Shown here: positions 1-64,000 of the stretch, piece by piece
Layout: every line of letters starts with the position of its first letter
Position numbering within the stretch: the first letter of the stretch is position 1
Program-made: the position numbers and the translations under genes
The notes under the pieces: generated by a model
What the model saw: only the letters and a program-made list of their open reading frames with translations
What the model was told of the DNA's origin: nothing
Database searches by the model: none
Assembly (NCBI GenBank): GCA_947473355.1
Contig: CANJCQ010000006.1
Span: 1 to 64,000 of the forward strand
Source of the DNA: Sphingomonadaceae bacterium
GTDB lineage: Bacteria > Pseudomonadota > Alphaproteobacteria > Sphingomonadales > Sphingomonadaceae
Reading direction: 5' to 3'
DNA: 64,000 bases

Positions 1-163
1 ACCGCCTCAATGCAGGGCCGTCAAAATCATCACGCAAGCCAATCGCTGAACCCATGATCGCGCCCTCCAAAGCACAACCTCATAGATTCAGACTTTCAGC
101 CGACAGGGAATCCCCCCATGTGAGTCACCCACAGCGCAGTTTGGTATAATCCCACCAAACCAC

Positions 164-493
164 TTGCTGCACGCCCTGCCGGAGCGCATGGCGCTGGCGA
201 TGATTCCCCGCTCTCCCCTCGACGATCCGGATACGGCCGCCCAAGCCTGGGCCCGCTACAAGCGGCTGATGCGTTTCATGATGGTGATCACGCTGCTGAT
301 GGTCGGCGCGTCATTTATCGCGCTCTATCGCGAGAACGGTCTATCTTCCGCCCACATCTATGTCGCAACCGCGCTCATGGTCGGCTTTGCCATGTTGCTG
401 ATGTCTGCGTTGATGGGGCTGGTGTTCCTCTCCAGCAGCACCGGTCATGATGAGGCGATCAGCGATCCGACTTCACCCGACGAAGACGATTAG
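164..493 (+). CDS. small membrane protein, hypothetical
   Basis: 109-aa ORF with two hydrophobic segments ([37 protein letters not shown]). Confidence 0.6.
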
Positions 494-861
494 CTTGGCC
501 CACCGAGCCTGAATTCCTCGACTGGCACGCCGCCGACGAGATGTTCCTGAATGATCCGTTCCAGCGCGGCCTCGTTGCAACTGTGATACCAGACCCCATC
601 AGGCCAGACCACAGCCACCGGACCTGCGGCACAGACCTTCAGGCAATCGGCCTTGGTGCGGGCAATGCCACCATCGCGATCAAGCCCCAGTTCGCGCAGT
701 CGCCGCTTGAGGAACTGCCACGAGGCGAGGCCCTGGCTGCGCGGACAGCATTTGGCCTTGGCGGCTTCGGCGCACAGGAAGATGTGCCGCTTTGTGTGCG
801 CATAGCCTTCCTCGCCGAAATTGGCGCGGGCGGCGGAAAGGCGCGGGCTATCTTCGGTCAT
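490..861 (-). CDS. (2Fe-2S) ferredoxin domain-containing protein
   Basis: Thioredoxin-like ferredoxin pattern: [14 protein letters not shown]...[21 protein letters not shown]. Confidence 0.85.
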
Positions 862-1304
862 GATGACATGGTTCCGGGCGCCATCAACCAGGCTTGGGCT
901 TTTTCCCGGTCGTCGGCGGGAATTGCGAAAGGCTTGCCGCCTTTCATGCAGACCAGCGTCACCCGCGCGAAAGTGATTACATCGCTACCCTGCATGACCA
1001 GCTGATAAAGATCATAGCTTGTGGTGCCGATCCGTGCGGCGCCGACATGCATGTCGAGCGGATCGGGATGATGGCTTTCGCCGAGATATTCGATTGCGGC
1101 GCTGACCACCATCGCGGTCATTTCGCCCGATACGCCGCCAAACTGGCTGGCGCGGTGAAAACGCACCCGGCCCTCTTCGAGCAGACTGGCCATGACGCCG
1201 TTGTTGATGTGCAGGTTGCTGTCGAGATCGCGGTAGCGCGTCTCGATTGAACAGGTGAACGGGTAACGCGCAGGATCAAGCAGCGCAGGATCGGGTTTGG
1301 CCAT
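858..1304 (-). CDS. acyl-CoA thioesterase (hotdog fold)
   Basis: [27 protein letters not shown] hotdog thioesterase motif; overlaps the ferredoxin ORF. Confidence 0.85.
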
Positions 1305-1352
1305 CCGATATGGCTAGATCGCCAGCGCTGTCACGTCCATCCCTGCCGGCAA

Positions 1353-1832
1353 TTAGCCGCGCTTGCCGACGATCCGGGCGACTTCGGCAGCGACCAGACG
1401 CTCGACTATGGCCGGAAGGTTTTGCTCCAGCCACTCGGCCAGCGCCGGGCGCAGCAGTTCGCGGGTCAGGCCTTCAAGCGAGGTTTCGCCGCTCCGCACA
1501 ATCTGCGGCCGCGCGCCCGGCTCGGCAAGCAAGGCCAGCGCCGCCAGCGAATCCTGCATCGACATGCGAGCATCGTCGGACACTAGCGGTGCTTCCGGCT
1601 CCAGTTCGGCCAAGGTTTCAGGCTCGGCATCGAAAAATTCGGTGAGCTCGGATTCGGCGGCGAGATCGAGCACTTCCTCTTCCTCCAGCACTTCGGCCTC
1701 GATCTGCTCAGGCCTGCCGATTTTCTCGCGCCGCTGGCGTTCTTCGGCGGCCTCGGCACGGTTGTCGCGGGCGATGACCTGTTTGATCGATTCGAGGATT
1801 TCCTCGACCGAAGGTTCACTTTCCTGACGCAT
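1353..1832 (-). CDS. popZ: DUF2497 / PopZ-like polar organizing protein
   Basis: N-term SVEEILESIKQVIARDN, acidic/proline middle, C-term LTRELLRPALAEWLEQNLPAIVERLVAAEVARI; neighbours tolC and pcm. Confidence 0.75.
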   Translation of the reverse strand: MRQESEPSVEEILESIKQVIARDNRAEAAEERQRREKIGRPEQIEAEVLEEEEVLDLAAESELTEFFDAEPETLAELEPEAPLVSDDARMSMQDSLAALALLAEPGARPQIVRSGETSLEGLTRELLRPALAEWLEQNLPAIVERLVAAEVARIVGKRG

Positions 1833-1855
1833 AAAAATCCCCTGGCAGAGCCAAA

Positions 1856-3304
1856 TTACTTGCCCTGAATTGACCCATTCTGGGCTGGTATGTCAACTGT
1901 TCGCGTGGCTTTGGCAGTCGGTGGCGGGTCGCTCGACCAGTCTGACCAGCTGCGGCGAACCCGCGCATAATTGGTCTGCGGGTCATAGAGCACCCCGCCA
2001 TCAAGCCCGAGATCGCGCGCTTCGGCCTTGCCCATCGCGGCCAGCAGCGAGAAACCGGCGACGTAAGCGTTGCGACGTGCGGTGACCAGGCGGGTGCGCG
2101 CCTGCAGCAATTCCTGCTCGGCATTGAGAATATCGAGGATCGTGCGGTTGCCCACGCTGTTTTCGGCGCGCACGCCTTCGAGGCTGAGCGTTGCGGCGTC
2201 CACTGCAGTCTGGCTCGAGCCGATGATCTCGCCCGCCGCCTGCCACGAGGCAAACGAAGTGCGCACCTGGGCGATGACCGCGCGCTCGGCGGCAATTTCC
2301 TGCTCCATGGCGGCATTCTCGCGTGCCTGGGCCTGACGGCGCTGGGCTGCGGGCAGTCCGCCCTGGAATATCGGTATCGTGGCGCGAATTCCGGCCTGGG
2401 CAGTGGTCTGGCGCTGGCTGAAGGCCCCAGCCGCCCCGGAACTGCCGCCGAGCGTCCCCAGATAATCGGTGTAGTCAGCGCCGGTGAAGACAGAGACTTT
2501 CGGCAGCCGGGCCGCACCGGCTGTGCGTACGTCATAGCCTGAGGCCTTGCTGCGGGTTCGCGCCGCGATCAGATCGGGGTTGCTGTCGAGCGCGATCTGC
2601 ACAGCCTCTTCAGGCGCCCCCGGCAGGCCGGGCAGCGGCGGCGGCGGTTCCAGATCGACCGGGGCCTTGCCGACCACCTGGACATAACGCTCGCGGCTGC
2701 CGATCAGATTGGACTGGGCCGTGCGCAAGTCGCTCTTGGCAGTGGCCAGCCGCGATTGCGACTGGGCGACATCAGTGCGGGTGAGATCGCCGATGGTGAA
2801 GCGGTCAGTGGTCGCCTGCACATTGACGCTGAGCACCTCCACATTGCTGCGGTTGAGGCCAACCACGGCTTCACCCAGGATCACGTCCATATAGGCCGCC
2901 ACCACCTGGCTGAACAGGCCCGACTCCGAGCCGCGCAGATCGGCTTGCCCTGCTTCGACCCGGGTTTCAGCCGCGAGGAGTGAATTGCGCACAGCGCCGC
3001 CCGAATAGATCGGGACTGAAAGATTGGCCTGGGCGTCGAAATTGCGATCTGGCGAGGTGAAGTTGTTGGCGCTCTTCTTGAGGAATTCGGTGTAGCTGAC
3101 CACGCCGCTCAGCGAGGGCAGGCCGGCTGCCCGGGCGATCGGCACGGTCTCGTCGGTCGCGCGCTGGCTGGCGCGGGCGGCGTCGAGCGTTGGATTGGTC
3201 TGATAGGCCTGCAGCAATGCATCGCGCATGTCGTCGGCCAGGGCAGGCGCAGCGGCGGTGCATATCCCGGCGAGCAGGAGCAAGTGTCGCGCGAATCGCG
3301 CCAT
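1856..3304 (-). CDS. tolC: TolC family type I secretion outer membrane protein
   Basis: Signal peptide, DALLQAYQTNPTLDAARAS, duplicated OEP domains. Confidence 0.9.
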   Translation of the reverse strand: MARFARHLLLLAGICTAAAPALADDMRDALLQAYQTNPTLDAARASQRATDETVPIARAAGLPSLSGVVSYTEFLKKSANNFTSPDRNFDAQANLSVPIYSGGAVRNSLLAAETRVEAGQADLRGSESGLFSQVVAAYMDVILGEAVVGLNRSNVEVLSVNVQATTDRFTIGDLTRTDVAQSQSRLATAKSDLRTAQSNLIGSRERYVQVVGKAPVDLEPPPPLPGLPGAPEEAVQIALDSNPDLIAARTRSKASGYDVRTAGAARLPKVSVFTGADYTDYLGTLGGSSGAAGAFSQRQTTAQAGIRATIPIFQGGLPAAQRRQAQARENAAMEQEIAAERAVIAQVRTSFASWQAAGEIIGSSQTAVDAATLSLEGVRAENSVGNRTILDILNAEQELLQARTRLVTARRNAYVAGFSLLAAMGKAEARDLGLDGGVLYDPQTNYARVRRSWSDWSSDPPPTAKATRTVDIPAQNGSIQGK

Positions 3305-3306
3305 AG

Positions 3307-3966
3307 CTAGAAGCTCCAGCGCTTCGGAGCGGCGAATTGGGGCAGAATGGGAATACCGAGATCGGCCAGCGGAATCAGAGCCACCGTTCCGCCAGCCTTG
3401 CGCCCGGCGGCCAGCCGGGTGACGCCGCGCTCAACCAGTCCAGTGACCACTCGGCCGTTGTCAGCCAGCCGGGCCGCAACCCAGTCCGGCAGTTGTTCGA
3501 TCGCTCCATCGATAATGATCAGCGTGTAGCTGGCTTTGCCAGCGACTGGGCCTTTGGAAGCCGCATCCGGCCCGACACAATCGAGGGCGCCGACCAGCGG
3601 GCGCAGCAAAGCCGCAAGATAGCCATGTCCGTCGCCGACCAGCAGCGCATTGTCGCTCGCCATTGGCGCAGCCTCGGTCAGCATTTTGCCGTGAACCAGT
3701 GGTGCCGCGAGGAAGCGGCCTTGGCCCAGCGCCACGGTGCGGTCGGTATAGGCCGCCGCTTTTGCCTGTTCGGGCACGAAGTCCTCGCGCGGCACGCGGG
3801 ACATGGCGGCGAGCACCCAGGGCTCGTTGACTCCGCTGGTGCGCAGCTGGCTGTCGATCATCGCCCGGCGGGCCTCAACTGAGGCAGCGGCGGGCTGCTG
3901 TCCGGTCATGGTCATTCGCAAATCCTTTGTGGGCAAGCCTATTGCATTGGCTGCGCTGCCCCGCAA
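3307..3966 (-). CDS. protein-L-isoaspartate O-methyltransferase family
   Basis: MIDSQLRTSGVNEPWVLAAMSRVPREDFVPEQ...ALLVGDGHGYLAALL. Confidence 0.85.
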   Translation of the reverse strand: MRGSAANAIGLPTKDLRMTMTGQQPAAASVEARRAMIDSQLRTSGVNEPWVLAAMSRVPREDFVPEQAKAAAYTDRTVALGQGRFLAAPLVHGKMLTEAAPMASDNALLVGDGHGYLAALLRPLVGALDCVGPDAASKGPVAGKASYTLIIIDGAIEQLPDWVAARLADNGRVVTGLVERGVTRLAAGRKAGGTVALIPLADLGIPILPQFAAPKRWSF

Positions 3967-4074
3967 TTGCCAATTGTGTCGGAAGATGTCGCAGCGTTCA
4001 GCGAAAGCGCCTTTGACCTTGGCCTGCGCCGGTGCTTATGGGAGCAAGAACCCGGTGAAGAAGGAGCGAATAAT

Positions 4075-5595
4075 ATGGCCGATATGGTGACCATCCGCGA
4101 GCTCGACCTGATCGAAAGCGTGGCCGATGCGCTGCAATTCATCAGCTTCTATCATCCGATGGACTATATCCGTGCGCTGGGCGAGGCCTACAAGGCCGAA
4201 CAGGGCCCGGCTGCCAAGGATGCCATCGCCCAGATCCTGACCAACAGCCGGATGTGCGCCGAAGGCCACCGCCCGATCTGCCAGGACACCGGCATCGTGA
4301 ATGTCTTCATCGAATGGGGCCAGGATTGCCGGCTTGAATCCGCCAAGAGCCTGCAAGAGGTCGTCGATGAAGGTGTGCGCCGGGGCTACCTTAACCCGCA
4401 GAACAAGCTGCGCGCCTCGATCCTCGCCGATCCGGCCTTCACCCGCCGCAACACCCGCGACAACACTCCCTGCGTGCTCAATGTCACTATGGTGCCTGGA
4501 ACCAAGGTGTCGGTCGATGTCGCGGCAAAGGGCGGCGGTAGCGAGAACAAGAGTAAGTTCAAGATGATGAACCCCAGCGACAACATCGTTGATTGGGTGC
4601 TCGAAATGCTGCCGCAGATGGGCGCTGGCTGGTGTCCGCCGGGCATGCTTGGCATCGGCATCGGCGGAACGGCGGAATATTGCATGCAGCTTGCGAAGCA
4701 GAGCCTGATGGAGCCGATCGACATGGCCCAGCTCAAGCTGCGCGGTGCGCAAAATGACATCGAGGCGATGCGGATCGAGATTTTCGACAAGGTCAACGCT
4801 CTCGGCATCGGGGCGCAGGGGTTGGGCGGGCTTTCGACCATACTTGACGTCAAGATCCTCGACTGGCCGTGCCATGCTGCAGGCAAGCCAGTGGCAATGA
4901 TCCCCAATTGCGCCGCCACCCGCCATGCCCATTTCACGCTCGATGGCTCGGGGCCGACTTTCCTCGAGACGCCGAAGCTCGATGAGTGGCCCGATGTTCA
5001 CTGGGTGCCGGATAAGGCGGCGAAGCGCGTCAATCTCGATACGCTGACGCAAGCCGAAGTGTGCAGCTGGAAGCAGGGCGACCGGCTATTGCTCAATGGT
5101 AAGATGCTCACCGGCCGCGATGCCGCGCACAAGCGCATCCAGGATATGCTGGCCAAAGGAGAGGAGCTGCCAGTCAGCTTCAAAAACCGGGCGATCTACT
5201 ATGTCGGGCCGGTCGATCCGGTGATGGGCGAAGTCATGGGGCCAGCCGGGCCGACAACCGCCACCCGCATGGACAAGTTCACTGACATGATGCTCGATCT
5301 CGGCCTGCTGGCCATGATCGGTAAGGCAGAGCGCGGTCAGGGCGCAACCGAAGTCATCGCCAAGCACAAGGTCGCCTATCTGATGGCGGTCGGCGGCGCG
5401 GCCTATCTTGTGGCACGGGCGATCCGCGAGGCCAAGGTGGTCGGCTTCGAAGATCTCGGCATGGAGGCGATCTATGAATTCACCGTTGAGGACATGCCGG
5501 TGACCGTGGCGGTCGATTCGGAAGGCAACAATGTCCATCAGCTTGCGCCGCTGGTGTGGCGTGAGAAGATCGCGAAGGAAGGGCTGCTGGCCTAA
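4075..5595 (+). CDS. class I fumarate hydratase
   Basis: RMCAEGHRPICQDTGIVNVF; start ATG at 4075 preceded by AAGGAG. Confidence 0.95.
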   Translation: MADMVTIRELDLIESVADALQFISFYHPMDYIRALGEAYKAEQGPAAKDAIAQILTNSRMCAEGHRPICQDTGIVNVFIEWGQDCRLESAKSLQEVVDEGVRRGYLNPQNKLRASILADPAFTRRNTRDNTPCVLNVTMVPGTKVSVDVAAKGGGSENKSKFKMMNPSDNIVDWVLEMLPQMGAGWCPPGMLGIGIGGTAEYCMQLAKQSLMEPIDMAQLKLRGAQNDIEAMRIEIFDKVNALGIGAQGLGGLSTILDVKILDWPCHAAGKPVAMIPNCAATRHAHFTLDGSGPTFLETPKLDEWPDVHWVPDKAAKRVNLDTLTQAEVCSWKQGDRLLLNGKMLTGRDAAHKRIQDMLAKGEELPVSFKNRAIYYVGPVDPVMGEVMGPAGPTTATRMDKFTDMMLDLGLLAMIGKAERGQGATEVIAKHKVAYLMAVGGAAYLVARAIREAKVVGFEDLGMEAIYEFTVEDMPVTVAVDSEGNNVHQLAPLVWREKIAKEGLLA

Positions 5596-5626
5596 TCGCC
5601 CGCCTGGGCCTACATTGAGGCCCGAC

Positions 5627-5893
5627 ATGGCCATCTTCCTCATCTTCTTCCTCGGCATAGGCAATTTCGCGATGCACAAGGCGGTGCTCGAAAGCGGGCA
5701 TCCGTTGCTGGGGCAAGTGCCATGGTTCTTCCATCTGCTGGGTGGGCGATTCAGCCTGGTGGTCGAGTTTTTCATGTTGCTCGGCGCAATGTTGATGGTG
5801 TCGCAGGGTTCCGAGGGATGGGCTTGGGGCTATGCGGCCTATAGCGGGGTCAATGGAGTGTCGATGTGGCTAATCCTGTCGGGACGGATATGA
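5627..5893 (+). CDS. small integral membrane protein, hypothetical
   Basis: MAIFLIFFLGIGNFAMHKAVLESGHPLL..., hydrophobic, internal start in ORF 5531..5893. Confidence 0.6.
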   Translation: MAIFLIFFLGIGNFAMHKAVLESGHPLLGQVPWFFHLLGGRFSLVVEFFMLLGAMLMVSQGSEGWAWGYAAYSGVNGVSMWLILSGRI

Positions 5894-6645
5894 CGCCGGA
5901 GCAGGCCGCGCCGGTCCGCCTGTTCCATGTCAGCGATCTGCATTTCGGGCAGGAAGACCGGGCCGCGCTCGACTGGTTTGCCGCCGAAGTGGCCATGCTC
6001 CGGCCCGATGCCGTAATCTGCACCGGCGATCTTACCATGCGCGGCACCACCCGCGAATTCGCCCGCGCGGCTGAATGGCTGCGATCGCTAGCGGCGCCGG
6101 TTAGCATCGAGGCCGGCAATCACGACATGCCCTACTACTGGGAAATATTCACCCGCCTGCGCCGACCCTTCGCGCGGTTTCAGGCGATGCGAAAGGGTGT
6201 GCACAGCGATCTTGCGGTGGACGGGGTGGCGCTGGTCTCGTTGCAGACTGTAACCCCGGCGCAGCGGCGGTTGAACTGGTCGAAGGGCCGCGTCAGGCAG
6301 GCCGGGCTGGATGCGGCACTGGCGGGACTGGCGAAAGCGCCCGGCGCCGGGCTGCGGCTGGTCGCCTGCCATCACCCGCTGGTCGATGCCGACACCAAAA
6401 GCAGTGGTTCTACCCGCGGCGGCAAACTGGCGCTGGCGCAGCTGGCAAAGGCCGGGGCAAATGCCGTGCTTTCGGGCCATGTCCACGATGCTTTCGATTT
6501 GTTAGTCCAGACGGAAGGCGGACCGATCCGGATGATCGGCGCGGGGACATTGTCGCAGCGGTTGCGGGCGACCAGGCCGGGTTACAATCGGCTCGAATGG
6601 TCGGCTGACACAGGATTGCAGGTTTCGCCGCAGGTCATGGTGTGA
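5866..6645 (+). CDS. metallophosphoesterase
   Basis: LFHVSDLHFGQED...CTGDLTMRG...AGNHD...GHVHDAFD calcineurin-like motifs. Confidence 0.92.
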   Translation: MANPVGTDMTPEQAAPVRLFHVSDLHFGQEDRAALDWFAAEVAMLRPDAVICTGDLTMRGTTREFARAAEWLRSLAAPVSIEAGNHDMPYYWEIFTRLRRPFARFQAMRKGVHSDLAVDGVALVSLQTVTPAQRRLNWSKGRVRQAGLDAALAGLAKAPGAGLRLVACHHPLVDADTKSSGSTRGGKLALAQLAKAGANAVLSGHVHDAFDLLVQTEGGPIRMIGAGTLSQRLRATRPGYNRLEWSADTGLQVSPQVMV

Positions 6646-6651
6646 ATCAGA

Positions 6652-6675
6652 GGGGCGGCACTTTCGCACCGCCCC
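6652..6675. terminator. inverted repeat at convergent junction, probable terminator
   Basis: GGGGCGG-cactttcgca-CCGCCCC perfect 7-bp arms between convergent genes. Confidence 0.5.
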
Positions 6676-6692
6676 TTCCGCAAACAAAGACT

Positions 6693-7163
6693 TCAGAGCC
6701 TGCGGCCCAGCTTCTTCTCGACCTGCTGGCGTTCCCATTCAGGGCCGAACCAGGGCAGCACATCAAAGACACGCAGGCCACGCAGGGTCAGGCCAAGGCC
6801 CCAGCCAAGCAAAGGGTAAATGAACCAGATGTGCTTTGGCGTGGTCATCAGGTTGAGGGCAACCAGCCCGCTCATCACCACGACGTAGGCGATCAGGCCA
6901 TAGTAAAAGCGCCTGACCTCGCGGACGTGGCTGAATGCAAGGGCAACTTCGGTTTGTTCGGGACTTCTGGCAATATCACGCACGGCTTCCTCCTGGAGGT
7001 GTGAGAAATCGACATCGAACGCAGCGCCCAATGCCTTGAATGATTCGAGACTTGCCGATTGCCCCTGCTCGATCCGCTGGATCGTGCGGACATTGAGGCC
7101 GCTAAGGTCGGCCAGTTGTTGCTGGGACCATCCCTTTTTAAGCCGCATCTCCTGAACAATCAT
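6693..7163 (-). CDS. XRE-family transcriptional regulator with C-terminal 2TM domain
   Basis: MRLKKGWSQQQLADLSGLNVRTIQRIEQGQ HTH plus two hydrophobic helices. Confidence 0.9.
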   Translation of the reverse strand: MIVQEMRLKKGWSQQQLADLSGLNVRTIQRIEQGQSASLESFKALGAAFDVDFSHLQEEAVRDIARSPEQTEVALAFSHVREVRRFYYGLIAYVVVMSGLVALNLMTTPKHIWFIYPLLGWGLGLTLRGLRVFDVLPWFGPEWERQQVEKKLGRRL

Positions 7164-7354
7164 GCCAGTCCTCCTTCATTCGGGCCGGGACCTATGCCCG
7201 ATTCGCGCCGCGCGACACGTCAGCGAGCCGCCAGTCACCTGACAATGACCCGACTGTCGGGGCAGTCGTCAAGTGCGGGCGTCAAGCTCTGCGGGCGCTG
7301 GACAGGCCCGCTCGGGCTGCATAGACTTCGGTCAGGGACAGGAGAAACAGGCCG

Positions 7355-7735
7355 ATGTACAAGATCATGTGGCTGCTCAAACGCAAGCCGGGCACGACTC
7401 ACGAGCATTTTCGCAATCATTACGAGACCAGCCATTCGGTGCTCGGACAGAAATATTTCGGCCATCTGATCCAGTCATATCAGCGCAATTACAACACCGG
7501 CCGCGCCAAGGACGGCGGCGGGGACCGTGCTTCGGACTATGACTGTGTCACCATCTGGGAAATGCCAAATGCGGTGGCGGTTGACGAGATCTACCGGATC
7601 ATGGCCGACCCGGTGATCGGGCCGATATTTCTTGAAGACGAGACCCATTTTCTCGACAGTAGCGAAACCCGCCTGGTCCGCTGCGATACATATGATACCG
7701 GGCCGGGCGACGGGGCGGAGTGGCTGCGTCGATAA
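7355..7735 (+). CDS. EthD domain-containing protein
   Basis: MYKIMWLLKRKPGTTHEHFRNHYETSH dimeric alpha/beta barrel pattern. Confidence 0.75.
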   Translation: MYKIMWLLKRKPGTTHEHFRNHYETSHSVLGQKYFGHLIQSYQRNYNTGRAKDGGGDRASDYDCVTIWEMPNAVAVDEIYRIMADPVIGPIFLEDETHFLDSSETRLVRCDTYDTGPGDGAEWLRR

Positions 7736-7745
7736 GGATGGCTTT

Positions 7746-7779
7746 CCAGCGCATTCAATAGGCCAGCGCCTTCAATAGG
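7746..7779. repeat. 17-bp tandem duplication spanning the 3' end of the DUF2807 gene
   Basis: CCAGCGCATTCAATAGG / CCAGCGCCTTCAATAGG, 16/17 identical. Confidence 0.9.
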
Positions 7780-8485
7780 AATGTTCGATTGAGCCGACCC
7801 CGTGGATCTGGCTGTTCAGCACCTCTGGCTTGCGGTGCAACGTGATATCTCCCGCACCCGCAATCGTGGCATCGACTTTGCCCGACGCATTGATATCGAC
7901 ATCGCCGGCACCGGCTATGCGGACCGTAGCATCCCTGGCTTCGACTTCGGAGAGATCGATGTCGCTTGCGCCTTTGGCATCAACTGTCAGCGCCGTGACT
8001 TTGCCCGTGCCTTCAAGGTCGAGCGCGCCTGCGGTATCAATCGAGAGCTTTGGTTGATCGAGCCCAGTTAGTTCCGCTTTGCCCGCCCCTTGCAGCACCA
8101 GGTCTGGAAGCTGCGGCGCGGTGATGGTCACTTCGACTCTGCTCCGGTGTATGGCGAAACTCCCGTCCAGCGACAGGCGGCCATTTTCCCAGCGTAGCGC
8201 TTTCATCAGCTTCTCGGGGCCCTCCACCACCATGCCTGCAGCGGGGCCCTTGTGGTATTTGAGCGATACCGGCGCGGCAATGGTCATGGTTTCGATGCCC
8301 TCGAAGGCAAAACTGCGCGAAACACGCGGCCCGGAATCCTTGTCGGTGTCGAATGAGAAATGATGGCCGCCATCCTTCTTGATGTGCGCCAGCAATTCGG
8401 CTCCGCCAATCACCCAGGCCGAGCTGAGCAAAATGATGGCAAAGACCATGCCGCTGGCAAAAACGATTGCGAGTTTGCGGATCAT
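7772..8485 (-). CDS. DUF2807 domain-containing (putative auto-transporter adhesin head) protein
   Basis: SRSFAFEGIETMTIAAPVSLKYHKGPAAGMVVEGPEKLMKAL beta-helix repeats; start MIRKLAIVF at 8485. Confidence 0.85.
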   Translation of the reverse strand: MIRKLAIVFASGMVFAIILLSSAWVIGGAELLAHIKKDGGHHFSFDTDKDSGPRVSRSFAFEGIETMTIAAPVSLKYHKGPAAGMVVEGPEKLMKALRWENGRLSLDGSFAIHRSRVEVTITAPQLPDLVLQGAGKAELTGLDQPKLSIDTAGALDLEGTGKVTALTVDAKGASDIDLSEVEARDATVRIAGAGDVDINASGKVDATIAGAGDITLHRKPEVLNSQIHGVGSIEHSY

Positions 8486-9066
8486 GACATTGCACTCCTT
8501 GCAGTTTCGGGCTCGATGGCGGGCTGGAGCACTTTGTAATGCAACCGCCCGAACCACATCAGGGCATTGACCAACACAATCGAGACAATGGTAATCAGCG
8601 CGGCAATGGCGATCGCCGCGACCATCATGCCTAAGCCGCAAAGTAGCGCTGCCGCCGGGCCGCCGGGAAAGGCGTTGAAAGGCCAGGTAATCATGATTGC
8701 GCCGCCGGCAACGAACAGGCCGAACATCGCCGCATAGAATCCGATGATCACGCCGATCATCGGCAGCAGCACCGGCAACAGGATCAATATGTCGATCGCG
8801 CCAAGCCCGAGAAAGGCGATCACCGCGCTCCAGGCTGCGGACGGCGAGCGGCCCTCCTCCCAGCGTTTGATCCCGGCTTCCAGCTTCAGTTCGCGCGCAA
8901 GCCGTCCCGGGTCACCCAGCGCTTCGGCGACTTCCGCCTCGGACCTGCCATCAGCACTGGCTGCGATGAAATGGTCGGTGTAGTCGCTGGTGATCTCGGC
9001 AATGGCGTCTGGTTGCATGCCGGCGAGGCCGCGGCCCAGCCGTTTCAGAAATTCGTCACGCGTCAT
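8482..9066 (-). CDS. DUF1700 domain-containing membrane protein
   Basis: MTRDEFLKRLGRGLAGMQPDAIAEITSDYTDHF...EALGDPGRLARELKLEAG; operon with PadR. Confidence 0.88.
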   Translation of the reverse strand: MTRDEFLKRLGRGLAGMQPDAIAEITSDYTDHFIAASADGRSEAEVAEALGDPGRLARELKLEAGIKRWEEGRSPSAAWSAVIAFLGLGAIDILILLPVLLPMIGVIIGFYAAMFGLFVAGGAIMITWPFNAFPGGPAAALLCGLGMMVAAIAIAALITIVSIVLVNALMWFGRLHYKVLQPAIEPETARSAMS

Positions 9067-9421
9067 GTTCTGTCTCCCCCGCGCTCTCCAATGGTACGCC
9101 GATTTTGCCGACCACCGCTTCGACGGCGGAGGTGAAGCTGCGCCATTCGGCGAGCTGGGTTTCCAGACTGGCGCGGCCCTGGTCGGTCAGCCGGTAATAT
9201 TTGCGGGCAGGGCCAGTGGAGCTTTCTTCGAAATAGGTCTCAACCAGCCCGTCGCTCTGCATGCGGCGCATCAGCGGGTAGATCGTCCCTTCGCCCATAT
9301 CGACAGCCCGCGCGAGCTTGCTTGCGATTTCATAGGAATAGCTGTCTGCGCGTGAGAGCAATGCCAGGACGCACAGGCCCAGCACGCCTTTCTTGAGCTG
9401 AATTTCGATTGCCTCAGGCAC
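9056..9421 (-). CDS. PadR family transcriptional regulator
   Basis: LKKGVLGLCVLALLSRADSYSYEIASKLARAVDMGEGTIYPLMRRMQSDG. Confidence 0.92.
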   Translation of the reverse strand: MPEAIEIQLKKGVLGLCVLALLSRADSYSYEIASKLARAVDMGEGTIYPLMRRMQSDGLVETYFEESSTGPARKYYRLTDQGRASLETQLAEWRSFTSAVEAVVGKIGVPLESAGETEHDA

Positions 9422-9450
9422 GCATGTTCTCCCTGGCCAAACAGGCCGCC

Positions 9451-9480
9451 GGACCGGCAGTGTGGATTCGCTGCCGGTCC
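9451..9480. terminator. 10-bp-stem hairpin downstream of urcA
   Basis: GGACCGGCAG-tgtggattcg-CTGCCGGTCC perfect arms; no clear T-run. Confidence 0.45.
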
Positions 9481-9488
9481 GCAGTCAA

Positions 9489-9809
9489 TCAGCCAGCCGG
9501 ATGATTGCCCGCAACCGCATTGGCCACGCTGGAGCGGACACTGCGAAGGGCCTGACGATAGCAGGCACTAGCCTCTGTCGAGGGAACCCGGCTTCCGGTC
9601 GTCACCTCGTCAAGTCCGCAGACCTGGCTTGCGGCGCGCGCGATGCGCCGCTCCAGCTTCTGCTGACCTGCCACAGTGGACAAGTCGAGGTCGGCATATC
9701 TCACCATCACGGACTGACCGTCCGAATTGGCAGAGGCCGCATCCGGAAGTGCGAAAATACCGACTGTTGCTGCAAGAGCGATGACTGGGACGAGTGGGTG
9801 TTTGAACAT
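9489..9809 (-). CDS. UrcA family protein
   Basis: Signal peptide then VMVRYADLDLSTVAGQQKLERRIARAASQVCG. Confidence 0.85.
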   Translation of the reverse strand: MFKHPLVPVIALAATVGIFALPDAASANSDGQSVMVRYADLDLSTVAGQQKLERRIARAASQVCGLDEVTTGSRVPSTEASACYRQALRSVRSSVANAVAGNHPAG

Positions 9810-9927
9810 GATCTTTCTCCTCAAGATACAAACAATTGGGTTGCGCTGGTCCTGCCTTGAGCGTGGCCAGCGTGATGGCTTGGTGCCGGGATTGATTCGG
9901 GTTGCGGCGCGAATCAATCTCCGGCGA

Positions 9928-10013
9928 TAGGTTATTATCTATCACAAGGTATCATGCGTAACAAGGTACCATGTTAAAAAAGGTTACATGCAAAGGAAGG
10001 TAGCTTGCAATGT
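9928..10013. repeat. array of five degenerate ~17-bp direct repeats upstream of urcA
   Basis: taggttattatctatcac / aaggtatcatgcgtaac / aaggtaccatgttaaaa / aaggttacatgcaaagg / aaggtagcttgcaatgt; AAGGT starts at 9946, 9963, 9980, 9997 (exact 17-bp period). Confidence 0.85.
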
Positions 10014-10051
10014 CTGGAATTTCCTGGGGAATTTCCTTGAGATCGGGCGTG

Positions 10052-10085
10052 AAAAAAGGGGCCGCGGTTGCCCGCGACCCCTTTT
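10052..10085 (-). terminator. rho-independent terminator of rplM-rpsI operon
   Basis: Minus strand AAAAGGGGTCGCGG-GCAA-CCGCGGCCCCTTTTTT with T-run. Confidence 0.8.
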
Positions 10086-10130
10086 CGAAATTGTGCGATG
10101 CCCGGGTAAGGGCGAATCAGCAGCCCAGAA

Positions 10131-10679
10131 TCAGCGTTTCGAGAACTGGAAGCTCTTGCGCGCCTTGGCCTTGCCATACTTCTTGCGCTCGACCACGCGG
10201 CTGTCGCGGGTGAGGAAGCCGGCGCTCTTGACCGAGCTGCGCAACAGCGGCTCGAACTTGGAAAGGGCCTGAGCGATGCCGTGTTTTACCGCGCCGGCCT
10301 GGCCGGAAAGACCACCGCCCTTGACGGTGCAGACAACGTCATACTGGCCAGTGCGGTCAGAGACGTCGAACACCTGGTTGATGACGAGACGCAAGGTCGG
10401 GCGGGCGAAATAGACTTCCTGATCGCGACCATTGACCGTGATCTTGCCCGAGCCGGGCTTGATCCAGACGCGAGCGACTGCATCCTTGCGGCGGCCGGTG
10501 GCATAGGAACGCCCCTGGGCGTCGATTTCCTTTTCGCGGATCGGGGCCGGAGGCCCGGTGCGAACCGGCGGAGCGATCGGTGCTTCGTCAGCTGCAACAA
10601 CAACGGGAGGAGCGCCAGCGGCGAGGGCGCCGAGGTCGGCGAGATCGGTTACAGTGTTAGTGTTTGAAGTATCTGGCAT
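10131..10679 (-). CDS. rpsI: 30S ribosomal protein S9 with Ala/Pro-rich N-terminal extension
   Basis: [27 protein letters not shown]...[25 protein letters not shown]. Confidence 0.97.
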
Positions 10680-11158
10680 TATGCGCCCACCTTGTTCTTG
10701 CGATTGCGCGAGGCGACATCGAGCGGCTGCGGCTGGGTGCCGCCATGCGGATGCTCGGAGCCGGCATAGAGATGAAGCGCCCGCATCTGATCACGACCAA
10801 GCGGACCGCGCGGTACCATGCGTTCAACCGCCTTTTCGAGCACGCGCTCAGGGAAGCGGCCATCGAGCACCTTGGCAGCAGTAATTTCCTTGATGCCGCC
10901 GATGTAGCCGGTGTGCTTGTAATAGACCTTGTTGGCGCGCTTGTTGCCGGTCAGCCGCACTTTGCCTGCATTGATCACGACAACGTGATCGCCGCAATCG
11001 ACATGCGGAGTGAAGCTTGGCTTGTGCTTGCCGCGCAGAATATTGGCGATGATCACCGCCAAGCGGCCAAGAACCAATCCATCGGCATCGATCAGATGCC
11101 ATTGCTTTTCGACCTCGGCCGGTTTGATCGACCGGGTCTGTGTGCTGAGTGCCTTCAT
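10679..11158 (-). CDS. rplM: 50S ribosomal protein L13
   Basis: [45 protein letters not shown]. Confidence 0.97.
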
Positions 11159-11280
11159 GGCAGGTCATTATCCCTTGATTCGTTCCAGCGAGCGGGTAGT
11201 CTGCCGCCGGGAAGTGGCGCCATTTGCCGCGATAGCCACTAAAGTCAAGCAAAACCGGGCTTTTGCCGAGAGGTAATATA

Positions 11281-12042
11281 TTACCGTGACGCGTCGCTTG
11301 GTGGCTTGCTGAGCTGCCATTGCTCGCGAGTGACCCGGATGTCACCGGCAAGATCGGTTGTCACGACCCGCTCCAGAAGTGTAACCTGGCCTGCCCGGTT
11401 TGCGCTCTGCGAGGCAATTTCAATGATCACATGGCCTTCTTCGCCGCCCGGCAAGGCGATCACCCGGGCTTCATCCCGCTTGCCCGGCACCGGATTGAAC
11501 ACATCCGCAGGCCATTGGCTGCGCGGACTGCGGCTGGAGAGATGTTTCACAAAGGCCTGGGCCTGCAACATGTCGATCGCAAGCAGACCCGAGCCGCCAA
11601 TGGCTTCAGCGGCAATCACCGCAGCCCGGCCCAACGAACCTTCCGACATTACATTCCCGCCGCCCCGAATTTGCCCTTGTGCGTCAAGCAGAATTGGGAA
11701 CATGCCGGTGTCCGGCCGCCGTCGCTCGATTTCCGCAAGTGCGCCGAGCAATGGCGGGGCCTCGACCGTGGCCTGAACCAGCTCGCCTTCAACCCGGTAT
11801 CCCGCGCCATCAGGCACGATCCGCACAGAATAGCTGCGCCGGGTGATAATCGCCTTGCCGTCAGGCAGAGGCCGATGCAGCGTCCGGGTCAGCAGCAAAG
11901 GGGAGTGTGGCGGCGAAAAGGCGGAAAGCTGGGGTGTTGCTGCCATGCCCGGACTGGCCTGCGCCGCAATCGCCAGCAGAGCAGCCGTGCCGATGCGCCA
12001 GTCAGCTCGCTTCTTACTAACGCGCAACCTCATGGGTGACAT
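11281..12042 (-). CDS. exported protein of unknown function
   Basis: Signal-like N-terminus, 253 aa, no family recognised. Confidence 0.65.
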   Translation of the reverse strand: MSPMRLRVSKKRADWRIGTAALLAIAAQASPGMAATPQLSAFSPPHSPLLLTRTLHRPLPDGKAIITRRSYSVRIVPDGAGYRVEGELVQATVEAPPLLGALAEIERRRPDTGMFPILLDAQGQIRGGGNVMSEGSLGRAAVIAAEAIGGSGLLAIDMLQAQAFVKHLSSRSPRSQWPADVFNPVPGKRDEARVIALPGGEEGHVIIEIASQSANRAGQVTLLERVVTTDLAGDIRVTREQWQLSKPPSDASR

Positions 12043-12191
12043 GCTCCAGTCGGGAAGGAAACTGGCTTTGCTAGCCTAGCAGCATCGATCATGACCGACA
12101 TTGCGCGTCCCCTGTATTGCCCCTCCACCGAATTCACACGGAACCCATGGGCATCACCCTAGGTATATTGACGCAGGCAATTTGTCATCCG

Positions 12192-13244
12192 TCAAGCGAT
12201 GACTTGGCGATTATTATTGCTTCCGAGCCCATACGCGCCCCAAACCGTGGCTGCCAGCAACAGCGCTCCGGTTAGTTGGTGCAGCACGGCTAGCCATATT
12301 GCCATGCCGCTCATCACGGTGGCAATGCCCAGCAAAATCTGCACGCCAAACGCCGAATGGATCGCCAGCGAGGGGGGGCGATTCCCCATCCGACGCAAGC
12401 GCCTCGCCATGATGATCAACACTGCCGCCACAGCCCAGCCCCACCAGCGATGTATGAAATGAACCAGGAACGGGTCGCTGATCAGCGCATGGCCGAGGCC
12501 GCCTGACAGGTCGATCCCGGCGGGAAACAGCTTGCCCTGCATCAGCGGCCAATCTGCCGCAACATGGCCGGCACGCAGGCCTGCCATCAGCGCGCCATAG
12601 ACCAGCTGAACCGCAAGCATAATGAGCACAACGGCGGAAAACCGGGTCAGTCGCGCCGCGCCTTCGCCCCTCGCCAGTGCGCGCATATCAAGCGCGGTCC
12701 AGACCAGCGCAGACAAAGTCACCAGCGCTACCATCAAATGGGTCGCCAGCCGCAAATGGCTGACCTTGACGTCATACTGGATGCCGGACTTGACCATCCA
12801 CCAGCCAACAGCGCCTTGCAAGCCGCCAAGGCCCAGCAGCACCAGCAGGCGCGGTTTGAAACCATGGGGAATCTGGTTCTTCACCCAGAACCAGACAAGC
12901 GGCAGGGCAAAGGCAAAGCCGATCAGTCTGGCGAGAAGGCGATGCACCCATTCCCAAAAGAAGATGAATTTGTAGGTCGCGAGCGTCATGCCGGCGGGGC
13001 CATTGATCTGGATGTATTGCGGCGTCTGGCTATAGGCATCGAATTCGGCCTGCCACTGCGCCTCGGTCAGCGGCGGGATCACGCCGGTGACGGGCTTCCA
13101 CTCGGTTATCGAAACGCCCGATTCGGTCAGCCGCGTAATCCCGCCGATCACCACGATCAACACGACCATCACAGCCACAGCGAGCAGCCAACGGGCAATG
13201 GCGAGCGGCCTGGCGGTGGAATGGAGGCTGGCGGATCCGTGCAT
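12192..13244 (-). CDS. ctaA: COX15/CtaA heme A synthase
   Basis: IGGITRLTESGVSITEWKPVTGVIPPLTEAQWQAEFDAY...YKFIFFWEWVHRLLAR. Confidence 0.95.
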   Translation of the reverse strand: MHGSASLHSTARPLAIARWLLAVAVMVVLIVVIGGITRLTESGVSITEWKPVTGVIPPLTEAQWQAEFDAYSQTPQYIQINGPAGMTLATYKFIFFWEWVHRLLARLIGFAFALPLVWFWVKNQIPHGFKPRLLVLLGLGGLQGAVGWWMVKSGIQYDVKVSHLRLATHLMVALVTLSALVWTALDMRALARGEGAARLTRFSAVVLIMLAVQLVYGALMAGLRAGHVAADWPLMQGKLFPAGIDLSGGLGHALISDPFLVHFIHRWWGWAVAAVLIIMARRLRRMGNRPPSLAIHSAFGVQILLGIATVMSGMAIWLAVLHQLTGALLLAATVWGAYGLGSNNNRQVIA

Positions 13245-13325
13245 GGCCAATTCCCTGCGCCGGTGCGGCCGCCTTTTCAAGCGAAACGGCAGTCAATACG
13301 GCAGGTAAGACAGCTGCACCTTGCA

Positions 13326-13343
13326 TGATGTTACAACATTACA
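13326..13343. promoter_or_regulatory. Fur/Zur-like palindrome upstream of merC-domain gene
   Basis: TGATGTTACAACATTACA: inverted repeat resembling the ATGTTAtaACAT Zur-type consensus, just 5' of ATG 13357. Confidence 0.4.
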
Positions 13344-13356
13344 TAGATTGGGGCTC

Positions 13357-13728
13357 ATGCACGCTGCCCTGCTCCCGATTCGCCACCGGCTCGACCGGGT
13401 CGGCATATTGCTCTCCGGACTGTGCGCGGTGCATTGCCTGCTGGGTATTGTGCTGGTCTCGTTGCTTGGCTTGGGCGGCGAGGCGCTGCTTTCGCCATCG
13501 ATCCACCGGGTCGGGCTGGCTTTGGCGGTCCTGGTCGGGCTCATCACTCTCGGCTTGGGCGTGCTGCGCCATGGCAAGCTCGCGCCGCTGGTGATCGGCG
13601 GCTGCGGCATAGCCCTGATGAGCGCCGGGATCCTGGCCCAGCATGGCCCGTTGGAGGCCTTGCTGACCGTCGCCGGGGTGGCGCTGGTTGCCACGGCCCA
13701 CATCCGGAACTTGCGTCACCACGCCTGA
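13357..13728 (+). CDS. MerC domain-containing protein
   Basis: DRVGILLSGLCAVHCLLGIVLVSLLGLGG, CxxxHC pattern and TM helices. Confidence 0.85.
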   Translation: MHAALLPIRHRLDRVGILLSGLCAVHCLLGIVLVSLLGLGGEALLSPSIHRVGLALAVLVGLITLGLGVLRHGKLAPLVIGGCGIALMSAGILAQHGPLEALLTVAGVALVATAHIRNLRHHA

Positions 13729-13746
13729 ACGTTAAGTGCTTCAGGC

Positions 13747-14730
13747 ATGACCACACAACTCTCCCTCACCGTGAACGGCGAACCGCGCCGGATCATGTCC
13801 GGCGCATCGATTGCCGACCTCGTTCGCAGCCTCGAGCTCAATCCGCAAAAAGTCGCGGTCGAACGCAATGGCGCGATCGCTCCGCGTTCGGCGCTCGCCG
13901 AGGTGATTCTCAGCGACGGCGATGTGCTGGAAATCGTCCATTTCGTGGGCGGCGGTAATGATGAAGACACCTGGACCGTCGCGGGTCGCACCTTCCGCTC
14001 GCGGTTGATCGTCGGCACCGGCAAATACGAGGACTTTGCCGAAAACGCCGCCGCAGTCGCTGCATCGGGGGCGGAGATCGTCACGGTTGCTGTTCGCCGG
14101 GTCAATATTTCCGATCCCAAGGCGCCGATGCTGACGGATTTCATCGACCCCAAGAAAATCACTTACTTGCCCAACACCGCCGGCTGCTTCACCGCCGATG
14201 ATGCCATCCGCACGCTTAGGCTGGCGCGCGAGGCGGGCGGCTGGGATCTGGTCAAGCTGGAAGTGCTGGGCGAGGCGCGCACGCTCTACCCGGACATGCG
14301 CGAGACGCTGAAGGCGACCGAAGTGCTGGCCAAGGAAGGCTTCCTGCCGATGGTCTACTGCGTCGACGATCCGATCGCCGCGAAGCAGCTTGAGGAAGCT
14401 GGCGCCGTCGCAGTCATGCCGCTGGGCGCGCCGATCGGCTCCGGGTTGGGCATCCAGAACAGGGTGACGATCCGCCTGATTGTGGAGGGCGCCTCGGTGC
14501 CGGTGCTGGTCGATGCCGGGGTCGGCACTGCCTCAGACGCGGCAGTGGCGATGGAATTGGGCTGCGACGGCGTGTTGATGAACACGGCCATCGCTGAAGC
14601 CAAAGACCCGATCCGCATGGCCCGAGCTATGAAGCTCGCGGTCGAAGCCGGGCGACATGCCTATCTCTCCGGCCGTATGGGCCTGCGCAAATACGCAGAT
14701 CCCTCTAGCCCGCTCGCAGGGCTTATTTGA
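13747..14730 (+). CDS. thiG: ThiS-ThiG fusion: sulfur carrier protein / thiazole synthase
   Basis: N-term ThiS ([15 protein letters not shown]...[14 protein letters not shown]) continuous with ThiG ([15 protein letters not shown]...[23 protein letters not shown]). Confidence 0.93.
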
Positions 14731-14736
14731 GCATTG

Positions 14737-14757
14737 TGGTTAACGTGATGATAACCA
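14737..14757. promoter_or_regulatory. inverted repeat TGGTTA-N9-TAACCA between thiG and 14817 ORF
   Basis: Perfect 6-bp arms; possible operator. Confidence 0.25.
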
Positions 14758-14816
14758 AAATCTGGTGATATCGGTTTGCCCGGCTTCGAGGCCAGGCGAA
14801 CAGGGATCAATGCATC

Positions 14817-15344
14817 ATGTCCACGACCGGCACCGCCACGCTGACCATCGCCGAACTGCGCGAATTCGCCAGTTTTACGTCATGTGAGCAGCGCTATATC
14901 AAGCGCAGCCTCGATATCGGCCTTGGCCGTCAGGATGCCCGCAAGCTCTGGGCGCGCGATGCCCAGGAAGTTGCCTCGATTCGCAGCCAGTATGTCGTCT
15001 ATCAGGAATTGAAGACGCTGCGCGGTGCCATGCCCGAGGAGACTGGCTTCGAAAGTACCGAAAGCTTCATTGGCAAGCTGGTGCGCGTCGCTGCTTTCGA
15101 TCTGGCGCAGGAGCGGATCAACAGCTTCTCCGCCTTCCGCTTCCTTTACGAACGCCTGCTCGGCCCCGAAGTGCGGCCCTGGCTGCCCAGTGCCTTCTGC
15201 GCCGCCGCCGCCTTGCCCCAGATCCGCCCCGACCGTCGCAAGGGCCTGCTGCAATCGATCAGCGAAGCCGCTGCCACCGCGCCGGGCTGGTCGACGCGGG
15301 CGCCGAGTTTCTATCCGGAGTGGGTGGAGAAGGAAGCGGCTTGA
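14817..15344 (+). CDS. hypothetical protein
   Basis: 175-aa ORF, not antisense to a better candidate, upstream intergenic region present. Confidence 0.6.
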   Translation: MSTTGTATLTIAELREFASFTSCEQRYIKRSLDIGLGRQDARKLWARDAQEVASIRSQYVVYQELKTLRGAMPEETGFESTESFIGKLVRVAAFDLAQERINSFSAFRFLYERLLGPEVRPWLPSAFCAAAALPQIRPDRRKGLLQSISEAAATAPGWSTRAPSFYPEWVEKEAA

Positions 15345-15357
15345 GGCCTGGCCGGGC

Positions 15358-17226
15358 TCAACTCTTGTAGAGGGCGTCTAGCCTCTCACCATAACGCTCC
15401 TTCAGCTTGTGCCGCCGGATCTTCAGACTGGGCGTCATTTCTTCATTGTCGATTCCGAAGGCCTCGTCTGCAAAGGCGAACTGGCGGACCTTTTCGATCA
15501 CCGACACGTCCTGATTGACCCGGTCGATCGCCGCGCGAATGGCGGTGCGGAAGGCGGGCAGGTCTTGCAGGGCGGTGAGGTTGAAATTCTTGCCCTCCTT
15601 GCGGGCCCAGGCCAGCGCCCATTCCGCATCTGGCACGATCAGCGCGACCAGATAGGGCCGCTTGTCGCCCGCGACCATCGCCTGGGCGATCTCGGGCTGC
15701 AGAGTCAGCATGCCTTCGACCCGCTGCGGTGAGATATTGTCGCCCTTGTCGTTGACAATCATGTCTTTCTTGCGATCAGTGATGACGATGCGGCCCTTGT
15801 CGTCCAAGTGGCCGATGTCGCCGGTGTGCAGCCAGCCATCGATGACCGTCCGCGCACTTTCCGCCTTGTTGCGCCAATAGCCCTGCATGACCTGTTCACC
15901 CCTGACCAGCAGTTCGCCGTCTTCGGCAATGCGCACTTCGACCCCGGCCAGCGGCGGTCCGACTGTGTCCATCTTGAGCCCGACGCTCGGCCGATTGCAG
16001 CTGATCACCGGCCCGGCTTCGGTCTGGCCATAACCTTGCAGCAGGGTCAGCCCCAGCGAATCGAAGAAGATGCCGACATCGGGATTGAGCGGTGCGCCGC
16101 CTGCCACCATGGCCTTGATCCGCCCGCCGAACTTCGCACGAATCTTGGGACGCAATGCCCGTTCGAGGATGAAATTCATCGGCCGGTCGCGCCGCCGCTT
16201 GCGGCCCCGCACTTCGCGCGCGCCGATCGCCAGGGCACGCTCCATCAGATAGGTGGCGAGGCGGCCCTGCTTCTCGATCTGTTTCATGATCCGCGTGCGC
16301 AGCACTTCGAACAGGCGGGGGACGACTACCAGGATCGTCGGTCGCACTTCCTCGATATTGCTGGCGAGCTTTTCGAGCCCTTCGGCATAATAGATCTGTC
16401 CGCCCATGCCGATGGGCAGGAACTGGCCGCCGGTGTGCTCATAGGCATGGCTGAGCGGCAGGAACGAGAGGAAAACTTCGTCACCCCAGCCGAAATCGTC
16501 GGCCAGAATGCGCGCTGCGCCATCAACGTTGCGCAGGATCATGCCGTGATGCTGCATCACACCGCGCGGGCTACCGCCAGTGCCACTGGTGTAGATGATG
16601 CAGGCCATGTCTTCGCGGCCGATCGCGGCGATCCGGGCCTCGACTGCCAGCCGCGCGGCAGCGGCATCGCCGGTCAGCAGTTCAGCCCAATCGTGCATCG
16701 CGGTGGTTCCGGCCTGCATCTGGCGCAGCGGTTCAAAGGTGATGACATGTTCGGCGATGTCCGAACGCAGCATGGCGGGAAGCAGAGGCCTGGCTAGCTT
16801 CGCGTCGGAAACGATCACCGCGCGGGCGCCCGAGTTCTCCAAGATATGAGTGTGGTCACGCTCGGTGTTGGTAGTATAGGCCGGCACGGTGATGCATCCT
16901 GCGGCCATGATTGCGAGATCTGAAATGCACCATTCGGGGCGGTTTTCGGATACCAGCATCACCCGGTCGCCGTCATTAAGTCCAAGATCGCGCAAAGCTT
17001 CGGCGATAAGGCAGAGCTGCCGCGCCGCTTCGTTCCAACTGATTGATTGCCACTTGCCCTCGCGCTTGGCCCACAGGAACGGCTTGTCACCCTGCTCAGC
17101 GGCGCGGGTGAAAAACAGCGCCACGAGATTGCTGCTGGCATCGAAATCCGAAAGCTTCACTTGCCTTGCCTCGCCCCTCAACATGCCCTTGGCAAAGAGT
17201 TTAGGCTGCGATGGGTCTTGCGGCAA
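15358..17226 (-). CDS. AMP-dependent long-chain acyl-CoA synthetase
   Basis: IIYTSGTGGSPRGVMQHHG; LLQGYGQTEAGPVIS; DGWLHTGDIGHLDDKGRIVITDRKKDMI. Confidence 0.93.
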   Translation of the reverse strand: MPQDPSQPKLFAKGMLRGEARQVKLSDFDASSNLVALFFTRAAEQGDKPFLWAKREGKWQSISWNEAARQLCLIAEALRDLGLNDGDRVMLVSENRPEWCISDLAIMAAGCITVPAYTTNTERDHTHILENSGARAVIVSDAKLARPLLPAMLRSDIAEHVITFEPLRQMQAGTTAMHDWAELLTGDAAAARLAVEARIAAIGREDMACIIYTSGTGGSPRGVMQHHGMILRNVDGAARILADDFGWGDEVFLSFLPLSHAYEHTGGQFLPIGMGGQIYYAEGLEKLASNIEEVRPTILVVVPRLFEVLRTRIMKQIEKQGRLATYLMERALAIGAREVRGRKRRRDRPMNFILERALRPKIRAKFGGRIKAMVAGGAPLNPDVGIFFDSLGLTLLQGYGQTEAGPVISCNRPSVGLKMDTVGPPLAGVEVRIAEDGELLVRGEQVMQGYWRNKAESARTVIDGWLHTGDIGHLDDKGRIVITDRKKDMIVNDKGDNISPQRVEGMLTLQPEIAQAMVAGDKRPYLVALIVPDAEWALAWARKEGKNFNLTALQDLPAFRTAIRAAIDRVNQDVSVIEKVRQFAFADEAFGIDNEEMTPSLKIRRHKLKERYGERLDALYKS

Positions 17227-17264
17227 GTCATGCGCAATTCAGCGCCAAACTATTCGCTGATGGC

Positions 17265-19022
17265 CTATTCGGATACGGCGCGCCCTTCGCTGCGTGGATC
17301 GGCGGCGCCTTCAAGCCTGCCGCCACTCACTTCGATGGCATTGGCTTTCAGCGGCATTGTGCGTGCGGTCACCGTGGCGTGGCCGAGCGCGCGCAATGCC
17401 GGCGCCATCGCCTCGAGACTGCTGCCCTGCTCGACGAACACCGGATCGCCGCCGGGTGCATAGATCACCGGCAGGGCAATGGCATCCTGCGCGCTCAACT
17501 TCCAGTCGATCACGCCGATGATCGCCTTGACCACCTGCACCGGAATGGTTGACCCGCCCGCCGCGCCGATGGCCAGGCGCAGCTTGCCGTCCGGCGCAAA
17601 CACCAGCGTCGGGCTCATCGAACTGCGCGGGCGCTTGCCGGGCTCGACCCGGTTGGCCACCGGCTTGCCCTCGCGATCGGGCACCAGGCTGAAATCGGTG
17701 AGCTCGTTGTTGAGGAAATAGCCGGAGACCATCAGCCCCGAACCGAAAGCGCTTTCCACCGTCGAGGTCATGCTGACCACCTGCCCGCGCCGGTCGACCG
17801 CGACGAAATGCGATGTCGAAGGCACATCGGGGGTCATCGTATCGGATTGGGCAATTGGTGCGCCCGGCGGTGTGCCAGCTGCGACGCCCGCCATGGCATG
17901 ATCGGCAGCAATCAGCTGCGAGCGGGAAGCGAGATAGTCCGGGGCGAGCAGGCCGGCCACGGGTACGAAGACGAAATCACTATCCGCCAGATAGCGTTCG
18001 CGGTCGGCATAGGCGAGCCGTTCGGCCTCGGCGATGAGATGCCATGCCACCGGCGAATCCTTGCCCAGCGCGGCCATATCGAAGCGTTCAAGCAGGCCGA
18101 GGATACCGAATACCGTGGTCGCGCCCGAGCTTGGCGGCCCCATGCCGCACAGGCGATAGCCCCGGTATTTCGCGCAGATCGCCGCGCGCAGCGGGGCCTT
18201 GTAGGCGGCGAGATCGGCGACAGTCATCGGCGCCGGGTTGCGCGGCGCGGTCGATACGGTACGGGCGATCGCGGCGGCATTGGCGCCGGTGTAGAAGGCG
18301 CGCGGGCCCTTTGCCGCCAGCGTCTCCAGCATGGCGGCGAGCGCCGGATTGCGGATCACGCTGCCCACAGGCAGCGGCGATCCGTCGGCGCCATAATAGA
18401 GCGCGCGCGATTCGGCGGAAAGGGCGCTGCCGCCAGTTGCGATGAATTGCAGATTGCGTTGTTCGGGCGGCAGTTTTGCATCGACCCGATAATGGTCGAG
18501 GAACTGGACAAACCGGGGGGTCATGGCGAAGCCATCGCGGGCCAGCCGGATCGCCGGGGCAAACAGCCGCCGCCAGGCGAGGCGGCCGTGGCGACGATGC
18601 GCCGCGGCCATCAGCGCCACATTGCCGGGCACGCCGACGCTGAGCCCGCCGGGTATCGCCTGGGGCGTCGAGAGATACTGGCCGCCCATCCTGAACCAGT
18701 CCGGCGTGGCGGTGGCAGGAGCAGTCTCGCGCCCGTCGATGGTTTCGACTTTGCCGTTGCCATCGGCCACGATCAGAAAGCCGCCGCCGCCGATCCCCGA
18801 ACTTTGCGGTTCAACCACATTCAGCGCCAGCAGAGTGGCCAGAGCCGCATCGGTGGCGCTGCCGCCGGTGCGCAGCATTTCCGTCCCCGCCTCGGCCGCG
18901 CGCGGATCGGCCGCGCTGACCATGCCGCGCTCGAACTGGGCCTGCGGGGCTGCGCCCTTCGCCAGAGCGGGCGGCGCGGCGAGCAGCAACAGGCCGAACA
19001 GAGCTTTATGCATGGCTGACAT
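17265..19022 (-). CDS. ggt: gamma-glutamyltransferase
   Basis: SGIGGGGFLIV...TSHFVAVDRRGQVVSMTSTVESAFGSGLMV; PRSSMSPTLVF. Confidence 0.93.
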   Translation of the reverse strand: MSAMHKALFGLLLLAAPPALAKGAAPQAQFERGMVSAADPRAAEAGTEMLRTGGSATDAALATLLALNVVEPQSSGIGGGGFLIVADGNGKVETIDGRETAPATATPDWFRMGGQYLSTPQAIPGGLSVGVPGNVALMAAAHRRHGRLAWRRLFAPAIRLARDGFAMTPRFVQFLDHYRVDAKLPPEQRNLQFIATGGSALSAESRALYYGADGSPLPVGSVIRNPALAAMLETLAAKGPRAFYTGANAAAIARTVSTAPRNPAPMTVADLAAYKAPLRAAICAKYRGYRLCGMGPPSSGATTVFGILGLLERFDMAALGKDSPVAWHLIAEAERLAYADRERYLADSDFVFVPVAGLLAPDYLASRSQLIAADHAMAGVAAGTPPGAPIAQSDTMTPDVPSTSHFVAVDRRGQVVSMTSTVESAFGSGLMVSGYFLNNELTDFSLVPDREGKPVANRVEPGKRPRSSMSPTLVFAPDGKLRLAIGAAGGSTIPVQVVKAIIGVIDWKLSAQDAIALPVIYAPGGDPVFVEQGSSLEAMAPALRALGHATVTARTMPLKANAIEVSGGRLEGAADPRSEGRAVSE

Positions 19023-20055
19023 CCTGTTCGCTTCCGACTGCTTCGGCGATTGTGGAAAATCCATCGCGCCGCATCAGCTCTTCAAGCCCGCGCGTAATTC
19101 GCCGGGCGATACCGGGGCCTTCATAGACCATGGCGCTGTAGAGCTGGACCAGGCTGGCCCCTGCGCGGATGCGGGCCCAGGCGTCTTCCGCGCTGACAAT
19201 GCCGCCGACGCCGATCAGCGGCAGGGCGCCGCCAGTTGCTTTCCGGAAATCGCGCAGGCGTTGCTGGGCGAGATCGCGCAAAGGTGCGCCCGAGAGGCCG
19301 CCCGCTTCTCCTGCATGCGGAGAATGCAGCCTTGGGCGCGAAATGGTGGTGTTGGAAACGATCAGACCGCCCAGCTGCATGTCGAGGCCGATCTGCGCGA
19401 TGTCGTCGATATCGGCACTCTCCAGATCAGGCGCGACCTTCAGAAACACCGGCGGGCCCGCTTCCCCGCGCGCCGTCAGCACCGACTCAAGCAGTGCGGT
19501 AAGCGCGGCCTTGTCTTGCAAGGCGCGCAGGCCGGGCGTGTTGGGGCTGGAGACATTGACCGCAAGATAAGAAGCCAGCGGCGCCATAACCCTTGCCATC
19601 GCGGCATAATCGGCAATCCGGTCAGGTGAATCCTTGTTGGCGCCGATATTGATGCCGACAATCCCCGGTCGGCCCATCCGCGCCTGCAGCCGTGCCTCTG
19701 CCGCCGCGCCGCCGCCATTGTTGAAGCCCATGCGGTTGATCACAGCCTGGTCCTCGGCCAGCCGGAACAGGCGCGGCTTCGGATTTCCCGCCTGCGCCAG
19801 CGGCGTGATTGAACCAACCTCGGCAAAGCCGAAACCCAGCCCCAGCAGGGCATCGGGCACTTCGCCGTCCTTGTCGAACCCTGCCGCCATGCCCAGCGGA
19901 TTGGGGAAAGTCAGCTCTGCCACCTGCACTTGCAGCGGCCCGCCCGGCTGCGGCGGCGATCCGGCCGGCATCAGCTTGAGCATGGTCAGGGCCAAGCCAT
20001 GCGCCCGTTCGGCGTCGAGTGAGAACAGGGCTGGACGGATCATGCGATAGAACAT
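19006..20055 (-). CDS. pyrD: quinone-dependent dihydroorotate dehydrogenase
   Basis: MFYRMIRPALFSLDAERAHGLAL...TFPNPLGMAAGFDKDGEVPDALLGLGFGFAEVGSITPLAQAGNPKPRLFRL. Confidence 0.95.
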   Translation of the reverse strand: MFYRMIRPALFSLDAERAHGLALTMLKLMPAGSPPQPGGPLQVQVAELTFPNPLGMAAGFDKDGEVPDALLGLGFGFAEVGSITPLAQAGNPKPRLFRLAEDQAVINRMGFNNGGGAAAEARLQARMGRPGIVGINIGANKDSPDRIADYAAMARVMAPLASYLAVNVSSPNTPGLRALQDKAALTALLESVLTARGEAGPPVFLKVAPDLESADIDDIAQIGLDMQLGGLIVSNTTISRPRLHSPHAGEAGGLSGAPLRDLAQQRLRDFRKATGGALPLIGVGGIVSAEDAWARIRAGASLVQLYSAMVYEGPGIARRITRGLEELMRRDGFSTIAEAVGSEQDVSHA

Positions 20056-20171
20056 GGTGCCGCTGTCTATGGCAGCGCATGCCCCGTGTCGACGCGCATG
20101 GTAGCCGCGCATCGAATTTTCATGCCTCAATTCAACAGATCGTGAAAATTGGCGATTCCATACAATTCTTC

Positions 20172-20283
20172 CTTTCTGCCTCGGCCTAGGTGAGTGGTGC
20201 GACCCGAAGGGCTCGTAGCATTTGCAGCGAGTTCTTGACTTCAAAGGCGGCTTTCCGGTCATCCGGGGAGCCGCCCTTTTTTT
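20172..20283 (+). ncRNA. candidate small RNA ending in a strong terminator between pyrD and the suf operon
   Basis: TACAAT -10-like box at 20161, internal hairpin gCTCG-N12-CGAGt, terminator GGCGGCTTTCCGG-tcat-CCGGGGAGCCGCC + T7; no + strand ORF upstream. Confidence 0.4.
20246..20283 (+). terminator. intrinsic terminator (+ strand)
   Basis: GGCGGCTTTCCGGTCATCCGGGGAGCCGCCCTTTTTTT. Confidence 0.8.
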
Positions 20284-20294
20284 GCTTCCCCATT

Positions 20295-20311
20295 TTTGCG
20301 TTCAACGCAAA
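20295..20311. promoter_or_regulatory. 17-bp palindrome upstream of rrf2-suf operon
   Basis: TTTGCGTT-C-AACGCAAA perfect 8-bp arms. Confidence 0.4.
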
Positions 20312-20385
20312 GCGCCTTGAAATGTCGGGCAGTCAGGCCTAGCTGAAACCGGAACGAATCACTCTGATTTAGCCGGAACACCACG

Positions 20386-20796
20386 ATGCGCCTCTCCAGT
20401 ATGGCCGATTATGCCGTTGTCACCATGGCCGCCGCCGCGCGGCACTGTGGCGGCGCGCGGGTCAATGCGGCGCAATTGGCCGAGGAGACCGGGCTGCCTG
20501 CGCCGACGGTGCAAAAGCTGGTCAGCCGCCTGACTGCTGCGGGCCTGCTGCGATCATCGCGCGGAATCGGTGGCGGCCTCAAGCTGGCCCGCCCGGCAGC
20601 GGCGATTAACCTGGCGGATATTGTCGAAGCCGTCGAAGGCCCGATCGCGCTGACCGCCTGCGTTGATCAGGGCAAGCATGATTGCGGTCTGGAACAGGCC
20701 TGTTCGGTGAAGCCGCACTGGCCCGTCGTCAATGCGGCGATGCGCGGAGCCCTGGCTGGCGTGAGCCTTACCCAGTTGGCCGAGATTGCAGCATGA
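20386..20796 (+). CDS. Rrf2 family regulator of the SUF system
   Basis: [44 protein letters not shown]; three-Cys segment [17 protein letters not shown]; next to sufB. Confidence 0.92.
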
Positions 20797-22289
20797 CCGA
20801 TAATGCGTCACTCAGTGAACCCGGCCTCAAGGATCAGGCTGCCCGCGATGCCGCCGCCAGCGTTGCGGATTACGAACACGGCTGGTCGAGCGACATCGAG
20901 ACTGATTTTGCCCCCAAGGGCCTCAGCGAAGATACTGTCCGTTTCATCAGCGCAAAGAAGAACGAGCCCCTCTGGATGCTCGAATGGCGTCTCAAGGCCT
21001 ATCGCCACTGGCTGACCATGACCCCGCCCGATTGGGCCAAGCTCAATGTCCCGCCGATCGATTATCAGGACGCCTATTATTACGCCGCGCCACGCGCCAA
21101 GCCGAAGCTTGGCTCACTGGACGAGGTCGATCCGGAGATTCTGCGAGTTTACGAAAAGCTCGGCATTCCGATCGCCGAGCAGAAAGTGCTCGCCGGGGTC
21201 GAAGGCGCGCGCAAGGTGGCGGTCGATGCGGTGTTCGACAGCGTCAGCGTCGCCACTACTTTCCGCGCCGAGCTGGAAGCCGCTGGCGTCATATTCCGCA
21301 GCATCTCCGAGGCGATCCGCGAATATCCCGAAATGGTGAAGAAGTGGCTCGGCAAGGTCGTGCCGATGCACGACAACTATTTCAGCGCGCTCAACTGCGC
21401 GGTCTTTTCCGATGGCACCTTCGTCTACATCCCCGAGGGCACCCGCTGCCCGATGGAGCTTTCTACCTATTTCCGCATCAATGCCGAAAACACCGGCCAG
21501 TTCGAACGCACGCTGATCGTCGCCGACAAGGGAAGCTATGTCAGCTACCTCGAAGGCTGCACCGCGCCGATGCGCGACGAGAACCAGCTGCATGCCGCCG
21601 TGGTCGAACTGGTCGCGCTCGACGATGCCGAGATCAAGTATTCGACCGTGCAGAACTGGTATCCGGGCAACGCCGAGGGGCTGGGCGGGATCTACAATTT
21701 CGTCACCAAGCGCGCGCTGTGCCAGGGCAAGCGCAGCAAGGTGAGCTGGACGCAAGTCGAGACCGGCAGCGCGATCACCTGGAAATACCCATCGTGCGTG
21801 CTCAACGGCGAGGACTCGGTCGGCGAATTCTACTCGGTTGCGGTGACCAACAATTACCAGCAGGCCGATACCGGCACCAAGATGATCCACAACGGCAAGG
21901 GCAGCCGCTCGACGATCATTTCCAAGGGCATTTCGGCGGGCAAAAGCAACAACACCTATCGCGGTCTGGTTCGCGTCGCGGCGGGGGCCGAGGGCGTGCG
22001 CAATTTCACCCAGTGCGATTCGCTGCTGCTGGGCGCGGACTGCGGCGCGCATACCGTGCCCTATATCGAAGTGCGCAATCCCAGCGCGCAGATCGAGCAC
22101 GAAGCGACCACCAGCAAGATTTCCGATGATCAGCTGTTCTACGCCATGCAGCGCGGCCTCGCGCAGGAAGAGGCGGTGGCGCTGATCGTCAATGGCTTCG
22201 CCAAGGAAGTACTGCAGCAACTGCCGATGGAATTTGCGGTGGAAGCGCAGAAGCTGCTGGGGATTTCGCTTGAGGGGTCGGTCGGCTGA
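20793..22289 (+). CDS. sufB: Fe-S cluster assembly protein SufB
   Basis: [45 protein letters not shown]...[21 protein letters not shown]. Confidence 0.97.
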
Positions 22290-22645
22290 TGTGCCGCCTG
22301 CTGATCCTTGCGGCCCTACCCCTGCTGTTTGCGGGCACAAGTGCGCCGAAAAAGCCGCCGCGCGTGGTACGGATATACACAGGCTGCGTCCTCGAAAATT
22401 TCCGCCACCCCGGCGCGGAGAAGGGCGCGACATTCGACGCAGCGCAGGACCTCGCCAAATCACAATGCGGCAACCTGCGTCTGGCAGCAGTCGATGTTAT
22501 CCAGCATACGATCACCCGCAACATGAACTCCGGCGGCGACACCCCTGAGAGCGCCGCGCAGGCTTTCCTCGATATAACCATTCTCGAACAGACCGCCGGA
22601 ATCTGGGCCGAATGGCATCCGGATGAGGTGTATCATGGGCGGTAG
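22289..22645 (+). CDS. small secreted protein of unknown function inside the suf operon
   Basis: Start overlaps sufB stop (TGATG); signal-like N-term [19 protein letters not shown]; 118 aa. Confidence 0.7.
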   Translation: MCRLLILAALPLLFAGTSAPKKPPRVVRIYTGCVLENFRHPGAEKGATFDAAQDLAKSQCGNLRLAAVDVIQHTITRNMNSGGDTPESAAQAFLDITILEQTAGIWAEWHPDEVYHGR

Positions 22646-22674
22646 ACCAGAATTGAAAAGCAGGACTGAGCCCG

Positions 22675-23526
22675 ATGCTCCAAATCAATAACCTCTCCGC
22701 CACGGTCGCCGACAAGCCGATCCTCAAGGGCCTCTCGCTCAGCATCAATGCGGGCGAGATCCACGCGATCATGGGGCCAAATGGGGCGGGCAAGTCGACG
22801 CTGGCCTATACGCTCGGCGGGCGGCCCGGATATGAAGTGACGGGGGGAAGTGTTACTTTCACTCCCCCAACTCGTCATCCCCGCGAAGGCGGGGACCCAT
22901 CTCCGGCGGTTGGTAATACGCAAGGTCAGGAGCTGGGTTCCCGCTTTCGCGGGAATGACGAAAGTGTGTTGGGGATCGACCTTCTCACCCTCGCCCCACA
23001 CGAGCGCGCCGCCGCGGGCCTGTTCCTCGGCTTCCAGTATCCGGTCGAAATCCCCGGCGTCTCCTTCGTCCAGTTCCTGCGCGAGGCGGCCAATGCCCAG
23101 CGCACCGCGCGCGGTGAACCGCCGCTGTCGGGGGCTGAGTTCCTCAAGCTGGCGCGCGAGAAGGCGGGGCTGCTCAAGATGGACATGGACATGCTCAAGC
23201 GCCCGGTGAATGTCGGCTTTTCCGGCGGCGAGAAGAAGCGCGCCGAGATGGTGCAGATGGGCATTCTCGATCCCTCGTTTGCCGTGCTCGACGAGACCGA
23301 TTCGGGCCTCGATATCGATGCGCTGCGGATTGTCGGCGAGGGTATCAATGCGATCATGCGCAAGCCCGACAAGGCGGTGCTGCTGATCACGCATTACCAG
23401 CGGCTGCTGGATTACGTGAAGCCGGACTTTGTCCATGTGCTGGCCGGAGGCCGGATCGTCAAAAGCGGCGGAGCGGAGCTGGCCTTGCAGCTGGAAGAAG
23501 AAGGCTATGAGGCGGTGGCGGCATGA
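22675..23526 (+). CDS. sufC: Fe-S cluster assembly ATPase SufC with in-frame palindromic-element insertion
   Basis: GPNGAGKSTLAYTLGGRPGYEVTGGSVTF then extra peptide TPPTRHPREGGDPSPAVGNTQGQELGSRFRGNDES, then LAPHERAAAGLFLGFQYPVEIPGVSF; NVGFSGGEKKRAEM. Confidence 0.95.
   Translation: MLQINNLSATVADKPILKGLSLSINAGEIHAIMGPNGAGKSTLAYTLGGRPGYEVTGGSVTFTPPTRHPREGGDPSPAVGNTQGQELGSRFRGNDESVLGIDLLTLAPHERAAAGLFLGFQYPVEIPGVSFVQFLREAANAQRTARGEPPLSGAEFLKLAREKAGLLKMDMDMLKRPVNVGFSGGEKKRAEMVQMGILDPSFAVLDETDSGLDIDALRIVGEGINAIMRKPDKAVLLITHYQRLLDYVKPDFVHVLAGGRIVKSGGAELALQLEEEGYEAVAA
22873..22960. repeat. dispersed palindromic element inserted inside sufC
   Basis: CGTCATCCCCGCGAAGGCGGGGACCCATCTCC ... GGAGCTGGGTTCCCGCTTTCGCGGGAATGACG inverted arms. 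Confidence 0.9.
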
Positions 23527-23546
23527 TCGGCGAAGCCTCAATTCAT

Positions 23547-23632
23547 CTCTGCGATCTCTGCTTCCTCCGCGATCTCTGCGCGAACCCTTTATTTCACGCA
23601 GAGGGCGCAAAGGAAGCAGAGACCGCAGAGAG
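23547..23632. repeat. long imperfect inverted repeat between sufC and sufD
   Basis: CTCTGCGATCTCTGCTTCCTCCGCGATCTCTGCGCGAA ... TTTCACGCAGAGGGCGCAAAGGAAGCAGAGACCGCAGAGAG. Confidence 0.9.
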
Positions 23633-23643
23633 GCTGTGCTGAC

Positions 23644-24378
23644 ATGACTGTCGCCGCCCTCCCCACTCGCAAGGACGAGGCCTTCCGCTACGCGGATCTC
23701 GACGCGCTGGCTGGTGTCTGGCCGGTGGCGCGTGAGGAAATTCTGGTGCCATCGGGGCAGAGCACATCGCTCAGCGTGGTCGAGGACAGCGAAGGCGCGG
23801 TTGCGCGGCATCTGGTGATTGAGCTGGAGGCGGGCGCGAGCTTCGACCTGCGCATTCTCAACTGTGGCGCCGCCTTTGGCCGGATCGCGGTGGATGCCCA
23901 GCTCGGCGAGGGCGCAAGTTTCACGCTGGGCGCGGCGCAGCTGGGCTCGGGTGTGCAAGTGCTGGAGATCGTCACCGAAGTCAGCCACCTCGCCCCTAAT
24001 GCCGTCAGCCGCCAGACCATTCGTTCGGTCCTCGCAGGGCAGGCGACCGGCACCTATCTCGGCAAGGTTGCGGTCGCGCGCGGGGCCTTGGGCACCGACT
24101 CCGAGCAATCAGTCCGCGCCATGCTGCTCAGCCGCACCGCGACTGCTAATGCCAAGCCCGAACTCGAAATTTATGCCGACGACGTGAAGTGCGCGCATGG
24201 CTGCGCGGTGGGCGAACTGGACGCGCAAGGCCTGTTCTATCTCGAATCGCGCGGACTGCCTCCGGAGCTTGCCAAGCAGCTGATGTTGCAGGCGTTCATC
24301 GCCGAGGCCTTTAGCGGCGCGGCCGATGAGGAGCGCTTGCAGGCCCTGGCGCTGGCGCGGCTGGGGGAACTGGTGTGA
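23644..24378 (+). CDS. sufD: Fe-S cluster assembly protein SufD
   Basis: KPELEIYADDVKCAHGCAVGELDAQGLFYLESRGL. Confidence 0.95.
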   Translation: MTVAALPTRKDEAFRYADLDALAGVWPVAREEILVPSGQSTSLSVVEDSEGAVARHLVIELEAGASFDLRILNCGAAFGRIAVDAQLGEGASFTLGAAQLGSGVQVLEIVTEVSHLAPNAVSRQTIRSVLAGQATGTYLGKVAVARGALGTDSEQSVRAMLLSRTATANAKPELEIYADDVKCAHGCAVGELDAQGLFYLESRGLPPELAKQLMLQAFIAEAFSGAADEERLQALALARLGELV

Positions 24379-25583
24379 ACACCTCGACACTCATCCGCAC
24401 AGACTTGCGCGCCGATTTCCCCGGCCTGGCGAACAACTGGCACTACCTCGATACTGCCGCCACCGCGCAGAAGCCGCAGGCGGTGATCGATGCGACTGTC
24501 AACGCGCTGGGCCGTGATTACGCCACCGTCCATCGGGGCGTCTATGCCCGTTCGGCCGAAATGACGCTCGCCTTCGAGGCGGCGCGGCGCAAGGTGGCCG
24601 CGTTCATTGGCGGGCGTGAGGACGAAGTGGTCTTCACCCGCGGCGCGACCGAGGCGATTAATCTGGTGGCGCAGAGCTGGGGCGGCGCTAGCCTCAAAGC
24701 CGGGGATCGCATTCTGCTCTCCGTGCTCGAGCACCACTCCAATATCGTGCCCTGGCAATTGCTGCGTGACCGGACGGGGATCGAAATCGATGTCTGCCCG
24801 CTGACTGACGACGGCCAGATCGACCTTGATGCCGCCGAGCGGATCCTCACCCCGGCGCACAAACTCGTCGCCTTTGCCCATGTTTCCAACGTGCTGGGCT
24901 CAACTCTCGATGCCCGCCGAGCCGCGATGCTCGCGCATTCGGTTGGCGCGAAGCTGCTGCTCGACGGTTGCCAGGCCGTGGCAAGATTGCCGGTCGACGT
25001 GGCTGCTCTAAACTGCGACTTTTATGTATTCTCCGCGCACAAGCTCTATGGCCCGACCGGGATCGGGGCGCTGTGGGCACGGGCCGAGATTCTGGACGCG
25101 ATGCCGCCATGGCATGGCGGGGGTGCGATGATCGACCGGGTGACCTTTGCCAAGACTACCTATGCCCCCGCGCCGCAGCGCTTTGAGGCGGGGACGCCGG
25201 CGATTGTCGAGGCGATCGGGCTGGGCGCGGCGATCGATTATGTCGCCAGGATCGGAATTCCGGCGATCCAGGCTCATGAAGCGGCGCTCGTGCGGCAGTT
25301 AGGTGCCGCATTGGCTGCGCTCAATTGCGTTACGGTTTTCGGCCCAAAGGACTCGGCGGGTATCGTCAGCTTTGCGCTGGACGGGGTGCATCCGCATGAT
25401 CTCGGCACCATTTTGGACGAGGAAGGCGTCGCCATCCGCGCCGGGCACCATTGCGCCCAGCCCTTGATGGACCACCTTGGAGTGCCCGCTACGGCGCGGG
25501 CATCATTCGGATTGTATAGCGATGAAAGCGACATTGCCGCGCTGCTGCGCGGGATCGAGCGGACCAGGAGGATTTTCGCCTAA
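24375..25583 (+). CDS. sufS: SufS-type cysteine desulfurase
   Basis: YLDTAATAQKPQAVIDA...FSAHKLYGPTGIGALW...IRAGHHCAQPLMDHLGV. Confidence 0.96.
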   Translation: MNTSTLIRTDLRADFPGLANNWHYLDTAATAQKPQAVIDATVNALGRDYATVHRGVYARSAEMTLAFEAARRKVAAFIGGREDEVVFTRGATEAINLVAQSWGGASLKAGDRILLSVLEHHSNIVPWQLLRDRTGIEIDVCPLTDDGQIDLDAAERILTPAHKLVAFAHVSNVLGSTLDARRAAMLAHSVGAKLLLDGCQAVARLPVDVAALNCDFYVFSAHKLYGPTGIGALWARAEILDAMPPWHGGGAMIDRVTFAKTTYAPAPQRFEAGTPAIVEAIGLGAAIDYVARIGIPAIQAHEAALVRQLGAALAALNCVTVFGPKDSAGIVSFALDGVHPHDLGTILDEEGVAIRAGHHCAQPLMDHLGVPATARASFGLYSDESDIAALLRGIERTRRIFA

Positions 25584-26080
25584 TGACCCAGGCAAGTAGT
25601 GAGCAGCCCAAATTCGCGGTCGAGGAAGTTGACAGCGTTCCGACGCCGCCCAGAGCTCGTGTCGAGCTTGACGAGACTTCGCCAGAAACCCCGGCCGAGA
25701 AGCTGGAGCGCAAGCGCGATTATCTCGAAGGCTTTCTCGCAGAGAAGCCCGAAGGCCTGTCTCCCGGCGCGCCGGGCGGGGATATCTATGAGGGTGTGAT
25801 CGCGGCGCTCAAGGAGATTTTCGACCCGGAAATCCCGGTGAACATTTATGAGCTGGGGCTGATCTATGGGGTCGATGTGACGGACGAAGGTTCGGTCACC
25901 GTTGCCATGACCCTGACCACGCCGCATTGCCCGGTCGCCGAATCGATGCCGGGCGAGGTCGAGCTCAGGGTCAGCGCCGTACCTGGCGTGCGCGATGCCG
26001 AGGTAAATCTGGTCTGGGATCCGCCGTGGGATATGGCCAAGATGTCGGATGAAGCGAAGCTCGAGCTGGGGATGCTGTGA
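25583..26080 (+). CDS. sufT: SUF system DUF59/MIP18-family protein
   Basis: EIFDPEIPVNIYELGLIYGVDV...TLTTPHCPVAESMPGEV. Confidence 0.88.
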   Translation: MTQASSEQPKFAVEEVDSVPTPPRARVELDETSPETPAEKLERKRDYLEGFLAEKPEGLSPGAPGGDIYEGVIAALKEIFDPEIPVNIYELGLIYGVDVTDEGSVTVAMTLTTPHCPVAESMPGEVELRVSAVPGVRDAEVNLVWDPPWDMAKMSDEAKLELGML

Positions 26081-26448
26081 TGAGTGAAGTCAAAACAGCG
26101 GCCAGCCCTCGGGCCCGCCCCGCCGCCGTCATTCTGACGCCCGCTGCCGAAGCGCGGATTGCCAAGCTGATGTCCGAAGCCCCAGAGGGCGCGATCGGTG
26201 TCAAGCTCTCAACCCCGCGCCGGGGCTGTTCGGGGCTGGCCTATTCGGTCGACTATATCAGCGAGGCGGACAAGTTTGACGAGCGCATAGAAACCCCGGG
26301 CGGGCTGTTTTTCATTGATGGTGCTTCAGTGCTCTATCTGGTTGGCAGCACGATGGACTGGGTCGAAGACGATTTCGCCGCGGGGTTCACATTCGAGAAC
26401 CCCAACGCCAAGGGGTCCTGCGGCTGCGGCGAAAGTTTTACGGTCTAG
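26077..26448 (+). CDS. sufA: HesB/IscA-type iron-sulfur assembly accessory protein
   Basis: GVKLSTPRRGCSGLAYSVDY...NPNAKGSCGCGESF. Confidence 0.92.
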   Translation: MMSEVKTAASPRARPAAVILTPAAEARIAKLMSEAPEGAIGVKLSTPRRGCSGLAYSVDYISEADKFDERIETPGGLFFIDGASVLYLVGSTMDWVEDDFAAGFTFENPNAKGSCGCGESFTV

Positions 26449-27401
26449 AACCCCAAGCCTTCCTCTTCGGCGAGGAAATCGAGCAGCGCCTGATCAAATT
26501 CGTCGATCTGGCCATTTGCCTGGATCTGGCCTTGCAGCCAGGCCTGCTCCATTGTGGTGACTTCAGCGGCATCGGCCACTTCCAGTTCGATGTGCCGTGG
26601 CGGCGCGGCTTCTTCGCTCATCGCGGCGAAGCCTTCGCCTACGCCGCTGTTACCGATCGAATCGAACATGCGTCCGAAGAATCCGCCGATGCTGGGCGCC
26701 GAATTGTTCATGAAATTTTCGAGCTCGGCAGCGCGTTCGCGGCTCAGCGGTTCCTGACCACCGAAGCCTTGCAGGTAGTTGCCGACGCCCTGCACAAACA
26801 GCCGCTTCCACTCGGGCGCATTGTCCGCACCCAAGGTTGCGTCCTTGAGGCGAAACAGCATTTCCGCCTCGTTCTGGCTGACCGCCGCCGGGCGATCACT
26901 GCCCGAGGCGAAGATGATTTGCCTCAGAAGTCGGGCCTCGCCCTCGGTGACATTGCCCTTTTCGAGCATGCCGCCATCACGGGTGGGACCTTCGCCCGAC
27001 AGAACTGCCTTTTCGATCTGGCTGCGCGCATAAGGGCGCAGGCTTTCAGGTGTATGGATCGCTTTTTCGAGCACTTCCACCAGCAGCTCAAGCTCGGTCA
27101 GGCTGTCCAGCCGACCGTTGCTGTCGATCCGCTCGATCAGCCATTCGGCCTGATCCGGACTGACATATCCCTTCGGCTGGACTGTATGGACGATATATTC
27201 GCTGAGTGCTTCGACGAAGAAATCCGACCATTCGTTGGTCGCTTCGGCAAGATGATCGTTGAGCACGAAAATCGCATCGGCCTCGTCGGCATCGATCGCG
27301 GCATTGGCCCAGCCACCCTGGCGCAGGCTGAGAATTTCATCGGCAGTGATTGCGCCATCGGCCATTGCCTGCTCGGCAAGGCCTCGGAATTGCATCGACA
27401 T
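26445..27401 (-). CDS. hypothetical protein with internal duplication
   Basis: Start MSMQFRGLAEQ at 27401; two related halves (EADAIFVLNDHLAE...FFVEALSEYIV / EAEMLFRLKDAT...LFVQGVGNYLQ). Confidence 0.75.
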   Translation of the reverse strand: MSMQFRGLAEQAMADGAITADEILSLRQGGWANAAIDADEADAIFVLNDHLAEATNEWSDFFVEALSEYIVHTVQPKGYVSPDQAEWLIERIDSNGRLDSLTELELLVEVLEKAIHTPESLRPYARSQIEKAVLSGEGPTRDGGMLEKGNVTEGEARLLRQIIFASGSDRPAAVSQNEAEMLFRLKDATLGADNAPEWKRLFVQGVGNYLQGFGGQEPLSRERAAELENFMNNSAPSIGGFFGRMFDSIGNSGVGEGFAAMSEEAAPPRHIELEVADAAEVTTMEQAWLQGQIQANGQIDEFDQALLDFLAEEEGLGF

Positions 27402-27459
27402 CGTGCGGGGCTCCCCAAAATCTACGCCCCGCTTATCCCGGAATATGTTTAATCCCCGG

Positions 27460-27936
27460 TTACCCGCCGGGCTTGCCCGCCGATGCCCCGCTGCGCTGGC
27501 GCAATGCCGCGATGCAGGTGGCGCGGTCGACATCCTTGCCGTCGCTGGCGCGGCGGGCATCGACATAAGTCGCCTGCGGCTCACGGCCCGGCGCGGCGGG
27601 ATAGAGATAGACATCGAGCACGCAGGCCGTGCCGGTGAATTGCAGCTTGCGGGCATCGCCTTCCCACACTTCCAGCCGGGGAGCGCCGAACTGACGGGTA
27701 AGCTCGGCCTGGCTCGCGCCGACCACGCCTTCGAGCCCCGGCGCGGTCAAGGCGCGCGGGGCGGCCACATGCTGCTGAACCGGCGGGCGCACTGCGGGCA
27801 CGCGCGAATGCTGGCGCGATTGCGCGCGCGGCGTGGCGGCGGCAGGTGCGCTGACGCTCTGCACCGGGCGCTTGTCGGCCCCGCAAGCGGCGAGCATGGG
27901 CAGCAGCGCCAGCAAGATCAGCATTGGGGTCCTCAT
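27460..27936 (-). CDS. putative lipoprotein
   Basis: MRTPMLILLALLPMLAACGAD lipobox. Confidence 0.75.
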   Translation of the reverse strand: MRTPMLILLALLPMLAACGADKRPVQSVSAPAAATPRAQSRQHSRVPAVRPPVQQHVAAPRALTAPGLEGVVGASQAELTRQFGAPRLEVWEGDARKLQFTGTACVLDVYLYPAAPGREPQATYVDARRASDGKDVDRATCIAALRQRSGASAGKPGG

Positions 27937-28093
27937 GCGGGGGGCTCCATTGGCGGTGACGTCAGCCAGGTGCCGCCGCATTGCCTTCCCGGCCGCTGCT
28001 GTCAACGGTCCGTGACTGCCTCGCCCCTTGTCGCGGCTTGATCTGCCCGCTAGTCGCGCCGAGAGTTCCCTGCTGCAACTTTCAGGATACCCG

Positions 28094-29089
28094 ATGACCC
28101 AACCAGCCTACGACGTAATCGCCATCGGCAATGCCATCGTCGATGTGATGGCGCCCTGCGACGATGCGACTATCGAGCGGCTGGGCATGACCCGCGGCGG
28201 CATGATGTTGATCGATACCGAGCAGGCCGGCGCGCTCTATGACGCGATGGGCCCGGCGCGCGAGATTTCGGGCGGTTCGGCGGCCAATACGCTCGCGGGG
28301 CTCGCCCAGCTTGGCGCGAAATGCGCCTTCATCGGCCAGGTCGCCGACGATCAACTCGGGGAAGTCTTCGCGCATGATATCCGCGCCGGAGGCATCGCCT
28401 TCGCCACCCCTGCCCGACCTGCAGATCCGCCGACCGCACGCTGCCTGATTTTCGTCACCCCCGATGGCCAGCGCACGATGAACACTTACCTCGGCGCCTC
28501 GCAGTTCCTGCCCGCCGCAGCGCTGGATGAAAGCCTGATCGCGGATGCTGCGGTGCTCTATCTCGAAGGCTATCTGTGGGACCCGGAAGAGCCGCGCGCC
28601 GCGATGCGCCGGGCGATTGGGGCGGCGAAGGGTGCGGGCCGCAAGGTCGCATTCACGCTCTCCGACGGCTTCGTCATCGATCGCCATGGCGTCGATTTCA
28701 ACGCGCTGATCGCAGCGGGCGAAATCGACATCCTGTTCGCCAACGAACATGAGCTGGTCGCGCTGACCGGCGAGGCTGACTTCGAGGCAGGCCTTGCCGC
28801 GTTGGCGGGCAAAGTTCAGGTGCTGGTCGTTACCCGCAGCGAGCATGGCGCCGTGGCCGTGGCCGGCGGCGAACGCGCGGCGGTTGCCGCCGAGCCGATC
28901 GAGCATGTCGTTGACACAACTGGCGCGGGCGATCTGTTTGCTGCCGGGTTCCTGTTCGGCCATGTCCGGGGCAAGTCGCTGCAGCAGAGCCTGCACATGG
29001 GCGCGATCTGCGCAGCGGAAGTGATCTCGCATTTCGGCGCAAGGCCCGAGGCCGACTTGCAGGCGCTGGTGGCCGAGAAGCTGTCCTAG
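28094..29089 (+). CDS. adenosine kinase (PfkB family)
   Basis: YDVIAIGNAIVDVMAPCDD...DTTGAGDLFAAGFLFG. Confidence 0.92.
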   Translation: MTQPAYDVIAIGNAIVDVMAPCDDATIERLGMTRGGMMLIDTEQAGALYDAMGPAREISGGSAANTLAGLAQLGAKCAFIGQVADDQLGEVFAHDIRAGGIAFATPARPADPPTARCLIFVTPDGQRTMNTYLGASQFLPAAALDESLIADAAVLYLEGYLWDPEEPRAAMRRAIGAAKGAGRKVAFTLSDGFVIDRHGVDFNALIAAGEIDILFANEHELVALTGEADFEAGLAALAGKVQVLVVTRSEHGAVAVAGGERAAVAAEPIEHVVDTTGAGDLFAAGFLFGHVRGKSLQQSLHMGAICAAEVISHFGARPEADLQALVAEKLS

Positions 29090-29130
29090 AGCGGCGATTG
29101 AAATATCTGAATCACCCCCAACCCAACTCC

Positions 29131-29226
29131 GTTTGTCCTGAGCTTGTCGAAGGACTGTTTTCTCTTCAAGCGGCGGGGCGATCGGCACGTAGTCAAGGGC
29201 AGCCCTTCGACAGGCTCAGGGCGAGC
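29131..29226. repeat. dispersed inverted-repeat element at convergent junction
   Basis: GTCCTGAGCTTGTCGAAGGACTG ... CAGCCCTTCGACAGGCTCAGGGC. Confidence 0.85.
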
Positions 29227-29257
29227 GGGGGTTGGTTCAGGTCTTGCGCAACTTGCT

Positions 29258-30541
29258 CTAACCGCGCGCCTCACGCTCCACTTCGCGCCAGCCGATATCG
29301 CTGCGGCAGAAGCCGTCCGGGAAATCGAGCGCGGCCACGGCGGCATAGGCCAGCGTCTGCGCCTCGCGGACCGAGCCGCCGCGCGCGGTCACGTTGAGCA
29401 CACGGCCACCATTTGCGGTCAGCGTGCCATCGGCCCCCAGCGCGGTGCCTGCGTGAAATACTTTGGCTCCAGCTGATTCGGCTGCGGCGATCCCTTTGAT
29501 CCTCCCGCCTTTCTTCGGCGTGTCCGGATAGCCTTGCGAGGCCATGACCACGGTCAGCGCGGTGTCGGGCGAGAAGCGCGGCGGGGCCACTTCGGCGAGG
29601 CGTTCCTTGGCGCAGGCCAGCAGCAGTTCGACAAGATCGCTCTCCAGCCGCATCAGCATAACCTGGCATTCAGGGTCGCCGAAGCGGCAGTTGTATTCGA
29701 TCAGCTGCGGGCCTGTGGGGGTCAGCATCAGGCCCAGGAATAGCACGCCCGAATAGGGCATGCCCTCGGTTGCCAGCGTCCTGACCGTCCGTGCAATGAT
29801 GCGCTCCATCGCTTCGGCTTCGAGCGATGGCGTGAGCACCCGCGCCGGGCTGTAGGCGCCCATTCCGCCGGTGTTGGGGCCGGTGTCGCCATCGCCCAGG
29901 CGCTTGTGATCCTGCGCCGAGCCGAAGGGGACTATGGACGTGCCATCAGTCAGCGCGAAGAAACTGGCCTCCTCGCCTTCGAGGAATTCCTCGATCACCG
30001 CCTCTGCGCCCGCTTCTCCGAAGCGCCCGGCGAAAATGTCGCGGATCGCCTTTTCGGCTTCATCACGGGTCATCGCGACGGTCACGCCCTTGCCTGCGGC
30101 AAGGCCATCGGCCTTGATGACGACGGGAATGGTGAAATTAGCCAGCGCGGCGAGGCCGTCTGCTTCACTGGTCACCCGGACATAGGCCCCGGTCGGGATT
30201 CCGGCGCGCTCACACAGGTCTTTGGTGAAGCCCTTGCTACCTTCGAGCTGGGCGGCGGCCTTGCCGGGGCCGAAAGTCGGGATTCCAGCAGCGCGCAAGC
30301 TATCGGCGAGGCCATCGACGAGCGGCGCTTCCGGGCCGACGACGACGAGGCCGATCTGCTGCGCGGCGCAGAATTGAACCACTGCGGCATGCGTCGTCAC
30401 ATCGAGTGAGACCAGTTCGGCATGCTCGCCGATCCCCGGATTTCCGGGCGCGGCGAACAGCTTTGCGCACAGCGGGGATTGCGCCAGCTTCCAGGCCAGC
30501 GCATGTTCGCGTCCACCGCCGCCGATCAGCAGGATATTCAT
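29258..30541 (-). CDS. purD: phosphoribosylamine-glycine ligase
   Basis: [37 protein letters not shown]...[11 protein letters not shown]. Confidence 0.96.
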
Positions 30542-31937
30542 GTCGCCGCAAATGCCCTTCGATGATGACAGTGAAGCAGGGCTGGTAGCGAAGGATGCAC
30601 CGGGCAGCAACGCGGAGCCTTTGTCGATCACCGAGATATCCGCGCTGCTCAAGCGCACGGTGGAGGAACGCTTCGGCTTCGTGCGGCTGCGCGGCGAGCT
30701 TTCTGGCGTCAAGCGCGCTGCTTCCGGCCACCTTTATTGCAGCCTCAAGGACGAAGGCGCGCGGATTGATGGGGTGATGTGGAAGGGCCAGGTCGCCCGG
30801 CTCGGCTTCCAGCCCGAGGACGGCATCGAGGTTATCGCCAGCGGCAAGCTGACCACCTATCCCGGGCGCTCGAACTACCAGATCGTCATCGAGCGGATGG
30901 AAATCGCCGGGGAAGGCGCGCTGCTGGCCTTGCTGGCCAAGACCAAGGCGCGGCTGGAGGCGGAGGGGTTGTTTGCGCCCGAGCGCAAGCGGGCGCTGCC
31001 CTATCTGCCGCGCATTATCGGCGTGGTGACTTCGCCGACCGGCGCGGTGATCCGCGATATCCTCCACCGGCTGGCCGACCGCTTCCCCAGCCGCGTGCTG
31101 GTCTGGCCGGTGCTGGTGCAAGGGCAGGGCTCTGCCGAGCAAGTGGCGGCGGCGGTGCGCGGGTTTTCGCAGATGGTGGGGGAAGACCGGCCTGATCTGG
31201 TGATCGTCGCGCGCGGCGGCGGATCAATCGAGGACCTGTGGTCTTTCAACGAGGAAATTGTCGTCCGCGCCATTGCCGAATCGACGATCCCGGTGATTTC
31301 GGCGGTGGGCCACGAGACTGACACCACGCTGGCCGATTTCGCCGCCGACTGGCGCGCGCCGACGCCGACGGCTGCTGCCGAACGCGCCGTGCCGGTGCGC
31401 GAGGAGCTGCTGGGGCAGGTTGGCGAACTGGGCCTGCGCCTGCGCCGCGCCGCCGTGCGTCCCTTGGCCTTGGGCAAGGAGCGGCTTGATGCGCGCTTGC
31501 AGCGGCTGCCCCGGCCCGAAGCGCTGCTCACGGTCTATGCCCAGCGGCTCGACGATCAGGGCGAGCGCCTGCGCCGGGGGCTGGCGGACCGCGTCGCCAT
31601 TGCGCGCGGGGCTTTGCAGAGCGATCGGGCGCGGCTTTCGGCGCCTCTGCTGCTTTCCTACATTGGCCGTGCGCGCGAGCGGCTGGAAGCCGTGTCGCGG
31701 CTGATGGTTTCGCTCAATCCAGACAACGTGCTCCAGCGCGGCTATGTCCGGGTCACTGCCGCCGATGGCCGCACCCTGGTCAGCGCGGCCTTGGCCGGCA
31801 AGGAGCTCAGCCTTGCGCTGCATTTCCGCGATGGCAAGCTGGAGGTCGCGCCGCAGGGCGTCCGGCCATCCCGCACCGCGCCCAGCCCTCGCCCCGCCGC
31901 GCCCGAGCCTTCGCCGGTTCAGGGCAAATTGCTTTAA
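30540..31937 (+). CDS. xseA: exodeoxyribonuclease VII large subunit
   Basis: [34 protein letters not shown]...[19 protein letters not shown]. Confidence 0.96.
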
Positions 31938-31964
31938 GCCCCGCGATTTGTTAGGCCGCCGCCC

Positions 31965-32168
31965 ATGTTGATGTCAGCGAACGAGCGTCCGGCGACGCTG
32001 CAATATCAGGCCAATGGCTTTCGTGTGCTCTCTGCCGGCGGCTTCGTGCTCTGCGCGGTGTCTGGCGAGCGGGTGCCGCTCGAGGCGCTGCGCTATTGGA
32101 GCGTGGCACGGCAGGAAGCCTATGCCAGCGCGGAACTGGCGACCAGGCGGCTGACGGGCGCGGCCTGA
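31965..32168 (+). CDS. DUF2093 domain-containing protein
   Basis: LQYQANGFRVLSAGGFVLCAVSGERVPLEALRYWSVARQEAYAS. Confidence 0.85.
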   Translation: MLMSANERPATLQYQANGFRVLSAGGFVLCAVSGERVPLEALRYWSVARQEAYASAELATRRLTGAA

Positions 32169-32177
32169 CGGCCTCCG

Positions 32178-33122
32178 GTGATGCGCAAACTTTCCTTCGG
32201 CCTTGCTGTCTTGTCGGCCTTGCTGCTGACCGCCAGCGGCAGCTGCAACGATGGCACGCAGATGCGCTCACCGGGCCGCATTCAGACCATGCCGGGGCTA
32301 CCCCGCCCGGCTCCCTTGCCGCCGCCGCCGCCGGGTTTACCGGCCATGCCGCCGCGCAGCGGAGAACTTTTCGTCATCGGCGAGCTGACTCAAGGCGGCT
32401 GGATCACCGGCCTAGCGCCCATTGCTGCCCGCAGCCTGACGCTTGATGGGCAGACGGTGCCATTCGAAGCCGATGGGCGTTTTTTTGCTGCCTTCGACCG
32501 CGATGCCGGTGCGGCGTCATCACTGGTGGCGCGGCTGGCGGATGGCCGGGCGGTGACTCGCTCGCTCGGGATTAGCCCGCGTGCCTGGCAGATCGAACGC
32601 ATCCCGCTCGGGCCGCGCCCCGGCACGGCCCCCGATCCCGTATTCCTGCGCCGCCGCGCCGGTGAACTGGCGCAGATCAACGCCGCGCGAGCCGTGAATG
32701 CGCAGAGCGACGGTTGGCGGCAGCATTTTATCTGGCCTGCCAGAGGCCGGATTTCGGGGCGCTTCGGCTCGCAGCGGATCTATCCCGCTGGGCCCGCCGC
32801 CTATCATTCGGGCACCGATATCGCGACGGGTGCCAGCGGCACACCCTATGTTGCGCCTGCCGATGGCGTGGTGGTGCTGGCGGCCTCCAGCCCGTTTTCG
32901 CTCGAAGGCAATCTCCTGATGATCGACCACGGCATGGGGCTCAACAGCGCCTTCCTGCACTCGTCGCAAATCCTGGTGCGGGTGGGCGACCGTGTGAAAC
33001 AGGGTCAGGTGATTGGCCGGATCGGCATGACCGGCCGCGCGACAGGGCCGCATCTGCACTGGTCCATGAAGTGGCGCAGCGCCAAGCTTGATGCGCTACT
33101 GTTTGTGGGGCCGATGCGGTAA
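32178..33122 (+). CDS. M23 family metallopeptidase
   Basis: YHSGTDIATGASGTPYVAPADGVVVLAA...GHLHWSMKW-like LytM motif (TGPHLHWSMKWRSAKLD). Confidence 0.93.
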   Translation: MMRKLSFGLAVLSALLLTASGSCNDGTQMRSPGRIQTMPGLPRPAPLPPPPPGLPAMPPRSGELFVIGELTQGGWITGLAPIAARSLTLDGQTVPFEADGRFFAAFDRDAGAASSLVARLADGRAVTRSLGISPRAWQIERIPLGPRPGTAPDPVFLRRRAGELAQINAARAVNAQSDGWRQHFIWPARGRISGRFGSQRIYPAGPAAYHSGTDIATGASGTPYVAPADGVVVLAASSPFSLEGNLLMIDHGMGLNSAFLHSSQILVRVGDRVKQGQVIGRIGMTGRATGPHLHWSMKWRSAKLDALLFVGPMR

Positions 33123-33123
33123 G

Positions 33124-33160
33124 CGCCGTGCGAAAAGTGGGAACCGGTTTTCGCGACAAA
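33124..33160. repeat. palindrome at convergent junction, possible terminator/dispersed repeat
   Basis: GCGAAAA-gtgggaaccgg-TTTTCGC between M23 peptidase and cupin genes. Confidence 0.6.
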
Positions 33161-33180
33161 CGACGCGACAACAGCAAGCC

Positions 33181-33741
33181 TCAGTCGAACAACCCGTAAG
33201 GCGCTTTCTCTTCTGCCCAGATTGGCTTGCGCTCGGCATGAGTCGCGGCGACCCGATCCCAATAGGTATCTGACTTTGCGCGGTAATGCGTGTCATAATC
33301 CTCGCCGGTGCGGAATTCGAAGAATTCGACGCCTTCATCGCCCGGCGTGACTGTGTAGGGCACGCCGCCGGGGATCATCACCCCGTCGCCCTTTTCCAGC
33401 ACATCATTGCCAACCCGCATCGATCCGGCGAATATCTGGTAAAAGCAATCGACATCGTGGCTGTGGATCGGCAGCGGATAGCCGCTTTTGAACCAGACAT
33501 AGCTGACATGCATCGTCGGCGAGGAGAACAGGGTCACCGCCATGGCCCCGCCGCTGTTACCGCCTTCATAGATCTTCTTCATGCCGCGCACGATGGCCGG
33601 ATGAAGCTCGAAGCCCTCCGCGTCCGATCCGCGCTGCTTGCGACCGGTGTGGTGGTGGGCATCGCTGGCGCGGGTGATGATCATGCCGGGGCCGCGCGGC
33701 AGAGTTTCCAGAACGGCGGTGGTTTCACTTTCGAGTGTCAT
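33181..33741 (-). CDS. cupin domain-containing protein
   Basis: PLPIHSHDVDCFYQIFAGSMRVGNDVLEKGDGVMIPGGVPYTV. Confidence 0.85.
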   Translation of the reverse strand: MTLESETTAVLETLPRGPGMIITRASDAHHHTGRKQRGSDAEGFELHPAIVRGMKKIYEGGNSGGAMAVTLFSSPTMHVSYVWFKSGYPLPIHSHDVDCFYQIFAGSMRVGNDVLEKGDGVMIPGGVPYTVTPGDEGVEFFEFRTGEDYDTHYRAKSDTYWDRVAATHAERKPIWAEEKAPYGLFD

Positions 33742-33752
33742 TCTGCTCTCCC

Positions 33753-34898
33753 TCAGTCCAGCCCGTAAAACCGCCGCGCATTGTCATACACGATCGGGCG
33801 GATTTCATCTTCGCTCAGCCCGGCAAACTGCCAGTCCATCACTTTCTTCGATTCGGGCCATGTCGTCTCCGAATGCGGATAGTCGGTCGACCACATCATG
33901 TTCTTGCCGCCCGGCAGGCCCCGGTTGCGGATGCCTTCGCGGTCGCGGATGAAGCTGGTGTAGATGTTGCGGTCGAAATATTCCGACGGACGCATCGCCA
34001 GTTCAAGTTTCAACCAATGCCGCTGGCTGTCGTAGATCCCGTCCATATATTCGCCGACGAAAGCCACCCAGCCCGAACCGCTTTCGATCGCGCCATAACG
34101 CAGGTCCGGAAACCGGTCGAACACCCCGCCGAACACCAGGATGGCGATGGGTTCGGCCATGCACAGCTTGCTCATCACCATGTTGGGCAGGAATTTGAAC
34201 TGCCCCGGCCGGGCGATGCGCGCGCCGAGGTGGATGGTGATGGCCATGTTGTGATCGACGCAGGCCTGCCAGAATGGATCGAAGGCGGGATCATCATATT
34301 GCAGCGGCCCGTCGGGATCGCCGGTCAGCGCCAGCACCTGTGCGCCGAAGCCGCCGCTGGTGATGGCCTTGCTCTGCGGGAAGGCGGGTATGTTTACCGC
34401 GCGCAGGCCGCAGAGTGCCGCGTCTTTCACCATGGCGGTGGACCGGGCAATATCCTGCATCGGCAGATAGGCAGCTCCGATCAGGCGCTTGGGTGCATAG
34501 GCGCAGAAATCGGCGAGCCAGCGGTTATAGGCATCGAAACTTGCGAGATAGAGCTCGTTGTCCGCCGTGCCCAGCGGCCCGCCGCCATAAAGCACCGCGC
34601 TGGCAACGCCATCCTGGTCCATGTCCTTGAGCCGGGCGGCAGGCTCCCAGTTACCTGCGCGCAGCAGCTCCTTCTTGCCGGTGGTCTGGAAGCTTTTGCC
34701 CTGCCCTGATGTGGCTGATTGCAGGTTGAGCGGCTTGCGCGTGCCCTCGAAAACCAGCCAGTCATGCTTGTCATCCGGTCCGCCCGCCTCCCATTTGGGG
34801 GCGCGTCCGACGAACTTCGTGGGCAGATAGTTGTCCCAGAAAGTGGGTGCGGGGTTGACGTGCGCGTCGGCGTCGAAGAGTTCGAGTGTGGCAGGCAT
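33753..34898 (-). CDS. amidohydrolase family protein (Amidohydro_2)
   Basis: LFDADAHVNP...MAITIHLGAR...MWSTDYPHSET. Confidence 0.9.
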   Translation of the reverse strand: MPATLELFDADAHVNPAPTFWDNYLPTKFVGRAPKWEAGGPDDKHDWLVFEGTRKPLNLQSATSGQGKSFQTTGKKELLRAGNWEPAARLKDMDQDGVASAVLYGGGPLGTADNELYLASFDAYNRWLADFCAYAPKRLIGAAYLPMQDIARSTAMVKDAALCGLRAVNIPAFPQSKAITSGGFGAQVLALTGDPDGPLQYDDPAFDPFWQACVDHNMAITIHLGARIARPGQFKFLPNMVMSKLCMAEPIAILVFGGVFDRFPDLRYGAIESGSGWVAFVGEYMDGIYDSQRHWLKLELAMRPSEYFDRNIYTSFIRDREGIRNRGLPGGKNMMWSTDYPHSETTWPESKKVMDWQFAGLSEDEIRPIVYDNARRFYGLD

Positions 34899-35028
34899 TT
34901 CAGCATTCCTTTTCCCTTACGCTTTGTCACATAGCGCCCGCTGCTGAGTCAATCTTGCGAACAGACTTCCGCAATCGTGAAAAACCTGTCTAGAATGCGG
35001 CCAAGCAAAAACGTGTGGGAGTGAGCCG

Positions 35029-36747
35029 ATGGAATACGATCTGATCGTGCGGGGCGGCATGCTGGTGGATGGCACGGGATTGCCGCGCCGCCGGGTCGAT
35101 GTCGGGGTCAAGGACGGCAGAATCGCGCGCATCGCCCGACTGGACGATGCCACGGCCAGGGAAGAAATCGACGCCACCGGACGAATCGTCGCGCCCGGCA
35201 TTGTCGATGCTCATACCCACTATGATCCGCAGATCACGTTCGATCCCTATGCCACCATGTCGTGCTTCCACGGGGTCACCACGGTGCTGGCGGGCAATTG
35301 CGGCTTTTCCGCTGCGCCGGTGAAGGCGCAGGACCTCGAATTCCTCAAGGGCGTTTTCGCCCGGGTCGAGGATATGGACCTGGCGGCGCTGGGCGGGGTG
35401 CGCTGGGATCAGTTCGAGACCTTCCCGGAATTCATGGCTTACCTCGGAGGCAAGCTCGGCATCAATTTCGCCTGCTATGTCGGCCACTCCAACTTGCGCC
35501 GCTGGGTGATGGGCGATGCGGCGAGCGAGCGCGCGGCAACGGCGGAAGAGCTTGCCGAAATGCGCAGCATGGTGGCCGAGGCGATGCAGGCAGGCGCGGC
35601 GGGGCTCTCGACCTCGCTGTCGCCCACCCACAACGATCTGCAGGACCGTCCGGTGCCCTCGCGCTTTGCCACGGACGAGGAAGTGCTGGCGCTCGCCGAG
35701 GAGGCGGGGCGGCATGGCGCAGGCTCGATCTGCTTCCTGCCGCTCGGCACGACGCGCGGTCTGACCGCCGACGACCACGAATTCATCATCGAGATCGGGC
35801 GGCGCTCGGGGCTGCCGGTGATTATCCAGGGGCTTGGCGCACGCAGCAAGGTCGATGTGCCGGGGACGGGCTGGGATGATGCCGTGGTCAGCCTCGACAA
35901 GGCGCAGGCAGAAGGCGCCCCGTTCTATTCGATGCTGATCGCGCGGCCGTTCGACCGGGCGGTGGCTTTCGATGATACCAATCATCACTGGCGCGGTGCT
36001 TTCGGCTGGCATGCCATGACCCGGTTGCCGATCGAGGAACGCAGGGCTTTGCTGCGCGATCCGGCAACGCGCGAGGAACTGCGCTTCGGCATCGAGAATT
36101 CGAACAGGGATCCGGCCAAGGGCACCACCTTGTCGCCGCCGCAGTGGCCGGTGGTGTTCATCGATGTCTCGCCGAGCATGTCGCCCGAGGAGCATCAGGG
36201 CAAAAGCATCCAGATGCTGGCCGAAGAGCGGCAAATGGCGCCCGGTGATTTCGCGCTCGATCTGGCGCTGGCCGATGATTTCGCTACCAAGCTGCGCTGG
36301 CGGATGGATGGGCCCGAATGGTCCGACGCGGTGCGCAAATCACAGACCGATCCGCGCATCATCATCGGCACGTCCGACGGCGGCGCGCATCTCGCCAAAG
36401 ACGATCAGGCGGACTGGAGCTCATATTTCCTCGCCCGCTGGGTGCGTGAGGACAAGGTCTGGACGCTCGAAGAAGGCGTGCGCCAGATCACCCAGATGCC
36501 GGCCGACCTGCTCGGCTTTCTTGATCGCGGCACCTTGCGGGTCGGTGCCTGGGCCGACATGATGATTTTCGACGAGCACGAAATCGGCCCGGTGCGCAAA
36601 GAGTTCGTGCGCGATCTGCCGGGCGGGGCGGGGCGCTACAAGGCGTATGGCAAAGGGGTCTACGCCACCATTGTCAACGGGCAGCCAATCGTGCTCAATG
36701 GCGAGCTGACGGGGCGGCTGCCGGGCGTGGTTGTCGCGCCGCAATAA
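35029..36747 (+). CDS. N-acyl-D-amino-acid deacylase-like amidohydrolase
   Basis: YDLIVRGGMLVDGTGLPRRRVDVGVKDGRIARI...GIVDAHTHYDPQITFDP...AGNCGFSAAPV. Confidence 0.9.
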   Translation: MEYDLIVRGGMLVDGTGLPRRRVDVGVKDGRIARIARLDDATAREEIDATGRIVAPGIVDAHTHYDPQITFDPYATMSCFHGVTTVLAGNCGFSAAPVKAQDLEFLKGVFARVEDMDLAALGGVRWDQFETFPEFMAYLGGKLGINFACYVGHSNLRRWVMGDAASERAATAEELAEMRSMVAEAMQAGAAGLSTSLSPTHNDLQDRPVPSRFATDEEVLALAEEAGRHGAGSICFLPLGTTRGLTADDHEFIIEIGRRSGLPVIIQGLGARSKVDVPGTGWDDAVVSLDKAQAEGAPFYSMLIARPFDRAVAFDDTNHHWRGAFGWHAMTRLPIEERRALLRDPATREELRFGIENSNRDPAKGTTLSPPQWPVVFIDVSPSMSPEEHQGKSIQMLAEERQMAPGDFALDLALADDFATKLRWRMDGPEWSDAVRKSQTDPRIIIGTSDGGAHLAKDDQADWSSYFLARWVREDKVWTLEEGVRQITQMPADLLGFLDRGTLRVGAWADMMIFDEHEIGPVRKEFVRDLPGGAGRYKAYGKGVYATIVNGQPIVLNGELTGRLPGVVVAPQ

Positions 36748-36771
36748 TCAATAACCCTGGGAGGGGATGGG

Positions 36772-37290
36772 ATGAGCGAGCATGAGATTATCCAGACCGT
36801 CGGCCTCTATTCGGTCGCGCTCGATTCGCACAGCTGGGACCTGTTCGACGCGGTCTTCGCGCCCAATGTCGTCTCGGACTATCCGGGCGGGCTGTTCTGG
36901 CGCGATCTCGCCAGCTTCAAGGCCGATTTCACCGCGATGCACGAGCCGGTGATCAGCCACCAGCATCATCTCGGCATGCCGCAAGTGGTGGTCGACGGGA
37001 ATCGCGCCTGGACGCTCACCTATGGCACCTACCGCCTGCTGCGCGCCCGCAAGGTCGAGAAATTCGGTGATATGACCGAAGGCGGCGCCTGGTATGATGA
37101 CGAACTGGTGCGTAGCCCGGCGGGCTGGCGCATTGTCAGCCGCAAGGCGCGCAATTTCTGGTGGCGCGGGACATTTGCCGAGGATGGCGATTGCCCAGTG
37201 GCAGTCAATTCATTCGCCGAAGAAGCGGCAGCAGGCCGCGTCGGCTATATCAACGCGCTGCGCGCGAAAATTGCAAAGGGAGCCGCATGA
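36772..37290 (+). CDS. SnoaL/NTF2-like protein
   Basis: YSVALDSHSWDLFDAVFAPNVVSDYPGGLFW. Confidence 0.82.
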   Translation: MSEHEIIQTVGLYSVALDSHSWDLFDAVFAPNVVSDYPGGLFWRDLASFKADFTAMHEPVISHQHHLGMPQVVVDGNRAWTLTYGTYRLLRARKVEKFGDMTEGGAWYDDELVRSPAGWRIVSRKARNFWWRGTFAEDGDCPVAVNSFAEEAAAGRVGYINALRAKIAKGAA

Positions 37291-39164
37291 TGAACTGGCG
37301 CAACTGGCTGATCGCATTGGCCGCCCTGGCCATGCCCGCAGCCATTCTTAGTGCAGCTGCACCAGCCGAAGACTGGACGGGGCGTGATCCGGCGGCCGAA
37401 AAGAGCCTCGGCGCGCAGGTCTATCGCGATACCTGCGCCGCCTGCCACAATGCCGGCGTCGGCCGCGCGCCGCAGCGCTTCATCCTCCAGGACATGACTC
37501 CCGAGGCGATTCACACGGCGCTCGCGCAAGGGGCGATGCGGGTGCAGGCGGCAGCGCTTTCGGCCGAGCAGAAGACTGCAGTTGCCGAATACCTTTCGGG
37601 CCGCAAGCTGGGCACCACCAGCACGGCCACAGCGCTCAACATGTGCACAGGCGCCGCAGCGCGCTTCGATCTCAGCGAACCGCCAGTGTTCAGCGGCTGG
37701 GGGCTCGATGCTGCCAGCACTCATGCGATCCCCTCGGCCATATCCGGCCTCGGCACGGGCAATGCGCCGCGCCTCAAGCTCAAATGGGCCTTCGCTTTCC
37801 CTGGCTCGCAGCGCGCGCGTTCGCAGCCCGCGCTGGCGGGCGGGGCGATCCTGGTCGGCAATCATAACGGCACGGTCTATGCGCTTGATCGCGAGACCGG
37901 CTGCGTGCGCTGGTCCTTCCCGGCCCAGGCCGAAGTGCGCACCGGCATCGTCGTCAGCCCCTGGGTTGCCGGAAACCGCGCGGCACGCCCTCTGGTCTAT
38001 TTCGGCGATGTTGCCGGCAATGCCTATGCGGTCTCGCTGCTCGACGGCAAGCTCGCCTGGCGGATCAAGGCCGATCTCCATCCGGCGACTGTGCTGACCG
38101 GCACGCCGACGCTGCATGCGGGCACGCTCTATGTGCCGGTCTCCTCGAACGAGGAGGCCTTCGCTACCAGCCCGGCCTATTCGTGCTGCAATTTCCGCGG
38201 CTCGGTGCTCGCGCTCGATGCGCGGACGGGCAGGCAGAAGTGGCGGACCTGGCTGGTCGGCCCGCCAGTTCGGCAAGGGCCGAGCAAGGAAGGGCTCGAC
38301 AAGCTGGGACCCTCGGGCGTGGCAGTGTGGAACAGCCCGGCGATTGACGTCCGGCGTGGCCAGTTGATCGTGGCGACGGGTGACAACTATTCGCTGCCCG
38401 CAACGGGGCTCAGCGATGCCGTTGTCGCGCTCGATCTCGCGACGGGCCGCATCCGCTGGCATTATCAGGCGACAGCAGGCGATGCCTGGAATGTCGCCTG
38501 CGCTTTCAAGGGCGTGAGCGGCAGTTGCCCCGATGAAAACGCGCCCGATTTCGATTTCGGCGCGGGTACGGTGCTGGCCAAGGGGCTGAACGGCCGCGAA
38601 TATGTGCTGGCCGGGCAGAAGAGCGGCGCGGTCTATGCGCTTGATCCCGCCACTGGCGCATTGGTTTGGAAGAAACGGATCGGCCACGGCAGCGCTTCGG
38701 GCGGCGTCCACTTCGGCATGGCAGCCGAAGGCGGGCGGCTATTCGTGCCGATCAGCGATCGCTTTGCCATGGACCAGGACCCTTTCCCCCTGAGCCCCGG
38801 GCTCTATGCACTCGATGTCGCCAGCGGTGAAATGGTATGGGAAGCGCGCGATCCCACCGATTGCAAGGGCAGCCCACGTTGCCTCGCTGGCTATGGCGGT
38901 TCGGTCACCGCGACCGGCGGCGTGGTGCTGGCCGGCGCGGACGATGGCCACTTGCGCATCTTCCAGGCGGCGACCGGTGGATTGCTGTGGGAAGACCAGA
39001 CCGCGCGGAACTTCACAACGGTCAACGGCGTGCCCGGCAAGGGCGGCTCAATCAGCGGCGGCGTCGCGCCGCTGGTTTACAAGGGCAACGTGATCGTGCC
39101 CTCGGGCTATGGCTTTGCCTCGAAGCTGCCTGGGAATGTGTTGCTGGTTTACGGGGTGGAATAG
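37287..39164 (+). CDS. PQQ-binding beta-propeller dehydrogenase with N-terminal cytochrome c domain (polyvinyl-alcohol-dehydrogenase-like)
   Basis: Signal peptide; CAACHNAG heme-c motif; repeats GTVYALDRETGCVRWSF, GAVYALDPATGALVWKK. Confidence 0.88.
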   Translation: MMNWRNWLIALAALAMPAAILSAAAPAEDWTGRDPAAEKSLGAQVYRDTCAACHNAGVGRAPQRFILQDMTPEAIHTALAQGAMRVQAAALSAEQKTAVAEYLSGRKLGTTSTATALNMCTGAAARFDLSEPPVFSGWGLDAASTHAIPSAISGLGTGNAPRLKLKWAFAFPGSQRARSQPALAGGAILVGNHNGTVYALDRETGCVRWSFPAQAEVRTGIVVSPWVAGNRAARPLVYFGDVAGNAYAVSLLDGKLAWRIKADLHPATVLTGTPTLHAGTLYVPVSSNEEAFATSPAYSCCNFRGSVLALDARTGRQKWRTWLVGPPVRQGPSKEGLDKLGPSGVAVWNSPAIDVRRGQLIVATGDNYSLPATGLSDAVVALDLATGRIRWHYQATAGDAWNVACAFKGVSGSCPDENAPDFDFGAGTVLAKGLNGREYVLAGQKSGAVYALDPATGALVWKKRIGHGSASGGVHFGMAAEGGRLFVPISDRFAMDQDPFPLSPGLYALDVASGEMVWEARDPTDCKGSPRCLAGYGGSVTATGGVVLAGADDGHLRIFQAATGGLLWEDQTARNFTTVNGVPGKGGSISGGVAPLVYKGNVIVPSGYGFASKLPGNVLLVYGVE

Positions 39165-39186
39165 AACAGCGGTCCAGATTTTAGCT

Positions 39187-39326
39187 CGTCATGTTGAACT
39201 TGTTTCAGCATCCATTGTGCCACAAGCCCGGTGCTTGCCAATGAGAAGCCAACCGCGAAGCTTGCGCCAATCCGGCGCGCGCAGGCTATGCTGCGGGATG
39301 GATCCTGAAACAAGTTCAGGATGACG
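39187..39326. repeat. dispersed inverted-repeat element at convergent junction
   Basis: CGTCATGTTGAACTTGTTTCAGCATCCAT ... GGATCCTGAAACAAGTTCAGGATGACG. Confidence 0.85.
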
Positions 39327-39346
39327 GTCTGGGTTAGGGCGGGGTT

Positions 39347-39721
39347 TCAATCCCCCACCCGCATCACCATCACCTTGTTCCCGTCCGGATCGCGAAAATA
39401 GGCGGCATACATATTGGTCTCCGGGCTCCCTCGCGGACCCGGCGCGCCTTCGCACATACCGCCCAGCTCCAGCGCTTTGGCATGTGCTCTATCCACCGCC
39501 GCGCGGCTCGGCGCGGCCCACATGACCTGGCTGCCATTGCCCACCGTGGCATCGCCCTCGCGCGGCGTGCCGACCAGGAATATCCCGCCGTCGGCTCCGC
39601 GATAACCGGCCATGCCATGCCGTTCGATCACCCGCGCGGCGCCGATCTCGGCGGTGACCGCGTCATAGAAGGCGACGGCGCGCTTGATGTCGCGCGTGCC
39701 GAAGCGGGCTCCTGTCAGCAT
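39347..39721 (-). CDS. VOC family (glyoxalase-like) protein
   Basis: GTRDIKRAVAFYDAVTAEIGAARV...AAYFRDPDGNKVMVMRVG. Confidence 0.88.
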   Translation of the reverse strand: MLTGARFGTRDIKRAVAFYDAVTAEIGAARVIERHGMAGYRGADGGIFLVGTPREGDATVGNGSQVMWAAPSRAAVDRAHAKALELGGMCEGAPGPRGSPETNMYAAYFRDPDGNKVMVMRVGD

Positions 39722-41418
39722 ATAGTCTCCTCTGCCAATTTCCTTTGCGCAAAGGCCTTGGCCTCCGCTGGTTTGATCTTCGCCGTATCGGTAAAATCCA
39801 TATCGCCTTGCTCAATGAACAGCACTTTGCGCGGCACCTTGTAGGAAGCCAACCGCGCTTTCAGGAACTGGATCACTTCCGCCTCGCTCAGATCGTGGCC
39901 TTCGCTGCGCACCACGCAACTTACCACCATCTCGCCGAGCGTGTCGTGCGGCACGCCGGTGGTCTTGCAGACTTTCACCCCCGGGCAATTGCACAGCGTC
40001 CAGTCGATCTCGACGGGCGACACGTTAGCTCCACCGGTCTTGATGATGTCGTTGATTCGGCCCTGAAACACGAGCCGATCACGCTCATCGATGAAGCCGC
40101 CGTCGCCGGCGTGGTAGAAGCCATGTTCGTCGAGCGCCTCATCGCCGGGAATGCCGATGTAGCCGAGCATCAGGGTCGGGCCCTTGACGGCAATCTCGCC
40201 GGTTTCGCCGCGTTTCAGGACCTTGCCGGTGACGGGATCGACGATCTTTATCGTGTTGCCCGGCAAAGCCCCGCCATTGCAGCCTTTCCAAAGCTCCTCT
40301 GGCGAACCGCATGGATAGGCGGCGGAGATGGTGAAGGTTTCGGTTGCGCCATAGGTCCCGTGGGGTTCGATCCAGGGGGTGGAGATACTCTTCTGGGGTC
40401 GGCGCAGGTTCTGGCCGGGTTCGAAGTAGTAGAGGCTCGAGAGGTCGGCCTCGTCCCAGCCGGGTGCTTCTTCAAGCTGCGCCCACTGGTGCGGCCAGCA
40501 ATAGGCAAAGGTCACTTTTTCGGCCGTCATCAGCGGAATCGCCTCGGCGGGATCGAACATGCGTTGCAGGATCAGCGATCCCCCCGCCGCGAATGTCCCG
40601 CCCAGCGCGATGGAGAAATTGCCCGACCAGAACAGGCCGTTGGGCGCCCATGTCCGCACCGGCACATCCGGCTTGAAATCATAGATCCGCACCCAGCGCC
40701 ATGACTGGATGTTGACGCCGCGGTGGGCGTTGAGGATGCCCTTGGGCTTGCCGGTCGAGCCCGAGGAGAAGAACAGCACCGCCGGATCGGCGGCTCTGAC
40801 TGCCTGGCTGCGAGCATCGACCTGGGCGGGATCGACCGCATGGCCGAGTGCGAGGAAGCTGGCCCAGCTTTGGGTTGCCCCGCCGACCTCGCCTTCCTCC
40901 AGCTGGACCAGACGGCGCAAAAAAGGGAACTTGCTGGAAGCCAAATTGCCTGGTGCAGTAATGGCAATGCCAGGTTCAAGGTCCTGCAGGATCGCAGCGA
41001 AATCCTTGGTGATCACCTCGCGCTCGAACAGCAGGATCGAGATATCGCTGGCCCCCAGCAATGCTTCCAGCTCGCTCGGCGTCGAGAAGGTCGAAAGCCC
41101 CACGGCAACCCCGCCCGCCAGCGCAATCCCGAAGAAGCTCGATACCCATTCGGGCCGGTTGGTCATCAAAATGCCGATGCGCTCGCCTTTGGCCACGCCG
41201 CAGGCGACCAGCGCGCGGGCAACCTCTTGGCTGCGCTCCCAGACCTCGTCATAAGACCAACGGATCGCTTCGCCGCCGACTTGGTGCATAACCAGCGCTT
41301 CGCGCGGGCCATAGCGCTCGCGCACCTCGGCGAGGAAGGCAGGCAGGGTCAGCGCGCCGAGACCGGGCTCTTCCTCCAGCGGAATGCCGCGAATGATCGC
41401 AAGGTCTTGATCGGCCAT
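39715..41418 (-). CDS. AMP-dependent acyl-CoA synthetase/ligase
   Basis: VLFFSSGSTGKPKGILNAHRG; YGATETFTISA; GGANVSPVEIDW. Confidence 0.92.
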   Translation of the reverse strand: MADQDLAIIRGIPLEEEPGLGALTLPAFLAEVRERYGPREALVMHQVGGEAIRWSYDEVWERSQEVARALVACGVAKGERIGILMTNRPEWVSSFFGIALAGGVAVGLSTFSTPSELEALLGASDISILLFEREVITKDFAAILQDLEPGIAITAPGNLASSKFPFLRRLVQLEEGEVGGATQSWASFLALGHAVDPAQVDARSQAVRAADPAVLFFSSGSTGKPKGILNAHRGVNIQSWRWVRIYDFKPDVPVRTWAPNGLFWSGNFSIALGGTFAAGGSLILQRMFDPAEAIPLMTAEKVTFAYCWPHQWAQLEEAPGWDEADLSSLYYFEPGQNLRRPQKSISTPWIEPHGTYGATETFTISAAYPCGSPEELWKGCNGGALPGNTIKIVDPVTGKVLKRGETGEIAVKGPTLMLGYIGIPGDEALDEHGFYHAGDGGFIDERDRLVFQGRINDIIKTGGANVSPVEIDWTLCNCPGVKVCKTTGVPHDTLGEMVVSCVVRSEGHDLSEAEVIQFLKARLASYKVPRKVLFIEQGDMDFTDTAKIKPAEAKAFAQRKLAEETIC

Positions 41419-41535
41419 GCCGGTGTCCGCTTCCTCTGCCTGTATCGCGTGCATTGACTGCCCGCGCGCTTTGCGAGACGTTGCCGCGAAAGCGCGGGGC
41501 TCTCAAGCGCTAACTGGAGCGAGTGGAGGATTGCG

Positions 41536-42294
41536 GTGATTATCGACATCAACACCCGCGTGCTTCGCCCAGCCGACGAGTATGAGCTGATCGAGAGCCC
41601 CTCGATCGCCGCGCGGATCGAGCCGGGGCTGGCTTCCGTGCCAACCGACATGCGCTGCATGCTCACCCCGCCGGTCTATTACAGCCTCGAGAACGGGATT
41701 GCCGATAACCGCGCGATCAACGATGCGCTGCTTACCTCGGCGGCAAAGCGCCCCGGCTGGCGCATGTTCGGCTTGGCCGAGCCCAAATATGGCGACGCGG
41801 CCACGGCCGAGATCGAGCGGCTCGGCTCGCTGGGCGCGGCGGGCGTGGTGTGGTCGCCGCGCGCGCAGGGCATTTTCGGCAATGACCATTCGCTGGCGCA
41901 GCTGTGCATCCATGCCGACAAATGCGGGCTGGTTTCGATGATTCGCTCGGCGCCCTATTCGGTCAACGAGGGTCTGTGGCGGCTCTGGGCATTGGCCAAA
42001 CAATGTCCCGGCGTGCCGCTGGTGCTGATTGGCGCTTTCGAGAGTTGGGAGAACATCCAGTTTGTACGCGAGCATCAGGGCGGCGGCGAGAACCTGTTTT
42101 ACGATCTGTCGCTACTCAGCGAGAGCTGGGATCTCGATGCTCTGGTCGGCAGCCTGGGATCGGATCGTCTGCTGTTTGGCAGCGGCGGCCTCGATCTCGT
42201 GGAACGCACATTGGACATCGTTGAGCGCAGCGATCTGGCGGCACCGGCCAGGGACGCGATCCTGTCGGGCAATGCCGCGGGGCTGCTGGCATGA
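41536..42294 (+). CDS. amidohydrolase-2-like protein with eroded metal ligands
   Basis: MIIDINTRV in place of DxHxH; LFGSGGLD in place of GSDxP; fold-level similarity to the next ORF. Confidence 0.75.
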   Translation: MIIDINTRVLRPADEYELIESPSIAARIEPGLASVPTDMRCMLTPPVYYSLENGIADNRAINDALLTSAAKRPGWRMFGLAEPKYGDAATAEIERLGSLGAAGVVWSPRAQGIFGNDHSLAQLCIHADKCGLVSMIRSAPYSVNEGLWRLWALAKQCPGVPLVLIGAFESWENIQFVREHQGGGENLFYDLSLLSESWDLDALVGSLGSDRLLFGSGGLDLVERTLDIVERSDLAAPARDAILSGNAAGLLA

Positions 42295-43094
42295 GCGCGG
42301 AAATGTTCGATATTCACCAGCACTATGGCGCGCTGATCGGCGTGCCCGGCAGCGGCGGGCGGGTGACCACGCCGCAGGAAGACTGCGCCAATCGCATAGA
42401 ATTCCTCGACAGCTTCGGCATTGACCAGGCGGCGCTGATGCCGGGCCACAGCTACGCCGCGCCGCGTGGCTTCGCCGATATCCGCGCGATCAACGATGGG
42501 CTGCATGTCTATGCCGACCTTGCCCCGGAGCGCTTCCCCGCTGTCTTCGGCACGCTTGATCCGCGCCATGGATCAGTCAATTACGCCGAGGTCGAACGGC
42601 TGGCCGCCATGGGCTTCCGGGGCCTGTCATGGCATCACCGCATGCAGGGCCTGCCGATGGATCACCCTGTGATGTTCGCCATTGCCGAGCGCATGGCCGC
42701 CGGTGGCATGGTGTTCATGGCGCATTGCTATGCCCAGGGCGATTTCGAGGCGCCGTGGCGGCTGCGGCGGCTGGCCGAGCGGTTTCCCGCCATGCCCTTC
42801 GTCGCGCTCGATGCCATGACCAGCCCGGAAAACCTCGACCAGTTGCTGGCCATCGCGGACAAACTGGACAATGTCACCATTGATCTCACCTCCTCGCTAT
42901 GCGGCCCGCGCGGGGTGGCCCATGCAGTCGAGCGGGTAGGCGCGGAGCGGCTGGTGTTCGGCAGTAACTTCTATTCAATGAGCCGCGTCGCGCGGATTTC
43001 GGCGCTCGATGTGACCCTGGAGGCGGGGCTCAGCGAGAGTGAGCGGGCGGCAATCCTGGGCGGGAATGCGCGGCGAGTTTTGGGGCTTTCCTAG
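42291..43094 (+). CDS. amidohydrolase family protein
   Basis: MFDIHQHYGAL...GMVFMAHCYAQGDFEAPWRL...LVFGSNFYSMS; ATGA overlap with preceding ORF. Confidence 0.82.
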   Translation: MSAEMFDIHQHYGALIGVPGSGGRVTTPQEDCANRIEFLDSFGIDQAALMPGHSYAAPRGFADIRAINDGLHVYADLAPERFPAVFGTLDPRHGSVNYAEVERLAAMGFRGLSWHHRMQGLPMDHPVMFAIAERMAAGGMVFMAHCYAQGDFEAPWRLRRLAERFPAMPFVALDAMTSPENLDQLLAIADKLDNVTIDLTSSLCGPRGVAHAVERVGAERLVFGSNFYSMSRVARISALDVTLEAGLSESERAAILGGNARRVLGLS

Positions 43095-43099
43095 AGCCC

Positions 43100-45298
43100 T
43101 CACCCCCGGCTGCGCGGCAGGCCCAGCGCGCGTTCGGCGATCATGCTGCGATGGACTTCGCTGGTCCCGGCCCAGATCGTCGAGCCATGCGCGTAGCGGT
43201 AGGCCATATTGATGTGCGCCGGGGCGCCTTCGCGTTTTGAGAGGGAAAGCGGCGCGGTCAGGTCCATCAGGTCATTGCCGTCGGCGAGAAATTTCTCGGT
43301 CGAGAACATTTTTGCCATCGGCCCGGCGGCGGGCAGACCCAGCTTTTCCTCGGCAGACCACAGCGAGCGCAGGCCCAGCATTTCCGATACGAAGCAGTGC
43401 GTCCAGGCCTGGGCCAGCAGCATCTGGGCGAGCTGGTCATCGATCAGCGGCCTGCCGTCCAGCGCGATCTCGCGGCACAGTTCTTCGGCGGCGCGGACCA
43501 TGGTCATCTGCGCCTGCGAGAAGCCGCCGCTGTGTTCCAGTTCCAGCGCCGCGCTCATCGTGCGCACTCCGCCATCGACTTCGCCGAGCCGGTAAGAATC
43601 GGGAATTCTCACCCCGTCGTAGAAAGTGATGTTGGTGCGCTCGTCCTGAAAGGTGAAGACCGGCTGCACCGCGACGCCTTCGCTTTTGAGCGGCACGATG
43701 AACATGGTGAGGCCCTTGTGCTTGGCCACTTCGCTGTTGGTGCGGGTCAGCATGATGACATAGTCGGAGAGGTTGGCGCCGCTGGTAAACATCTTGGTGC
43801 CGTCGATCCGCCAGCCGTTTCCGTCGCGCGTTGCCTTGGTTTGCGCCGCGAAGACATCCGAGCCCGAGCCCGGTTCGCTATAGCCGAGCGAGCAGACGAC
43901 TTCGCCAGCGAGGATCGGCTTCAGCACGTCCGCCTTCAATTCGTCGCTGCCGAACTTGTCGATCATCGCTGCGACCATCATCGTCGTGCCCTTGGCGTGG
44001 CCGCTCCAGCCGTGTTTTTCCCAGACCGATCCGGCGGCGAAGCTGGCATAGGGCGTCGCCCCGCGCCCGCCCTTTTCCCTTGTCAGTTCGGGGAACAGCA
44101 GTCCTGCCTCGGCCAGCTTCTTGTGCACCAGCGGATGGTGCCCATCCCACGAATGGTGGGCATGGGCCTTGAGTTCGGGAGTGAGTGTTGCTTCGAAGAA
44201 GGCATCGACTTCCGCCGCCAGCGCGCGCGCATCCTCGCCCAGATCGAAATCGATTGCGACGCCGCCGACTTCGGGCAGCGCCGCGCTCTCGCTGGCATAG
44301 AGCCGCCGTCCGGCCTGCTGCAGCAGGCGCTGGGGATCGCCGTGGATCAGCATCCAGGCCTTGGCGCGAAGATTGTAGAAGTGGATGTCGTATTCGGTGG
44401 TCAGGCCATAGCCGCCGAAGGTGCGCAGGCTCTGGATCGCCGCAATGTTGGCGCAGCGCGCGTTCCACCAAAGCGCCATGGGGACATGCGCAGCGGCTCC
44501 GGGATCACCGCTGGCAATCTCGTGGATCACCTTCCAAACGAACAAGCGGCCGCCTTCCAGCTCGGTGATGAAATTGGCGAGCGGGTGCGACAGCGCCTGA
44601 TAGGTGCCGATAGGAACGCCGAAAGCATGGCGCTCGCAGGCATAGGCGGCGGCAAGGCGGACAGCTTCGCGCCCCAGGCCATTCAGCGCGGCGGCGCTGA
44701 GCAATTTCCATTCCTCGAGCGCGGCGGCGAACATGTCAGTCGCGGCGGGCCCGCTTGCAAGCACGGTCTGCGCGGCTTTGCCGAGATCGACTTCCCCGAT
44801 GCCGTTCGAGGCGAGGTTGTCTTCGGCCATGCGCTCGGTTGCGGTGAGGGAGACCACCACCACGTCGCCACCGCGGCGCGCGATAACCAGATCGGCATGA
44901 GCCCCGCCGGGCAGCCACTGCACTGGCTGGCTGGCTATGTCATGGAAGGCCAGAGTCGCCACTTTCGCGCCGCTGGTAACCTCGTCCAGCATGTCACCGC
45001 CCAGTTGGCCCAGCAGGCGCGCCGCAAGGATCGCTTCGGCAATCGGCCCGGATGCGAGCGTGCGCCCGGCTTCTTCCATCACCAGCGCCGCGTCGATTGT
45101 GCCCATGGCAAGTCCGCCCGCCGCCTCGGGCACGCGCATGCCGAATGTGCCGAGCTCTGCCAGCCCCTGCCACAGCGCGGGATCAAAGCCGCCTGCTTCC
45201 TGCGCCTTGCGGACCTTGGCCATGGAACTCGCACCGTCGAGGAAACGCGCGAAAGTGTCGCGCAGCATTTGCTGGTCTTCATTGAGGCCGAGGTTCAT
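43100..45298 (-). CDS. double-domain acyl-CoA dehydrogenase
   Basis: 732 aa; N-terminal ACAD-like half, C-terminal half with LGYSEPGSGSDVFAAQTKATRDGNGWRIDGTKMFTSGA. Confidence 0.9.
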   Translation of the reverse strand: MNLGLNEDQQMLRDTFARFLDGASSMAKVRKAQEAGGFDPALWQGLAELGTFGMRVPEAAGGLAMGTIDAALVMEEAGRTLASGPIAEAILAARLLGQLGGDMLDEVTSGAKVATLAFHDIASQPVQWLPGGAHADLVIARRGGDVVVVSLTATERMAEDNLASNGIGEVDLGKAAQTVLASGPAATDMFAAALEEWKLLSAAALNGLGREAVRLAAAYACERHAFGVPIGTYQALSHPLANFITELEGGRLFVWKVIHEIASGDPGAAAHVPMALWWNARCANIAAIQSLRTFGGYGLTTEYDIHFYNLRAKAWMLIHGDPQRLLQQAGRRLYASESAALPEVGGVAIDFDLGEDARALAAEVDAFFEATLTPELKAHAHHSWDGHHPLVHKKLAEAGLLFPELTREKGGRGATPYASFAAGSVWEKHGWSGHAKGTTMMVAAMIDKFGSDELKADVLKPILAGEVVCSLGYSEPGSGSDVFAAQTKATRDGNGWRIDGTKMFTSGANLSDYVIMLTRTNSEVAKHKGLTMFIVPLKSEGVAVQPVFTFQDERTNITFYDGVRIPDSYRLGEVDGGVRTMSAALELEHSGGFSQAQMTMVRAAEELCREIALDGRPLIDDQLAQMLLAQAWTHCFVSEMLGLRSLWSAEEKLGLPAAGPMAKMFSTEKFLADGNDLMDLTAPLSLSKREGAPAHINMAYRYAHGSTIWAGTSEVHRSMIAERALGLPRSRG

Positions 45299-45310
45299 TG
45301 TTTCACCATC

Positions 45311-46366
45311 TCACTTGGGATTGGGATGCGCATCGTGGATCTGGTTTATCGCCGAAACCACTTCCTTGGACAGCGTCAGATCGATTGCGCCGAGATTGCT
45401 GGCGAGTTGCTCCGCATTGCTCGCCGCCATCAGCACCGAGGCCATGAAAGGCTGCTGCGCGGCGAAGGCCAGCGCCATGTGGGCCATATCAAGCCCATGG
45501 GCGCGCGCCACAACGCCATAGGCGGAAATCGCCTGCTGGCGGACGGGCGAAAGCAGGCGCGCGACGAAGCTGGGCGAGCCTTCCGAGCGGCTGCCGGAAA
45601 TCGGCGCGGGGGTCCCGCCATATTTTCCGGTCAGCGTGCCCGAAGCCAGCGGTGAATAGCCGATCAGGCCCAGCCCTTCTCGCATTGCCACTTCGGCAAG
45701 TCCGATCTCGAACTGGCGGTCGAGCAGCGAGTAGCCGTTCTGGATCGAGGCGACGCGGGGCACGGTCATCAAATCGGCCATGAAGAGATAGCGCATCACC
45801 CCCCAGGGCGTTTCGTTGCAGACGCCGACTGCGCGGATCTTGCCGAGCGAGACCTGCTGCGCCAATGCCGCCAGAGTCTCCTCGATGCTGACTTGCTCCG
45901 GCGAATCGGCAAGCTGCGAGAAGCGCTGGCGGCCATGTGTCGAAACAGCCCGCTCTGGCCAGTGGACCTGATAATGATCGATGGCATCGGTGCCGAGGCG
46001 TTTCAGACTGGCATCGACCGCCAGGGCGATGTTGGCGGCGTCTAGGTGTCGCATTGGTCCCCTGATATGCGTCATGTCTCCCGCCGCATTGCCCGGTCCT
46101 GCGACCTTTGTGGCAATCACCACCTTGTCCCGCACTTTTCTTGAATTGACCCATTTGCCAAGCAGCTCTTCCGAGCGGCCTTGGGTTTCGGGGCCAGTCG
46201 GGGTGGGATAGTTCTCTGCCGTATCAAACAGGGTGATTCCTGCCTCCAGGGCCATGTCCATCTGGCGGAATGCGTCAGCCTCGGCGGTCTGCCCGCCGAA
46301 GGTCATGACGCCCAGGCCATAGGCGCTGACTTCAAAGCCGCTGTGGCCAAGCTTGCGATATTGCAT
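45311..46366 (-). CDS. aldo/keto reductase
   Basis: MQYRKLGHSGFEVSAYGLGVMTFGGQT...TLFDTAENYPTPTGPETQGRSEELLGKW. Confidence 0.93.
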   Translation of the reverse strand: MQYRKLGHSGFEVSAYGLGVMTFGGQTAEADAFRQMDMALEAGITLFDTAENYPTPTGPETQGRSEELLGKWVNSRKVRDKVVIATKVAGPGNAAGDMTHIRGPMRHLDAANIALAVDASLKRLGTDAIDHYQVHWPERAVSTHGRQRFSQLADSPEQVSIEETLAALAQQVSLGKIRAVGVCNETPWGVMRYLFMADLMTVPRVASIQNGYSLLDRQFEIGLAEVAMREGLGLIGYSPLASGTLTGKYGGTPAPISGSRSEGSPSFVARLLSPVRQQAISAYGVVARAHGLDMAHMALAFAAQQPFMASVLMAASNAEQLASNLGAIDLTLSKEVVSAINQIHDAHPNPK

Positions 46367-46368
46367 GG

Positions 46369-47442
46369 CTATTCCGCCGCCTCCGCCTGCGTAAACGGCG
46401 GCCAGCCCCGGGCATAATGCGTGCCCGCCACTCGCGCGACGATCTGCGCGGCCTGGGAGCGGGGGTTATAGAACTGGCTGAGCCAGATGCGCGACTGTCC
46501 GAAGGGACCGTCCGATGTCAGCTGCATGGGCCTCAGCGCAGGCTTCTTCGCTGCCCAGACTTCGCCATCGGTCATCAGGCCATTGCCGAACATCGCTGAA
46601 ACCTGATCGCGCATCGCCTTGGCTTCGTCGGCGCTCTGGCCCTCGCGGCGTTTCAGCATCGCGGTTTGCCACAAGCGGCAGCTGCCATCGTCAATCGGCG
46701 TGACGCAGATGATCTCGCGGGCGTACATTTCCTGAAACTTGCCAAACGCGATGCCGGGGCCGACATAGCCCGCCAGCGTCGAATAGGTATCGTCGAAAAC
46801 CCCGCCGGCTTCGACTGCGGAACGCTGGCGCTGGTGCAGCAGGTGGCCGTCATATTCGTTCTCATAGGCAATGGCGTCGCCGCCGTGCAGCAGGCCGAGG
46901 TGGGCGACATCGGACATGTTGTCGAAGATTTCGATCGGGTGGTTGAGATCGGCAAGATATTCGAGCCCCTGCCAGCGCACCCATTCGCCATCGTCCCATT
47001 CGGGAAAATCGATCAGCGCGAAATCGGGCGCCTGTTCTTCGGGATCGTGCCAGGCGAAAACAATGCCGTAGCGTTCCTCCACGGTCCAGCTCTTGACCCT
47101 TGCGGCGGCTGGGATCGCTCCGTCGTGGTAGGGAATGTTGTTGCAGACCCCGTCCGGCCCGAAGCGCCAGGCGTGGAAGGGGCACCGGATGTTGTCGCCC
47201 TCCATGTGGCTCGGCCGTTTCGAAGTGGCGGAGCTGGGCCCGCTGGCGAGGTGCGTGCCCATGTGCGGACAATAGGCATCGAGCATGACGACACGGCCGC
47301 TCTCGCCGCGATAGAGCACCATGTCTTGCCCGAAATAGTGAACGCCCATCGGCTTCCTGCCGACTTCGCTGCCGTTCGCCACCGCGAACCAGCCGCGTGG
47401 GAAGGCGAACTCGCCCAGGCCATATTCCGCCGATGTCGCCAT
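46369..47442 (-). CDS. Rieske 2Fe-2S aromatic ring-hydroxylating oxygenase alpha-type subunit
   Basis: CPHMGTHLASGP...IRCPFHAWRFGPDGVC Rieske motif; EIFDNMSDVAHLGLLHGGD. Confidence 0.92.
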   Translation of the reverse strand: MATSAEYGLGEFAFPRGWFAVANGSEVGRKPMGVHYFGQDMVLYRGESGRVVMLDAYCPHMGTHLASGPSSATSKRPSHMEGDNIRCPFHAWRFGPDGVCNNIPYHDGAIPAAARVKSWTVEERYGIVFAWHDPEEQAPDFALIDFPEWDDGEWVRWQGLEYLADLNHPIEIFDNMSDVAHLGLLHGGDAIAYENEYDGHLLHQRQRSAVEAGGVFDDTYSTLAGYVGPGIAFGKFQEMYAREIICVTPIDDGSCRLWQTAMLKRREGQSADEAKAMRDQVSAMFGNGLMTDGEVWAAKKPALRPMQLTSDGPFGQSRIWLSQFYNPRSQAAQIVARVAGTHYARGWPPFTQAEAAE

Positions 47443-47526
47443 CTGTCCTCTCCCGCTTTTGCTTGACCTGCAGGACTATCCCCGGTTGTCTCATCCCCGC
47501 AACTGCAAATTACGGGAGAGTGGGAA

Positions 47527-48063
47527 ATGGACGCTGGACTGGCCGCGATGGTGCGCGAACTCAAGGACCGCCAGGAAATCTACGATTGCATCATGCGCTA
47601 TTGCCGGGGCATCGACCGGCTTGATCGCGCGATGCTGCTGTCGGCCTATCATCCGGACGCGGTGGACGATCACGGCACCTATGTCGGCGGAGTGGAAGGC
47701 TTCGCCGACCATGTCTTCGCACTGCATTTCGGCATGCAGCACTTTACCCAGCACCACATCACCAACCATCGCTGCGAGCTGGACGGCGATATCGCCCATT
47801 GCGAGAGCTATTACCTGTTCCGCTGCCTCAACCGCGAGGTGCCCTTCTATTGCCATTCGAGCGGGCGCTATATCGACCGGTTCGAACGGCGGGACGGGAA
47901 ATGGGCGATTGCGGAACGGATTTGCCTGGTCGAGGCGCGCGATGATAACTGGGGGCCGGAAGGGATGGAGGTCAACTCTGCCTATGTTGAGGCCAAGCGG
48001 GACGCGGGGGATGTATCGTATATGCGGCCACTCAAGATCGATCGGAGCCGGGTGACGGGCTAG
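47527..48063 (+). CDS. SnoaL/NTF2-like protein
   Basis: LKDRQEIYDCIMRYCRGIDRLDRAMLLSAYHPDAVDDHG. Confidence 0.88.
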   Translation: MDAGLAAMVRELKDRQEIYDCIMRYCRGIDRLDRAMLLSAYHPDAVDDHGTYVGGVEGFADHVFALHFGMQHFTQHHITNHRCELDGDIAHCESYYLFRCLNREVPFYCHSSGRYIDRFERRDGKWAIAERICLVEARDDNWGPEGMEVNSAYVEAKRDAGDVSYMRPLKIDRSRVTG

Positions 48064-49268
48064 GGCAAAAGCCACGCCCCATTCCCGGCGAAATACCGTG
48101 CGGCCACCTCGCCCCCCAGGGGTGCCAGCATCTCTTTGACTTTGTCCTTGATATGCCGCCCTCCCTCGAGGTGCGGGTAGTCGGTCGAGTAGCAATAGCA
48201 GTCGGCGACCTGCGGATAGCGCTCGAAGAAGAGCGCCAGTGGTTCGACGATGTTGTGCGGGGTCACGCGGACATTGCGCGCGAGGTATTCTGACGGGCGC
48301 AGTGACAGCTTGCCCGCCAGCCGCCGCGCGAAGACTTTTTCCGCCCACATGTCGAGGTTCTCGGCGAGCGGCCCCAGCCAGTGCGCGCCCAGTTCGATCG
48401 CGCCGAAGCGCAACATCGGGTGGCGCTCGAACACGCCGCCCAACACCATTAACATCAGGAAATGTTCGGCGGCGAGATGCGTCGAGGCCAGCGAATAGGG
48501 CTCGAAGCCGAGTTCGAACGAGAGCTTCTCGGGCGCGAAGGCCGGGGCGTCGGCCCAGGCGGCGCTGGCGAACAAGCCAAGGTCGCTGCCGACATGGGCC
48601 ATGACCGGCATATCGTTTGCCGCAGCGAGCGCCCAGAAAGGGTCGAGCTCGGGCACGGCTGGAGATAGCCCGGCGAGCGGCGAGCCGGTGTTGATCAGCA
48701 GGGCGCGGATGCCCCGGCGGATCAGCTCTTGCGTCTGTTCGATCAGGTCGCCCGCGTCGCGCGGGGCTCGCAGCATGCCGACGCCGCGCAGGCGGTCCGG
48801 GTCAAGCGCAGTGGTGCGCACGGCCCAGTCGTTCCATTCGTCGGTGGCGGCAAAACCGATTTTGGTCGCTTCGTCATGCGACAGGCCGCCGAGGAAGTGG
48901 CGCAGGCCCGCGGCAATCGGCCCGCCGCCATCGGGGGTCGAGAGGATCTGCCCCCACAGGCCGAAGCTCGGGAAGACCAGCTGGCGCGAAACGCCCATCA
49001 GGTCCAGGGCCTCCAGCCGCCGCACCATGTCGAAGGCGCCGGGTGCGCCAGTATGGCGCATGGTCCAGACGTTCTCTGACGTCATGGCGGCGTCGTCGTC
49101 GGCCTGGTCCGGGCGCAGGATATAGTCCTCGCCCATGGCGGCAATGAACGGCCCGCAGACTTCGGCGAGGCGTTCGGCAGTGGGGCCGAATATCTCGCCC
49201 CAGACGCGCGGTGGGGCGAATTCGTGGCCGTCGACGTCGAGAGTGCAGGAGGGAACGGGGGCAGTCAC
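48060..49268 (-). CDS. amidohydrolase family protein (Amidohydro_2)
   Basis: LDVDGHEFAPPRVW...MPVMAHVGSDLG...CYSTDYPHLEGG. Confidence 0.9.
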   Translation of the reverse strand: MTAPVPSCTLDVDGHEFAPPRVWGEIFGPTAERLAEVCGPFIAAMGEDYILRPDQADDDAAMTSENVWTMRHTGAPGAFDMVRRLEALDLMGVSRQLVFPSFGLWGQILSTPDGGGPIAAGLRHFLGGLSHDEATKIGFAATDEWNDWAVRTTALDPDRLRGVGMLRAPRDAGDLIEQTQELIRRGIRALLINTGSPLAGLSPAVPELDPFWALAAANDMPVMAHVGSDLGLFASAAWADAPAFAPEKLSFELGFEPYSLASTHLAAEHFLMLMVLGGVFERHPMLRFGAIELGAHWLGPLAENLDMWAEKVFARRLAGKLSLRPSEYLARNVRVTPHNIVEPLALFFERYPQVADCYCYSTDYPHLEGGRHIKDKVKEMLAPLGGEVAARYFAGNGAWLLP

Positions 49269-49876
49269 CGCGCCGAAAGCCCCGGATTGCCCTCGCGCAG
49301 GCGGAAGCGCAGCGAGTTCTGGACGAAAGCGACCTTATGATATTGCCCTGCGAGCATCGGCAGCTCGATCAGCTGCTGATCGCTGAGGTGGCGGGCGAGC
49401 ACTTCCCAGGTGGCATCCGAAATCATCGCTTCGGCGTGCAGTTCTTCGCAGGCTTTCAGCACGGCCCGGTCAAGTTCGCCCCAGCCCGGCGCGGCAGAGC
49501 CCTGCACGATCCATTCGATCTCCTCGCCGCTCACCCCGGCATCTTCCCGGGCGATCAGCACGTGTTCTCCCCATTCGAACGGCGCGCCGCACAGCCAGCC
49601 GGTGCGCAGGATGGCGAGCTCGCGCTGGCGATCGGCCAGCGCGGTGTCCCCCAGAAACCGAATGCCGAAATCGAGGAAGGCCGCGAGCAATTCGGGGTGC
49701 TTGCCGACCGTGGCGAAGAATTCTGGCACAGGCGTGTCGAGCGCGATGTCATTCATCGTGCGGATCTTGTCGATCGCTACCATAGCTGCCTCGGCGATTT
49801 CGCCATCGGGCAGCGGATCGATCCGGGGCGGGCTACCCAGCACTTGTTCCATCCGCGTTTCGCAATTGAAAGGCAA
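49265..49876 (-). CDS. carboxymuconolactone decarboxylase family protein
   Basis: RQRELAILRTGWLCGAPFEWGEHVLIAREDAG. Confidence 0.9.
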   Translation of the reverse strand: MPFNCETRMEQVLGSPPRIDPLPDGEIAEAAMVAIDKIRTMNDIALDTPVPEFFATVGKHPELLAAFLDFGIRFLGDTALADRQRELAILRTGWLCGAPFEWGEHVLIAREDAGVSGEEIEWIVQGSAAPGWGELDRAVLKACEELHAEAMISDATWEVLARHLSDQQLIELPMLAGQYHKVAFVQNSLRFRLREGNPGLSAR

Positions 49877-49880
49877 AGGC

Positions 49881-50912
49881 TCAATCCTTCCCGGGTGTGT
49901 AGAGCATGCGTTCGACGCCCCGGCTGGTACGCGCCAGCAACAGGTTGCCCGCCGCGTCGGTGCAGAACTTGTGCAGGGTCAACAGCATGTCGCCGAGCAC
50001 ACCGTCGGGCGCCATGACATGGCCGAGACATTGCCACGCAGCCAGATCGACGATCCAGATGCGGCTGTTGGTGCCATCGTTGACAGCCAAGAACTTGCCG
50101 TCCGGCGTGAAGGCGAGATTGAAGACCGTGCCGAAGGGAGAGGGGTATTTGAACTCCATCTCGCGGATAAACACCGGCTCGGCCTTGCCGACCGCATCGA
50201 ACACCTGAAGCCGGTCGTTCTTGCGGTCCGAAATGTACATCAGCCCGTCCGGCCCGACGCTGACTGCGTGGACCGGGTTGTTGAAGCGGTCGGCCAGCGG
50301 CAGCTGGCCATCGGGCACTTTGCCATAGGCTCCAAAGCTGCGGATGAATTGCCCGGTATCCGAATTGAACACAGCGACGCGGTGGTTGACGTAGCCGTCG
50401 GTGATGAAAACCTCGCGCCGTGCGACATCGTGCCATGCGTCAGTCGGGCAGCCGAGCAGGGACTCGCTCGCATCGCCGCCAGTCTCGCCGAACCTGCCGA
50501 TGCGCAGCAGCAATTCCCCATCGCGGGTGAAGCGCTGGACGGCATGGTCATAGCTTGTATCCGCGCCGAAGACCCAGACGGTGTTTTCATCGTCGAAGGC
50601 AATCGTCTCTTCCTGCATCGGCCATTGTTGCAGGTCGTCCACGCGCGGCAGATGATCCGGCCCGCCCCAGTCCTGTAGGTAGTTTCCATCCGCGTCGAAC
50701 TCGACGACTGCCCCCAAGCGCGCGGCAGGATCGTCGCTCTGGCCCGCCGGCCCCCAGGCCATGTTGCTGGCGATATGCAGCATCCAGATGTGGCCATCGG
50801 GCGTAACCGCAACCCCGGTGATCGAGCCGGTGGTGCGCCCCGGCGGCAGGCGCACCGGCGGCACAGGATCGGCAACGAAGTGGGGCAAGGCAAGGCTCGC
50901 CTGATCAGTCAT
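49881..50912 (-). CDS. NHL-repeat / peptidyl-alpha-hydroxyglycine alpha-amidating lyase-like protein
   Basis: VAVTPDGHIWMLHIA...VQRFTRDGELLLRIGRFGETGG...TDAWHDVARREVFITDGYVNHRVAVF beta-propeller repeats. Confidence 0.85.
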   Translation of the reverse strand: MTDQASLALPHFVADPVPPVRLPPGRTTGSITGVAVTPDGHIWMLHIASNMAWGPAGQSDDPAARLGAVVEFDADGNYLQDWGGPDHLPRVDDLQQWPMQEETIAFDDENTVWVFGADTSYDHAVQRFTRDGELLLRIGRFGETGGDASESLLGCPTDAWHDVARREVFITDGYVNHRVAVFNSDTGQFIRSFGAYGKVPDGQLPLADRFNNPVHAVSVGPDGLMYISDRKNDRLQVFDAVGKAEPVFIREMEFKYPSPFGTVFNLAFTPDGKFLAVNDGTNSRIWIVDLAAWQCLGHVMAPDGVLGDMLLTLHKFCTDAAGNLLLARTSRGVERMLYTPGKD

Positions 50913-51074
50913 GGCACTCTCCCGGCGGCGCGTTTCGATCCGCGCCTTATCGGGCCAAGTCTGTAGCATCGCGCCGTTGCGGGCAAGCCGGAATAGGCGC
51001 CTTGCGCCAATCCTGAGCTGCACCATTCGCTTTCCGCTTGCCCTTCAGGCGCAAATCCCCAACCTGTCACGGCA

Positions 51075-53165
51075 ATGCTGCGCCAGTACGAACTTGTCGA
51101 ACGCGTCAAAGCGTATGATCCTGATGCCGACGAGGCATTGCTCAACCGTGCCTATGTCTATTCGGTGGTAAAGCACGGTACCCAGAAGCGCGCCTCGGGC
51201 GATCCCTATTTCAGCCATCCGATCGAAGTCGCCGGGCTGATGACTGACCTCAAGCTCGATCAGGAAACCATCGTCACCGCGCTGCTCCACGACACGATCG
51301 AGGATACGCTCGCCACCATTGAGGAAGTCGAGGCAAATTTCGGGCCGGATATCGCCCGGTTGGTCGATGGTGTCACCAAGCTCTCGAAGATCGAAACACT
51401 GACCGACAACGAGCGGGCGGCGGAGAACCTGCGCAAGTTTTTCCTGGCGATGAGCGAGGACCTGCGCGTGCTGCTGGTCAAGCTGGCCGACCGGCTGCAC
51501 AACATGCGCACACTGCATTTCATCAAGAGCGCCGACAAGCGCCGCCGCATCGCGCGCGAGACCATGGATATCTATGCCCCGCTCGCCGAGCGGGTGGGCA
51601 TGTATGAATATATGCGGGAGATGCAGCTGCTTGCCTTCGAACAGCTCGAGCCAGAAGCCTATGCCACCATTGCCGAGCGGCTCGGCCAGATCCGCGATTC
51701 GGCGGGCGGCCAGGTCGATGCCATTGCGCTCGCGATCAAGCAGGCGCTCGCTGAAGCCGGGCTCAAGGTCGAGGTCTGGGGGCGCGAGAAGCACCCCTAT
51801 TCGATCTGGAAGAAGATGGAGGAACGTCATGTCTCCTTCGAACAGATCACCGATATCATGGCCTTTCGGGTGCTGACGGAGAGTCCGGCCGATTGCTACC
51901 GGGCGATGGGCATCCTGCACACCACCTGGCAGATGATCCCGGGGCGTTTCAAGGACTATATCTCGACGCCGAAGGCCAATGGCTATCGCTCGCTGCACAC
52001 GGCGCTGATCTATGAAAATTCGATGCGCATGGAAGTGCAGATCCGCACTCGCGACATGCATCGCACCAATGAATTCGGCCTTGCGGCGCACTGGGCCTAC
52101 AAGCAGGGCGAGCGGCCCGATGGCCAGGTCGGCTGGCTGCGCGATCTCATCGAGATCGTCGACGCCAGCCACGATGCCGAGGAGCTGCTCGAACATACCC
52201 GCCTCGCGATCTATCAGGACCGCATCTTTGCTTTCACCCCCAAGGGTGCGTTGCACCAGCTGCCCAAGGGCGCAACGCCAGTCGATTTCGCCTATTCGGT
52301 ACACACCGATCTTGGTGATTCGGCAGTCGGCGCGAAGATCAACGGGCGCCACACACCCTTGCGCACGCCGCTGAATAATGGCGATGTCGTTGAGATCATC
52401 CGCAGCCGAAAGGCCAGCCCGCAGCTGTCTTGGCTGGGGTTTGTCGTTAGCGGCAAGGCGCGCGCGGCGATCCGGCGGGCGGTGCGGGCCAAGGAGCGCG
52501 AAGAAGTCGCCGCCATCGGCGCCAAACTGTTCGATGAAATCGCCAGCCGCCTGCCCACCAGGATCGGCAAAAAGGCCACTGCGGCGGCTGTCAAACGGCT
52601 TGGTCTTGCCAGCGACCACGAACTCATGGCCGCGATAGGTGCGGCCAAGCTGAGTGATCGCGACGTGTTGGAAGCGCTTGTCCCGGGCAGCGCACGCGGG
52701 CTTGCCGATTCCGAGGACTGGCCCAGGCAGGAGCGCGCGATTTCCATCCGGGGCCTGACACCTGGAATGGCTTTCCATCTCGCCGATTGCTGCCATCCGG
52801 TTCCCGGCGACCGGATCGTCGGACTCAAGCAGCCGGGGCTCGGCGTCGAAGTCCACACCATCGATTGCATGGCCCTGGCGAGCGGGGTCGATGCCGACTG
52901 GCTCGATCTATCATGGGGCGAAACTTCAACCGGTGCGATCGGGCGGGTGCGCACTGTGCTTTATAACCGGCCCGGCACTCTGGCTGAAGTCACCGGCATA
53001 TTCGCCGGCAACAAGGCCAACATCGTCCATCTCAACCTGATCAATCGCGACGAATTGTTCGGTACTTATGAAGTTGATCTCGAAGTGAGCGATGTCGCAC
53101 ATCTGACTCGCATTGTCAGCTCGCTGCGCGCCAGCGATGCCGTGGCGGAAGCGGAACGCATGTAG
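51075..53165 (+). CDS. rsh: bifunctional (p)ppGpp synthetase/hydrolase (RelA/SpoT)
   Basis: HD, synthetase (KANGYRSLHTALI), TGS (FAFTPKGALHQLPKGATPVDFAY) and ACT domains. Confidence 0.96.
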   Translation: MLRQYELVERVKAYDPDADEALLNRAYVYSVVKHGTQKRASGDPYFSHPIEVAGLMTDLKLDQETIVTALLHDTIEDTLATIEEVEANFGPDIARLVDGVTKLSKIETLTDNERAAENLRKFFLAMSEDLRVLLVKLADRLHNMRTLHFIKSADKRRRIARETMDIYAPLAERVGMYEYMREMQLLAFEQLEPEAYATIAERLGQIRDSAGGQVDAIALAIKQALAEAGLKVEVWGREKHPYSIWKKMEERHVSFEQITDIMAFRVLTESPADCYRAMGILHTTWQMIPGRFKDYISTPKANGYRSLHTALIYENSMRMEVQIRTRDMHRTNEFGLAAHWAYKQGERPDGQVGWLRDLIEIVDASHDAEELLEHTRLAIYQDRIFAFTPKGALHQLPKGATPVDFAYSVHTDLGDSAVGAKINGRHTPLRTPLNNGDVVEIIRSRKASPQLSWLGFVVSGKARAAIRRAVRAKEREEVAAIGAKLFDEIASRLPTRIGKKATAAAVKRLGLASDHELMAAIGAAKLSDRDVLEALVPGSARGLADSEDWPRQERAISIRGLTPGMAFHLADCCHPVPGDRIVGLKQPGLGVEVHTIDCMALASGVDADWLDLSWGETSTGAIGRVRTVLYNRPGTLAEVTGIFAGNKANIVHLNLINRDELFGTYEVDLEVSDVAHLTRIVSSLRASDAVAEAERM

Positions 53166-53483
53166 TCACAAGACTTCCAGCTCCAGCACGACCTCGTCGC
53201 CCTCGCCAATATGCTCGGCTCGCCGCACCGCCGCTTTGATCGGCAGCATCCAGCCTTCGCCCCTTTGCGGGAACACCGAAGTTTTCCAGGTGCTTGTGCC
53301 AATCCGGGCGGCCACTTTCAACGAACCGAAGCCGCTCGCCTGCCCCAACTCGAGCCGCCGCATCAACGCCAGCGCGGACAGCGCCTCGCCCGCTGCGCCA
53401 TCGATGGTCAGGAAAAACCATACGGACGGTGCTGATGGGCTGGACCAGCGCCACAACGTTGCGCAATGTTCAAGCCTGCTCAT
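53166..53483 (-). CDS. DUF1905 domain-containing protein
   Basis: GFGSLKVAARIGTSTWKTSVFPQRGEGWMLPIKAAVRRAEHIGEGD. Confidence 0.85.
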   Translation of the reverse strand: MSRLEHCATLWRWSSPSAPSVWFFLTIDGAAGEALSALALMRRLELGQASGFGSLKVAARIGTSTWKTSVFPQRGEGWMLPIKAAVRRAEHIGEGDEVVLELEVL

Positions 53484-53559
53484 CGCGCCAGCATGGCAAA
53501 TGCGCGCGCCTTGCGGAAGGCGGAATGTCCCGCTAGGGCGCACTCCTTCCAGAGCATGC

Positions 53560-53650
53560 GGAGCGGTGGCCGAGTGGTCGAAGGCGCTCGCCTGGAAAGT
53601 GAGTATACGCCAAAAGCGTATCGAGGGTTCGAATCCCTCCCGCTCCGCCA
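53560..53650 (+). tRNA. tRNA-Ser (anticodon GGA)
   Basis: GGAGCGG...CCGCTCCGCCA acceptor stem, loop CTGGAAA, long variable arm, GGTTCGAATCC T-loop. Confidence 0.95.
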
Positions 53651-53847
53651 CACATAAGTCATTGATATAGAGAGAATTTATGATCCGCGTAAAGCGCCCG
53701 CTTCTGCGCCTTTGAGGCCGATGGTCCGGTCTGCGGAGAGCAGGTGAGGGGCAACAATGTGCGCTGTCGGCGGGTTTTTCTCCGTCGGCTATTTTCGCAG
53801 TACGGAGTGACGTGGCTGCATGGAGTGCTGATTTCGGCCCGGAAAGT

Positions 53848-53871
53848 AAAGCGGCGCCGAAGCGCCGCTTT
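53848..53871 (-). terminator. terminator hairpin of the recombinase operon
   Basis: AAAGCGGCGC-TTCG-GCGCCGCTTT on minus strand, perfect 10-bp stem with UUCG-type loop. Confidence 0.7.
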
Positions 53872-53901
53872 GACATATTACTCATTTGGTTGGCGGGTCG
53901 G

Positions 53902-55563
53902 TCAGATCCTGAACAGTGCGATCTGGTCGTTCCAATCAATCGGGAGGTCGGCCGTGCGCAAGGATGCGGCGCTGATCGAGGCCGGCTGGGTTCCAGCGAG
54001 AATCGCCTCGACCAGTGCCGGCGCGAGGAAATTCAATCGGACGAGGCGCGACACCCAGGAATCGTTGACCTTCTCGTCGCGTGCGATGGTGGCGATGTCG
54101 ATCTCGCCGGTCTGGATTTGTCGCCACCAACCCTGACCCTTGCGCAGCAGTTCGATGAGACCAGGATCGGGTTTGCCCTGTGTGACCGGCCGGCCATCGC
54201 GCTGGATTAGCCGGACGGCGCGGCCGGTCCGGGTCAGGCGGACCGGCGAGATGATGGAGATCGTAGGCGTTGTGCTTGGTGCCGGCTCGATGGCGAAGGT
54301 CCTGCACAGCGCTTCGAGAGAGAGTTCGATGGATATGGCGCCCCGATCGGCCGTCACCTTGGAAACAAGGTCACGAATCGTATCGCGCTGTTTGCGGCGG
54401 ATGGCGGAGGCGAGTTGCTCCGCCTGCCGGAAAATCGTGCGCAGGCGATCACTTGCGAGCGGTATCCCCGCCCTGGTGAGTAGGTCCAGCGGATCATCGA
54501 GCGCGTCGGCCACAGCCTGGATCACGGCTGCCTCGATCTCGAGCGCCGGGATTCGCAGGCCTTCTGTCGGTTTTGCATCCGGTTCGTGCTGGAGCGACCG
54601 GCTCACATAGTAACGATAGCGAACCTTGTTCTTGCACGCGTGCGCGGCGACCAACGGTTCGCCTTCCTGATCGACGATACGGCCCGCAAGCAGGCTCGGC
54701 GATTTGGCTCTGCTGGCTGCTCTCTCGCCTTGCAGGTTGTCGGCAAGCTTGCGCTGAACATCATCCCATGTCGCGCGATCGATGATTGCCTGGTGCTTGC
54801 CGGCGTAGATCTGGTCCTTGTGATGGATCTCGCCGATATAGATGGGATTGGTGAGCAGCTTGTAGATCTGTCCGCGGGAGAAGGGAATTCCGCCCGTCGT
54901 CCTGCCCGTCGTGGCAGTGCGTTGCGGTGCGATGATACCCTGCTCAGTCAGTTCGCCGGCGACCAAGCGGACATTGCTGAGCACAAGGTAGCGCGCGAAG
55001 ATATGTCGGACGATCTCGGCATGCTCGTCGACAATGGCCAGGGTCCTGCCATCGGGCTGGTAGCCCAGTGGCGGGTTGCCGCCCATCCACATGCCGCGGG
55101 CCTTGGATGCGGCGATCTTGTCGCGGATGCGCTCGGCGGTGACTTCGCGCTCGAACTGAGCGAAGGAGAGCAACATGTTGAGCGTCAGGCGGCCCATCGA
55201 ATTGGTCGTGTTGAACGACTGGGTCACCGAAACGAAGCTGGTGCCTGCCTTGTCGAAGGCCTCGACCAACCTGGCGAAGTCGAGCAGCGAGCGACTGAGG
55301 CGGTCAACCTTGTAGACCACCACGATGTCGACCCTACCGGCCTCGATATCGGCGAGCAGGCGCTGGAGCGCCGGGCGCTCCAGTGTCCCGCCCGACAGGC
55401 CGCCATCATCGTATGGGGTCGGTACTGCCGACCAGCCTTCCGATGCCTGGCTGAGGATATAGGCGGCACAGGCTTCGCGCTGGGCATGGAGCGAGTTGAA
55501 GTCTTGTTCGAGGCCTTCCTCGCTCGATTTGCGCGTGTAGATCGCGCAGCGGATCTTTTTCAT
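53902..55563 (-). CDS. large serine recombinase family protein
   Basis: MKKIRCAIYTRKSSEEGLEQDFNSLHAQREAC...YKVDRLSRSLLDFARLVE...RLTLNMLLSFAQFEREVTAERIRDK. Confidence 0.95.
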   Translation of the reverse strand: MKKIRCAIYTRKSSEEGLEQDFNSLHAQREACAAYILSQASEGWSAVPTPYDDGGLSGGTLERPALQRLLADIEAGRVDIVVVYKVDRLSRSLLDFARLVEAFDKAGTSFVSVTQSFNTTNSMGRLTLNMLLSFAQFEREVTAERIRDKIAASKARGMWMGGNPPLGYQPDGRTLAIVDEHAEIVRHIFARYLVLSNVRLVAGELTEQGIIAPQRTATTGRTTGGIPFSRGQIYKLLTNPIYIGEIHHKDQIYAGKHQAIIDRATWDDVQRKLADNLQGERAASRAKSPSLLAGRIVDQEGEPLVAAHACKNKVRYRYYVSRSLQHEPDAKPTEGLRIPALEIEAAVIQAVADALDDPLDLLTRAGIPLASDRLRTIFRQAEQLASAIRRKQRDTIRDLVSKVTADRGAISIELSLEALCRTFAIEPAPSTTPTISIISPVRLTRTGRAVRLIQRDGRPVTQGKPDPGLIELLRKGQGWWRQIQTGEIDIATIARDEKVNDSWVSRLVRLNFLAPALVEAILAGTQPASISAASLRTADLPIDWNDQIALFRI

Positions 55564-55976
55564 GCGGCGGCCTTTCTCTGCCTGAGGCCGAAGAAGGCGG
55601 GCCCCGACCAGCGTGTGCCAGTGATGGTGCGTGCGATCTCGCTGAGGCTCTTCCAGCTCCGGCCATTCCATAACGGCGCGCCGGTTTCGTCGATGGTGAC
55701 GACGTGCACGGTGCCATGCCATTCGCGCACCAGGCGCATGCCAGGCGTCAGCGGCGTCACGCGCGGGCGAGCACCACCCGAACCTTCCAGCCGCTCACGG
55801 ACAGCGCGCGACCTGCCGCCCATGGCTTTTACCTGGACCTCATAACCCAGTGCCAGACGCAGCATGCTGACACTGAGCCGGGGGACGGGGCGACCGGTGA
55901 GCTTGGCCCACCGGTGCTGCAGATTGGTGCGCGACATGTCGGCAATCTCGCGCAGCTGCGTATCGATCTTCGCCAC
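55560..55976 (-). CDS. DUF2924 domain-containing protein
   Basis: LRLALGYEVQVKAMGG...LTPGMRLVREWHGTVHVVTIDETGAPLWNGRSWKSLSEIARTITGTRWSGPAFFGL. Confidence 0.92.
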   Translation of the reverse strand: MAKIDTQLREIADMSRTNLQHRWAKLTGRPVPRLSVSMLRLALGYEVQVKAMGGRSRAVRERLEGSGGARPRVTPLTPGMRLVREWHGTVHVVTIDETGAPLWNGRSWKSLSEIARTITGTRWSGPAFFGLRQRKAAA

Positions 55977-55978
55977 GA

Positions 55979-56488
55979 TCAGGCCTCCGCCGCCACGCTG
56001 TAGCAGGTCGCAGTTTCACGCGTGCTCTTCTCGATCGCGTGACCTTTCTTGCGCAGGCCGGTCAGCGCGGCCCGGGTAGTGTGCGGCAGCCAGCCGGTGG
56101 CCGCGACCATCTCATCGAGCGTTGCGCCTTCATCACGCTGCAGGAGGGACAACACCGTGCCGATCTTGCTGGTGGGGCGAGTCGCAGGATCCATCGCGAC
56201 CTCATCCCCCACCGGTTCTTCGGTGCCGACTTCGATGGCGTCGCGCCCGGATTTGGTGATGAACAGGCCGACCATGTCGTGATCCTCACTGCGCCAGGCA
56301 AAGGTCCGGTCGGTCACCGCGATCTCATCGATCAGACCCCGGCGCAGGAGCGAAGAAATAGCCTTGCCAATACGCGTGGTCTCTAGCCGGCAGCTCTCGG
56401 GTAGCGGAATCAGGTTGCCGTTCTCGCGTCCGGCTGCGCCGGCGAGCAGGACAAGCTGGAGTGCATTGAGGCGGGTGGTCTTGGTCAT
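55979..56488 (-). CDS. DUF3489 domain-containing protein
   Basis: SKIGTVLSLLQRDEGATLDEMVAATGWLPHTTRAALTGLRKKGHAIEK. Confidence 0.92.
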   Translation of the reverse strand: MTKTTRLNALQLVLLAGAAGRENGNLIPLPESCRLETTRIGKAISSLLRRGLIDEIAVTDRTFAWRSEDHDMVGLFITKSGRDAIEVGTEEPVGDEVAMDPATRPTSKIGTVLSLLQRDEGATLDEMVAATGWLPHTTRAALTGLRKKGHAIEKSTRETATCYSVAAEA

Positions 56489-56672
56489 GGGTGGTCTCCA
56501 ATCAGAGCGGCACCAGCGCCGCTCCCACCACCCCAAGCCCCGCCGGTCACGCCGGTCGGGGCGGCGGCCAGTCAAACCGGCCGCGATTCAGTAACAACAG
56601 CAATGCTCGCTGTGCGCACGAAGTCGAATGGAATATGGGCAGACGGACAAGAAACTTCGGATATCGAGCCGA

Positions 56673-56912
56673 TCAATCGGAGGTGCCCCGGAGCAAGGCT
56701 CGGGCTGCAGTGGTGAGCGCCACCAAGTTACCGACTGTCAGCTCCAGGATATCGATCCTCGCTGCGACGCCAGCAGCGCGTTCGGGCAATTGCATGGCGA
56801 ACTCGGGGCTCGCATCTTCCATCAGTTGGCCTGCTTCGAGCAGCATGTTGGTGAGCAACTGGTGGCGGTCGGGTTCGTGGTCACTTCGCATTGCGACACA
56901 CAGGCTTGCCAA
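56673..56912 (-). CDS. small hypothetical protein within the recombinase module
   Basis: 79-aa ORF upstream of and co-directional with the DUF3489-DUF2924-recombinase genes. Confidence 0.45.
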   Translation of the reverse strand: MASLCVAMRSDHEPDRHQLLTNMLLEAGQLMEDASPEFAMQLPERAAGVAARIDILELTVGNLVALTTAARALLRGTSD

Positions 56913-57109
56913 GCCGGAAAGTCGAGACGCAGCCTTACTACCGAGACATCGCTATGGGCACAGTTATTGCGCTCCGAGAACGGACGCCAATCAAATCCGC
57001 AGTTCGACCATTGTTTTTCATCGAAATTTGGGCGGCAAGGGCGATAGTTTATCTCCACCCTTACAATTCGCCATTTTTTTCTGACATTTCCAGAAGTTAT
57101 TTTAAATTG

Positions 57110-57130
57110 GTACCGAGAGTTCGAATCCCT
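57110..57130. repeat. partial duplicate of tRNA-Ser T-arm (attR-like)
   Basis: GTACCGAGAGTTCGAATCCCT vs tRNA GTATCGAGGGTTCGAATCCCT. Confidence 0.65.
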
Positions 57131-57200
57131 TTCTCTCTCGAATGGATGCTCTCAGGCATCGATTCCAGAAAACGGCCTCTGCGTCATTGAACTCCGGACA

Positions 57201-59027
57201 TCATTTCAGTTCCAGCCCGGCCAGTTCGCCTCCCGAGCGCCAGTGGGCCAGCAGTTGCATGAATGCATTCCAGCCGTGGCCATAGCCGCGCAAAAGCAGC
57301 CACTTTGGCCTGGCATCGCCTTCATTGCTGTAATAGCTCGGCGTGCACTCGCGGATCAGGCTTGATGTATCGACTTCGATCTCGCGGAAATGCCGCACAT
57401 AGGCGTCCTGCGCCTCCTGGGTCGGTTCGGCGGCTTCGATGCCGCGCTTCTGGCATTCGGAGACGATGTAGGCGATATTTTCGGTCTGCCGGTTGAACTG
57501 CTCGGTGGTGCTCGAATTGAGTCCGCCCTGGATATAACCGGTGAAGTACATGTTCGGGAAACGGTGTGTCATCAAGCCATGCAGTGATTCCGGCCCTTCT
57601 TCCCAGTGCCGATAGATCGAAATGCCATCGCGTCCTTCGATCACCGGAATTCTCCAGCGACGCTCCAGCTCACTGGAGACTTCGAAACCGCTGGCGAAGA
57701 TCACGCAATCGACCGGATATTCCACGCCGCCAGCCACAAATCCACTCTCCGTCAGCCGCTCCACCCCTTGCGTTTCGGAAACATCGATCAGGGTCACGTT
57801 CGGCTGGTTGAAGCTGGGATAGTAGTCGTTGTTCGAGAGTGGCCGCTTGCAGGGAAAGCGGAACCATGGCTTCAGCTTTTCCGCCGTTTCCGGGTCCTCG
57901 ATCAGGGCATCGACGCGCGCGCGCAGCCGGTCCATGACCTGATAGTCGATTGCCTCGCGCCTGGCCGCCAATTCCTCCATCGACAGCACAGGCCAGCCTT
58001 CCGCCTTCAGCTGGGCTTGCAGATGGCGGCTGATTTCGGTCCACAGGTCGCAGACAAGATCGGGATCGTGAGGCAGGAACACTTCCTGTGCGCCGCGATG
58101 GAAATTGGCCTGCCGCTCCTTCTGCCAGCCGGGTTTCAGCGCTTTGGCCCATTCCGGATCGGTCGGCGGATTTGGCCGCTCATCGACCGTTGATGGAGTG
58201 CGTTGCAGCACATAGAGCTGCCGGGCATACTTGGCGAGAAAGGGCACCGCCTGGATGGAGGTCGCTCCAGTGCCGATGATGGCTACCCGTTTGTCGGCCA
58301 GTCGATCGAGCACGGGGTTGCCATAGGCGCCGCCGGTATAGGTATAGTCCCAGCGCGCCGAGTGGAAGGTCTTGCCGCGGAAGTGGTGGATGCCGGGAAT
58401 GCCGGGAAGCTTTGGCATGTTCATCAGCCCGCCGGCCATGATGACATGCCGCGCCCGGATCTCGTCGCCCCGGTCGGTGGCAATGCGCCAGCGGCTTGTG
58501 GTGCCATCCCAGCGCAATCCGGTTACGCGCGTATGGAACAGCGCTTGGTCATAGAAGCCGAACTTCTCGCCGATCAGGCGGCAATAGCCCTGGATTTCAT
58601 CGCCGTCCGCGAAGCGCTTGGACGGCATGAAGCCCATTTCTTCGAGGAGCGGCAGGTAGCAATAGCTTTCGTTGTCGCACTGGATGCCGGGATAGCGGTT
58701 CCAATACCAGACACCGCCGAAATCGCCGCCATGTTCGATGTGGCGGAAGCCGGTAACTCCGGCCATGCGCAGATGATATCCGGCCAGCAGCCCGGTAAAT
58801 CCCCCGCCCAGGATGGCGACATCGAGCTCTTCGCTGACGGGGGCCCTTGGCCCTATCGGCATATGCGGATCGACTTCGTAAGCTGCAGCGAAATCGTCGA
58901 CCGGCCGGACATATTGCTCGGTCAGTTCGGGACGCAGGCGCTTGTCACGCTCTTTGCGATATTTCTCGCGCAGTGCAGGGATATCGAGTTCCTGCAGCGG
59001 GCGCAGCTCGGTCAGTTCGCAGTTCAT
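57201..59027 (-). CDS. flavin-containing / Baeyer-Villiger-type monooxygenase
   Basis: LDVAILGGGFTGLLAGYHLRMAGV...GGDFGGVWYWNRYPGIQCDNESYCYLP; GTGATSIQAVP; SD GGAGG before ATG at 59027. Confidence 0.9.
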   Translation of the reverse strand: MNCELTELRPLQELDIPALREKYRKERDKRLRPELTEQYVRPVDDFAAAYEVDPHMPIGPRAPVSEELDVAILGGGFTGLLAGYHLRMAGVTGFRHIEHGGDFGGVWYWNRYPGIQCDNESYCYLPLLEEMGFMPSKRFADGDEIQGYCRLIGEKFGFYDQALFHTRVTGLRWDGTTSRWRIATDRGDEIRARHVIMAGGLMNMPKLPGIPGIHHFRGKTFHSARWDYTYTGGAYGNPVLDRLADKRVAIIGTGATSIQAVPFLAKYARQLYVLQRTPSTVDERPNPPTDPEWAKALKPGWQKERQANFHRGAQEVFLPHDPDLVCDLWTEISRHLQAQLKAEGWPVLSMEELAARREAIDYQVMDRLRARVDALIEDPETAEKLKPWFRFPCKRPLSNNDYYPSFNQPNVTLIDVSETQGVERLTESGFVAGGVEYPVDCVIFASGFEVSSELERRWRIPVIEGRDGISIYRHWEEGPESLHGLMTHRFPNMYFTGYIQGGLNSSTTEQFNRQTENIAYIVSECQKRGIEAAEPTQEAQDAYVRHFREIEVDTSSLIRECTPSYYSNEGDARPKWLLLRGYGHGWNAFMQLLAHWRSGGELAGLELK

Positions 59028-59171
59028 TTGGCCTCCGCCTTGGTTATCCATCGCCGTGTTTCCCGGAATGGACTTGCACTGGCCTGACTGATCTGTCAAA
59101 TATACTGTCGTTTACATCAAATGGCTCGCAGTGGCATGCTATTGCGCAGTCAAAATGAGGGGATCGGGATC

Positions 59172-59921
59172 ATGGCAACACAGGCAGAACCACAGGCAGC
59201 CTCCAATCGGCCGCGCAAGAAGCCGGCTTCGCCGTTTGGCGGCAGCATACCGATTGGCGTGATTGGCCTTGTGGCGACCATTATCGGTTTCCTGCCCACC
59301 TTTTTCTCGCGGCTTGCCAAGGTGGATGCCATTCACCTGACGCACGGCTGGACGATGACCGGGTGGATCGTTCTCGTGCTGGTTCAGGCGACGCTGATCC
59401 GCTCGCGCCTGTACAAGTACCATCGCTTTCTGGGCTGGTGTTCGCTTGCCCTGTTCGCGGCAATGGTCATCACCAGTTGTCAGGTGCTGGTGCTGATGCT
59501 GTCCGGCAAATCGGGCCTGCCATTCGAAGCGGCGAAGTTCTTCGGCTATAGCGACATCGTCGATATGCCGCTGCTGCTCTTCTCCTTCGGCGCCGCAATC
59601 TATTGGCGCAAGGACCGCCACATGCATTCCCGGCTGATGGCCGTCACAGTGCTCACTTCGATCGTGCCGGCGCTGGCGCGGATGTTCAACATCCTGGTCT
59701 GGCGCAGCTTCGAAGGGCTCTACCATGCCATGCACCCGACCTATCTGCTGATCCTTGGCGTGCTCGGCTTTGCCATCCTGTCAGACCGGAAGATCGGCCG
59801 CCTGAGCTGGCCTCTGCCGCTGGCATTTGGCTGGTTCAGCCTGGCCTATGCCACGCAATGGCCGATGATGAACGCTCACTGGTACGATGCCTTGACCCGC
59901 TATCTGGGAAGTCTGGCCTGA
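59172..59921 (+). CDS. integral membrane protein, hypothetical
   Basis: Multiple TM segments, 250 aa. Confidence 0.75.
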   Translation: MATQAEPQAASNRPRKKPASPFGGSIPIGVIGLVATIIGFLPTFFSRLAKVDAIHLTHGWTMTGWIVLVLVQATLIRSRLYKYHRFLGWCSLALFAAMVITSCQVLVLMLSGKSGLPFEAAKFFGYSDIVDMPLLLFSFGAAIYWRKDRHMHSRLMAVTVLTSIVPALARMFNILVWRSFEGLYHAMHPTYLLILGVLGFAILSDRKIGRLSWPLPLAFGWFSLAYATQWPMMNAHWYDALTRYLGSLA

Positions 59922-59987
59922 CAATTGCCGAGAATCACGGGGCACCGGCGGACGGACCGGGAATATAACAACTGCAAGGAAGCGGCC

Positions 59988-60995
59988 ATGTCCGGAAAAT
60001 TGACCTTCGGCTATATCTACGACTTCCGTAACCCGCCCCAGTGGCATCGGCCTTCGGAGCAGCTCTATGCCGAGATGCTTGACCTGATCGCCTGGAGCGA
60101 AAGCGCCGGCTTTGCCGAGGCATGGATACCCGAACACCACATAGCGTCAGATGGCTACATGCCATCACCGCTGATCGCCATGGCGGCAATCGCCGCCCGC
60201 ACCAGCAAGATCCGCATCGGCTCCGGCATAGCGCTGGCGCCGCTCTACAATCCTGTGCGCTTCGCTACCGATTGCGCCGTGCTCGACATAATCGCGGGAG
60301 GCCGGATCGATCTGGGCCTGGCGATCGGCTATCGTCGGCGCGAGACTGCGGCATTCGGTGTCGATTTCACCAAGCGCGGCAGGATCTTCGACGAATGGCT
60401 CCAGATTGTCTCCCGCCTCCTTGCCGGTGAGCAGGTCGATTTCAATGGCCAGTATTTCCAGATCAGCGGAGCCAGGGTCATGCCGCCTGCTCCGCGCGGA
60501 CGCATCCCGCTTTATATCGGGGGCTTTGCCGACAAGTCGGTCGAACGTGTTCTGCGCTATGGAGAAGGCTACATTGGCAGCGAAGAAGTTTGCCATGCCT
60601 ATGTCGAAAAGCTGAGGGAAAGCGGGCAGGATCACGCCGCTGCCAAGGTGCGGATTACCGGAGTCACGACTGTTGTGGCTGAAGACCCCGAGGCAGCCTT
60701 CGAGGAGCTTGCGCCCTATTTCCACCACGTCAACAACAGCTACGGCGAGTGGTTCTGCGAGGACAAGGTTCACAGCGCTGAACACGGATTCAGGCCAATG
60801 ACCATCGCGGAGTTCAAGGCCAGCGGCACGCTGCAGGTCCTGACGCCTGACGATGCCATCGCGATGTTCCAGCGGCTGCAGAGCAAAATGCCGCTGGAAC
60901 AATACATCTTCTCAATGCCTGCCGGACTGCCTGCCGAACGCTTTGTCCACTATGCCGATATCGTTGCAAACAAGGTCATGCCTGCCTTCGCATGA
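59988..60995 (+). CDS. LLM class flavin-dependent oxidoreductase
   Basis: MSGKLTFGYIYDFRNPPQWHRP...EAWIPEHHIASDGYMPSPLIAMAAIAARTSKIRIGSGIALAPLYNPVR. Confidence 0.92.
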   Translation: MSGKLTFGYIYDFRNPPQWHRPSEQLYAEMLDLIAWSESAGFAEAWIPEHHIASDGYMPSPLIAMAAIAARTSKIRIGSGIALAPLYNPVRFATDCAVLDIIAGGRIDLGLAIGYRRRETAAFGVDFTKRGRIFDEWLQIVSRLLAGEQVDFNGQYFQISGARVMPPAPRGRIPLYIGGFADKSVERVLRYGEGYIGSEEVCHAYVEKLRESGQDHAAAKVRITGVTTVVAEDPEAAFEELAPYFHHVNNSYGEWFCEDKVHSAEHGFRPMTIAEFKASGTLQVLTPDDAIAMFQRLQSKMPLEQYIFSMPAGLPAERFVHYADIVANKVMPAFA

Positions 60996-61040
60996 GCCGC
61001 GTCCAGGCGCCCAATGCACATTCCAACTGGAGTGATCCGA

Positions 61041-62237
61041 ATGAACGATATGACGAAGGTGCCGCAAGGCCATGATGCCGCCACAGGCGACAGCATCACG
61101 GCACGGCTGGCCGCGCAATATGTCGAGCCGGAACCCGGCAGCCGGCATCTCCAGCGCTTCGACGAATTGCGCACGGTGCTGCGCAACGAGGGCACCCGGC
61201 AAGGCGGTGCCTCCGAATCCCCGACCGAAAAGCAGGACCCCACCCTGGCCTCGATCTTCTTTCTCCATGGCGAGGCACACAAGCGTCGGCGCGGCGCAAT
61301 CATTGGCCTGTTCACCCCCAAGGCGATTGCCACCCGGCACATGCCGAACATCAACCAGGCGGCCGACGAATTGATCGCCGCATTCCGGCGAAAGGGCCGG
61401 ACCCGGCTTGACGACATGAGCTTCATGCTGACCTCGACGGTCGTGGCCGAGATCATCGGCCTGTCGGAACGCCCCCTGCGGCCGATGATGCGGCGCATCG
61501 AAAGGGCGAACGGCACGCCCGATGTCTGGCGCGGCGGCATTCGCAAGCTGCTCGCCCCGTTGAAATCGCGCTTCTTCGGGCTGTCGTTCTTCATTCGCGA
61601 TGTGAAACCGGCCATCGCGGCCCGCCGCAGGCAGCGACAGGACGATCTGATCTCGAAGCTGCTCGACGAGGGGCGCTCGGATCTGGAGATTTTCGTCGAA
61701 TGCACCACGTTCGGCCTGGCCGGCATGGGCACCACGCGTGAATTCATCGTCGTGGCGGCGCTTCATCTGTTCGAATGCGATGCCCTGCGCCGCCAGTTCC
61801 TCGATGGCGACGACAACGAGAAGATGGAAGTGCTCAAGGAAATCCTGAGGCTCGAACCGCAGGCCTCGATGATCTATCGATCGGCGTCGGAAGCGATCGA
61901 AGATGTCGGCGGAGAGTCGATCCGTGCGGGCGAAAGGGTTTCGCTGGGAATTCGCGCCGCCAATCTGGACGAAGCCATTGTCGGGCCGGAACCTGAGAAA
62001 ATCGATCCCGACCGAGCGCGCAAGATGAAGAACAACGGTGCCTGGATGAGCTTCGGGGACGGCGCCCATTTCTGCCCCGGGTGGCAGGTCGCGCTCACCG
62101 AAACGCGGGTTCTGCTCGATCGCCTGTTCCGCGTGCCGGGCCTTCGCCTCACCCGCTATCCCGACATGGAATGGACACCGCCCATGTTGCAGAGCTATCA
62201 GTTTGTGAACGCCGTTATCGAATGCGATCGGGCTTAG
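61041..62237 (+). CDS. cytochrome P450
   Basis: GLAGMGTTREFIVVAALHLF I-helix; WMSFGDGAHFCPGWQVALTETRVLLDRLF heme-binding loop. Confidence 0.93.
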   Translation: MNDMTKVPQGHDAATGDSITARLAAQYVEPEPGSRHLQRFDELRTVLRNEGTRQGGASESPTEKQDPTLASIFFLHGEAHKRRRGAIIGLFTPKAIATRHMPNINQAADELIAAFRRKGRTRLDDMSFMLTSTVVAEIIGLSERPLRPMMRRIERANGTPDVWRGGIRKLLAPLKSRFFGLSFFIRDVKPAIAARRRQRQDDLISKLLDEGRSDLEIFVECTTFGLAGMGTTREFIVVAALHLFECDALRRQFLDGDDNEKMEVLKEILRLEPQASMIYRSASEAIEDVGGESIRAGERVSLGIRAANLDEAIVGPEPEKIDPDRARKMKNNGAWMSFGDGAHFCPGWQVALTETRVLLDRLFRVPGLRLTRYPDMEWTPPMLQSYQFVNAVIECDRA

Positions 62238-62255
62238 AGTAAAGGTATCGTCGAA

Positions 62256-62891
62256 TTGGCCCAGGCTAGCAGAAAAACGGGACGGCAAGCCCAGCCGTCA
62301 GGTGTCGATTCGCGGCAGGCGATCCTCGATGCCGCACTCAGGACCTTTGCCCGCGCTGGCTATGATGGTGCATCGATGCCGGCCATCGCCAGGCTGGCGT
62401 CAGTTGCCCCGCCGCTCATCCACTATTATTTCGAAACCAAGGAACGGCTCTGGCGCGAGACCGTTGAACATTCGCTGGGCGGCCTGCGAGTGGAAGCCTC
62501 GGCGGTGCTCGGCGCGACCCGCTCGCTCGCACCGCTGGACCGGTTGCGCGCGTTGCTTCAGGCCTATGCCGAATTCGCGGCGCGGTGTCCCGATCACTTC
62601 TCGATGATCGTGGCCGAAGCCCGCGCGGATTCGGATCGTTTCGACTGGTTGCAGGTGAACTATACCGGCGTGCTGTTCGATGAGGTCGTGACTATCCTGG
62701 GCGACGCGCGCGCGGCTGGTGTGATCAGGGACATTCCCGTGAAGGATCTGGCAGTCATCATGATCGGCGGAATCCTGGTGCATTTTACAATCTATCCGCC
62801 CGCAGAGGCGCCACCGGCCGACAACCCGGGCGCTGCAGGATTCGTCGACTTTCTGTTCGAACTGATGACCATGGGCGTGCTTGCTGAGTAG
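62256..62891 (+). CDS. TetR/AcrR family transcriptional regulator
   Basis: RQAILDAALRTFARAGYDGASMPAIARLASVAPPLIHYYFETKERLWRETVEHS. Confidence 0.93.
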   Translation: MAQASRKTGRQAQPSGVDSRQAILDAALRTFARAGYDGASMPAIARLASVAPPLIHYYFETKERLWRETVEHSLGGLRVEASAVLGATRSLAPLDRLRALLQAYAEFAARCPDHFSMIVAEARADSDRFDWLQVNYTGVLFDEVVTILGDARAAGVIRDIPVKDLAVIMIGGILVHFTIYPPAEAPPADNPGAAGFVDFLFELMTMGVLAE

Positions 62892-62948
62892 CGCCGGCAG
62901 CCGGCCGGCAGGGGGAGATGGACAATGGTTCGGCAAGCAGCGGAATAG

Positions 62949-63460
62949 CTGACCAGCGCCGACGTATTCACCGACAGCAAGACTGCGGCCATGGCCGGCC
63001 GCCACGTCAGACCCGAGGCGGGCTCGCACCTCGTCCGCTCCTTTGCTGCCCTTCCACCTTGCTGCGCAATGAGACGCTGCATCAAAGTGGCGTGCAGGAA
63101 TCGGTCAAGAATTCCGACGATCCGATGACCGCCTCGATCTTCTGGCTCGATGGGCAGGCACACCGATCCTGCCGCGCCGCGATCATCAGCATCTTCACGC
63201 CAAAGGCCATTGCCACCCGCCACTTGCCGAACATGCAGCGCGCCGCCGATGAGCTTGTCGGCGGGCTTCACCGCCGCGGCCGGGGCAGGCTCGACAAAAT
63301 CAGCTTCGCGCTGGCGGTTGCGGTCACCTCCGAGATTGTCGGCCTGACGGAGAGCCGCCTTCACGGCATGAACACCCGCATCGAACTATTCGCCGGGGAC
63401 CTGCCCTTGCCAGTCGCGGCGGCGCTTGGAAGCTGCTGTCGGCGGCGATGGGGGACATTG
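62949..63460 (+). pseudogene. truncated, frameshifted cytochrome P450 paralogue
   Basis: TASIFWLDGQAHRSCRAAIISIFTPKAIATRHLPNMQRAADELVGG matches 61041 P450; homology split over frames near 63050 and 63420; no heme loop. Confidence 0.85.
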
Positions 63461-63566
63461 CCGGTAGTTGCGCTGAATGGGCCTGCTTTACGCTGAGTCA
63501 AAGTGCAGGCTGGATTCGATAAAACAGTTGGCGACAACAACCAAAATCAGGCGAGTGAAACAGATC

Positions 63567-63743
63567 ATGCCATCCGCCGAAACGCGAATCCCCCGCAGCT
63601 ATTGCCGGGTCTGTATCGTTGCCTGCGGCGACGTCGTCGACGTCGCAGGTAACAGGGTGATCTAAGTGCGCGGAGTTTCCGAACGCCACCACGTTGATCG
63701 ACAAACTTTCAAAGCTCGTCGCTCGGATGCTCTGGCTGAGTAG
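63567..63743 (+). pseudogene. N-terminal remnant of a molybdopterin-dependent oxidoreductase
   Basis: MPSAETRIPRSYCRVCIVACGDVVDVAGNRVI-stop-VRGVSE resembles xCRxCxxxCxxxVxVxxxRVIKVRG. Confidence 0.55.
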
Positions 63744-63846
63744 CAGAACCTCATTGCCTGAGGATTACCGCTATGAGGGACCAATCTGTCCATTGGAGAC
63801 GAGTTCGCATCCGACCTACACCACCCTCGATGCTCCTCCGCTTTAC

Positions 63847-64000
63847 CTACCTGTCATAGTAGCAATTCCCGCCATCGACATGGAATGTCCGGCTGGTGAC
63901 ATAGCCCGAGGCTTCGCTCGCGAGGAACACGACTATTGGCGCGATGTCCTTTTCGGGATCGCCCACCCGGCGCATAGGGATATTTTCCAGATGCTTGCGG
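63847..64000 (-). CDS. SDR family oxidoreductase (C-terminal part; truncated by window edge)
   Basis: RKHLENIPMRRVGDPEKDIAPIVVFLASEASGYVTSRTFHVDGGNCYYDR-stop. Confidence 0.9.
   Translation of the reverse strand, partial: RKHLENIPMRRVGDPEKDIAPIVVFLASEASGYVTSRTFHVDGGNCYYDR

Follow-up and report, generated by a model that had tools for sequence, protein, structure and literature searches.

A phased array of palindromic sites as the likely operator of a padR-HAAS operon in Novosphingobium and related genera

The promoter of a urcA-padR-HAAS-DUF2807 operon is spanned by an array of palindromic units set 17 bp apart in the 64,000-nucleotide stretch of DNA analysed here (the window), which belongs to a genome of the genus Novosphingobium. 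The array is palindromic, strictly phased, overlaps the promoter and is exclusively associated with padR. The sites overlap the promoter of the padR operon, which is where an operator would be expected. Very probably, the PadR protein encoded in this operon uses the array as its autoregulatory operator; it would act by repression and be released by the HAAS and DUF2807 proteins under envelope disturbance. The first gene of the operon in the window encodes UrcA, a secreted protein of unclear function whose gene is strongly induced by uranium in Caulobacter. The features of the locus are collected in Table 1.

Table 1. Operator units, predicted promoter elements and genes of the locus (positions in the window)
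Feature	Position	Strand	Support
Operator unit 1 (distal), GCAAGCTACCTTCC	9995..10008	-	site-matrix score 15.1; array conserved in relatives
Operator unit 2 (weaker), GCATGTAACCTTTT	9978..9991	-	site-matrix score 3.7; 17 bp from units 1 and 3
Operator unit 3 (anchor, overlaps -35), ACATGGTACCTTGT	9961..9974	-	site-matrix score 20.0; most conserved unit, 43 promoters
Operator unit 4 (-35/-10 spacer), GCATGATACCTTGT	9944..9957	-	site-matrix score 19.5; conserved spacer unit
Fifth copy of the earlier note, unsupported as operator	9928..9944	-	18-bp offset; sub-threshold; unconserved; overlaps -10
Predicted -35, TTGTTA	9959..9964	-	aligns with TTGCRT of 43 relatives
Predicted -10, TAGATA	9936..9941	-	17-bp spacer; aligns with TATACA-type element of relatives
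urcA, UrcA family protein (TIGR04433), predicted secreted, ATG at 9812	9489..9812	-	NCBIfam E=1.4e-23
padR, PadR-family winged-helix regulator	9056..9421	-	PF03551 E=1e-20, 73.9 bits vs 27-bit cut-off
HAAS-domain membrane protein, overlaps padR end	8482..9066	-	PF22564 E=1.1e-10
DUF2807 (Toastrack-type / head GIN) protein	7772..8485	-	PF10988 E=3e-23

The earlier note on this DNA had described AAGGT repeats starting at 9946, 9963, 9980 and 9997, and these four copies are indeed present with an exact spacing of 17 bp. At 9942-9945 the period-17 self-match reaches 36 of 51 positions, the maximum of the window over all periods from 10 to 30 (runner-up 30), and it exceeds every value obtained in 20 first-order Markov copies of the window (at most 32) and in 2000 shuffled copies of the intergenic region (at most 30). 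The motif AAGGTANCATG taken alone, with two mismatches, occurs in the window no more often than expected (22 found vs 26 expected), so that only the tandem arrangement is significant. A fifth copy claimed at 9928 was not retained. It reads TAGGT, is offset from the next copy by 18 bases instead of 17, scores too low for the site matrix to report it and overlaps the -10 box, and relatives do not conserve the corresponding position (+34 from the anchor site). Immediately upstream of the array, two 12-bp direct copies (GGAATTTCCTGG/GGAATTTCCTTG) occupy 10016-10039. Between the array and rpsI, at about 10052-10083, the minus-strand sequence shows a GC hairpin with a run of T that resembles a terminator.

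On the minus strand the copies prove to be variants of one palindrome, GCAAGGTACCTTGC. The former description as tandem repeats was right, but to speak of direct repeats would understate the unit; likewise, the iteron-like array for regulator binding stands as a regulator-binding array at a promoter but is better described as two to four or more tandem palindromic operators. An iteron origin was rejected: the surrounding genes are rpsI/rplM and those of the padR operon, and nothing points to replication. The consensus was drawn from an alignment of 43 non-redundant promoters (A1) and reads GATACC..GCAAGGTACCTTGC..TGTACC..ACAAGGTACCTTGCATTACACAGTAGCTTGC.ATATACA. In this alignment the anchor unit is the 14-bp palindrome GCAAGGTAYCTTGC, with a right half that extends into the -35 box TTGCRT; the -10 element of the TATACA type follows 17 bp on and the spacer between the two boxes contains another unit. 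The promoter proposed earlier for the window, TTGTTA-17-TAGATA (9964-9959 and 9941-9936, minus strand), lines up with the conserved TTGCRT-17-TATACA of the relatives, and transcription is expected to start near 9929 on the minus strand. A generic scan for sigma-70 promoters and terminators gave no matches and so did not flag this predicted promoter.

The phasing of the units is rigid. When the 43 non-redundant arrays were scanned with a symmetric matrix, neighbouring units were found 17 (41 cases), 18 (7), 34/35 (29) or 51/52 bp (4) apart and at no other distance, and the same scan of shuffled sequences returned none of these phased spacings. The anchor unit shows 81% pairwise identity between genomes, whereas the DNA at -130 to -300 shows 27%, the random level. 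The array model matches both strands at one place, as expected of a dimer site. Searches of the window genome retrieved one such palindromic array and one gene of the PadR family (PF03551); the scan for similar arrays proposed by the earlier note thus led to one place only. A single-site scan of the same genome with GCAAGGTAYCTTGC (up to three mismatches) gave 522 matches vs 398 for the reversed pattern. These are mostly background, so lone operators elsewhere in the genome are not callable; near-matches to GCAAGGTAYCTTGC lie for instance at C13:19763 and C42:28300.

The array model was built from sequence alone and then searched across 196 Novosphingobium genomes, 59 of which contain a PadR orthologue. 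It was found in 57 of these 59 genomes and in none of the 137 padR-less ones, apart from one chance-level match (G121, E=0.015); the significance of the association (Fisher p ~1e-47) treats genomes as independent despite their relatedness. The exceptions are G012, where the padR locus ends at a contig edge, and G169, which has the most diverged PadR (58%) and the variant pair AAGGTAACGTGC / ATGATACCGTGC at 17 bp. The model also finds the array upstream of padR at all 80 named PadR loci, which come from Novosphingobium, Sphingobium, Brevundimonas, Caulobacter and related MAGs. The loci of Brevundimonas and Caulobacter typically carry two strong units 17 bp apart. More distant PadR proteins (36% identity), found in another family, have a related 17-bp pair, CATGCTACCTTGCATAACATGGTAGCATG, upstream of a gene whose product has a PspC-like segment, and a 17-bp pair was also found at two further alphaproteobacterial loci (L219, L220), although several remote PadRs of this set are without it. 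The comparison of orthologous promoters, by which the earlier note proposed to challenge its own reading, did not refute that reading: the array stands at essentially every orthologous padR promoter. The adjacent PadR, already named there as a possible binder, is by far the best candidate, the presence of the array tracking that of padR.

The link with urcA is looser. Most relatives have no urcA at this position and the array then stands immediately before padR, with the anchor site near -55; the array is therefore tied to padR and not to urcA. The earlier view of the array as a feature of the urcA promoter is correct for the window, where it lies before urcA, but does not extend to most relatives. 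In six genomes including the window genome, urcA comes first in the operon, between the array and padR; among these, urcA is apparently frameshifted in G207 and only its tail is assembled in G012. The regulation of urcA in the window genome could thus be incidental, since urcA precedes padR in few genomes. Nevertheless, in one MAG (G073, contamination 1%) urcA lies away from padR, next to genes resembling hisZ and purA, and has its own array (E=3e-11), while padR has another one. No other observation speaks as strongly for urcA being a true target, but this one stands alone. From the position of the array, UrcA is inferred to come under the control of the PadR repressor. A urcA gene unlinked to padR and preceded by its own PadR-type array is found at L116:3145-3516 (minus strand), in a MAG labelled Sphingomonas palustris.

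In many genomes, urcA-family genes are also found on the padR strand within ~4.2 kb of padR. At L128:3045-3992 and other Novosphingobium loci, padR-HAAS-DUF2807 is followed by a DAGK-type gene on the opposite strand and by urcA ~4 kb downstream on the padR strand. This downstream urcA was rejected as an operon member: the DAGK-type gene intervenes in the locus examined and no array was found at the gene, which is why its position is treated as synteny only and not as evidence.

The PadR signature DNA-contact tyrosines Y28 and Y48 (LftR numbering) are invariant in 10 orthologues, and both are matched by tyrosines in PDB 7wjp. The HAAS gene directly adjoins the standalone padR on its downstream side, the layout of the HAAS-PadR dyad, and it is also next to padR in Brevundimonas, Caulobacter and Sphingobium loci; in the first two genera a DUF2807 gene likewise follows padR. 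The DUF2807 protein of the window likely starts at the ATG at 8485, inside a longer ORF reaching 8641. The gap between urcA and padR contains a hairpin with a perfect 11-bp stem (CGGACCGGCAG...CTGCCGGTCCG, 9450-9481) and without a T run, which could set the urcA:padR ratio or stabilise the mRNA. Downstream of the operon, a gene at 6693-7163 (minus strand) encodes an HTH_3 regulator fused to a 2TM domain (PF13239).

A mechanism can be proposed from these features. Each 14-bp palindrome resembling GCAAGGTAYCTTGC, repeated every 17 bp or sometimes 18, would bind one PadR dimer, and neighbouring dimers would line up next to one another, covering the -35 box, the spacer and the adjoining upstream DNA. 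Because 17 bp is about 1.6 helical turns, they would lie on different faces of the DNA. The bound dimers would block RNA polymerase at the promoter of urcA-padR-HAAS-DUF2807. By analogy with related systems in the literature, the HAAS membrane protein is probably the signal input and envelope stress the signal: together with the Toastrack-type DUF2807 protein, it would sense the disturbance and release PadR, and the operon with its urcA gene would be switched on. Binding by PadR, repression and cooperativity are all proposed on this basis. The cooperative binding put forward by the earlier note is plausible from the rigid phasing. The weakness of unit 2 in the window and the divergent half-site ACCTTGC count against the reading as a PadR array. 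The latter is unlike the published PadR half-sites ATGT/ACAT and TACT/AGTA and GCAAGGTAYCTTGC does not match the published consensus ATGT-N8-ACAT, so the array was filed as a distinct specificity.

That PadR represses rather than activates would follow from the overlap with the promoter and from precedent. A role of PadR as activator, or as activator and repressor, with upstream units recruiting the polymerase, is very unlikely. It would account for the Novosphingobium units that reach upstream of the -35 box, and in Vibrio a relative of PadR, AphA, is a quorum-sensing regulator that controls genes directly (PMC6855506); the two universal units, however, overlap the -35 box and the spacer, as is typical of repression, and the homologues of close architecture, LltR and LmrR, repress themselves. 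Binding of the array by another regulator, for example an OmpR-type activator such as UzcR, is very unlikely. In Caulobacter crescentus, urcA is activated by UzcR through the m_5 motif CATTAC-N6-TTAA (PMC8963506), and a UzcR-like box, TTAA-N6-GTCATG, stands 26 bp upstream of the first PadR site in 41 named loci of the Brevundimonas/Caulobacterales type. The array units nevertheless lack the m_5 motif, whose only match in the window (up to one mismatch) is at 48449, with none near urcA, and the array is missing from the padR-less genomes although most of those have urcA. The box of these 41 loci (L145-L215) lies ~82-90 bp upstream of padR, is one mismatch from the UzcR m_5 motif and has a chance expectation of about 0.0003 per locus, which suggests joint control of these promoters with an OmpR-type activator. 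An RNA leader element, either an attenuator or a series of hairpins, would agree with inverted repeats near a promoter but is highly improbable for an array that lies upstream of the predicted transcription start and whose palindromes, being loopless, form no normal hairpin by themselves. Neutral repeats, be it a degenerate microsatellite or a chance pattern to which the imperfect copies might point, are refuted by the comparative data, the array being conserved in fixed phase across genera of different orders with randomised flanks and its self-match lying far above the shuffles.

A literature search, covering few subscription papers, found no published account of this operator or of a link between PadR and UrcA. 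Autorepression by PadR proteins has been described before, as has the pairing of HAAS with PadR; what appears new is the half-site, the strict tandem phasing and the link to UrcA. The array provides a concrete operator for the HAAS-PadR dyad, which makes the dyad proposal testable by EMSA and reporter assays in environmental bacteria that are harmless, and links UrcA to an envelope-stress operon. Arrays of two to several strictly phased units also form a natural series relating the number of tandem sites to autorepression. As a tentative and rather doubtful extension, UrcA might be an effector of a HAAS-PadR envelope-stress switch in which the copy number of phased PadR dimers, two in Caulobacterales and often higher in Novosphingobium, sets a sharp threshold, the Caulobacterales promoter joining a metal-responsive activator to an envelope-responsive repressor.

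Among known systems, the Listeria LltR operon lmo0599-lmo0600-lmo0601 is similar in its gene content, PadR being followed by a DUF1700 (HAAS-type) membrane protein and a DUF4097 (Toastrack-type) protein, and LltR represses this operon of its own 100-150 fold (PMC6624303). Contrary to the locus described here, it has no urcA, belongs to a Gram-positive host and shows no tandem operator array in the available part of its description. The HAAS-PadR dyad with Toastrack partners was proposed as an alternative to two-component systems for membrane stress, HAAS transmitting the signal to PadR (PMC11237479). The likeness lies in a HAAS protein beside a standalone PadR and a Toastrack-type protein; that study, in its accessible part, deals with proteins and gene neighbourhoods, whereas operator DNA and UrcA are features of the present locus. 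Two PadR proteins, Lactococcus LmrR (PMC4534193) and Clostridioides difficile cdPadR1 (PMC5050560), each occupy their own promoter as several dimers. The two inverted repeats of cdPadR1, one of them over the -35/-10 region, are comparable to the sites described here (PMC5050560), but LmrR and cdPadR1 use the half-sites ATGT/ACAT and TACT/AGTA without rigid 17-bp tandem phasing. Finally, the urcA promoter of Caulobacter crescentus (UzcRS, m_5) also controls a regulated urcA-family gene in an alphaproteobacterium, through two-component activation at another motif, whereas in the window urcA stands behind a PadR array (PMC8963506).
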